NCBI GenBank assembly: GCA_018816185.1
Contig: JAHIWI010000367.1
Span: forward strand, 1-33,801
Source: Bacillota bacterium
GTDB lineage: Bacteria > Bacillota > Bacilli > Bacillales_A > Planococcaceae
Length of the DNA: 33,801 nucleotides
Reading direction: 5' to 3'
The first letter of the stretch is position 1. Each line of letters begins with the position of its first letter. Made by a program: the position numbers and the translations under genes. The notes below the pieces were generated by a model. That model was not told where the DNA came from and ran no database searches. It worked only from the letters and a program-made list of their open reading frames with translations. Positions 1 through 33,801 of this stretch are shown here, piece after piece.

Positions 1-1113
1 CGCAGCCATTCGATGGAATACTTCTGGGCTGATCCCGGTTGTTTGAGACAGTTCATAGAACGTGTCTCCAAGCGTACTGAGGGCAATTCCCATACCACCT
101 GAAGCAGAACCCGTAATCATCGCCATAATTTGTACGGAAAGTGACTCAGCTATTAACGGATTATCAGATACGTTTAGGAGCCAGGAAACGATGTCGTCAA
201 ATGCAGGAACAACCGCGATTACTGCTCCAAAACCAACAGCAGCACTCGTATTCAATATCGCCATGACCGAACCCTTTGCTCCCTCATTAATAGAAGTCGT
301 AAACTTTTTGTAATCCTTGAAATTAATCAACATAATACTCAAGACACCTAGTATTAATGCATAAATGGGTTCCATTTTGAAAACATTAAGCAAAACCACC
401 ACAATGACAAGGGGAATTAAAGACAACATCCAATTTGGTACACTTTCATCATTGTTTGCTTCTTCTTTAGATTCATCGGTTTCCGTGAACCCTTCACCCT
501 TAGCAGAAAGTGATTTCTCCCTGTAAGCTAACCAAAGATACCCACCGACCGCCATGATTAATGTCGTCACGATCCCAATGATCGGAGCCGCTGTTGGAGA
601 CGTATTGAAATACTCCATTGGAATTAAGTTCTGGATCTGCGGTGTACCCGGCATGGATGTCATCGTGAAAGTAAATGCACCAAGCGCAAAGGTTGGGACA
701 AGCAATCTTCTTGTCACATTCGCTTCACGGAATAACTCCAGCGCAATCGGATAAACTGCAAATACGACAACGAACAAACTTACGCCACCGTATGTCAATA
801 AAGCCGATGCGATTAACACACCAAGAATGGCTTTCTTTTTACCAATCAGTTGCGTTACCTTTTTAGCAACTGCTTTCGCAGCACCCGTTTCTTCCATTAG
901 CTTCCCAAAAACTGCACCAAGCAAGAAAATCGGGAACCATTTCTGAACGAACCCAACCAAACCTTCCATGTAGGTTCCGGTATACATATCAAAGACGTCC
1001 AACCCGCTCATTAAAGCCACAACAGCCGCAGCGAGTGGCGCTACCCAAATAATCGACCATCCTAGGTAAGCCAAAGCCATTAACAGGACCAAACCCACAA
1101 TAATACTTAACAA
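1..1113 (-). CDS. GntP-family permease, 5' part (runs off the window)
   Basis: The reading frame is open from position 1113 to the window edge (371 codons) and encodes a very hydrophobic polytopic protein. The N-terminus is a run of membrane segments, followed by FPIFLLGAVFGKLMEETGAA and, further on, FTMTSMPGTPQIQN. This pattern is typical of GntP/gluconate:H+ symporter-family carriers, which import gluconate or other organic acids. A charged, Glu/Lys-rich loop near residues 205-225 is the probable central cytoplasmic loop. The start is a TTG at 1113-1111, chosen because GAGGTG lies 7 nt upstream (1126-1121) and no ATG is well placed. The C-terminal part lies outside the window, so substrate and operon partners cannot be judged. 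Family call is good; substrate unknown. Confidence 0.82.
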   Translation of the reverse strand, partial: MLSIIVGLVLLMALAYLGWSIIWVAPLAAAVVALMSGLDVFDMYTGTYMEGLVGFVQKWFPIFLLGAVFGKLMEETGAAKAVAKKVTQLIGKKKAILGVLIASALLTYGGVSLFVVVFAVYPIALELFREANVTRRLLVPTFALGAFTFTMTSMPGTPQIQNLIPMEYFNTSPTAAPIIGIVTTLIMAVGGYLWLAYREKSLSAKGEGFTETDESKEEANNDESVPNWMLSLIPLVIVVVLLNVFKMEPIYALILGVLSIMLINFKDYKKFTTSINEGAKGSVMAILNTSAAVGFGAVIAVVPAFDDIVSWLLNVSDNPLIAESLSVQIMAMITGSASGGMGIALSTLGDTFYELSQTTGISPEVFHRMAA

Positions 1114-1481
1114 ATGAAATCACCTCGTTGTATTTACAGTAAATAAATCTTTGCATCTAGCAAAAATATAATATATTTACATATCTTTATAATTTGTTTC
1201 AGTGCTACTCACAAGCAAAAATAAATAATCTAATTTCCTTAAAAAACCCTATTTATATTAATGGATTTATCAATGCACTTAAATTAAAATACCCAGTTTT
1301 CAATAAACTATGCATAAAATTTTAATATTCTAAAATAGTATATATTCTAAAAATTTAGTGATTTTATACTGTGGAATTCTCCGGTAAACCTTCTTCAAGG
1401 CTTTCGTAGCGAAAATTCGCCATATATATTGGACAATGCGCTTTCATTGATTCCCATCATCACAAAAGAGTGTATGGTCGT
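1114..1481. other. AT-rich divergent intergenic region
   Basis: No convincing gene is visible between the divergent permease and ytoQ. The part next to the permease is very AT-rich and presumably holds its promoter, but I cannot single out one -35/-10 pair. Confidence 0.4.
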
Positions 1482-1511
1482 TTGATTTCAATCCCTGTTT
1501 CGAAATATGAT
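1482..1511 (+). promoter_or_regulatory. sigma-A-type promoter of ytoQ
   Basis: TTGATT at 1482-1487 and TATGAT at 1506-1511 are separated by 18 bp and lie 33 bp before the ytoQ start. Confidence 0.6.
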
Positions 1512-1544
1512 AGACTGAAAGAAATCGATATCGGAGGGTGAATT

Positions 1545-1985
1545 ATGAGGCTGACCGTTTATCTTGCAGGAGAAATTCACAGTACATGGCGGGACGAAAT
1601 CAAAAAGAAAGTTCTTGCTATCGATTTGCCGGTCGATTTTATCGGTCCAATGGAGAATCATGATCGTTCAGATAATATTGGAGAAGAAATTTTAGGGGAA
1701 CAGCCAAGTGCTGTATTAAAAGATGCTGCCGCTTCAAGCTTCAATAATCTGCGGACCCGTGTTTTGATGCATAAAGCCGATCTGGTTATCGCCTTGTTCG
1801 GCGAACAATACAAACAATGGAATACGGCAATGGATGCAAGTGCTGCAATTGCAAGCGGCAAGCCTGTCATCATCATTCGTCCAGAGAAATTGCATCATCC
1901 GTTGAAGGAGCTTTCCGCTAGAGCCAGTGCGACAGTCGAAACTTCCGATCAGGCCATCAAAGCGCTGTCCTATATTTTTGAATAG
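1545..1985 (+). CDS. ytoQ: YtoQ family protein
   Basis: This 146-residue protein has the start (MRLTVYLAGEIHSTWR), the central FIGPMENHDRSD and the VIIIRPEKLHHPLKELSARA segment that I recall for B. subtilis YtoQ, over the full family length. The fold is probably related to nucleoside 2-deoxyribosyltransferase-like proteins, but its reaction is not established. ATG at 1545 is preceded by GGAGGG at 1533-1538. A clear promoter and a strong terminator flank the gene, so it is monocistronic. Recognition is by eye; function remains unknown. Confidence 0.88.
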   Translation: MRLTVYLAGEIHSTWRDEIKKKVLAIDLPVDFIGPMENHDRSDNIGEEILGEQPSAVLKDAAASSFNNLRTRVLMHKADLVIALFGEQYKQWNTAMDASAAIASGKPVIIIRPEKLHHPLKELSARASATVETSDQAIKALSYIFE

Positions 1986-2002
1986 AATGTTCGAGCATTA
2001 AT

Positions 2003-2050
2003 AAAAATGGAGAAAAAGTGCTTTTGCCAAAGCATCTTTTCTCCATTTTT
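2003..2050 (+). terminator. rho-independent terminator after ytoQ
   Basis: AAAAATGGAGAAAA pairs with the downstream TTTTCTCCATTTTT, and the inner AGTGCTTT/AAAGCAT arms extend the stem. The 3' side ends in a T-tract 65 nt after the ytoQ stop. Confidence 0.85.
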
Positions 2051-2197
2051 CGTTTGTTTAGATGTTCAAGTTATAATGAACGAATATATGAGTATAAGTT
2101 AATATTTACTTCTATCCCTGAGACGTGAATTACTAAAAAACCACTTACACAATTGTAGTTTACAATTCGGATTGTGTGCCCAACTACTCATTACTAT

Positions 2198-2575
2198 TTA
2201 CTTCATGACGTATGCGGCTAAGACACTTTGAACCTTGTATATATTTAAGGATTTATTGAATTTTTTCAATATAGGTATAGTACTTCCAGATAGCCAAATG
2301 TTTAATTCTGCATCCAGGTCCAAAGTACCTGCCGTTTCAATAGAGAAATGCACCACACTTTTATATGGAATCGAATGATATTCTACCTTTTTTCCCGTCA
2401 TACCTTGTTTATCAATAAGTAATAATCGTTTATCCGTAAAAACAATTAGATCTCGTATAAGCTTATACGCATGCCCCACTTTTTCAGCAGGAGCTAGCAA
2501 ATCCTTAAGTTCTTTTTCTACTTGAACAATTTCCAACTCTGATGCATTACCCATTAAACCATCTAAAATTCCCAT
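2198..2575 (-). CDS. bacterial PH-domain protein (YozO/DUF1696-like)
   Basis: The product is 125 residues starting MGILDGLMGNAS, a typical opening of the bacterial pleckstrin-homology (bPH_1, formerly DUF1696) family. The middle part LIRDLIVFTDKRLLLIDKQG followed by KKVEYHSIPY is the alternating beta-strand pattern of that fold. The frame is open for seven more codons upstream (to 2596), but AGGAGG (2587-2582) lies inside that extension, 6 nt before ATG 2575, so the shorter start is preferred. There is no signal peptide, so it is a soluble cytoplasmic protein. The role of this family is not defined. It faces ytoQ convergently and stands alone. Confidence 0.75.
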   Translation of the reverse strand: MGILDGLMGNASELEIVQVEKELKDLLAPAEKVGHAYKLIRDLIVFTDKRLLLIDKQGMTGKKVEYHSIPYKSVVHFSIETAGTLDLDAELNIWLSGSTIPILKKFNKSLNIYKVQSVLAAYVMK

Positions 2576-2813
2576 CCACTTCCTCCTAAAATCCATATTT
2601 ATACTATTTCAAGAAACCTATACGAAATTCCTGCTAGCAGTGATAACAATTACTATTTACATCCGCAAATGAACATTCTAGTGTTTTACCAGGGTTAATC
2701 TTGTGGATTCCTGTGCCTGTGTGAAAGCCTTCACTTATTCATATATTTCAACATAAATATCCAATTATTCCAATAAATTATGTACGTATGTAATGTTAAA
2801 TATAAATGGGAAA

Positions 2814-2841
2814 TGTAACAAAACTCGTCCATATCTGAACA
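2814..2841 (+). repeat. 28-bp recombinase-type crossover repeat, left copy
   Basis: TGTAACAAAACTCG followed by TCCATATCTGAACA differs at only 2 of 28 positions from 13813-13840 in front of the resolvase gene, in the same orientation. Its outer arms are imperfect inverted repeats (TGTAACAAA and, on the other strand, TGTTCAGAT), as in site I of resolvase res regions. No second or third subsite is evident beside this copy. Confidence 0.65.
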
Positions 2842-2939
2842 CCACACCACTGGTTATTAAAGAGATAGAATTAGTTTTTACTTTATAGATATGAATTCAA
2901 TATTTTAAATAATATTTTACATATAAAGAAAATAAATTC

Positions 2940-2973
2940 AGCAATCTTATCACACAAGATTGCTGGGCTTTTT
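2940..2973 (+). terminator. orphan terminator hairpin
   Basis: AGCAATCTT and AAGATTGCT form a perfect 9-bp stem around ATCACAC, followed by GGGCTTTTT. No intact gene ends here, so it is probably a leftover of a lost gene. Confidence 0.6.
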
Positions 2974-3374
2974 ACTGCTAAAGAGTTAATTTAGTGCTCC
3001 CGATAAAGTGTCATATGTTAACTGGTTCTTATAATGAAGGCTCACTCCTATTAAATTTATGAGGATCTATTGAAATTTTTAGGTTTCTTTAACTCATCAT
3101 TTATCCGTATCAAATCTATTTATTAAACAGATTTTATAGTTTCAAGAAAATTTTTGTGTCAAATTCTATCATTTTTTATTAATAGTTTGGTTGAGTTTAA
3201 TAATATTTCCTCTTTTCACGAAAAGAGTAGATTCTAAGCTGCAATTAATAGCGAAAAAACCATAAAAATGTCCCAACTTAAATAGATTTAATTATCTCAA
3301 AATTTAAATTAGTATAAAAGTAGATTCAAAATAACAAATAGAATGGAGAGTGTCGAGATGAGGAAGTAGATTAG

Positions 3375-3386
3375 TTGAACGTTCAA
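3375..3386. promoter_or_regulatory. palindrome upstream of the subtilase gene
   Basis: TTGAACGTTCAA is a perfect 12-bp palindrome 62 bp before the subtilase start and downstream of a -10-like TATAAA (3313-3318). It could be an operator for the neighbouring HTH regulator. That role is an inference from position only. Confidence 0.3.
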
Positions 3387-3448
3387 ACGGATGTTATTTG
3401 CAAGATTTGTTGAAGACCTAAAAGTAATTTAAAAAAGGAGCAAACAAA

Positions 3449-4714
3449 ATGACAAATTCTAAAAAAATCTTTATGAGTATTTTGCTTACTGCAAGTCTAG
3501 CAATGCCGACGTTTAGTGCAAATGCTGACACGATAAGTAATAACACAGAAGAGAAAATTCGTGTTTATGTGGAAGCTTCTGACACTCCAACAAAATCAGC
3601 CATTAAAGGTAAGTTCAAAGTCAGATGGGAATTAACTGAAAATGGTTTCTCTACAGAAATGACAGAAAAACAATTTTCTGCACTCCAAAAAAATAAAAAA
3701 GTTCAAGTCACAAAAGTGCAAGAAGTTACCTTGGATACAGATATAAAGGTTAGAGCTGCTAATAATCAAGTGGCAGCAGCTGAGTATCCTACCCAACAAA
3801 CACCTTGGGGAATAAAAGCGATTTACAATAATAGTAATCAAACAACTACTTCAGGTGGACAGGGTATCAATATTGCGGTTCTTGATACGGGTGTCAACGT
3901 TAATCACTACGATTTAGCAAATACAGTAGAGCAATGTAAAAACTTTACGGGCTCTACAACTGTCATTAGCGGATGTAATGATGGAAACGGTCATGGAACA
4001 CATGTAGCAGGATCTGCACTAGCTGATGGAGGATCTGATGGTGCAGGAATTTACGGTGTTGCCCCTCAAGCTGATCTTTGGGCATATAAAGTATTGGGAG
4101 ATAACGGATCTGGATACTCAGACGATATCGCAGCAGCAATACGTCATACGGCAGATCAAGCAACATCAACGGGGACAAAAACTGTCATCAATATGTCTCT
4201 TGGTTCTTCTGCCAATAATAGTCTAATCTCAAGCGCAGTTAATTATGCGTATAGTAAAGGAGTTCTAGTTGTAGCCGCTGCTGGTAACTCAGGTCCTAAT
4301 CAAGGAACAATCGGATATCCAGGAGCTCTTGTAAATGCAGTTGCAGTTGCAGCTCTTGAAAATGTTCAGCAAAACGGGACGTATCGTGTAGCTAACTTCT
4401 CTTCTCGTGGGTATGCTTCTACTGATGGTGATTATGTCATACAGCAAGGAGATATAGAAATTTCCGCACCAGGTGCAGCGATTTACTCTACTTGGAACAA
4501 CGGTGGTTATAATACAATCAGTGGTACATCAATGGCAACACCTCATGTTGCAGGATTAGCAGCAAAAATCTGGGCTCAAAATCCAGGCTGGTCTCACACG
4601 CAGTTACGTAGTGACTTACAAAACCGCGCGAAAAATTACGATATCAAAGGTGGTACTGGAGCAACAACAGGTGATGATTATGCTTCAGGTTTTGGGTTTG
4701 CTAGAGTGAACTAA
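3449..4714 (+). CDS. secreted subtilisin-like serine protease precursor (S8)
   Basis: This 421-residue prepro-subtilase has a Lys-containing N-terminus and hydrophobic signal peptide with likely cleavage after SANA (about residue 26). A propeptide of roughly 80 residues follows, and the mature enzyme begins near residue 115. The triad is intact: Asp146 in VLDTG, His182 in GHGTHVAG, Ser361 in SGTSMATPHVAG, with Asn280 in AAAGNSGP as the oxyanion residue. Cys163 and Cys176 could form the loop disulphide I recall in subtilisin S41 and sphericase, and many other segments (PWGIKAIYNN, VNAVAVAALENV, YASGFGFA) match that group. It should be exported and degrade extracellular protein. GGAG at 3437 fits ATG 3449. 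It is convergent with a quorum-type regulator/peptide pair, which suggests density-dependent control. Confidence 0.95.
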   Translation: MTNSKKIFMSILLTASLAMPTFSANADTISNNTEEKIRVYVEASDTPTKSAIKGKFKVRWELTENGFSTEMTEKQFSALQKNKKVQVTKVQEVTLDTDIKVRAANNQVAAAEYPTQQTPWGIKAIYNNSNQTTTSGGQGINIAVLDTGVNVNHYDLANTVEQCKNFTGSTTVISGCNDGNGHGTHVAGSALADGGSDGAGIYGVAPQADLWAYKVLGDNGSGYSDDIAAAIRHTADQATSTGTKTVINMSLGSSANNSLISSAVNYAYSKGVLVVAAAGNSGPNQGTIGYPGALVNAVAVAALENVQQNGTYRVANFSSRGYASTDGDYVIQQGDIEISAPGAAIYSTWNNGGYNTISGTSMATPHVAGLAAKIWAQNPGWSHTQLRSDLQNRAKNYDIKGGTGATTGDDYASGFGFARVN

Positions 4715-4751
4715 AGATTTTAATATTAGTAAAAAGCTCAGTGAAATCCTC

Positions 4752-4786
4752 AAAAAAAATGGCTACTCATCATGTAGCCATTTTTT
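4752..4786 (+). terminator. terminator after the subtilase gene
   Basis: ATGGCTAC and GTAGCCAT form the stem around TCATCAT, with A-runs before and T-runs after. The symmetry would allow bidirectional function. Confidence 0.85.
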
Positions 4787-4823
4787 AATGCGACGATATT
4801 TTGAGTTTGTGAGTATTTTAAAG

Positions 4824-4853
4824 AAACCTTTCATTTATACTCTTGAAAGGTTT
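4824..4853 (-). terminator. terminator after the peptide gene
   Basis: AAACCTTTC pairs with GAAAGGTTT over a 12-nt loop, 8 nt downstream of the peptide gene's stop, with TTTCTTT following on the minus strand. Confidence 0.6.
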
Positions 4854-4860
4854 TTAATTT

Positions 4861-4983
4861 TTATTTAAAAGGTTTTACTTCTGTTGGTCGCGGTAATTCA
4901 TCTTCGGCTAAGTTAATTGAGTTATCTCCAAATCCGAAGATTAAAGTTATAGCAAACAACAAAAGTAGGTATCTCTTTTTCAT
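4861..4983 (-). CDS. putative secreted signalling propeptide (NprX/PapR-like organisation)
   Basis: A 40-codon gene starts at ATG 4983, immediately after the tandem TAA stops of the HTH/TPR regulator. GGGAGG at 5000-4995, inside the regulator's last codons, serves as ribosome site. The peptide begins MKKRYLLLLFAITLIFGFG, a positively charged start plus hydrophobic core as in an export signal. It continues with DNSINLAEDE and ends in a short polar, proline-containing tail LPRPTEVKPFK. Known RRNPP receptors such as NprR and PlcR are followed by genes of this size whose C-terminal fragment is exported, processed and re-imported as the ligand. I infer that the ligand lies within the last 12 residues. 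The sequence does not resemble NprX or PapR outside the general plan, so it would be a new pheromone. Confidence 0.72.
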   Translation of the reverse strand: MKKRYLLLLFAITLIFGFGDNSINLAEDELPRPTEVKPFK

Positions 4984-4986
4984 TTA

Positions 4987-6294
4987 TTACATATCCTCCC
5001 ACTGAATAATATTATTTTGTTTAAATAAAACTTGATTAGCCTTTTTAAAGTAAATCCCTGCTGTTTTAAATTTGTTTTCATTAAAATAATGTTCTGCTAA
5101 TAAAATTGAATACTTTTGTACATGACGATTATCTTGGATTATCTCGAAATGTTTTATTGCTTTTTTTAATATTTCTTCAAGTTCATTACTAAAACTATGG
5201 ATAGCGCTGTATATACAAAAGTGAAAATAGTTAGAATGGATAGTATGATTAGAATTTAATTCGTTTTCATTAATCTTTCCTAATCCTCTTTCACACCAAT
5301 TAAGCACTTGACCTGCATTCTTTTGCTTGGAATATTCTTTGACAATTGAAAGAACGGTTAATAAATATCCTTCTGAACTACTCTCACCTCCTTTACATTT
5401 CAAACTGAGATTAAAATATTCAATTGATTTAGTATGATTTTCTTGAATTGAATATAAAGAACCTAAATTTTGAAAAATTATTCCCTTGTATGCATCTAGT
5501 TTATAGTCTCCTGCAAGTTTACTAGCTAATTGATAATGCTTTTCTGCCTCTTTGTATTTTTTCATTTTTTTGTAAGCCAAACCCATTACAATATAATTAT
5601 CAATTGCTCTTTTAAGTAAAAGGTTGTCTGTATAATATTTAAGTGACTTTGATGCATAGTTGATCGAATTGAAAAATTCATTATTCTTAAAATATGTCAT
5701 GCTAATCACATTGTAAAAATCTGCATGTTCCCAATCTTCATTTGCAATATGATGGACAAGCCCTAGAGATTGTTCCAATTGACTTAAAGATTTCGCAAAA
5801 TCCCCTTTCATCAAGAAATAAATACCCAGGTTTAAGTTAAATACAAATCTTTGGTTATCATCAAATTCGTCATGCATTTTTATTATCACTTCATAGTAAG
5901 ATTGTATGCTTTCATTCACCTCATCTAGAATCAACATTAACCGAAACATATAGAGATTGTAGTTATAATAATTTTTTGGTTGCATAAAAACCACTTTACT
6001 AGTAGAAAATTCATCTAAAAATTTTGTAATGATTGTCTTGTCCCTATTATGAATCCCATCTTTGTATAAATTGTAAAAGCTTTCTATTAGAGTACTTTCC
6101 TCTTCTTCCGAAACTTCTTCTATTTCTAAGTTAAGTCTTTTGAGTAAAAGGGATGTGATGTCCACACTTGGAAAAGTTGAGTTATTCTCGATTTTGCTGA
6201 GATAAGATGTAGAACAGATCCCCCTCGCTAATGAAATCTGTTTCATATTTTGATTCAATCGTTCTTGTTTAATAATATGGCCAATACTTCTCAT
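4987..6294 (-). CDS. XRE-HTH/TPR transcriptional regulator of RRNPP type (PlcR/NprR-like)
   Basis: The 435-residue product has an N-terminal helix-turn-helix at about residues 3-60 (GHIIKQERLNQNMKQISLARGI, then STSYLSKIENN). The rest is all-helical with repeated TPR-like units such as AIDNYIVMGLAYKKMKKYKEAEKHY and GIIFQNLGSLYSIQENHTKSIEYF. That is the plan of peptide-binding PlcR, NprR and related receptors, and length fits NprR (about 420). The frame is open to a TTG at 6315, but AGGAGG lies 6 nt before ATG 6294, so I use that start. A 40-codon exported-peptide gene follows directly and is very likely co-transcribed. The convergent subtilase is the obvious target candidate. Receptor class is well supported; the ligand and target are inferred. 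Confidence 0.82.
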   Translation of the reverse strand: MRSIGHIIKQERLNQNMKQISLARGICSTSYLSKIENNSTFPSVDITSLLLKRLNLEIEEVSEEEESTLIESFYNLYKDGIHNRDKTIITKFLDEFSTSKVVFMQPKNYYNYNLYMFRLMLILDEVNESIQSYYEVIIKMHDEFDDNQRFVFNLNLGIYFLMKGDFAKSLSQLEQSLGLVHHIANEDWEHADFYNVISMTYFKNNEFFNSINYASKSLKYYTDNLLLKRAIDNYIVMGLAYKKMKKYKEAEKHYQLASKLAGDYKLDAYKGIIFQNLGSLYSIQENHTKSIEYFNLSLKCKGGESSSEGYLLTVLSIVKEYSKQKNAGQVLNWCERGLGKINENELNSNHTIHSNYFHFCIYSAIHSFSNELEEILKKAIKHFEIIQDNRHVQKYSILLAEHYFNENKFKTAGIYFKKANQVLFKQNNIIQWEDM

Positions 6295-6518
6295 ACTTTT
6301 CCTCCTCTTTTTCAAAAAATTTATGTAAACATACTTTTACTTTTCTATATTCCTTTTAAATTAGGTAAAATCCTTTATAATTATCAGATAATTTAGAATG
6401 CAATGTTTATCCCATTCAAAATAATATATTTTGAATGGCAACTGAAGAATCCTTTACATCTACAAGATAGGGTAAGGAATATTATTTTAAAAATTCGCTT
6501 AATATATTTAAAGCTGAA

Positions 6519-6550
6519 GAGAGGTCAATTCCATTTGGAATTGACCTCTC
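6519..6550. terminator. strong hairpin, possible terminator
   Basis: A perfect 14-bp stem (GAGAGGTCAATTCC / GGAATTGACCTCTC) surrounds ATTT and is followed by a TATTTATT tract on the plus strand. It lies between the chemoreceptor 3' end and the regulator promoter region. The surrounding 6300-6655 stretch holds no gene I would support. Confidence 0.55.
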
Positions 6551-6655
6551 TATTTATTCAGGTATTTTGTTTTTGCGAAAAATCATTAGATACTTAGATG
6601 CTTGTAGTGAAACGGTAAAATCATTTGTATCTCAAAACTGCAATAATCATATATA

Positions 6656-8392
6656 TTAGCTGAACTGTCGGATGGATTTTTCAAGTTCTAATGATGTTTT
6701 ACGTAAAGTTTCCATTGTTTGCTCAAGGGTTTGAACGGATTCAACTTGTTGGTCCGTAGAAGTTGCTACTTCTTTGGTCGAAATTACTGCTTGATCAACT
6801 AAAGATTTAATGACTTCAGTAGAAGCTAATAATTCTTCTGAACTAGCCGAAAGCTCTTCTGTCACCGCTGAAACTTCTTGAATCTCATTATTAACACTGT
6901 TTACAGATGTTAAAACTTTAGATAATGAGAGACCTATACCTTCAACTGATTCCGTCCCGGCTTTAACTAAAGAAACGGATTTTTCCATTTCCATCAATGC
7001 TTCGATGGTTACATTTTTAAAACTCAAAATATGTGCTGAGACTGTTGCTGCTGAAGTTCGGGATTGTTCAGCTAATTTTTTCACTTCATTAGCTACTACA
7101 GCGAAACCTTTTCCGAACTCTCCAGCTCTAGCTGCTTCAATTGATGCATTTAATGCCAACAAATTCGTTTGATCAGTGATGTCAGATATAACATGGATGG
7201 TTTCTTCTATTGCGGAGTATCCACTTGCTAACTTGTTAATCAATTTTTCAGTAGAAATAACTGAACTCTCTACTTCTTCAATTTGGATTATGACTGTTTT
7301 AGATTGGTCATTGCTCTTTTGAACTAAATCCATCATTTCGTTAGAAGACTCAGCAACAGTTGTAGAGGAATCTGCAATACGTTGAATACCAATCGTCATT
7401 TCTTCCATTGCTTGAACAGCTTCATCATTTGAATGCTTTTGATGCTCGCTACCTTTAGCAATGGAGTAAATATTCGTTGTAATTTCGTTGTTCGCGTTTT
7501 TAACAGTTTCTATAATTTCATCTAATCTTTTTGCTTCAGATAACACTGAAAGAGTGGACTCTTTTGTTTGTTTTAAAATGCGATCCAATTGATCAATAGC
7601 TAATAGATAATGATGTGTAAGTAAATGAACTTCGTCATTTCCAGACGATTTAATAAGGCGAACTTCATCTGCTGCAGCATTAATTTTCCCGTTAGCCAGT
7701 AATTGAACTGAATTTGTTAAAGTTGAAATAGGAGCTAATCTTTTTTTAATATAAATATTAATAATTACAAGTATTCCAGCCATAATGACTAAAAGAATAA
7801 CGGATATAATAGGTAAAATTGATTTGATAACTCCGTTTTGAATTGCACCGACATTCGTAGCTGCAATATCGACGCCGAGGATACCTAAAACTTCACCATT
7901 TTCATCTTTAATGGGTGCAAATGTAGATAAGTATTGGCCATATTCAGGATCGTCGACCAAAGAAGTACTATCTGTATTTCCTAATAATACATTTTCGATA
8001 TCTGCAACAGTAGTAGCGGTAGTTTCTGTTCCAATTGGCGCAGCCATTTCATCGCCTTCTGGCATTCCATCAATTAAAATTTCTAACCTTGAATCTGTTG
8101 CTTCAAGCGTATATACATACATAGCGCCAGTTTTATCACGATATTCATTTAAATTGTTTCTTATTGTCCAATAGTCTGGGGATTCACTTTTATTTCTAAT
8201 AAACTCTTTGTACATTTCTTTATCAATATCTTCGGCAATAAGTTGTGCGGTTTGGATACCCTGAGAGCGAATGGTTTGTTCAACTGCAGATTTGGTTGTG
8301 AAATATAAAAAAATAAGAAATAAAACTAGTAGTAGTAGAATTGCTATTCCTAAGAAAAGAATAATTTTCGAACTTAATTTACGTGGTTTCAA
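6656..8392 (-). CDS. methyl-accepting chemotaxis protein
   Basis: A 578-residue transmembrane receptor. TM1 lies at about residues 11-32 (LFLGIAILLLLVLFLIFLYF). An extracellular sensor with Cache-like features follows (YRDKTGAMYVYTLEA, then FAPIKDENGEVLGILGVDI). TM2 is near residues 210-235, then a HAMP region and a long coiled-coil signalling domain with the conserved hairpin tip EFGKGFAVVANEVKKLAEQS. It should feed an attractant or repellent signal to CheW/CheA. The frame is open to an ATG at 8455, but that codon has no ribosome site and lies upstream of a sigma-D-like promoter at 8424-8450. TTG 8392, preceded by AGGGGGC, is therefore the better start. It is monocistronic; the ligand is unknown. 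Confidence 0.9.
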   Translation of the reverse strand: MKPRKLSSKIILFLGIAILLLLVLFLIFLYFTTKSAVEQTIRSQGIQTAQLIAEDIDKEMYKEFIRNKSESPDYWTIRNNLNEYRDKTGAMYVYTLEATDSRLEILIDGMPEGDEMAAPIGTETTATTVADIENVLLGNTDSTSLVDDPEYGQYLSTFAPIKDENGEVLGILGVDIAATNVGAIQNGVIKSILPIISVILLVIMAGILVIINIYIKKRLAPISTLTNSVQLLANGKINAAADEVRLIKSSGNDEVHLLTHHYLLAIDQLDRILKQTKESTLSVLSEAKRLDEIIETVKNANNEITTNIYSIAKGSEHQKHSNDEAVQAMEEMTIGIQRIADSSTTVAESSNEMMDLVQKSNDQSKTVIIQIEEVESSVISTEKLINKLASGYSAIEETIHVISDITDQTNLLALNASIEAARAGEFGKGFAVVANEVKKLAEQSRTSAATVSAHILSFKNVTIEALMEMEKSVSLVKAGTESVEGIGLSLSKVLTSVNSVNNEIQEVSAVTEELSASSEELLASTEVIKSLVDQAVISTKEVATSTDQQVESVQTLEQTMETLRKTSLELEKSIRQFS

Positions 8393-8423
8393 AATTGTGC
8401 CCCCTGTATAGTTGTTACTACAT

Positions 8424-8450
8424 ATATCGGCTTGAAGTAAGATAGATTGA
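8424..8450 (-). promoter_or_regulatory. sigma-D-type motility promoter of the chemoreceptor gene
   Basis: On the minus strand TCAA (8450-8447) and GCCGATAT (8431-8424) are 15 bp apart. The -10 is an exact match to the Bacillus sigma-D consensus and the -35 differs from TAAA at one base. It sits 31 bp before TTG 8392 and inside the longer reading frame, so it also decides the start. Confidence 0.6.
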
Positions 8451-8529
8451 TACATTGAAAACTATTCTACTTATAGCATTAAAAGATGAAGAAGATAAAA
8501 TTAATTTTCCATAGTCCTAATTTCTACAA

Positions 8530-8730
8530 TTAGCCGATTGAGTCATATATAGACCTTAAGGAAGATTGATACCTTTCCTGAATTTCCGCATCGGTAACAA
8601 ATATTGAGTCGTCAATAAAATAATTGATTCTATTTCGTTTTGAATTAAAGATGAAGCTTTCAGAAGATGTTATAGGTCCACTCAACTTGTCTGTTTTAAT
8701 GATTTTTACTAGCTTATTATGATTTATCAC
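8530..8730 (-). CDS. small protein of unknown function (66 aa)
   Basis: GTG at 8730 is preceded by AGGAGGG (8745-8739) with an 8-nt gap, which is the main reason to call this a gene. The 66-residue product is mixed and charged, has no signal peptide or membrane segment, and contains IIKTDKLSGPITSSESFIFN near the N-terminus and a Ser/Tyr-rich end. I do not recognise it. It lies upstream of the chemoreceptor on the same strand but is separated from it by that gene's own promoter. Confidence 0.55.
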   Translation of the reverse strand: MINHNKLVKIIKTDKLSGPITSSESFIFNSKRNRINYFIDDSIFVTDAEIQERYQSSLRSIYDSIG

Positions 8731-8745
8731 AAGTTAAACCCTCCT

Positions 8746-9344
8746 ATCGTTTCAATCCCTCTCAACTTAGTTCAAAAATGCATTTTTTTATATTATTTCT
8801 TTATTCCCCGTAACTAATTTAGTAATCATATCCTAGAGCAAAGTTATTAGTTGAATTCCTTTTGACTTTATAGTGTATTTCGGCATTTTTAAATGCCATG
8901 ACACTTTAGAACATGGTTTATTGCTGTATAAACTAGTAATCTATTAAATGAAAAATTAAATAAAGACAATGGATTAAACTCCTTTCAAATACTTAGAGTA
9001 ATTTTAGATATTTTTTTAAAAAAAATAATATTTATTATAATAATCCAAGATTCTGTCGATTAATAACATAAACTAGCTTAGCTATAATAAACACTCTCTG
9101 AATAAAATTTAGTATTAATTGGAAAATAGACCTATATATCCTTTCTTTTAAATGAATCAAAAGACTTACTTTACTAAAGGTGTTAATATAAAATATGAAT
9201 AAATATTAATATTTTATTTAAAATGATTGTTTTAATTATAAGATATATATTTGTGAATTTTGATAGAGCCATTAATTCTGTGAATAACAATCTATGTGAA
9301 ACTAATATTATATCAATTCGCTATTTACATAGGAGACAAATAAA
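8746..9344. other. AT-rich divergent intergenic region
   Basis: No gene is visible. A short hairpin GGCATTT/AAATGCC occurs at 8882-8897, with GTGT (8873-8876) and ACAC (8901-8904) outside it. I found no match to the c-di-GMP riboswitch pattern in front of the GGDEF-EAL gene. AGGAG at 9331-9335 is that gene's ribosome site. Confidence 0.4.
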
Positions 9345-11648
9345 ATGAAATTAAAAAGAAAAACAGCTAGTTTAATTGGAATTACAATGACCTTTTACAT
9401 CGTCACACTTTTTGTGTTTATAAAACCTATATTCTTAAATGAAGCAATATCAATGGATGAAAAATCGTTAATGATTGACAGTAAACGTGTCAAAAGTTAT
9501 ATAGACGCAAGATTTTTGGATTTGCAACGTCTAAACAAGGATTGGGCCGTTTGGGACGAATCTTATCAATTCTTAAAGAACGAAAATGATTCATATATTG
9601 AATCAAATTTAACTTTTGAAACATTTGAAAATAATGAAATTAATTTTATGATATTTGTCGATAAAAATAAAAATATTTTCTATTTTAAAGGATATAACTT
9701 AATTGATCGTACACCGCTCAATCTCCAGAAAGATACTTTATTAAGAGAAGATCTAATATCAAAAGTGATAAATCATAAAAAGAGCTTGATTTATTTTGAT
9801 AAACACCATGGACATATACTCATTGAAAGTGAACCGGTTTTGACGAGTCAAAAAGAAGGTCCTTCTGTTGGATATATTTTAATGGGTAAAGTATTAAACG
9901 ATAATTTTTTTAACTCGATGAAGAATGAATTGGCAGTAAATTTTAATGTGTTAAACGGAGATGGGCAGAAGGAAGTCTCAACACCGAACAGCAATACTCA
10001 AATAGTAAAAAAAATAACAATAGGAAATGACTTGAATTTGGAAGTAATACGTGAGCGGAAATATTACACGGAAAAAATTAAAAGTATCAATAGCTTTTTT
10101 GCTTCATTGACAATTGGTACTTTGCTGCTCGTTATGCTGGTATATTTTTTATTGGATTTCTTTATTCTATCGCGTATTTCTTTATTATCCAGTCAAGTCA
10201 AAGACGTGAACTTTGAAAAGTCATTTCAATTAGATGTCAGAAACTCAAAAACTGAGAATGACGAAATTTCCGATTTGGAAAAAGCTATACAAGGCATGGT
10301 TGGAAGTCTTGAAAAAGCTCACGATGAGGTATCAAAATTAGCTTTTAATGATCATTTAACGGGTCTTCCTAATAGAGTTAGTTTATATAAAGCATTTGAA
10401 AAAATAAAAGAAGAAAAACCATCCTTCGCTTTAATGTTTTTTGATCTTGATGGATTCAAGCGTATTAATGATGTATATGGTCATAGCAGTGGGGACTTGC
10501 TATTAAAGAAATTATCCGACCGTCTTACTCAAAATTCTTTGAGTATCGGTACAAGTTTGTTTCGCATTGGTGGAGATGAATTTGTTTTTTTATCTAATTA
10601 CTCTACACGATCTTCCATTATAAAAGAGATAGAATCGATTCTTTACAATCTTAAAAATGAATTCGATTTAGATAAAATAAAAGTAACAATAACTTCTAGT
10701 ATTGGGGTTAGTATTTTCCCAAATGATAGTGAAACTTTGGATGATCTATTACAATGCGCGGATAGTGCATTGTATGAGGCTAAAACTTCTGGTAAAAACA
10801 CCTATGTTTTTTATGAAGATTTAAAGAATAAACAACTATATAAATATCTTCAAACTCTTAAAACGGACTTAATGGATGTTATATCTTCAGGACAATTATA
10901 TCTAGAATATCAGCCAATAATGCATAACTCAGGTCGACAGGTACGTAGTGTAGAAGCATTAATAAGGTGGAAACATCCTGAGTACGGAATTATTTCGCCT
11001 CTTCAATTCATTCCATTAGCAGAAGATATTGGGGTAATAAGAGAAATTGGTCAATGGGTAATCAAAAATGCTGTAAAAGACATCAGTCATTGGAATAAGA
11101 TAAATAACAAGTCGCTTTCGCTTGCTTTAAACGTCTCGAAATTCCAACTTAAGTTTAGGAATGAGCTTATCCAAACCCTTGATAATGCGTTATTGGAGAA
11201 CGATTTTTCTCCCGAATTTCTAACTATTGAAATTACAGAGAGCGATACTGTCATCGAACATGAAGAAATTCCACCATTTATTCAAGAAATGAAAAAGCGA
11301 AAAATTCGTGTTGCATTAGACGACTTCGGTGTAGGTTCATCATCGCTATTTAATTTAATCAAGCTAAATGTTGATATCATTAAAATTGATAGAAGTTTCC
11401 TGCAAAGAGTTCCAATTGATAATAAAGACACAATACTTTTAAAAGGTATTTATGAAATTTTAAATGATTTAGATATACGAGTCGTTACAGAAGGAATTGA
11501 AACTGAGGAGCAATTTGAATTTGTTTCAAAAAACAGTTCTTCTCTTTTACAAGGCTATTATTTTAGCAAACCTTTGGAATTAAAATTTTTATTTAATCGA
11601 TTTAATGAGATAGAGTCTTCAAGTAAAGAAAATATGAAAAGTTCTTAA
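9345..11648 (+). CDS. membrane-bound CHASE4-GGDEF-EAL cyclic-di-GMP protein
   Basis: This 767-residue protein has TM1 near residues 10-32 and a CHASE4-like extracellular sensor containing DWAVWDESY (about 66-74). TM2 (about 250-272) precedes a short linker. The diguanylate cyclase domain has DHLTGLPNR, FFDLDGFKRINDVYGH and an intact GGDEF at 409-413. No RxxD inhibitory site is visible in front of it. The phosphodiesterase domain has EAL at 537-539, LALNVSKFQL, EITES, DDFG at 659-662 and the late VVTEGIET glutamate. Both halves therefore look catalytic, so the protein could make and break c-di-GMP. ATG 9345 follows AGGAG by 9 nt. Together with the adjacent chemoreceptor it points to control of motility versus attachment. 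Confidence 0.93.
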   Translation: MKLKRKTASLIGITMTFYIVTLFVFIKPIFLNEAISMDEKSLMIDSKRVKSYIDARFLDLQRLNKDWAVWDESYQFLKNENDSYIESNLTFETFENNEINFMIFVDKNKNIFYFKGYNLIDRTPLNLQKDTLLREDLISKVINHKKSLIYFDKHHGHILIESEPVLTSQKEGPSVGYILMGKVLNDNFFNSMKNELAVNFNVLNGDGQKEVSTPNSNTQIVKKITIGNDLNLEVIRERKYYTEKIKSINSFFASLTIGTLLLVMLVYFLLDFFILSRISLLSSQVKDVNFEKSFQLDVRNSKTENDEISDLEKAIQGMVGSLEKAHDEVSKLAFNDHLTGLPNRVSLYKAFEKIKEEKPSFALMFFDLDGFKRINDVYGHSSGDLLLKKLSDRLTQNSLSIGTSLFRIGGDEFVFLSNYSTRSSIIKEIESILYNLKNEFDLDKIKVTITSSIGVSIFPNDSETLDDLLQCADSALYEAKTSGKNTYVFYEDLKNKQLYKYLQTLKTDLMDVISSGQLYLEYQPIMHNSGRQVRSVEALIRWKHPEYGIISPLQFIPLAEDIGVIREIGQWVIKNAVKDISHWNKINNKSLSLALNVSKFQLKFRNELIQTLDNALLENDFSPEFLTIEITESDTVIEHEEIPPFIQEMKKRKIRVALDDFGVGSSSLFNLIKLNVDIIKIDRSFLQRVPIDNKDTILLKGIYEILNDLDIRVVTEGIETEEQFEFVSKNSSSLLQGYYFSKPLELKFLFNRFNEIESSSKENMKSS

Positions 11649-11672
11649 TGAATAATAAAGTTGACGATTGCG

Positions 11673-11722
11673 AACTGCACCCGGATTTTTTAATACAACT
11701 AAAAATTTAGGTGCAGTTTTTA
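11673..11722 (+). terminator. terminator after the GGDEF-EAL gene
   Basis: AACTGCACC pairs with GGTGCAGTT (11710-11718) around a 28-nt loop, followed by TTTAT, 25 nt after the stop. Confidence 0.6.
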
Positions 11723-11767
11723 TGATTAATTTAGTACTGATTTCAAATTGGACTCCTAGTAAGTAGA

Positions 11768-11875
11768 TTACAATCTTGAAATGCACAGTGAATTTACTTC
11801 ATCAGGGTTCACATTGTCAAATGTATCAACGATCTCGTTACCCATTAAAGTGTTTATTAGGCATTCATTTTTCAT
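11768..11875 (-). CDS. possible tiny ORF (35 aa), unknown
   Basis: A 35-codon frame reads MKNECLINTLMGNEIVDTF and continues with a protein-like acidic segment NVNPDEVNSL to a TAA at 11770. There is no convincing ribosome site, so it may be the tail of a decayed gene. It lies just beyond repeat copy 11907-11943, in line with the minus-strand genes separated by that repeat family. Low confidence. Confidence 0.25.
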   Translation of the reverse strand: MKNECLINTLMGNEIVDTFDNVNPDEVNSLCISRL

Positions 11876-11906
11876 TAAGACTGATTATTTCGGAAGTCGA
11901 ATCTTT

Positions 11907-11943
11907 AACTAACGCACCCGTTAGTTTAAGTGCATTACTTCAC
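11907..11943 (-). repeat. AACTAACG hairpin repeat, 3' boundary type (copy e)
   Basis: AACTAACG and CGTTAGTT form a perfect 8-bp stem around CACC at 11907-11926. The next 14 bases also resemble the copy at 27247-27283. On the minus strand it follows the stop of the GNAT gene. Confidence 0.6.
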
Positions 11944-11957
11944 ATTCTTACAACACT

Positions 11958-12890
11958 CTAATCATTATTAGTCCTCTTTTGAAAAGTCAATAATGTCGGT
12001 GCTGGAGAAAAAGGAAAAAATTTTAACATTTCTACAGAGAAATAGTCAGTCGTATCTACTTCAGCCTCAATATGTTTTACTCCGTTTTCAATGGCAAAAT
12101 TTATTTGGGAAGCTGTTAAAATTAACATAAACTGAACATCTGTATTCTCTTTAGTTCCTCTCCATCCAAATTCAAAATGATTCGGGGTATTCGAATAATG
12201 TAACAAGGAATAAGCCAGTATCTCATTATCCTTTAATATAATAAAACTCCCACTTTTAATTGTATCCTCATTAAAAATTAGCTCTTCCCATTTTTGAAAG
12301 CTATGAACTCCAACAGGATTTACTGTATGAGCTTTTTCATAGTTTTCTCTTACAAGGTTAATCAATTTGATCTTGAGTTCTTTATGATTACATATACTAT
12401 TTATGTCTTGTATGCAGATATCTTGTCCATTAAAATCAGGGAAGACTAGTTGGAAGTCAATCTTCGAGGTTCTTAATAAAGGCATATATGTCCTTCTAAC
12501 TTCTAAGAATCCAACTTTTTCATAGAATGTTTTTAGTCCATAAGAAGATTCCCAAATAGTAGTTTGTAATGGAAGATCAATTTCTTTAAAGTTGGATAAT
12601 GCTTCGATTAAAACAGTTTCAATTTCAATTCCGATATGTGGTTTTGTAACTATTGCAAAGTATGTACAAGATGGATGAAATTCGGATTTCCAAGCAGTTA
12701 TTAAACCTACCAACATCCCATTCTCATAAGCTTCATATGTACAAATATTATTCTTGATGTGTATACCTCGTAAAAAATAGCGATGAGTGAAATCATCCTC
12801 CCATACCCAATTGGATAATATTTCTTTGATAACCTCAATATTCGGAGAGTTAATATGGTTTATAGAATAATCACTTCTAAACATTTCCAT
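11958..12890 (-). CDS. GNAT N-acetyltransferase with two GNAT-like halves
   Basis: The product is about 310 residues. The N-terminal half (to about 145) reads like a GNAT fold, with YEAYENGMLVGLITAW and then GLKTFYEKVGFLEVRRTYMPL, the usual strand-helix-GF ending. The second half (about 165-300) repeats the plan with SFIILKDNEILAYSLLHY and ends in a beta-rich segment. GNAT enzymes transfer an acyl group from acyl-CoA; the substrate here is unknown. Start choice is weak: ATG 12890, TTG 12893 and ATG 12884 all lack a strong ribosome site. The gene is bounded by repeats of the same hairpin family on both sides (11907-11943 and 12918-12970), so it looks like a self-contained inserted unit. Confidence 0.72.
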   Translation of the reverse strand: MEMFRSDYSINHINSPNIEVIKEILSNWVWEDDFTHRYFLRGIHIKNNICTYEAYENGMLVGLITAWKSEFHPSCTYFAIVTKPHIGIEIETVLIEALSNFKEIDLPLQTTIWESSYGLKTFYEKVGFLEVRRTYMPLLRTSKIDFQLVFPDFNGQDICIQDINSICNHKELKIKLINLVRENYEKAHTVNPVGVHSFQKWEELIFNEDTIKSGSFIILKDNEILAYSLLHYSNTPNHFEFGWRGTKENTDVQFMLILTASQINFAIENGVKHIEAEVDTTDYFSVEMLKFFPFSPAPTLLTFQKRTNND

Positions 12891-12917
12891 CAAATCCAGT
12901 CTATTAATTATATATTG

Positions 12918-12970
12918 TTCTTCAACCTGTTTCGTCAGTTCAAAAAAGGCTTCACTCGTTATTGAAGTAA
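12918..12970 (-). repeat. AACTAAC/GTTAGTT hairpin repeat (copy a)
   Basis: On the minus strand this reads TTTACTTCAATAACGAG, AAGCCTTTTTTGAACTGACG, then AAACAGGTTGAAGAA. The blocks TACTTCAATAA, AGCCTTTT, ACGAA and CAGGTT recur in the same order at 27711-27774. It lies between the lipoprotein and GNAT genes. Confidence 0.55.
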
Positions 12971-12988
12971 AGCACTAGTTCAATAAGA

Positions 12989-13468
12989 TTATTGCTGTAT
13001 TTTTTCTTCTAACAGTTTTGCTATTCTGTGGACATCTTCTTTACTAAGTAAATAATGCATTGGTCCAGTGTAATTGTCTTTTTGTATTCTCGCTGAATTT
13101 CTATCAGGATAAAGCCACAAGAGAATTGTGTCAGAGGTATCATCTTTGTAAGAAAGGATAATCTGAAAGTTTTCACCTATACTAGTCATAGGACCCGAAT
13201 GTGGTGAGGAAACCTTTATTGCTTTTAAAATCACTTCAATTTCTTCGGTTTGTTCAAAAACAACTTTTCTATCTTTGACCTGGTCCTCAGTTTCTGAAAA
13301 GATTTCCAATCCATTCCCTGTTATTGTTATCATATTGACATCCCTTGGCACATCAATTACTTCTTTTTCCCCGTTATTTTCTTTATCTTTAACAATCTTG
13401 TCTTCAATTGAACAAGCAACTAATATCATAATTATTCCTAATAATATTATTAGACTTTTCTTTTTCAT
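12989..13468 (-). CDS. lipoprotein, YhfM-like domain
   Basis: A 159-residue protein begins MKKKSLIILLGIIMILVACS, a signal peptide ending in a lipobox (LVAC, Cys19), so it should be lipid-anchored on the outer face of the membrane. The remainder has no membrane segment. The pattern of ISFSDKVVFE-like start (KVVFEQTEEIEVILKAIK), IILSYKDD and a C-terminal helix resembles my memory of B. subtilis YhfM-type proteins, which have no known function. Two ATGs are adjacent in frame: GGGGGG (13479-13474) is 5 nt from ATG 13468 and only 2 nt from ATG 13471, so the inner one is preferred. Hairpin repeats at 12918 and 13529 flank the gene. Confidence 0.7.
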   Translation of the reverse strand: MKKKSLIILLGIIMILVACSIEDKIVKDKENNGEKEVIDVPRDVNMITITGNGLEIFSETEDQVKDRKVVFEQTEEIEVILKAIKVSSPHSGPMTSIGENFQIILSYKDDTSDTILLWLYPDRNSARIQKDNYTGPMHYLLSKEDVHRIAKLLEEKIQQ

Positions 13469-13528
13469 CATATCCCCCCATTAAATTTGACGGAGTTCCC
13501 ATATAATAGGTTTCATTCACTGTTTCTT

Positions 13529-13561
13529 GTTGCACTAAACTGCTGCGTTAGTTGAAGAAGA
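13529..13561 (-). repeat. AACTAACG hairpin repeat (copy b)
   Basis: The minus strand carries CTTCTTCAACTAACGCAGCA followed by GTTTAGTGCAAC. It shares CAACTAACGCAGCAG with copy d except for one T/G difference in front of the core. It lies upstream of the lipoprotein gene. Confidence 0.6.
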
Positions 13562-13627
13562 ATCTTTAACAATACTTATTTTTATTTTAACATAAATACC
13601 CAATTCATAATTAATTCACTACATAAA

Positions 13628-13667
13628 AATAACCCTTCTCCTAAATCAATCTAAGAGAAGAGTTATT
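13628..13667. terminator. bidirectional hairpin
   Basis: AATAAC-CC-TTCTC pairs with GAGAAG-A-GTTATT over a 14-nt loop. It separates the lipoprotein unit from the res/resolvase region. Confidence 0.5.
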
Positions 13668-13812
13668 CTTTGGCAGACAAGAGATGCCAATTTCTACTAT
13701 AAGGAATAATCGTACTTTTAAATATAGGTAAATGTTTACAATCGGTATATACCCTTTAGTACTATCGATTAAATTTAATTGCCTTAAGTTGTTTTAAATT
13801 TTTACTCAACTT

Positions 13813-13965
13813 TGTAACAAAACTCGTCCTTTTCTGAACACGACTCAAATAGTTGTAAAAGATATCAATTTGATTCTATTATGTGTAATAAAACCCTGTC
13901 CATTATTCTATGTTCAATAACCCTTTTAATATAGTCTTATGTTACAATAAATATAGGATTATTAT
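13813..13965 (+). promoter_or_regulatory. candidate res region: three resolvase subsites
   Basis: Three related blocks precede the resolvase gene. Site I (13813-13840) is a 28-bp block with arms TGTAACAAAA and, inverted, TGTTCAGAAA. Site II (13884-13916) starts TGTAATAAAA and ends TGTTCA. Site III (about 13940-13965) starts TGTTACAATA. Order, lengths (28, about 33, about 26 bp) and position next to the recombinase match the res organisation of Tn3-family resolvases, though the site I-II distance (about 73 bp centre to centre) is longer than in gamma-delta. The block also probably contains the resolvase promoter, giving autorepression. Confidence 0.55.
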
Positions 13966-13982
13966 GGAAGTGAGGAATTAAC

Positions 13983-14537
13983 ATGCGAATTGGTTATGCT
14001 CGTGTATCAACGGGTTTACAAAACTTAGATTTGCAAACAGATGCACTTACTCAATATGGATGTACTAAAATTTTTCACGATAAGATGAGTGGATCAAAAA
14101 AACAACGAGCTGGATTAGAAGAAGCTCTTCAATATGCTCGTCAAGGAGATACAATAGTTGTTTGGCGATTAGATCGGCTTGGCCGAAACATGCAGGACCT
14201 GATTGATATAGTCAATAACTTAAATGAACAAAATATTGGATTTCACAGTCTTCAAGAAAACATAACAATGGATCGTAGTAATGCAACCGGACAGCTAATG
14301 TTCCATCTATTTGCAGCATTTGCTGAGTTTGAACGAAATCTTATTCAAGAACGTTCTGCTGCAGGACGAGTGGCAGCTAAAGCACGGGGACGTCTTGGCG
14401 GGCGTCCAGAGAAGTATGGAGTGAAAGATATTGAAATGATGAAAAATCTTATTGATGGGGGTACACCGATCAAAGATGTGGCAGAAAGGTGGGGTGTTTC
14501 TCGAACAACCATTTATCGATATTTAGAACGTAAGTAA
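13983..14537 (+). CDS. serine resolvase/invertase (TnpR-type)
   Basis: This 184-residue small serine recombinase has the catalytic start YARVST (nucleophile Ser9, Arg7) and the RLDRLGRN motif with Asp64, Arg65 and Arg68. A long E-helix follows (LFAAFAEFERNLIQERSAAG) and then a C-terminal helix-turn-helix (PIKDVAERWGVSRTTIYRYL, about 161-180). It should cut and exchange DNA at paired res sites. All key residues are present and the length is normal, so it is probably functional. ATG 13983 follows GTGAGG by 8 nt. No transposase lies next to it. A near-copy of its site I lies 11 kb to the left in direct orientation. Confidence 0.93.
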   Translation: MRIGYARVSTGLQNLDLQTDALTQYGCTKIFHDKMSGSKKQRAGLEEALQYARQGDTIVVWRLDRLGRNMQDLIDIVNNLNEQNIGFHSLQENITMDRSNATGQLMFHLFAAFAEFERNLIQERSAAGRVAAKARGRLGGRPEKYGVKDIEMMKNLIDGGTPIKDVAERWGVSRTTIYRYLERK

Positions 14538-14538
14538 T

Positions 14539-14613
14539 CAGATTGCTAAATGTAGAATGAAAGAAGAAACTTTTTATAAATTAGTGAGAGAGTTAAAAAT
14601 TAAAAAGAAATGA
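14539..14613 (+). pseudogene. possible remnant of a second recombinase HTH
   Basis: Directly after the resolvase stop, in another frame, 24 codons read QIAKCRMKEETFYKLVRELK to a TGA. This resembles the C-terminal helix-turn-helix of a serine recombinase (a block like 'IAK...TFY.LVKEL'). It has no start and is too short to be a gene. It is offered as a remnant only. Confidence 0.3.
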
Positions 14614-14667
14614 AATACCTTATATATAGAAGAAACTTAATCAAAAACCTCATTTAAGAATTGTGAT

Positions 14668-14699
14668 AGCCCTTCCATCTTCAAAAAATGGGAAGGGCT
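14668..14699. terminator. hairpin between the resolvase and the 44-aa gene
   Basis: AGCCCTTCC pairs with GGAAGGGCT around a 14-nt loop. There is no good T-tract on either strand, so termination is possible but not certain. Confidence 0.4.
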
Positions 14700-14771
14700 A
14701 TTGTACTTGTCTTTCAGATTTTCTTAAAAAACCTAACACTTTTATGTGTTTAAAATAATCTTAATTGTTTT

Positions 14772-14906
14772 TTAATGTTTAGTATCTTGATGTTTTTTGA
14801 GAGTTTTACCTGCATTACTTTTCTGTGGTTTTGTTGCAGTTTTACTGCTTAATGTTTTACCTGCTTTTCCAACTTTTCCACCTGAGTGTTTTGTCATAAT
14901 CGCCAT
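14772..14906 (-). CDS. small Lys/Gly-rich basic protein (44 aa)
   Basis: ATG 14906 follows a strong GGAGG (14918-14914) by 7 nt and opens a 44-residue protein. It begins MAIMTKHSGGKVGKAGKTLS and continues SSKTATKPQKSNAGKTL before a His-rich end. It is strongly basic with repeated Gly-Lys/Ala-Lys units and no hydrophobic segment. I recall widespread short bacterial proteins of unknown function with the same 'HSGGKVG..AGKTLS' pattern, but I cannot name the family. Disordered or nucleic-acid-binding behaviour is an inference from charge. Confidence 0.6.
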   Translation of the reverse strand: MAIMTKHSGGKVGKAGKTLSSKTATKPQKSNAGKTLKKHQDTKH

Positions 14907-15134
14907 TTCTTTACCTCCACCTTTCTAATTTTTCCATTTTAAGAGTCCTCCTTAAAATCTATTATAACATAAATTAACAAATAATATCTATATATAGTGT
15001 TAATATTTAAAAATATACTATATCTTGTGTTTTTGAACTTTTAAAAAGCTATTAACCAAATAATTCCTGACGATTTACATGAATAGTGATAAAGTTATTA
15101 AATTCAGACAAAATATATGTGATACCTAATTTTG

Positions 15135-15632
15135 ATGGAACGGCATGTATTATTCAGGCGTTCGCCTTGGGAGGGACTTTATATTAAAGAAATGGTTCTT
15201 ACAAATTATGAAAAACATAAAAAGCAAAAAATATCAATATGTAATATTTGTTTGAAAGAGGACAGATTAAGCTGGGATCATGTACCACCAAAAGGAGGTA
15301 TTAAATTATCTGCTGTTGAACAAGAGCCATTAATGCAATATCTAACAGGTAATTATGATGAAAGAAAGTACATAATTTCTCAAAACGGAGTGAAATATAG
15401 AACGTTATGTCCAAAATGTAATGCCTATCTCGGTTCAAATTACGACATTTCGATGAATAAGTTTACGTTAGAGGTTGGTCAACTTTTAAAATCGAAAGTA
15501 ATTTTACCCTCGACAATAAATATCTCTACAAAACCAGCACACCTAGTCAGATCAATATGTGGTCATCTCTTTTTAATAAAAGGGTTCAAGATTTGGTTTT
15601 TGCTTGTAATTTATCTAACTTTGGCAGTTTAA
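15135..15632 (+). CDS. HNH-like zinc-binding protein, probably frameshifted
   Basis: The 165-codon frame contains a CxxC at Cys36/Cys39 (CNICLKED), WDHVPPKGG with Asp48-His49, and CPKCN with Cys92/Cys95/Asn96. This is the layout of HNH nucleases that hold a zinc ion with two CxxC pairs. The following text (LGSNYDISMNKFTLEVGQ, then KPAHLVRSICGHL) is normal for such proteins. The last 20 residues are hydrophobic and unlike them, and lie where another frame (from 15557) takes over. I suspect a frameshift near the T/A runs at 15567-15580. No start has a convincing ribosome site: TTG 15132, ATG 15135 and ATG 15192 are options. The missing site fits decay. Confidence 0.55.
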   Translation: MERHVLFRRSPWEGLYIKEMVLTNYEKHKKQKISICNICLKEDRLSWDHVPPKGGIKLSAVEQEPLMQYLTGNYDERKYIISQNGVKYRTLCPKCNAYLGSNYDISMNKFTLEVGQLLKSKVILPSTINISTKPAHLVRSICGHLFLIKGFKIWFLLVIYLTLAV

Positions 15633-16261
15633 CGGTAGATGAATATGTCATATTCCAAGATAGTAGTGTATATGAAATAGGCGGAAAAAAATTAGATTAT
15701 AAAATTTTTTTTGAAGCGAAAAGAAGCAGCATGGAATGGCAGTATCCAACCTTATATGAGATAGGTATTCAGGATGTTTGGGATTGGTTGATTAAAAGAA
15801 AAGATTTCTTATATGGATTTAGTCAAACAGCTGTAACCAGGGCATTAATAAATCTGGGGGAAATTTCATTTTCAGATCCAAATATGAAATTATTTAGGGC
15901 GGTAATGGGAATTGAAGGACTATATACAAAAGGGAAAAGTAATTTATTAGAGCAAGTGAGAGAAAAAACACAAATATTGTTAGGAAAACAAGAACAATAT
16001 AAAAAATTGTATTCGAATATGTATGATTTCCGATCGAAATTTATTCATGGGGAGTTAAATTTTCCAGCAACAGTAAATATAGATTTTTCTAAAAATGTAG
16101 AATCACATAGTGAAGATTTAAAAAAAGCAACATATTTTGCAATCTTATTATTAGGCGCGTCAATCCAACAACTAATAATAAGGGATTGGCATGGTATACA
16201 ATTTGAATATGTTGTAAGTGATACAGGTGACTCGAGTAAGAAGGAGGTCGGGAGTGACTAA
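15557..16261 (+). CDS. HEPN-domain protein (Apea-like), overlapping the HNH-like ORF
   Basis: The 234-codon frame ends in a typical Apea-like HEPN domain. WDWLIKRKDFLYGFSQTAVT leads into FRAVMGIEGLYTKG, and YDFRSKFIHGE contains the RX4H motif (Arg159-His164) that forms the RNase site in active HEPN proteins. ATG 15557 has no ribosome site and lies inside the HNH-like ORF, so this is either the downstream half of one frameshifted HNH-HEPN gene (about 375 codons) or a gene with an unseen start. A short hairpin-free gap separates it from the convergent next gene. HEPN proteins act in toxin-antitoxin and phage-defence systems. Confidence 0.6.
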   Translation: MWSSLFNKRVQDLVFACNLSNFGSLTVDEYVIFQDSSVYEIGGKKLDYKIFFEAKRSSMEWQYPTLYEIGIQDVWDWLIKRKDFLYGFSQTAVTRALINLGEISFSDPNMKLFRAVMGIEGLYTKGKSNLLEQVREKTQILLGKQEQYKKLYSNMYDFRSKFIHGELNFPATVNIDFSKNVESHSEDLKKATYFAILLLGASIQQLIIRDWHGIQFEYVVSDTGDSSKKEVGSD

Positions 16262-16316
16262 GTCCCGACTTCTCAAACCATCATGCATTCCAATCGATAT
16301 AATGGAGAATAAAAGG

Positions 16317-16913
16317 TTAACGAGTTAAGATGATTTCTGCGGCTTTTAATCGAATCGACTCCTCTGTACTCTCCAACAACTCTTCAACGACTTGCCATGC
16401 GCGTTTTTCTATTTCAGGTATTTGCTGACTAGGCCCCCCCTGTAAGATTTGTTCAATAATTTCATAGTGTTTGGTGACATCAGCGACCGCACGTGGGTAA
16501 CGTAGTGATCCTTTCAGGGCTTCTGGTAAATCATTACGTAAATACGGCTTTTTCTCAAAATACCAGGAAACTCTACGTTGATGCGGGTACCCTGATACTT
16601 CTGGAATATCTTCATCTAAGGAAGGGACATACATATAATCTGAGGTGATCTCACCGATATAAATATCTTTTTTATTACTTGATGGAACGAGGACAATGTC
16701 CCCTATCGACATTTCATGGACTAAAATATTGACATTGCTGATGCCTTCTTCCCAGCCTCTTGTTTGTAACAACGTACGTAATTCTTCATAGTTCGTATCG
16801 AATAAGTCTTTTCCTAATGGATAACCAACTGCCACGATGTTTTTTTCTAAAAATGTTTCTAAGTGATCTCCAAAATGGGGAAGGGGGCGAACTAACCATA
16901 CTTTCTTTTTCAT
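16317..16913 (-). CDS. PUA/EVE-like domain protein linked to restriction
   Basis: The 198-residue product begins with WLVRPLPHFGDHLETFLEKN and IVAVGYPLG. It then has a gap-and-strand block with MSIGDIVLVPSS and IYIGEITSDYMY, and later RRVSWYFEK. This resembles the PUA-like (EVE-related) modules found at the start of type IV restriction enzymes, which read modified bases, although no nuclease domain is fused here. The C-terminal 60 residues are helical. The frame is open to ATG 16925, but AAGGAG directly abuts that codon. ATG 16913, 12 nt after it, is more plausible. The gene has its own promoter region with a dyad at 16944. Function is inferred only. Confidence 0.5.
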   Translation of the reverse strand: MKKKVWLVRPLPHFGDHLETFLEKNIVAVGYPLGKDLFDTNYEELRTLLQTRGWEEGISNVNILVHEMSIGDIVLVPSSNKKDIYIGEITSDYMYVPSLDEDIPEVSGYPHQRRVSWYFEKKPYLRNDLPEALKGSLRYPRAVADVTKHYEIIEQILQGGPSQQIPEIEKRAWQVVEELLESTEESIRLKAAEIILTR

Positions 16914-16943
16914 TTTCTCTACCATCTCCTTATTTCTTTAATT

Positions 16944-16959
16944 AGCACTTATTAGTGCT
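16944..16959. promoter_or_regulatory. operator-like dyad upstream of the PUA-like gene
   Basis: AGCACT-TATT-AGTGCT is a perfect 6-bp dyad 31 bp before the gene start. On the minus strand, TTGCTA and TATTAT with about 17 bp between them lie just upstream, which makes an operator overlapping the transcription start plausible. Confidence 0.35.
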
Positions 16960-17039
16960 TGTAAATATATAATATAACTAATTTTTATAATTAGCAACCA
17001 TGAGCATTCATGAAGAAATTAAGGGTGGTGTTAAAAGGA

Positions 17040-17079
17040 ATTCTAAGTATCGATAAGATCGGTTATCGCTACTTAGAAT
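17040..17079. other. long imperfect hairpin
   Basis: ATTCTAAGTA-T-CGATAA pairs with TTATCG-C-TACTTAGAAT, a 17-position stem with one mismatch around GATCGG. Neither side has a classic T-tract. It lies between the PUA-like gene and the hsdS remnant, in a stretch (16960-17203) without a gene. Confidence 0.45.
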
Positions 17080-17203
17080 GTGAAGTCTAAAAGGTTATTT
17101 TTTTACAATAGACCTAATGAAAAAAACTCCCTTTGAATGGGAGCTTGCTGCTGCATAACGAATATTCTCTCGATAAGAAATTTATACATAAATACATTTC
17201 ATT

Positions 17204-17453
17204 TCATACAACAATCTGTTGCATTAAACCTTTTTTCTGACTCTCTAACGCCAGCAACTTTTCTTTTTCTTTCAATTTTTCTATCTAACTTTGACAAGAA
17301 TACAGCTATTTCTTGTTGTTCCTTAAATATAGGAATAAGGAACCGTAAATTTTCAAAAGTTGTTTTATTTACAAGAGCTGTTGCAGTTGTTCCTGCAACA
17401 TTCTTTATTCGATAGTTAAAAAGCTCAATTAAGTAATATAAAAAATCAACTGT
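17204..17453 (-). pseudogene. hsdS: remnant of a type I restriction specificity subunit (HsdS C-terminus)
   Basis: On the minus strand DFLYYLIELFNYRIKN and VAGTTATALVNKTTFENL are followed by IPIFKEQQEIAVFLSKLDRK. That is the usual end of an HsdS target-recognition domain and its conserved coiled coil. A one-base shift in the A-rich run near 17262-17275 is needed to continue into KLLALESQKKGLMQQIVV and the TGA at 17206-17204, an almost perfect HsdS tail. The upstream end meets a TAA at 17456, inside the palindrome at 17448-17473. About 80 codons remain of roughly 400, and no hsdR or hsdM is in the window. This is a decayed fragment of a lost type I system. Confidence 0.78.
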
Positions 17454-17473
17454 TTATTTATAAATAAACAGTT
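17448..17473. repeat. perfect 26-bp palindrome
   Basis: AACTGTTTATTTA is followed at once by its exact reverse complement, with no loop. It coincides with the broken end of the hsdS remnant. Confidence 0.8.
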
Positions 17474-17482
17474 ATGGCTAAG

Positions 17483-17494
17483 CCGTTAGTTTAA
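17483..17494 (-). repeat. partial copy of the AACTAACG repeat family (copy g)
   Basis: TTAAACTAACGG on the minus strand is identical to the core of copies e and f, and again lies a few tens of bases after the stop of a minus-strand gene (AbiU2-like). The rest of the repeat is not conserved. Confidence 0.35.
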
Positions 17495-17531
17495 AAACCA
17501 ACGCGATCGATTGTGGAATAATAAAAACATA

Positions 17532-18167
17532 CTATAACTTCCTCAATGCCTTTAAGACAGCATCCACGTCAAAGGTGTTTGATGGAATAACATGTGTATT
17601 TTTACCGTTATATCCTATTTGATAAGTATTTAATATTTCTGCTGCAAGTTCAATTAAATTTTCAATTTCTTTATATGTTATTGGGAAGTCTCTTCCTAAG
17701 GCTTCTCTATCTTTAAAATACTTTTTATCATTGTGAGCAAATGCTTTATCTCTCCAAGTTATTAAATTATTAATTATAGGTTCAACCTCATTTAATTTTT
17801 CCTTATGTTTAATAACAGTTGATTCATTAATATCTGATGTTCGCCCAAGTTTTTTTTTTGTAATTGGATCGTTAGAAAAAATCTTTTTATGATTACTCTC
17901 AATAAAGTTCAAAAATTTTTTTATGCTTTTACTATCTCTAGAGGATGGTTCAAATATTTTCGCTAAACCCATAATTGCAGAATACTGAAAAGAATAAATT
18001 GTTAAGCTGAAAAATGCAGGTGCTTTGTTCATCAAATTTAAGTTCTCTTGTTGATTACTTTTTTGCTTGAGATATCTATTTAATAAAAGAAAGCTATTTA
18101 ATTGATAAAGTTCTCCTAAAAGACCCTCTACATCATTCACAAATTGGTTAATAGTATCCTGTGACAT
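17532..18167 (-). CDS. AbiU2-like HEPN protein
   Basis: The 211-residue protein is mostly helical. It contains LTIYSFQYSAIMGLAKIFEP near residue 55 and a late RDKAFAHND in which Arg139 and His145 form an RX5H motif. This is the plan of AbiU2-type HEPN proteins, related to the lactococcal abortive-infection protein AbiU2 and thought to be RNases or toxin-like effectors. The Arg and His are present, so it could be active. It lies on the same strand as, and downstream of, the zinc-ribbon fragment and the RES-domain gene. No antitoxin of the MNT (nucleotidyltransferase) type is adjacent. Family good, activity inferred. Confidence 0.7.
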   Translation of the reverse strand: MSQDTINQFVNDVEGLLGELYQLNSFLLLNRYLKQKSNQQENLNLMNKAPAFFSLTIYSFQYSAIMGLAKIFEPSSRDSKSIKKFLNFIESNHKKIFSNDPITKKKLGRTSDINESTVIKHKEKLNEVEPIINNLITWRDKAFAHNDKKYFKDREALGRDFPITYKEIENLIELAAEILNTYQIGYNGKNTHVIPSNTFDVDAVLKALRKL

Positions 18168-18215
18168 ATGACAACTCCCTATAAAATTACTATACTTAAA
18201 TTCTATTGATTTAAC

Positions 18216-18344
18216 TTAATCATAATATTCGCCAGTGTCATATAGTCCACCACATTTCTTACATCTATAATGCCAAGTAAGCCTTCCACCATATCCACAA
18301 TTCTTCCAAAAACCTTTTTCAGTATCCTGAATATGTAAACTCAA
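18216..18344 (-). CDS. small zinc-ribbon-like ORF, possibly a fragment
   Basis: A 42-codon frame with TTG 18344 as the only plausible start reads SLHIQDTEKGFWKNCGYGG and then WHYRCKKCGGLYDTGEYYD. CKKC with the earlier Cys16 suggests a partial zinc ribbon. AGGAG lies about 13 nt upstream of the TTG, farther than usual, and just after a terminator, so translation is uncertain. It may be a small immunity-type protein or the tail of a lost gene. Confidence 0.4.
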   Translation of the reverse strand: MSLHIQDTEKGFWKNCGYGGRLTWHYRCKKCGGLYDTGEYYD

Positions 18345-18364
18345 ACTATTTTGATGCTCTCCTG

Positions 18365-18396
18365 AAAAAAGTTAGCTCATTAGAGCCAGCTTTTTT
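18365..18396 (-). terminator. terminator after the RES-domain gene
   Basis: GAAAAAAGCTGGCTC on the minus strand pairs with GAGCTAACTTTTTTC around TAAT, with two mismatches and a clear T-tract. It is 54 nt beyond the RES-gene stop. Confidence 0.75.
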
Positions 18397-18449
18397 CTTC
18401 AGAATTTTTATTGTTCGAAAAATGCAATTTAAACGAAGATATATGATAA

Positions 18450-19607
18450 CTAAAAGAGTAAGATTTGTTCAATCTCTTGGTGGGAAATTACTCTCTCAAT
18501 TGTAATGTCATGGTTTTTGGTAAAGCTAAAAAAGCAATAATTTTTCCCTTCACCTTTAACACTGTCATATCCTATACCGTTATATCCAAGAATCATTAAA
18601 CATTGTGCAATAAAGTTAGGGAAGACGTATTCTCGTTTTATGATATCCCTTGGACTTTCAGGAGACATATTGCTAAATAAGCTGCTATTATTTCCAGTTA
18701 AATCGAAGATTCTTAAGGGTTTTAGAATCTTAAATTCTGCCACATCCATTGATTCTTCTTCATCATCTAGAGATAATTCATCTCTTAATATTTGCAAGTT
18801 ATCTGCCAAATATAGAGTAGAAACTCCTGCGAAATTAAACCTTCCTTGACTAGAGAGAGCTTTAGGCGGATTCCATAACTCTTCCGGAATGAATGTCGCA
18901 AGTCTTTCTCTCTTCTTTCGCGTGCGTCCTCTATAAAAGACTATTTCAGGCTTTAAAATCTTTGTTAAATCTAGCTCATTATATTTTATTGAATCGTAAA
19001 TTTTTTGACCAATTTTATGATGTAAAGCTAGCATTGGATAGTTTATCAAATGCTCAATGAAGGAATTAGCCTCATCTTCAGATATATTAAAGACCTTGTC
19101 CAAGATTTCTTTTTCCTCTTGAAAGTCTCCATACCAATTTGATTTCTCCCATTCAGTAACATAAGGATCATCATCAGAAAAAGACGAATTACAGGTAGAG
19201 CAATAGAGATTTTCAAGTATAACTGACGCCAATTCATCTTTTGAATTCCCGGTCCACACAGAAAATCCATTCTCCTCTAACAATGAGCCAGCATTCTCCA
19301 AATCTGATGGATCTCCATAAATTTGAGTGTAAGGAATAATGTCTGAATTACAGCTTTGACACCCTGCAATTTCTTTTGATAGTTCTTCACCAATTTCTGG
19401 AGCAACTGTACTTATAAAATCGCTTTTATCTTCAATGAAATAGGCTACCTCTTTCAATACTTCTTTACAGTTAGGACATTTAGTAAGATATAAATCTTCT
19501 ATTTCACTTACCTCAAGAATAGTAGGTACTGGACCGAGTTTATGAATATCATAAAAATCAATCACTTTTTGAATATCCATACAGTTACTGCATCTTTCTA
19601 CTATCAT
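18450..19607 (-). CDS. zinc-ribbon protein with a RES domain (ADP-ribosyltransferase-like)
   Basis: The 385-residue protein has four CxxC pairs in its first 140 residues (Cys6/9, 44/47, 83/86, 136/139), probably two treble-clef or ribbon zinc sites. A helical middle follows, and then a RES domain from about residue 222. The RES part has FYRGR (Arg226), GRFNFAGVSTLYLAD (255-269) and YVFPNFIAQCLM (328-338). RES proteins such as those paired with Xre antitoxins degrade NAD+ and arrest growth. This longer version, with an N-terminal metal-binding region, has been seen in defence-linked proteins. ATG 19607 follows GGAGG by 5 nt. No Xre antitoxin is adjacent, so it may be a stand-alone, infection-triggered effector; that is inference. 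Confidence 0.8.
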   Translation of the reverse strand: MIVERCSNCMDIQKVIDFYDIHKLGPVPTILEVSEIEDLYLTKCPNCKEVLKEVAYFIEDKSDFISTVAPEIGEELSKEIAGCQSCNSDIIPYTQIYGDPSDLENAGSLLEENGFSVWTGNSKDELASVILENLYCSTCNSSFSDDDPYVTEWEKSNWYGDFQEEKEILDKVFNISEDEANSFIEHLINYPMLALHHKIGQKIYDSIKYNELDLTKILKPEIVFYRGRTRKKRERLATFIPEELWNPPKALSSQGRFNFAGVSTLYLADNLQILRDELSLDDEEESMDVAEFKILKPLRIFDLTGNNSSLFSNMSPESPRDIIKREYVFPNFIAQCLMILGYNGIGYDSVKGEGKNYCFFSFTKNHDITIERVISHQEIEQILLF

Positions 19608-20501
19608 ATAATCCTCCTTTATATATGAACGATTAAGGTCAGTTGCTTAAATAGCTCTAATAAATATTATTCGTACAAACTGTTAAAAACACAAGTGTTC
19701 CTAAAAATAATGGACAATACTTCCAAACATCATTGACTTATTATAGAATATCTCGTTAATCTTAGTAATTAAAACTATTTGTTCGTTAAAATTGATATTT
19801 TGCGAACAAATATAACTTAAAAAAAATAACCGAGCTACCTAGTTACCTTCCTCTACACTCTCTCGACTTTTGCACAGTCTATGTATACATAACGTATAGT
19901 GCCTGTTTTCCAGTATGTTACTTTATAACAAATCCTGGGTTGGTATTTTTTAGGAAGCAGTTAACTATTTCTAAAATCTACTCAAAATTTGTGTTGCCCA
20001 ATAATAAAATCATCCTAATCGTGTATACGCTACTCCGATTCTTATAATGAAAAAGTCATTCTTATGATTTTTAGCAGTGTACCTACCAACAAAGGAAAAA
20101 GTAGGAATTCAACCGTTAATATTCCAACAAACAATACCATTCTGTCAATGACACACATACCTACTTGAGAAAAATCTATTTGAATTTTATGACCTCCCCC
20201 CATTTAAGTCGGAAGGATTTTTCTAATTTTTTAGCTAAAAGTGTAACGAGATGAACCGTTTTTAACCTTTTATCAGCAATAAGTTATTAAATTGTTCAAA
20301 TTCCGACTTTGGATCTTTCTCTCTTCTAATATTTGAGTGATATATAAAATAGAATCGCCTCTTTCTCAAAAGTATGCAGGCAAAAAATTTAATTACATCA
20401 TTATCTTCGCAAGCTTCTGTTTCTTGCACTTCGCTAACCTTTTTCACATAAAAAGCGAGAATGAAAACTCATTCTCTTTTTTGTTTTAAAGCAAAATATG
20501 T
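19608..20501. other. 890-bp stretch without a supported gene
   Basis: The only open frame of note is a 61-codon GTG frame (20447-20262, minus) that starts inside a terminator and has no ribosome site, so I do not call it. The sequence is heterogeneous and may hold decayed genes. It contains a terminator at 20452-20482 near its right end. Confidence 0.4.
20452..20482 (-). terminator. terminator after the DUF5677-like gene
   Basis: GAGAATGA and TCATTCTC form a perfect 8-bp stem around GTTT on the minus strand, extended by AAAAAAG / CTTTTT, 20 nt after the stop. Confidence 0.8.
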
Positions 20502-21323
20502 TCACCCTTTAATTAAATTCCCTCTAATCTTTGATACGAATTCAATAAATTCCTCTTCGAATTCTGGAAAAAATTGAGTAGTGAACGATTTAATTGAGGA
20601 AGTCAAAGTTGCCCTTACCGGTAATAAGTTATACCTGTCACTATTGGGGTCGAAATTTTGGTGAACCGATTTTAGACAAATTACTCCATTGCTATTCATA
20701 TATATGTCTCTGAGAGTTAATAGGCTGTGCGCATCTGCAGACAGGGCCCCATAAATAGTACTAATTAATCCTTTTTCCTGGTCACTAGCATCATTTTCTA
20801 ATTTCTTTACCAACTGATTAATTGTCTTAGGTCCCCCATAAAGAGAGTACCACTTTGGAATATGTCCTCTGTTATCTTGTCTATGTAGTTTATCATGTTC
20901 GGTTAAAACCTCTTGAAAATCAGGTCTTTGCAATTCATCTTGATGATATTTCCCAGCACCTTCGATATAGGTAGGATTAATGTCTAGCAACTCATTTTTT
21001 TTTAGATCTTCTAAAGATTTAATCTGTTCTTTATGATAACTAATTTTGTAAGCTATGGCTCGAGAGTTTGTTTCTTCTGGAACTTGAATGATGTATTTGA
21101 ATGCCAAATACGCTTCAATAAGTCCACGATAATTAAGCTGGGCCGGCCCAGCTAAACCATTAGATGCACTTATCATTACTCCAGTACTTAACTCAATAAT
21201 TTTTCTAAACAAGCTACTCACTACCATATTAGTAGTATCACTTAAATCCTTTGTTTTTTTAAATTCATCCAACTCTGTTGAAGCAAACTCTACTGAACGC
21301 TTTAAAACTTCATGATAATTCAT
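20502..21323 (-). CDS. DUF5677-like protein
   Basis: A 273-residue helical protein. SSLFRKIIELSTGVMISASN and the following PAQLNYRGLIEAYLAFKYII resemble DUF5677 proteins, which are found in defence islands and probably belong to the wider HEPN-like helical group. I see no clear RX4-6H motif. There is no signal peptide, and two weak amphipathic segments could touch the membrane. GGGAGG precedes ATG 21323 by a normal distance. A terminator follows. Its neighbour on the left is the RES-domain gene about 900 bp away on the same strand. Function unknown. Confidence 0.6.
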   Translation of the reverse strand: MNYHEVLKRSVEFASTELDEFKKTKDLSDTTNMVVSSLFRKIIELSTGVMISASNGLAGPAQLNYRGLIEAYLAFKYIIQVPEETNSRAIAYKISYHKEQIKSLEDLKKNELLDINPTYIEGAGKYHQDELQRPDFQEVLTEHDKLHRQDNRGHIPKWYSLYGGPKTINQLVKKLENDASDQEKGLISTIYGALSADAHSLLTLRDIYMNSNGVICLKSVHQNFDPNSDRYNLLPVRATLTSSIKSFTTQFFPEFEEEFIEFVSKIRGNLIKG

Positions 21324-21908
21324 TAAAAATCCTCCCTTTTGTTAAATTCAAAATAGCTGTCTATATTAATATTTATTATAAAAAAATAGTTTTATTATTC
21401 AAATTTCAGTATGGGAATGAACTTCCATTAGCTTTATTATTTTTAAATCGCACAAAAAACCACCCTTCAAAAAGACGGGGATGGTTATTGTACATTTATA
21501 AAGTATATAAAACGGTATTTAGACCCTAACTTTTCAAATTTACACACCATTATTGACTTCTTTATAAATAATTTTTAAAAAACAGATACTTTATAGAAAA
21601 TGCCTGCTCTTGCTCTAGAACTTCCGATAACGTTAAATATCTCCAATCTAAATGCATAATATGAGACTCCTGAGTAAAAATAAAATTCATAATTCCCAAT
21701 TAATTACAGTATAAGTATAACAAGTTAGATTTGAATGTCTAAATATTTTTTTAAAAAAATTTCAGCAATTAGTTAAGACAATCCGGTCATGTCATGACCA
21801 ATTTTTTATTTATCAGAACTACTCGATTTTACTTAGGAACGTTACACGCATGGATTTACCTCCTAGTAGAGAAATAATTCATACTTACTAATTTAATAGA
21901 GACATGAC
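21324..21908. other. intergenic stretch before the germination operon
   Basis: No gene is supported. It contains a hairpin (AACCACCC at 21458 with GGGGATGGTT at 21477) with little T-tract, and one copy of the CCGGTC loop repeat at 21767-21803. Confidence 0.4.
21767..21803. repeat. TCCGGTC hairpin repeat (copy 1)
   Basis: AATTAGTTAAGAC, the loop AATCCGGTCAT and GTCATGACCAATT repeat the arrangement at 28331-28365, with several mismatches in the arms. Confidence 0.45.
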
Positions 21909-21955
21909 AAAACCATCCCGGCACAATATTTGCATTTCGGGTATGGTTTTTTTTT
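21909..21955 (+). terminator. strong terminator 99 bp before the gerA-type start
   Basis: AAAACCATCCCG pairs with CGGG-TATGGTTTT around a 17-nt loop, followed by a run of T. The upstream gene it would serve is not visible on the plus strand. Anything transcribing through from the left would stop here, so the ger operon needs a promoter in the next 80 bp. Confidence 0.8.
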
Positions 21956-22053
21956 GATAAGTGAAACGTAAAGTTCGAATGTTATTGAATAAGGAAGGGA
22001 AATTACGGAAAGAATTAATTCAACTAGTTAGCCAAGTCGAGGGGTATAATCAT

Positions 22054-23562
22054 ATGAGTTTTTTTAAGAAAAAGTCAATAAGGTCAATATCAAATAGTCC
22101 AATCAATGAGAGCCAACTATTAACGAATGATATCAATAAAAATATACACAGTATCAGAGATTATCATTGTCGAACAGAAGATTTGATGGTGAGAGAATTG
22201 ATTTTTAATAAAAATATCTGTACAATTTTTTATCTTGATTCAATGGTCAACAAAGATTCACTTCATTCTTCTGTTATAGGTCCAATTGTAGAAACGAAAT
22301 ACGGCGAAATTCAACATATAGTGAAGACCACTCAAGTGAAATTCACTTCAAGAATTTCAGATGTCGGGTCAGATTTGTTAGATGGCTTTTGTATTATATT
22401 AAGAGAAAATAACGCCACTGCAATCTCTTTATCGGTAGTGGAAAATACTTCTCGTTCGATTGAGGAACCTGATAATGAAAGAAGCATTATCAGTTCTCAT
22501 GATGGATTTATAGAAGATATAGGTACTAATATTTTTCTGTTAAGAAAAAGAGTTAAAACCCCTCAATTGAAAGTGAAATACTTTTCTGTGGGGAAACTTA
22601 CGAATACGAAAGTCAGTATGGTTTTTATAGAAAACCTTACGGACAAAAAATTAATAAAGGAAGTTGAACGAAGAATAGGTTCGATTGAAGTAGATCAACT
22701 TTTATCTTTTGGAGATATTGAAGATTACATTGAGGACAACCCTAATTCTATCTTCCCACAAATGTTAACGACTGAAAGGCCAGATCGAGCGACGTCGTAC
22801 TTGACGGAAGGAAAAATCTTACTGATTGTTGATGGAAGTCCAAGGATTATGATTGTACCCATAACTTTTTTTGCATTTTATCAATCGCCAGATGATTACA
22901 ATAGTCGGTGGATAATCGGTACTTTTTTCCGTTTAATTCGATTCCTCAGTTTTATCGTTGCTATCACTTTTCCGGCCATTTATATTGCAGTCGTTTCTTA
23001 TCATTCTGAAGTACTGCCTATTGGTATCTTATATTCAATCCGGGTTTCTTTAGAAAATGTCCCCTTTCCCCCTTTGATAGAAGCCTTTGCCATGCAAATC
23101 ACTCTTGAGTTACTAAAAGAAGCATCCATTCGTTTACCTACTCCTATAGCACAAACTACTGGTATTGTAGGGGGGCTCGTAATCGGTACGGCAGTAGTAG
23201 AGGCTAGTTTTGTGTCAAATATAATGATTGTAGTCATAGGTCTTACTGCAATCGCGTCATTTGTAGCACCTGTGAATGAAATGGGAACCAGTGCAAGATT
23301 ATTAGGTTTTCCCGTCATGATTGCAGCATCTTTATTCGGTTTTTTTGGAATTGTCCTCGTATTAATGGGGATTTTTATGCACCTATGTAAATTACAAACC
23401 TTTGGGACGCCTTACTTTGCCCCACTAGCACCTTTTAAAATGGAAGACATAAAAGATAGTATTGTAAGACTTTCCTTTTGGAAACTTAATTCGCGACCAA
23501 CCGACTCTAAGCCAATTTACAAAAAACAACAATGGCGTACTAGGGGGTGGAAGAATAATTGA
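22054..23562 (+). CDS. GerA-family spore germinant-receptor A subunit
   Basis: The 502-residue protein has a soluble N-terminal domain of about 270 residues (REYHCRTEDL-type start, here RDYHCRTEDLMVRELIF). Around residue 220 comes the signature LSFGDIEDYIEDNP with the following TERPDRA. The membrane segments begin near residue 290. LLKEASIRLPTPIAQTTGIV and GGLVIGTAVVEASFVS in the membrane region are hallmarks of GerA/GerK A subunits, which sit in the spore inner membrane and sense nutrients. The frame is open to GTG 21961, but that codon has no ribosome site. GAGGGG (22039-22044) is 9 nt before ATG 22054. It overlaps the B-subunit gene by 4 nt in an A-B-C operon. Confidence 0.95.
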   Translation: MSFFKKKSIRSISNSPINESQLLTNDINKNIHSIRDYHCRTEDLMVRELIFNKNICTIFYLDSMVNKDSLHSSVIGPIVETKYGEIQHIVKTTQVKFTSRISDVGSDLLDGFCIILRENNATAISLSVVENTSRSIEEPDNERSIISSHDGFIEDIGTNIFLLRKRVKTPQLKVKYFSVGKLTNTKVSMVFIENLTDKKLIKEVERRIGSIEVDQLLSFGDIEDYIEDNPNSIFPQMLTTERPDRATSYLTEGKILLIVDGSPRIMIVPITFFAFYQSPDDYNSRWIIGTFFRLIRFLSFIVAITFPAIYIAVVSYHSEVLPIGILYSIRVSLENVPFPPLIEAFAMQITLELLKEASIRLPTPIAQTTGIVGGLVIGTAVVEASFVSNIMIVVIGLTAIASFVAPVNEMGTSARLLGFPVMIAASLFGFFGIVLVLMGIFMHLCKLQTFGTPYFAPLAPFKMEDIKDSIVRLSFWKLNSRPTDSKPIYKKQQWRTRGWKNN

Positions 23563-24656
23563 TTTCTGAAAAATTATCCATCACAAAGTTTCAATTGTTT
23601 TTTTTATTAATTCAATCCCAGATTGGTATAGGTCTCTTATCTCTACCGAATATAGTACAAAAATCTGCCAAAAGCGATGGGTGGATTTCAATTATTTTGG
23701 CTGGGGTAGTAATTCAATTTTTGATGGTTGTCTATTATTTACTTTTGAAGAGATATCCAGATGACTTGCTTTCAAACATAACCGAAAAAATACTTGGATT
23801 CCTACTTGGGAAAGTAGTAAATTTCATCATTTACATTTATTTTATATTGACGGGAAGTCTCTCACTGATACTAATGGTGAAAATAATAAACTTGTATTTA
23901 TTGCCAGTAACACCTGGGTGGGTTATATCCTTACTCGTAATATGTGCATGTGTTTATTTGACCACCAGTGATTTAAGAATTATTGCAAGGTTTTTTGTAT
24001 TGGTTTCCACCTTAATTATATTGCTACTATTTACCAATATTGTTCTTGCCTTTTATATACCGAAAGAAATTCAATACATTCTTCCTATCGGAAGTGCAGG
24101 AACGAAGAACATACTAATAGGAAGTAATAGTGCTTTATTAGCAATGTTGGGTTTTGAAGGGTTATTGTTTATGTTCCCCTATGTAATTCACAATACCAAA
24201 GGGTTGTTAAAAACCACTTCCTTCGCCAACCTGTTTGTCACAAGTTTTTACACTTTTATCACTTTTCTCTGTTTAATAAAATTCAGTCCTGAACAATTAC
24301 AACAAATAAGGGAGCCAGTGTTGTATCTATTCAGAGGATTGGCATATAAAATGTTTGATCGAATTGATTTGATTTTTCTTTCGATATGGATTGTGCCAAT
24401 GACGACCTCGATTATTATGTATTTATTTCTTGCTAGTAAAAGTATCAGTGGTCAGAAAATGTCTTATAAAAAAACAGTATTAGTTAATGGAGTATTGATA
24501 TTTTTAATTTCGCTGATACCTCATACTGATGAAATCACAAATCTCATGAACAAATACGTTTCTTATTTTAGTTATGCCGTTATCATGGTTCTACCAGTCT
24601 TCCTACTAATTCTGTCCTTCATATTCAAAAGACATGAACGGGGTGTGACGAATTGA
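23559..24656 (+). CDS. GerB-family germinant-receptor B subunit (APC-type permease)
   Basis: TTG 23559 overlaps the stop of the A gene (TTGA), with GGGGGTGG 8 nt upstream, so translation is coupled. The 365-residue product has about ten membrane segments, beginning FQLFFLLIQSQIGIGLLSLP, with the short polar segment GWISIILAG typical of the family. GerB subunits are related to amino-acid permeases and bind germinants in the spore inner membrane. Normal length and no internal damage. Confidence 0.93.
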   Translation: MISEKLSITKFQLFFLLIQSQIGIGLLSLPNIVQKSAKSDGWISIILAGVVIQFLMVVYYLLLKRYPDDLLSNITEKILGFLLGKVVNFIIYIYFILTGSLSLILMVKIINLYLLPVTPGWVISLLVICACVYLTTSDLRIIARFFVLVSTLIILLLFTNIVLAFYIPKEIQYILPIGSAGTKNILIGSNSALLAMLGFEGLLFMFPYVIHNTKGLLKTTSFANLFVTSFYTFITFLCLIKFSPEQLQQIREPVLYLFRGLAYKMFDRIDLIFLSIWIVPMTTSIIMYLFLASKSISGQKMSYKKTVLVNGVLIFLISLIPHTDEITNLMNKYVSYFSYAVIMVLPVFLLILSFIFKRHERGVTN

Positions 24657-25759
24657 AAAAGAAGCAATTGCTAATTTTAATTATCTTGAATCTGTTTTTA
24701 GCGGGTTGTTGGGACCAACATCTGCTTGTGAATAAAACATTTGTGAACGGAATAAGTTTTGATTTAACAGAGGAAGGAAAAATCCAGGCAACGGTTCGGT
24801 CTTTAAATATAAAGGGCAAAGGTGGAGGGCAAATTGAAATTGAGGATGAACTTATATATGCGGAAAGACCTTCACCGGTAGGTTTATCAATTGACATTGA
24901 TAACATGGTGGCAGGAGAAGTGGATTTACATCAAGCACATATTGTTTTAATTGGTGATGAATTGGCGAAAAAAGGAATAAATCAATTACTTGAGCCTTTT
25001 TATCGCGGAAAAGAATCTAATATTACAAAAAAAATTGCGATTTCCAAAGGAAAAGCAGAAACGATCATATCTACGGAAATAGAAAAAAGCCCTATTGCAT
25101 TCTTTATTTTACAAACGATTGAAGGTGCTGAGAAGGCTACCTATTTGCCAGATGAAAACATTTTAACTGTGTGGACCAAAATTTTAACTCCTGGCAAAGA
25201 TATTATCTTGCCATATTTAGAAAAAATAGAACCAGATAGAATAGGAATTGCGGGGGTCGCTCTTATGCATGGAGAAAAGTTTTCTGGAGAGACCTTGTCA
25301 AAAGAGCAAAGCAGTTTATTATTACTGTTGCTAGACCAATTAAACGTAACGAGCCGTATGGCACTCGTTCTAGATCAAGAGCAAGAAGAGCGGTCCATTG
25401 CTTTTTTTACACGAAAGATGAAAAGAGACATGGAGATTACCGTAGACAAATCAGGAAAGATTATTTGCAGTGTAGATATTAAAATGCAAATAGAAGTAAA
25501 TAGCTATCCGCAAGATTTTAAAGAAGACTTAAATATTAAAGAGATCGAGAAAGAACTTTCTGAAGAATTAACCAAACAAGCAAATGAAATAATCACGACT
25601 CTTTTACAAGCAAATTGTGATGCTTTTGGGATTGGAATGAAGATATCCACTAAACATCCAGATTTGTGGAAAAAATTGAATTGGGATGAAGAATATAAAA
25701 ATGTTCAAATCGAGCCAAAGGTAAACGTAAAAATCATTAAAACTGGTAACGTGTACTAA
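24653..25759 (+). CDS. GerC-family germinant-receptor lipoprotein
   Basis: TTG 24653 overlaps the B-gene stop. The 368-residue product starts KKKQLLILIILNLFLAGCWD with a lipobox (LAGC, Cys19), so it is a lipoprotein facing the inter-membrane space. The sequence after it shows the GerC plan, with VNGISFDLTEEGKIQATVRS and a middle HQAHIVLIGDELAKKGINQL, and a C-terminal GerAC fold (TLLQANCDAFGIG). All three subunits are of normal length, so the receptor should be complete. The germinant cannot be predicted from sequence. Confidence 0.94.
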   Translation: MKKKQLLILIILNLFLAGCWDQHLLVNKTFVNGISFDLTEEGKIQATVRSLNIKGKGGGQIEIEDELIYAERPSPVGLSIDIDNMVAGEVDLHQAHIVLIGDELAKKGINQLLEPFYRGKESNITKKIAISKGKAETIISTEIEKSPIAFFILQTIEGAEKATYLPDENILTVWTKILTPGKDIILPYLEKIEPDRIGIAGVALMHGEKFSGETLSKEQSSLLLLLLDQLNVTSRMALVLDQEQEERSIAFFTRKMKRDMEITVDKSGKIICSVDIKMQIEVNSYPQDFKEDLNIKEIEKELSEELTKQANEIITTLLQANCDAFGIGMKISTKHPDLWKKLNWDEEYKNVQIEPKVNVKIIKTGNVY

Positions 25760-25840
25760 GCAATCCTTCCAGTGGAAAAGTATCCAAATTGATTATTGAA
25801 GATATCAAGCTGGAAGTGGACTTCTACCAGCAATATACAA

Positions 25841-25894
25841 AAGAAACCATCTCCAGCAGACTAAAGGTCACGCAGAGATGGTTCTTTGTCTTTT
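25841..25894 (+). terminator. terminator after the ger operon
   Basis: AAGAAACCATCTC pairs with GAGATGGTTCTT over a 21-nt loop, with CTTTTA following. It lies 82 nt past the GerC stop. Confidence 0.7.
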
Positions 25895-26004
25895 AATACC
25901 TACGTTGTCCCTTTTGTCTCCCCATAGATTCCACCAATGAAAAAAAAGTATCATTAATTAAGTTATCGTGAGGATTCATCCTAAAATCAGGAGTGTAAAA
26001 ATCA

Positions 26005-26073
26005 ATGAACTTTGTATATAAATTAATAATTCTAACCCTTTTTATACGCTTAGTGAAAAGCGTTATTATTTAA
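26005..26073 (+). CDS. possible 22-aa hydrophobic peptide
   Basis: ATG 26005 opens 22 codons reading MNFVYKLIILTLFIRLVKSV and ending II, with AGGAG at 25989-25993 (11 nt upstream, longer than usual). One hydrophobic helix with a few basic residues is the profile of a membrane micropeptide (sporulation or type I toxin-like). No homology is recognised, and the frame may be accidental. Confidence 0.25.
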   Translation: MNFVYKLIILTLFIRLVKSVII

Positions 26074-26090
26074 GTGAAATTAATAAAGAT

Positions 26091-26109
26091 ATTCCGGTCT
26101 TGTCCTAAC
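26091..26109. repeat. TCCGGTCTTGTCCTAAC repeat (copy 2)
   Basis: TTCCGGTCTTGTCCTAACC matches the loop and 3' arm of the copies at 21767 and 28331, but its 5' arm no longer pairs. Confidence 0.4.
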
Positions 26110-26201
26110 CCATATTTGGATTTGAAGATACCATAAAATAAACCAGCCCAGTTTTTTAAATAAACCGTTCCGTTTTGTGGTGCACCATATACAAATGACA
26201 T

Positions 26202-26248
26202 TTAAAAAGGCGTGTAAACTGACAACAGTTTTGACACGCCTTTTTAAA
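26202..26248 (-). terminator. terminator after the four-TM protein
   Basis: AAAAAGGCGTGT pairs with ACACGCCTTTTT around a loop of about 18 nt. It is near-symmetric, next to the stop at 26250. Confidence 0.85.
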
Positions 26249-26249
26249 A

Positions 26250-26678
26250 TTAAATTCCCATAGCAGCCACGGCCCACGGAACAAATGAGAAGCAAAAGAA
26301 AATTATGGCTAAGATTACGATTGCTTTATCGACAGTCGAGCGATTAGTTATGATATTTTTCTCTTTTTTGTGATTCTTTACAAAAATAAAAAGTACCAAT
26401 AACCAAATAACAATATTTAACGGATTTATCATCATTGCTATCCTTTGTAATTTGTCACCAAGCACTGGATCAACTTGATAAATGTAATCGAACCAATGTG
26501 ACCATATATACATTCCGGTGATTTTAAGCACAAAAAACAAACCAATATGAAGAAAAAATCTTTTGAATTTCGGCTTTCCCTTTTCAAAAATTATTACCGC
26601 GATGAGATAAGTAATAAACTCAAATGGCATTGGAATGAAAATGTATATAGATAGACTTGAAGAAAAAGTATCTATCAT
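26250..26678 (-). CDS. integral membrane protein of unknown function (142 aa)
   Basis: Four hydrophobic segments can be seen: PFEFITYLIAVIIFEK, FLHIGLFFVLKITGMYIW, MINPLNIVIWLLVLFIFV and KAIVILAIIFFCFSFVPWAV. Short charged loops (KGKPKFKRF, KNHKKEKN) separate them. AGGAGG with a normal gap precedes ATG 26678, and a terminator follows the stop. I do not recognise the family. It is monocistronic. Confidence 0.65.
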   Translation of the reverse strand: MIDTFSSSLSIYIFIPMPFEFITYLIAVIIFEKGKPKFKRFFLHIGLFFVLKITGMYIWSHWFDYIYQVDPVLGDKLQRIAMMINPLNIVIWLLVLFIFVKNHKKEKNIITNRSTVDKAIVILAIIFFCFSFVPWAVAAMGI

Positions 26679-26856
26679 CTAATTTCCTCCTTTCTAATCC
26701 AAGTATTTAGGTTAACCTGCAGTGAAAATGTCATGTAATGACGTGCCATTTGACTGGAAATTCTCTTTTCAAGCGTTTGATAATCAGCTTTTCCGATATA
26801 ACATAAACAATCCTTATGGAAAGACAGAAAACCAATAGCCAATCAACGTTAAATTT

Positions 26857-27159
26857 TTAAACAAATTCAACTATGCTTGCGCACAAATCCTTCAATAATT
26901 CATGGTTGTCTCTTTTTACAGAATAAAAGTAATTCCAAACAAAACAATCAGAGTCATACACTAGTACAAATTCAAATTCGTCAGTAGCTAACAAACAAGC
27001 AATTCTAAATTCATCCTCAGATTCCTTAATTAGTTTGACTCCTGGAACTTCTATAAATTTGTCTAGAATTATCTTAAAGTTCTCACGCTCTATTAGTCCG
27101 TCGATAATTATATCAACATCACCATTATCAAAAAACACTTCTTTAACTTTTAATTTCAT
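26857..27159 (-). CDS. small hypothetical protein (100 aa)
   Basis: GGGTGG is 5 nt before ATG 27159. The frame extends to GTG 27168, but the ribosome site overlaps that codon. The product alternates short strands and acidic helices (VKEVFFDNGDVDIIIDGLIE, then LKDLCASIVEFV), has no signal peptide and resembles small soluble orphan or immunity-type proteins. No family recognised. It lies just beyond repeat copy f. Confidence 0.55.
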   Translation of the reverse strand: MKLKVKEVFFDNGDVDIIIDGLIERENFKIILDKFIEVPGVKLIKESEDEFRIACLLATDEFEFVLVYDSDCFVWNYFYSVKRDNHELLKDLCASIVEFV

Positions 27160-27246
27160 AGATTCCACCCATTTTTCTAAACGAAATTATTTTGGATAGG
27201 CTACACTTAGTTGGACAGTAAAAATAAGGCATCTCATTTCGTTTTT

Positions 27247-27283
27247 TACTAAAGCACCCGTTAGTTTAAGTACAATACTTAAC
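27247..27283 (-). repeat. AACTAACG hairpin repeat, 3' boundary type (copy f)
   Basis: ACTAAAG-CACC-CGTTAGT matches copy e at 11907, with one changed stem base. The following AAGTACAATACTT matches e at 11 of 13 positions. On the minus strand it follows the stop of the 115-aa gene. Confidence 0.6.
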
Positions 27284-27308
27284 AACTTCTACTCATAAAG
27301 TTGTTAAG
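27278..27308 (-). terminator. hairpin overlapping the stop of the 115-aa gene
   Basis: CTTAACAACTT and AAGTTGTTAAG form a perfect 11-bp stem around a 9-nt loop and include the TAA stop at 27306-27304. No T-tract of note. Confidence 0.5.
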
Positions 27309-27651
27309 TTAATTCCTTTAACCATTCCTCGAACCATTCAATGGGCAGTTTTACTTTAGAATAATCCAACTGTTGTAGTTCTTTAAGCGAGAAAGTATTA
27401 GCTAAATATAATTCCCACTGTGCAGAAATATCCTCTAATATGCCGTATAGCCTTTCATCATCTAATCCATCCTTATCTATATAATTCATATAATGCTTAT
27501 CACACCAATTACAAATCTGTTGATGAGTATATTGATTTGTTTTATTTACCACACTCTTTAACAAATCAACAAGGTTTTCCTTACTAAACGACCAATCGAT
27601 TTCAATGAAATTTGATTCAGTCCAGCTACCTAAATATCGGTTTCTTCCCAC
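27304..27651 (-). CDS. small hypothetical protein (115 aa), cassette-like unit
   Basis: GAGGTG precedes the GTG start at 27651. The product is Trp-rich and acidic, with YLGSWTESNFIEIDWSFSKE at the N-terminus and LEDISAQWELYLANTFSLKE near the end. It has no signal or membrane segment. I do not recognise it; the size and style recall immunity proteins. The gene is bounded by hairpin repeats f (27247) and c (27711). Confidence 0.55.
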   Translation of the reverse strand: MGRNRYLGSWTESNFIEIDWSFSKENLVDLLKSVVNKTNQYTHQQICNWCDKHYMNYIDKDGLDDERLYGILEDISAQWELYLANTFSLKELQQLDYSKVKLPIEWFEEWLKELT

Positions 27652-27710
27652 CAGTTACACCTCGGTATAAAATATGATTGGTATTTAATTCTACGTATAT
27701 TTAATGGATT

Positions 27711-27774
27711 CCTTCTTAAACTAACCTGCTTCGTTAGTTGAATAAGGAAAAGGCTCTAGTCCTTATTGAAGTAG
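27711..27774 (-). repeat. AACTAAC/GTTAGTT hairpin repeat (copy c)
   Basis: CCTTCTTAAACTAAC pairs with GTTAGTTGAATAAGG at 13 of 15 positions around CTGCTTC. A second stem AATAAGGA/TCCTTATT follows. It matches copy a in several blocks and lies between the 115-aa and 73-aa genes. Confidence 0.65.
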
Positions 27775-27783
27775 ATCTACCCT

Positions 27784-28005
27784 TTAGTTTAATAACTTTT
27801 GATTCATCATTTTTTCAATATAGGTTTTGGTGTACGAGGTGATTACTGAATCACTATAATCCCCTCCTGTAGAGTAAGAGATATTCATAATATCTTTTGT
27901 TACCTTTTTTATAATTTCTTCAGATAGGTTTATTTCTTTATTTTTCAACATTTCCTTTACTAAACTTTGACATCTTTTAATGTCCTTTTCATTTGCAGAT
28001 AACAT
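27784..28005 (-). CDS. small hypothetical protein (73 aa), cassette-like unit
   Basis: AGGAAGGA precedes ATG 28005 at a normal distance, and an extended -10 promoter lies upstream at 28144-28152. The product is a charged helical protein (CQSLVKEMLKNKEINLSEE, then a Ser/Tyr-rich middle and VITSYTKTYIEKMMNQK). No signal peptide or membrane segment, no family recognised. Hairpin repeats c and d flank it. Confidence 0.5.
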   Translation of the reverse strand: MLSANEKDIKRCQSLVKEMLKNKEINLSEEIIKKVTKDIMNISYSTGGDYSDSVITSYTKTYIEKMMNQKLLN

Positions 28006-28064
28006 TAAAATCCTTCCTATTAAATAACCCTGTCACATTTACGACTTCTGACCAATAAAAATTA

Positions 28065-28106
28065 CTGCTTGTTCCACTATCCTGCTGCGTTAGTTCAATA
28101 AAGCAG
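28065..28106 (-). repeat. AACTAACG hairpin repeat (copy d)
   Basis: CTGCTT at 28065 and AAGCAG at 28101 close an imperfect hairpin with GTTAGTTCAATA in the right arm. The core TGCTGCGTTAGTT is identical to copy b. It is in the leader of the 73-aa gene. Confidence 0.6.
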
Positions 28107-28143
28107 ATTAATTTTGAATCCTACCTCTAATAGAAATACGTTT

Positions 28144-28152
28144 ATTATACCA
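28144..28152 (-). promoter_or_regulatory. extended -10 promoter of the 73-aa gene
   Basis: TGGTATAAT on the minus strand is an exact extended -10, 140 bp before the start. No good -35 is seen. It lies upstream of repeat d, so the repeat would be in the transcript leader. Confidence 0.4.
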
Positions 28153-28237
28153 TAATTTGGTTATTAAATATGAAGAGCTCACGTTTTTAGTTGTTTCAAT
28201 TTTCATTTTTTATTACATTGAATAATCCCTTCGTATG

Positions 28238-28271
28238 CGAATGTAACGTTTTCCTATAAGTGTTACATTCG
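28238..28271. other. 10-bp inverted repeat
   Basis: CGAATGTAAC and GTTACATTCG are perfect complements separated by 14 nt. No T-tract. Could be an operator or a structure left of the transposon. Confidence 0.45.
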
Positions 28272-28330
28272 ATTGAAATCAAAAAAGCGTAATATCTTAA
28301 ATCAGGGTACAGAAGAATACTTCAATAATC

Positions 28331-28365
28331 ATTAGTTATGACAGTCCGGTCTTGTCATAACTAAT
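28331..28365. repeat. TCCGGTC hairpin repeat (copy 3)
   Basis: ATTAGTTATGAC and GTCATAACTAAT form a perfect 12-bp stem around AGTCCGGTCTT. It is the best-formed of the four copies and lies 40 bp outside the left end of the Tn3-type element. Confidence 0.55.
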
Positions 28366-28405
28366 GAGAAAAATGCACACAGAAAAAGACGTTTTAACCC
28401 TATTA

Positions 28406-28443
28406 GGGGTAACGTCAGGAAATGCGGAATTACAACGACAACG
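28406..28443 (+). repeat. left terminal inverted repeat of the Tn3-type element
   Basis: GGGGTAACGTCAGGAAATGC, then GGAATTACAACGACAACG. It differs from the Tn1546 end as I remember it by a few substitutions and one missing A. Confidence 0.65.
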
Positions 28444-28461
28444 ATAAGGAAATTCCAAATT

Positions 28462-28508
28462 AAAAAGCCCAACTTCTCTATAAATCAAAATAGAGAAATT
28501 GAGCTTTT
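28462..28508 (-). terminator. terminator after the DJ-1/PfpI gene
   Basis: On the minus strand GAAAAGCTCAATTTCTCTAT pairs imperfectly with ATAGAGAAGTTGGGCTTTTT and ends in a T-tract, about 10 nt after the stop. Confidence 0.75.
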
Positions 28509-28516
28509 CAGTTACT

Positions 28517-29149
28517 TCATTTATTTACTGAATTCATTAACTGGAAGAAGTATTCTGGTTGATGAGTTTTGTTTAGGTTATACCATGAATGTAATGCATC
28601 TGGTGCAAATACATCTAATTTTTTCAGTACTTCCATCGCAAATTCCAAAGGAGCTATTCCTGATGCAGTAACTAAATTCGCATCAGATACCGCAGATTCC
28701 ATCTCATAGAACTTTTCTCCTTTATAGTTAGGACATACCATTTTAGTATATTCTAAGTTATTACTTGTATGCTTTCTCGTATCTAAGTATCCCATATTCG
28801 CGATGCCCTCAATTGCACCACAAATTGCGGCAATAGTAACTCCAAGCTTTAAAGCTTGGCCAATTCTTTCCAAGATAGGTTGATGAATTTCTTCACTCCA
28901 AGTAGTCCCTCCTGGTAAAATTAAAAGATCTTTACTCTCAAGAGTACATTCATCAAGGGAAATATCTGGTTTTATGCTCAGTCCTCCCATCGTAGTAATC
29001 ATTTCTTTATTAGCTCCTACTGTAATTACTTTTAAAGGTACTAAACCTTTTTTGAAATATCTTCCTGAGTTTAGTTCAGCAATTAAATATCCATATTCCC
29101 AGTCGGACATTGTATTAAATACATATAGAAAAACTTTTTTTGTTTGCAT
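28517..29149 (-). CDS. DJ-1/PfpI family protein (class I glutamine amidotransferase-like)
   Basis: The 210-residue product has the DJ-1 order of elements: KKVFLYVFNTMSDWEYGYL with Glu18, SKDLLILPGGTTW, and the nucleophile elbow AAICGAIEGIA with Cys110. TARK-type HTSNN follows as in YdeA/YoaZ-like members. Such proteins are proteases, glyoxalases or deglycases, and the reaction here is open. The frame extends to 29170, but GGAG 9 nt before ATG 29149 favours the shorter start. It lies next to a same-strand WYL regulator inside the Tn3-type element, so the regulator probably controls it. Confidence 0.85.
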   Translation of the reverse strand: MQTKKVFLYVFNTMSDWEYGYLIAELNSGRYFKKGLVPLKVITVGANKEMITTMGGLSIKPDISLDECTLESKDLLILPGGTTWSEEIHQPILERIGQALKLGVTIAAICGAIEGIANMGYLDTRKHTSNNLEYTKMVCPNYKGEKFYEMESAVSDANLVTASGIAPLEFAMEVLKKLDVFAPDALHSWYNLNKTHQPEYFFQLMNSVNK

Positions 29150-29192
29150 CCAATAACACTCCATTCGCAATTGATATAGCCATTATAAAATA

Positions 29193-29221
29193 ACTTCCCT
29201 GACAGTTAACGTCAGGGAAGT
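29193..29221 (-). terminator. hairpin after the WYL regulator gene
   Basis: ACTTCCCTGAC and GTCAGGGAAGT form a perfect 11-bp stem around AGTTAAC, followed on the minus strand by TATTTTAT. It separates the regulator from the DJ-1 gene. Confidence 0.7.
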
Positions 29222-29223
29222 CA

Positions 29224-30186
29224 TCATACTTCATGAAATTTTATTAATTCCGACAGAACTTCAATAAGTCTTTTCTTAAGACTTATTGGTTCAATAACTT
29301 TAATAGATTTATTGTACGGTAAAAGTAAATAAGGTACATATGTATGTATCACATCTTTTTCAAGAAGAAAAACTGCTTGATTTGAAGTCCGTTCTTGTAA
29401 ATAATGTCCTAAAAACCAATGTTGGCAAATATCAGCCAATACACTTTTATCCCCATTAATAACCAAAGAAATAATCCCTTCCTTATCTTCTATAGTTGGA
29501 AGAAGATTTTTTATAAAAAAGTCCCGTGCTAAAAAATTTTCTGGCCGGTTAAACTTATTTTCGGTTAGCACTAGAGTTTCAATTCGATCTACTCTAAAAC
29601 TACGGATATCATTCCTAAGATGACAAAATCCAATCACATACCACTTATTATTCCAATAGATAATTCTGTATGGATCGACCAATCGATCATTTAATTGCTT
29701 TTCTCCACTTTTATGGTAAAGAATTTTTACTGAGTACCCGTCAGCTACGGCCTGCTCCAACTCCTTCAAAAAAGGTTCCATAGAGAGTGAACTTAATCGA
29801 CTTATTACTTCAAGACTAGTTAAATGTTGGTTTATCTTTGTTTCCTGCTCATGATTTGAGTATTTACTTAGTTTTGAAATGGCACTATTTAGTGCTTCAC
29901 CTCCATAATATCCGGCTTCTTCTGCAAAAACAGCAGCGTGAAAAAGTGAAGTTTGCTCCTCAAAATCAAAAAAAAGAGGAGCCTCAATAAAATTGTTCAT
30001 TAAAGTGTATCCACCGTTATGCCCTGGTTCTGAAATTATAGGTACGCCACTTGTTGAAATTGTAGCAATATAACGATACACAGTCCTTATATTCATCTCT
30101 AACTTTTCTGAAATTTGTTTTGCAGTAATTTTTTCACCTGAACGAAGCATCCACAGAATTGCTAACATATTGTCAATTTTAGGCAT
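29224..30186 (-). CDS. HTH/WYL-domain transcriptional regulator
   Basis: A 320-residue regulator of the YafY type. The N-terminal helix-turn-helix (ITAKQISEKLEMNIRTVYRY, about 20-39) is followed by GVPIISEPGHNGGYTL. The WYL domain from about residue 140 has the segment DPYRIIYWNNKWYVIGFCHL and the RSFRVDRIETL strand. WYL domains bind ligands, often nucleotides or single-stranded nucleic acid, and many regulate defence or stress genes. It is upstream of the DJ-1/PfpI gene on the same strand, separated by a hairpin. The likely target is that gene; inferred. Confidence 0.9.
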   Translation of the reverse strand: MPKIDNMLAILWMLRSGEKITAKQISEKLEMNIRTVYRYIATISTSGVPIISEPGHNGGYTLMNNFIEAPLFFDFEEQTSLFHAAVFAEEAGYYGGEALNSAISKLSKYSNHEQETKINQHLTSLEVISRLSSLSMEPFLKELEQAVADGYSVKILYHKSGEKQLNDRLVDPYRIIYWNNKWYVIGFCHLRNDIRSFRVDRIETLVLTENKFNRPENFLARDFFIKNLLPTIEDKEGIISLVINGDKSVLADICQHWFLGHYLQERTSNQAVFLLEKDVIHTYVPYLLLPYNKSIKVIEPISLKKRLIEVLSELIKFHEV

Positions 30187-30277
30187 GTAATTCCACCTCT
30201 ATACAAAATTTATTTTCTATTATATATTTCCGATTTTTGGTATAACTCATCAACTGTTTTTTCCGATACAAAGATGA

Positions 30278-30598
30278 ATGAATAAAGGAGAAGCCATGAA
30301 TCGACTGGCAAGAGCTATTTTCTTCGGAAAACAAGGAGAGCTTAGGGAACGAACCATACAGCATCAGCTTCTAAGAGCTAGTGCTTTAGATATAATTATA
30401 AATGCGATCAGTATCTGGAATACTCTACATCTAACTAAAGCAGTTAAATATCAAAAGCTCAAAGGTAGTTTTAATGAAGACTTATTGCACCATATGTCAC
30501 CTTTAGGCTGGGAATATATTAATTTGCTAGGAGAATACCATTTTAATTCGGAGAAAGTGATCTCATTAGATTCTTTCAGACCACTGAAACTTTCTTAA
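30278..30598 (+). pseudogene. tnpA: C-terminal remnant of a Tn3-family transposase
   Basis: The 106-codon open frame reads MNRLARAIFFGKQGELRERT, then LLRASALDIIINAISIWNTL, and later HHMSPLGWEYINLLGEYHF, a near-perfect Tn3 TnpA C-terminus. The full transposase is near 990 residues. A TGA precedes the ATG in frame, and the upstream sequence belongs to the divergent WYL gene, so the 5' 90% is gone. The stop is 33 bp from the right terminal repeat, the usual Tn3 arrangement. Confidence 0.88.
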
Positions 30599-30631
30599 CG
30601 TTGTTAAAAAGAGAGAATCGTCTGGAAAATA

Positions 30632-30670
30632 GGCTTAGCGTTGTAAATCCGCATTTTCATGGCTACATGG
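30632..30670 (-). repeat. right terminal inverted repeat of the Tn3-type element (decayed tip)
   Basis: GGCTTAGCGTTGTAAATCCG, then CATTTTC, matches the inverted Tn1546 end. The outer tip, where CCCC is expected, reads ATGG and is damaged. Confidence 0.65.
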
Positions 30671-30712
30671 ATGACTAGCGGGTTCTATTTGTATTGAGCT
30701 GTTGAAGTATTT

Positions 30713-30740
30713 AGTCCGGCAATACCGTTATGTCCTAACT
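30713..30740. repeat. divergent TCCGG...TGTCCTAAC repeat (copy 4)
   Basis: AGTCCGG and TATGTCCTAACTT match the loop and 3' arm of the other copies, with an inserted AATACCGT-like segment between them. It lies 43 bp outside the right end of the Tn3-type element. Confidence 0.35.
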
Positions 30741-30747
30741 TGAAAAT

Positions 30748-30906
30748 TTAATTTCTCATTTCTTTATTAAATTTTCTTAAAATCAAATTTTTATTTTCAA
30801 TAAATATCTCTATAGAATCACCTTTTCTTATAGCTAATATTTCAATAATTTCTTTGGGTATTTTTAATCGATTTGCTGAATCTATTTTCCTTATATATGT
30901 ATTCAT
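30748..30906 (-). CDS. short AbrB/SpoVT-type DNA-binding protein (52 aa)
   Basis: ATG 30906 opens 52 codons reading MNTYIRKIDSANRLKIPKEI and continuing IEILAIRKGDSIEIFI, the swapped-hairpin beta-barrel of AbrB, Abh and SpoVT N-termini. It ends LILRKFNKEM. There is no C-terminal dimerisation domain, so it is like a MazE- or AbrB-type stand-alone DNA-binding module. The ribosome site is poor (TAAGTAG), so expression is uncertain. No toxin gene is adjacent on its strand. Confidence 0.65.
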   Translation of the reverse strand: MNTYIRKIDSANRLKIPKEIIEILAIRKGDSIEIFIENKNLILRKFNKEMRN

Positions 30907-31069
30907 AAATAACTACTTAAAAGAAAAAATATATTATGATGACCCGTCATCAAAACGGTATTCTAAAGACATTAATATGGTAATTATTTCAATAATATCA
31001 TTATCTACATAGAATTGAATGATATAATTTGATATTATTAAAAAATCAAAATTTACTTAGGAGATAGTG

Positions 31070-31393
31070 ATGCCTATTTACAACAAACTTGTCCGCGACA
31101 GAATTCCAGAAATAATTGAAGCTAATAATAAAAAATTCTCACTGAAAGTTCTTGAATTATTTGAACATGAATTTGAAATTAAACGTAAATTAGTTGAAGA
31201 ATTAACGGAATACCAAGAAACGACTAATAATGCGGATGCTATTGAAGAACTAGCTGATTTATTGGAACTTATTTATGCTGTTCTACCGTTGCATGGTTCA
31301 TCAATGGAAGAGTTAGAGAAAGTACGATTAGCGAAGCGTGAGAAACGTGGTGGATTTGAGAAGGGATATTTTCTTATCGAGGTACAAGATTAG
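31070..31393 (+). CDS. MazG-like nucleotide pyrophosphohydrolase
   Basis: The 107-residue protein begins MPIYNKLVRDRIPEIIEANN and contains KLVEELTEYQE and AIEELADLLELIYAV. This is the all-alpha NTP pyrophosphatase pattern in which Glu residues of E-x2-E-type helices bind Mg2+. The start KLVRDRIPE is typical of 'phosphoribosyl-ATP pyrophosphohydrolase-like' house-cleaning enzymes. AGGAG (31060) is 6 nt from ATG 31070 and 3 nt from GTG 31067, so the ATG is used. A convergent terminator follows. Confidence 0.87.
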   Translation: MPIYNKLVRDRIPEIIEANNKKFSLKVLELFEHEFEIKRKLVEELTEYQETTNNADAIEELADLLELIYAVLPLHGSSMEELEKVRLAKREKRGGFEKGYFLIEVQD

Positions 31394-31395
31394 TT

Positions 31396-31431
31396 AAACC
31401 CCTTGGAATAATTGATATTCCTAGGGGTTTT
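31396..31431. terminator. bidirectional terminator
   Basis: AAACCCC-TT-GGAATA pairs with TATTCC-TA-GGGGTTT around ATTGA between two convergent genes, with a T-tract on both strands. Confidence 0.8.
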
Positions 31432-32416
31432 ATGCAGGTGTCCAGCCTTTTTCAAAACCATTTAACTCTGCATATTCATATAGTTTATTGAACTTATTAA
31501 AATCATATTTCTCCATATATTGTTTTACATATACATCGCCAATTTGCATAAAGTGACGGTTTCGTTCGTCTAGTTGATGTAAGTATCGTTCCGCTGGAAG
31601 CTTGCTGCCTTTACTCGAATTAAGCGAAGAAGAGGTTAATACAAAATTCCACAATTCATCACTATGTACAAAACTCCATGGTACAAAATGATCTACAGCA
31701 ATGATCCTTTTTCCTGCTGCCAAAGGCTTTCCGGTATAAAAACAATTACTTCCTGAATGCTCCACGAGTAATTGTTGAAACTGTTGAAGTGACTCTCTCT
31801 GGGTGATATTTTCAATTTCTTCAAGTAATATCCCTTGTGTCACAAGTGGGTTTTTCTTTTGTAAAAATTTTGCTAACTCGTAATTCACCAATTTAAATAC
31901 GGTGGTTTGATATTTTAGTAAGTACTCATATCCTGAAGATGTGATTGCTAGTTTTCTTTCCTTTTTAGAGAATCCATATAAAACTCCATCCGTATCTGCG
32001 TATAACGCTCCCACTACATCCTTATGCAGAATTTTACTTTCAATCGTTTGCATAAGAATTGACTGTTGCTCTACTGGAATAGAGTCGAAACCTACGCCAT
32101 CTGGTATTACATATCTTATTTTAAAATTGATTAGCTCTTTCTCTATTTGAGATTGATGTCCCTGTGAGTACCCATTTCGAATGACTAAGTTCCAATACAG
32201 TTTGGCGAATGATTCAGCTAACTGGATGAAGTTCACTTCCAACTTATCGTTTACTTTATATAAGTTTTCTAAGATTGCTCTTAGCAAGGCAAATTTATAT
32301 GAAGTTGTCTTCTTAGACTGTGGAGATAAAACTTTCATAATCACTGTCCATACATGATCTTCAGAAACTGTTACATAATGTGCTTCCCCTTCTTTCAGTT
32401 GCCATCCTTCACTCAA
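31430..32416 (-). CDS. HNH endonuclease domain protein
   Basis: The 328-residue product has a helical N-terminal 210 residues. A C-terminal HNH unit starts near residue 222: NCFYTGKPLAAGKRIIAVDH (Cys225, Asp242, His243), WNFVLTSSSLN (Asn257 and Asn266) and SKGSKLP. The catalytic His and the later Asn and Lys are present, so nuclease activity is plausible. This two-part protein occurs in phage-defence regions. The frame extends to GTG 32425, but AGGAGG abuts that codon; TTG 32416, 8 nt after AGGAGG, is the better start. Stand-alone gene. Confidence 0.8.
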   Translation of the reverse strand: MSEGWQLKEGEAHYVTVSEDHVWTVIMKVLSPQSKKTTSYKFALLRAILENLYKVNDKLEVNFIQLAESFAKLYWNLVIRNGYSQGHQSQIEKELINFKIRYVIPDGVGFDSIPVEQQSILMQTIESKILHKDVVGALYADTDGVLYGFSKKERKLAITSSGYEYLLKYQTTVFKLVNYELAKFLQKKNPLVTQGILLEEIENITQRESLQQFQQLLVEHSGSNCFYTGKPLAAGKRIIAVDHFVPWSFVHSDELWNFVLTSSSLNSSKGSKLPAERYLHQLDERNRHFMQIGDVYVKQYMEKYDFNKFNKLYEYAELNGFEKGWTPA

Positions 32417-32524
32417 ACTACTCACCTCCTATTGGAATAATTAGATTCACTTTATATTATCCTAAAAATACCAATTAGAACACCATGCTTTAATGAATAA
32501 AGTAAATATCTATTCAAAGCAAGT

Positions 32525-32552
32525 GGCGGCTGAAATAGCATCTTCAGCCGCT
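32525..32552. terminator. hairpin after the YetF-type gene
   Basis: GGCGGCTGAA and TTCAGCCGCT form a 10-position stem around ATAGCATC. T-tracts are weak on both strands. It separates the convergent HNH leader and YetF-type regions. Confidence 0.5.
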
Positions 32553-32614
32553 CCTTTCTATGTAATAAGCGTCACTGCCCTCTTAACAAACCTACAGTGT
32601 ATTTTAAATAATTT

Positions 32615-33211
32615 TCATTGTAGGTGTTTAGGTACATTAGCAGAATTATTATTGACGGTTTCAGTGAAGATATTGGCTTCTGTTGAGGTTTTGTTAGATA
32701 GATCCTTTAGGTGACCTGATTGAATTAATTGAATGAGATTTTGAATATCTTCCTTTGTTGCAGGTTGCTTATCTTCTTTTAACATATATCCTATTTGGCC
32801 GCTCGATTCGAGTGTAGCAAATTGAACATCCTTTATGTCAGCAATACCCGACTGTCTTAGGCGTGCTTCTAATTTATCTACAGTTAAGCGTAGTTTCTTT
32901 AGGTTCTTTTCATTTATAGTCCCGTTTATAATGACCGGTACAGCCTTACCTGCAATAAGAGACTCGGTCGTATCAAATTTTAATTGGATGTATTCGGTAA
33001 GGGCTAGACTGATTGTTAATACGAGTGCCACCCCAAACGTTGCCCAAAGCCCTCTTCCGGTGACTGGCTGAATCAGTAACGAACCGATTGCGATCATAAT
33101 AACGACTTGCGGAATCGTCATTTGAGAGATTGATTTTCTTCCGCCAATTTTTAAAAGAATGGTTCCAATTACAAATATAAGAACTGTTTGCCAAATTAGG
33201 TTAAAATCCAT
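32615..33211 (-). CDS. YetF/DUF421 membrane protein
   Basis: The 198-residue protein has three N-terminal membrane segments (LIWQTVLIFVIGTILLKIGG, then VVIMIAIGSLLIQPV and WATFGVALVLTISLAL). The soluble YetF domain follows, with SLIAGKAVPVIINGTINEKN and RLRQSGIADIKDVQFATLES. The family (DUF421) has been linked to membrane or spore functions without a firm role. AAGGAG is well placed before ATG 33211. The last 45 residues are Asn/Thr-rich and low in pattern, longer than many relatives. Monocistronic. Confidence 0.88.
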   Translation of the reverse strand: MDFNLIWQTVLIFVIGTILLKIGGRKSISQMTIPQVVIMIAIGSLLIQPVTGRGLWATFGVALVLTISLALTEYIQLKFDTTESLIAGKAVPVIINGTINEKNLKKLRLTVDKLEARLRQSGIADIKDVQFATLESSGQIGYMLKEDKQPATKEDIQNLIQLIQSGHLKDLSNKTSTEANIFTETVNNNSANVPKHLQ

Positions 33212-33430
33212 CGCTATTTTTTCTCCTTTTTAACTAAACATTGATGGTGTGCTATAACTCTACACTACGTATCTTTTGTATTCTTTCCTGATGTATACAT
33301 TCATAAAGGAGAAGATGATTGAGTAGAAGTGCTATTGGTATATTTTCTTTGATCATTATTCATTAACGTTTTAGATCTGCATAAACACTATTAGGAGATT
33401 AAGAGATAGACAAAAGGTTTATTAAACACA
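33212..33430. other. gene-free stretch
   Basis: AAAGGAG at 33307-33313 precedes a 15-codon TTG frame reading SRSAIGIFSLIIIH. It is too short to be a gene and may be the start of a lost membrane protein. Nothing else was seen. Confidence 0.3.
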
Positions 33431-33458
33431 AAAAAAGCGCCATCGTACTCGGCGCTTA
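33431..33458 (-). terminator. terminator after cotJC
   Basis: AAGCGCC and GGCGCTT form a 7-bp GC-rich stem around a 9-nt loop, with TTTTTTTG on the minus strand. It overlaps the cotJC stop. Confidence 0.85.
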
Positions 33459-33801
33459 AAAAATTTTCTTCTGTGTTTGGTCTTCTTTTAGCATTTCCAC
33501 CGCTTCTCTAAAACGCATGGAATGGACGTTTTCACGCTCACGCAGAAATCGTAAGGAATCGTTAATATACGGATCATCCGAAATATCGATTAACCATTGA
33601 TACGTTGCACGTGCTTTTTCTTCAGCTGCGATGTCTTCATATAAGTCAGCGATGGGATCACCTTTTGCCTGAATGTACGTTGCGGTAAATGGTGAACCTG
33701 CTGCATTGTTATAAAAGAGGGAATGGCCATGACTCACAAAATGAGCGCCTAAACCGGCTGCTTCTAATTGATCTGGCGTTGCATCCTTCGTTAATTTGTA
33801 A
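33456..33801 (-). CDS. cotJC: spore coat protein CotJC (manganese-catalase-like), 3' part
   Basis: The open frame runs from the window edge to TAA at 33456, giving the last 115 codons. The sequence YKLTKDATPDQLEAAGLG, HGHSLFYNNAAG, YIQAKGDPIADLYEDIAAEE and SLRFLREREN matches CotJC as I remember it, residue for residue over long stretches. The ferritin-like helices carry the Glu and His ligands of the di-manganese site (EDIAAEEKAR, REREN-VH). CotJC is part of the cotJABC operon of the mother-cell coat genes, so cotJA and cotJB would be just outside the window. The protein is about 190 residues in full. Confidence 0.93.
   Translation of the reverse strand, partial: YKLTKDATPDQLEAAGLGAHFVSHGHSLFYNNAAGSPFTATYIQAKGDPIADLYEDIAAEEKARATYQWLIDISDDPYINDSLRFLRERENVHSMRFREAVEMLKEDQTQKKIF

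Follow-up and report, generated by a model that had tools for sequence, protein, structure and literature searches.

The NprR-NprX system of the Bacillus cereus group is composed of an HTH receptor with nine TPRs, about 420–435 aa long, and a propeptide with a Sec signal, the gene of which lies directly downstream. NprX-bound NprR is a tetramer and has been proposed to occupy two sites on the DNA (PMC4970707). NprR has been listed in 21 genera (PMC9765709), and the RRNPP_detector survey, which reported 21 further candidate subfamilies and 34 clusters, also published a pair of Priestia koreensis FS-1 as NprR-NprX (PMC10075063). In the main texts of the RRNPP surveys, Psychrobacillus, Sporosarcina and Paenisporosarcina go unmentioned in this connection. 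Here we describe a gene pair with the layout of NprR-NprX in the window, the whole stretch of 33,801 nucleotides that was analyzed, from the genome of a soil bacterium whose group is otherwise recorded as Paenisporosarcina. With a probability of about 0.88, we read this pair as a bicistronic quorum-sensing module of the RRNPP type (NprR-like).

The receptor gene (4987–6294, minus strand) reads from 6294 to 4987 as 435 codons plus TAA; with an alternative TTG start, 21 nt farther upstream, the product would be 442 aa long. Both its HTH_3 domain (31.3 bits; cut-off, 23) and its TPR domains exceeded the Pfam cut-offs, with the HTH at the N terminus and the TPR superhelix after it. The size of 435 aa is inside the RRNPP range of 250–500 aa, and the TPR domain is of the peptide-binding type. 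The gene ends in a tandem stop, TAATAA, the second TAA of which (4986–4984) is followed at once by the ATG (4983) of a 40-codon propeptide gene (4861–4983, minus strand), which thus starts 3 nt after the stop codon of the receptor and has a TAA ending at 4861. Its Shine-Dalgarno sequence GGGAGGAT (complement of 4993–5000, minus strand) is located within the last codons of the receptor (ending WEDM), 9 nt before the propeptide ATG, and relatives have the same GGGAGGAT with a WEDL ending. The product, MKKRYLLLLFAITLIFGFGDNSINLA / EDELPRPTEVKPFK (the slash marks the predicted cleavage), has a basic start (KKR), a hydrophobic core, an Ala preceding a plausible cleavage site and an exported part of 14 residues, and its 40 aa fits the range of 10–100 aa for RRNPP propeptides. 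The ORF, Pfam and Shine-Dalgarno readings therefore confirmed the initial annotation of an HTH/TPR regulator, a tandem stop and a 40-codon gene for an exported peptide with its ribosome site inside the regulator. A hairpin, AAACCTTTCA-10-TGAAAGGTTT, lies just behind the propeptide gene (4824–4853). A second one, ATGGCTAC-7-GTAGCCAT (4759–4781), recognized by eye and absent from the terminator-scan list, is flanked by A/T runs and is a putative bidirectional terminator between the pair and the neighboring subtilase gene.

The fold of the receptor was predicted with AlphaFold2 from an alignment with 56 relatives (mean pLDDT 91.4), and the model was compared with the PDB using VIA-align. The highest-scoring match was apo-NprR (5dbk, Z 32.5 over 348 residues at 15% identity), tied within 1 with RapI (4i1a, Z 31.6) and followed by other Raps (about 30), AimR (19) and PlcR (18). 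The match to the NprR/Rap fold spans receptor residues 64–424, and the superhelix aligned over 350 residues with the nine-TPR receptors. NprR was also the best match of the receptor profile among natural PDB chains (5e-22), and a single-sequence phmmer search with the receptor did not match NprR at E ≤ 1. The initial annotation had invoked the order and sizes of both NprR-NprX and PlcR-PapR. The order is indeed that of PlcR-PapR, an HTH-TPR receptor and then a Sec-exported propeptide, and the size fits NprR; PlcR, however, has five TPRs and about 285–295 aa (a chain of 293 aa) compared to the 435 aa found here, its profile match is weaker (1e-6), and the fold of the window receptor is NprR/Rap-like. 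PlcR-PapR was thus rejected as the closest model on the grounds of size and fold.

The pair also differs from NprR-NprX itself. The identity is about 15% in the structural match to 5dbk, which is below the RRNPP_detector rule of at least 30% identity over 80%, there is no adjacent nprA-type neutral protease gene, and the pheromone, although Pro-centred in both systems, has the core ELPRPT in the window instead of the NprX type (SKPDI, in full SKPDIVG). Strict NprR membership is therefore not claimed, on the basis of identity and pheromone; the published NprR cluster may include the window receptor by chaining. The receptor of P. koreensis FS-1 is 27.7% identical to the window receptor over 96% and closer to it than to NprR, with scores of 113 and 59 bits, respectively. 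The FS-1 pheromone, encoded downstream and ending SEEEFPEPTVAQVLI, has an E-E-x-P-x-P-T core as in the window, and the two pairs differ in that the FS-1 one is plasmid-borne and has EEEFPEPT rather than EDELPRPT. The window pair had been called probably new, which holds for this member but not for its kind, as NprR-like pairs are found in the published RRNPP surveys and the FS-1 pheromone is of the same type.

Relatives were read from genomes of the same genus, of the family and from named genomes. The nearest receptors were those of Psychrobacillus, with 55–62% identity; the receptors of Paenisporosarcina had 33–47%, and in a receptor tree, the window receptor fell within the Psychrobacillus clade, a position that had starred support. 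The outgroup of this tree was only the TPR part of 4gpk, on a long branch, because genuine NprR sequences were not found: a search of 399 Bacilli genomes with a cut-off of E ≤ 1e-40 gave none, and there was one weak plasmid match besides. When ORFs at -20 to +45 of the receptor stop codon were counted and Sec-type signals were judged by eye and with a hydropathy script, a Sec-like ORF with a Shine-Dalgarno sequence was located behind 58 of 91 receptor genes, compared to 1 of 201 other long ORFs at the same loci, a difference that is not due to chance. Absence of the small ORF beside close homologues had been named as the observation that would speak against a pair; the ORF was present in each of the 18 members sampled from the closest clade. 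The claim of an RRNPP-type receptor/propeptide pair, with NprR-like order and size, a constant position and a variable tail, is thus borne out.

Receptors without a peptide gene were mainly seven orphan receptors of Paenisporosarcina and those of Exiguobacterium, Kurthia and a few others. In the seven Paenisporosarcina genomes (L013–L016 and L018–L020), the orphan receptor gene is located directly upstream of the paired one, and it is possible that the orphans are second listeners to the same pheromone. The loci of Exiguobacterium and Kurthia (L057–L081) have a family receptor with no peptide gene directly downstream, those of Exiguobacterium carrying the promoter box described below, and the signal gene may be located elsewhere. 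Phage and viral relatives were looked for, in part of the search with one pattern only, and none were found.

The ytoQ gene at 1545 is 93–94% identical to that of other Paenisporosarcina, so contamination was rejected and the contig is regarded as genuine. Synteny with the genus mates ends right behind ytoQ, near 2090; the pair is therefore part of a variable region and may have been acquired. Farther along the window, a variable region at 13983–21323 contains genes for a serine resolvase, an AbiU2-type HEPN protein, a RES-domain protein and a DUF5677 protein, and a gerA/gerB/gerC-type germination receptor operon is located at 21961–25759, from which we conclude that the host probably sporulates.

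In 19 clade members, the window included, the exported part of the propeptide begins [ED]-[EDN]-E-x-P-R-[PIV]-T, immediately behind the position at which signal peptidase is predicted to cut, with the PRPT form in 17 of them. The C-terminal tail is variable in both its length and its sequence (EVKPFK, SIDNSSFL, SSGNTN and FDKPTKK). The codons of this core, EDELPRPT in the window (4882–4905, minus strand), were found in 19/19 members and mark the likely ligand region. When the 19 sequences were compared in all pairs, which are not independent, the four PRxT codons showed 266 synonymous versus 35 non-synonymous codon differences; by these counts, the core codons are under purifying selection within the clade. 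Other Paenisporosarcina propeptides have P[RK]ITS or P[RK]ITG, and those of Sporosarcina have P[KR][VILF]. In Fictibacillus and Rossellomorea (L088, L090, L095, L096 and L097), propeptides carry several pheromone units in tandem (VDNGPNPT, DENPPMKHS and HDDSPKIN), and these repeats independently outline a D-x-x-P-x-[PI] unit, in agreement with the conservation in the clade. As both agree on D-x-x-P-x-[PI]-x, DELPRPT, whole or trimmed further, is the most likely ligand, rather than the very C terminus. The initial annotation had placed the ligand in the last 12 residues (LPRPTEVKPFK region), and this has to be corrected, the conserved core being at the N-terminal end of the exported part and not in the C-terminal tail. 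The small ORF might also encode a small peptide of an unrelated kind, secreted or in the membrane, which merely accompanies the regulator, but its conserved core with a variable tail, its position kept over many genera, the tandem-repeat forms and a receptor fold of the peptide-binding class make this highly improbable.

In the quorum-sensing module that we propose, the propeptide would be produced from the same transcript as the receptor, exported by Sec, as its signal sequence suggests, and cut by signal peptidase at the predicted site before EDELPRPT, and the exported part would be trimmed to a short peptide around DELPRPT. This peptide would be re-imported by an oligopeptide permease (oligopeptide-binding proteins are encoded in the source genome) and bound inside the TPR superhelix, where its backbone would be held by Asn276, judging from the alignment with NprR and Rap. 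Asn276 is invariant in 56/56 relatives and aligns, by sequence alone, with the Asn of YNLG in Rap3T and of SNMG in NprR; the Rap counterpart, the Asn of the Y224-N225 pair, binds the backbone of Phr (PMC3601965). Rap-Phr thus resembles the window receptor in its TPR superhelix (Z 30–32) and its invariant backbone-binding Asn, whereas Rap has no HTH, and the Rap Asp that pairs with the Arg of Phr is matched in the alignment by the basic K243, a position at which 34 of 56 relatives have K or R. The pheromones of this receptor family carry a conserved acid instead, and a charge swap relative to Rap-Phr, with the basic residue in the receptor and the acid in the pheromone, is possible in a register taken from sequence alignment only. 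Binding of the peptide would then switch the DNA binding of the receptor, most likely through a tetramer able to hold two sites, by analogy with NprR.

Within 250 nt upstream of the receptor genes, the box TTGGGAAA/TTTCCCAA was present in 75 of 116 promoters, compared to 1.4 expected from mononucleotide shuffles, although related sequences are not independent. In many receptor promoters, the box occurs as an inverted pair, TTGGGA[AC]A ... T[TG]TCCCAA, with starts 52–54 bp apart, for example, at -113 and -60 in L003 and at -81 and -27 in L088. The exact paired pattern was found in 18 of 261 family genomes, at 20 places, 12 of which were receptor promoters by position, compared to 6 control places in all. 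By analogy, boxes spaced by about 53 bp would suit a two-site tetramer of the NprR type. The receptor promoter of the window itself has no family box within 320 nt at up to 2 mismatches, and the promoter of the FS-1 pair has no obvious box. When the source genome was scanned for the paired box at up to 2 mismatches, 12 places were obtained versus 2 for the reversed control, from which no regulon is claimed. On another contig of the source genome, a perfect paired box (L169:2324-2383) is located 80–140 nt upstream of the gene of an AbrB/SpoVT-type regulator (L169:1963-2241, minus strand), a candidate target.

The lack of a box in the window receptor promoter could point to secondary or lost DNA binding, and the receptor might then be Rap-like, acting on the sporulation phosphorelay when free of peptide and being relieved of this action by the peptide. 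This would be consistent with the fold tied between NprR and RapI, with the bifunctionality of NprR (PMC4970707), with the near-invariant Glu189, which is close to the Spo0F-contact Glu of NprR, and with a germination operon in a host that probably sporulates. However, the window receptor has an intact HTH, and no part of the protein is more conserved than the HTH residues; Y118 and Y223 of NprR are not conserved in the profile alignment, and the tetramer and Spo0F-contact residues of NprR are not clearly conserved there, in a register that is itself uncertain. We regard a Rap-like action as improbable and retain the DNA-binding module as the preferred reading.

The convergent neighbor of the pair is a gene for a secreted subtilase (Peptidase_S8 by Pfam; 3449–4714, plus strand), a duplicate of a gene on another contig of the same genome (G000:C351; 81–82% identical). 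There, a second RRNPP-type pair (L128:7676-8893 and following; G000:C351:35678 onward) has a 405-aa HTH-TPR receptor divergent to the subtilase. Like the window pair, it combines an HTH-TPR receptor with a Sec propeptide; its receptor is 25% identical to that of the window and falls in a separate clade, its propeptide ends AEPAETQDTVAIRPPV with the pheromone core P-I-[HR]-P-P-[VIL], and its promoter box is TTTTCCCAATAA. The subtilase family was found in 87 of 261 genomes, and 28 of the best 30 loci have a divergent RRNPP-type receptor about 47–70% identical to the C351 one, the two exceptions being the copy in the window and one locus truncated at the end of its contig. The subtilase-linked propeptides have the core P-I-[HRY]-P-P-[VIL], and most subtilase promoters of these loci contain TTTTCCCAATAA just upstream of the -10 element. 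This subtilase-receptor-peptide unit is conserved across Planococcaceae and, since its loci carry divergent RRNPP receptors and TTTTCCCAATAA is common to most of the promoters, control of the subtilase family by RRNPP receptors is plausible. In the subtilase-linked pairs L142–L155, the propeptides are 28–30 aa long, with PIHPPV or PIYPPV right after the hydrophobic stretch and no spacer, and their export and processing may differ.

The initial annotation had further taken the convergent subtilase as a target of the window pair. The gene adjoins the pair, each of the two subtilase copies in the source genome lies beside an RRNPP pair, secreted proteases are under the control of NprR-type systems (PMC3325205, PMC7756075), and a lone half-site, TGTCCCAAC (3269–3277, plus strand), which is a variant form of the family box, precedes the start of the subtilase gene by about 170 nt. 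There are two half-sites in the window versus 0.47 expected, and 7 of 100 shuffles reach two, so this half-site is not significant window-wide and is suggestive only. On the other hand, the usual divergent partner of such subtilases is another RRNPP receptor (the 28 loci above), no subtilase was present in the flanks read around the PRPT-type pairs of Psychrobacillus and of the other Paenisporosarcina, and the window copy lacks the TTTTCCCAATAA box seen in most other subtilase promoters. With its homologues linked divergently to another RRNPP pair, the adjacent subtilase is rather unlikely to be a direct target. More tentatively than for the module itself, we speculate that NprR-like receptors of Planococcaceae and related Bacilli read a shared box, TTGGGA[AC]A-N44-T[TG]TCCCAA, on which a peptide-driven tetramer would bridge two sites five helical turns apart. 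Several coexisting pairs with different pheromones (PRPT and PIHPPV types) and orphan receptors might then act on shared promoters, the subtilase one among them, and one cell could integrate several peptide languages on one operator.

In all likelihood, the window pair is a genuine peptide "language" and a new member of an established kind, RRNPP and NprR-like. If this is true, it would provide a testable pheromone, with the core DELPRPT, for Paenisporosarcina and Psychrobacillus, in which peptide signaling is undescribed in the literature searched, and the box would be a candidate operator for the NprR-like group, from which regulons could be predicted. The conserved unit of subtilase and RRNPP pair elsewhere in the genome suggests that peptide-controlled secreted proteases are common in Planococcaceae, beyond the B. 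cereus group in which such control is known.
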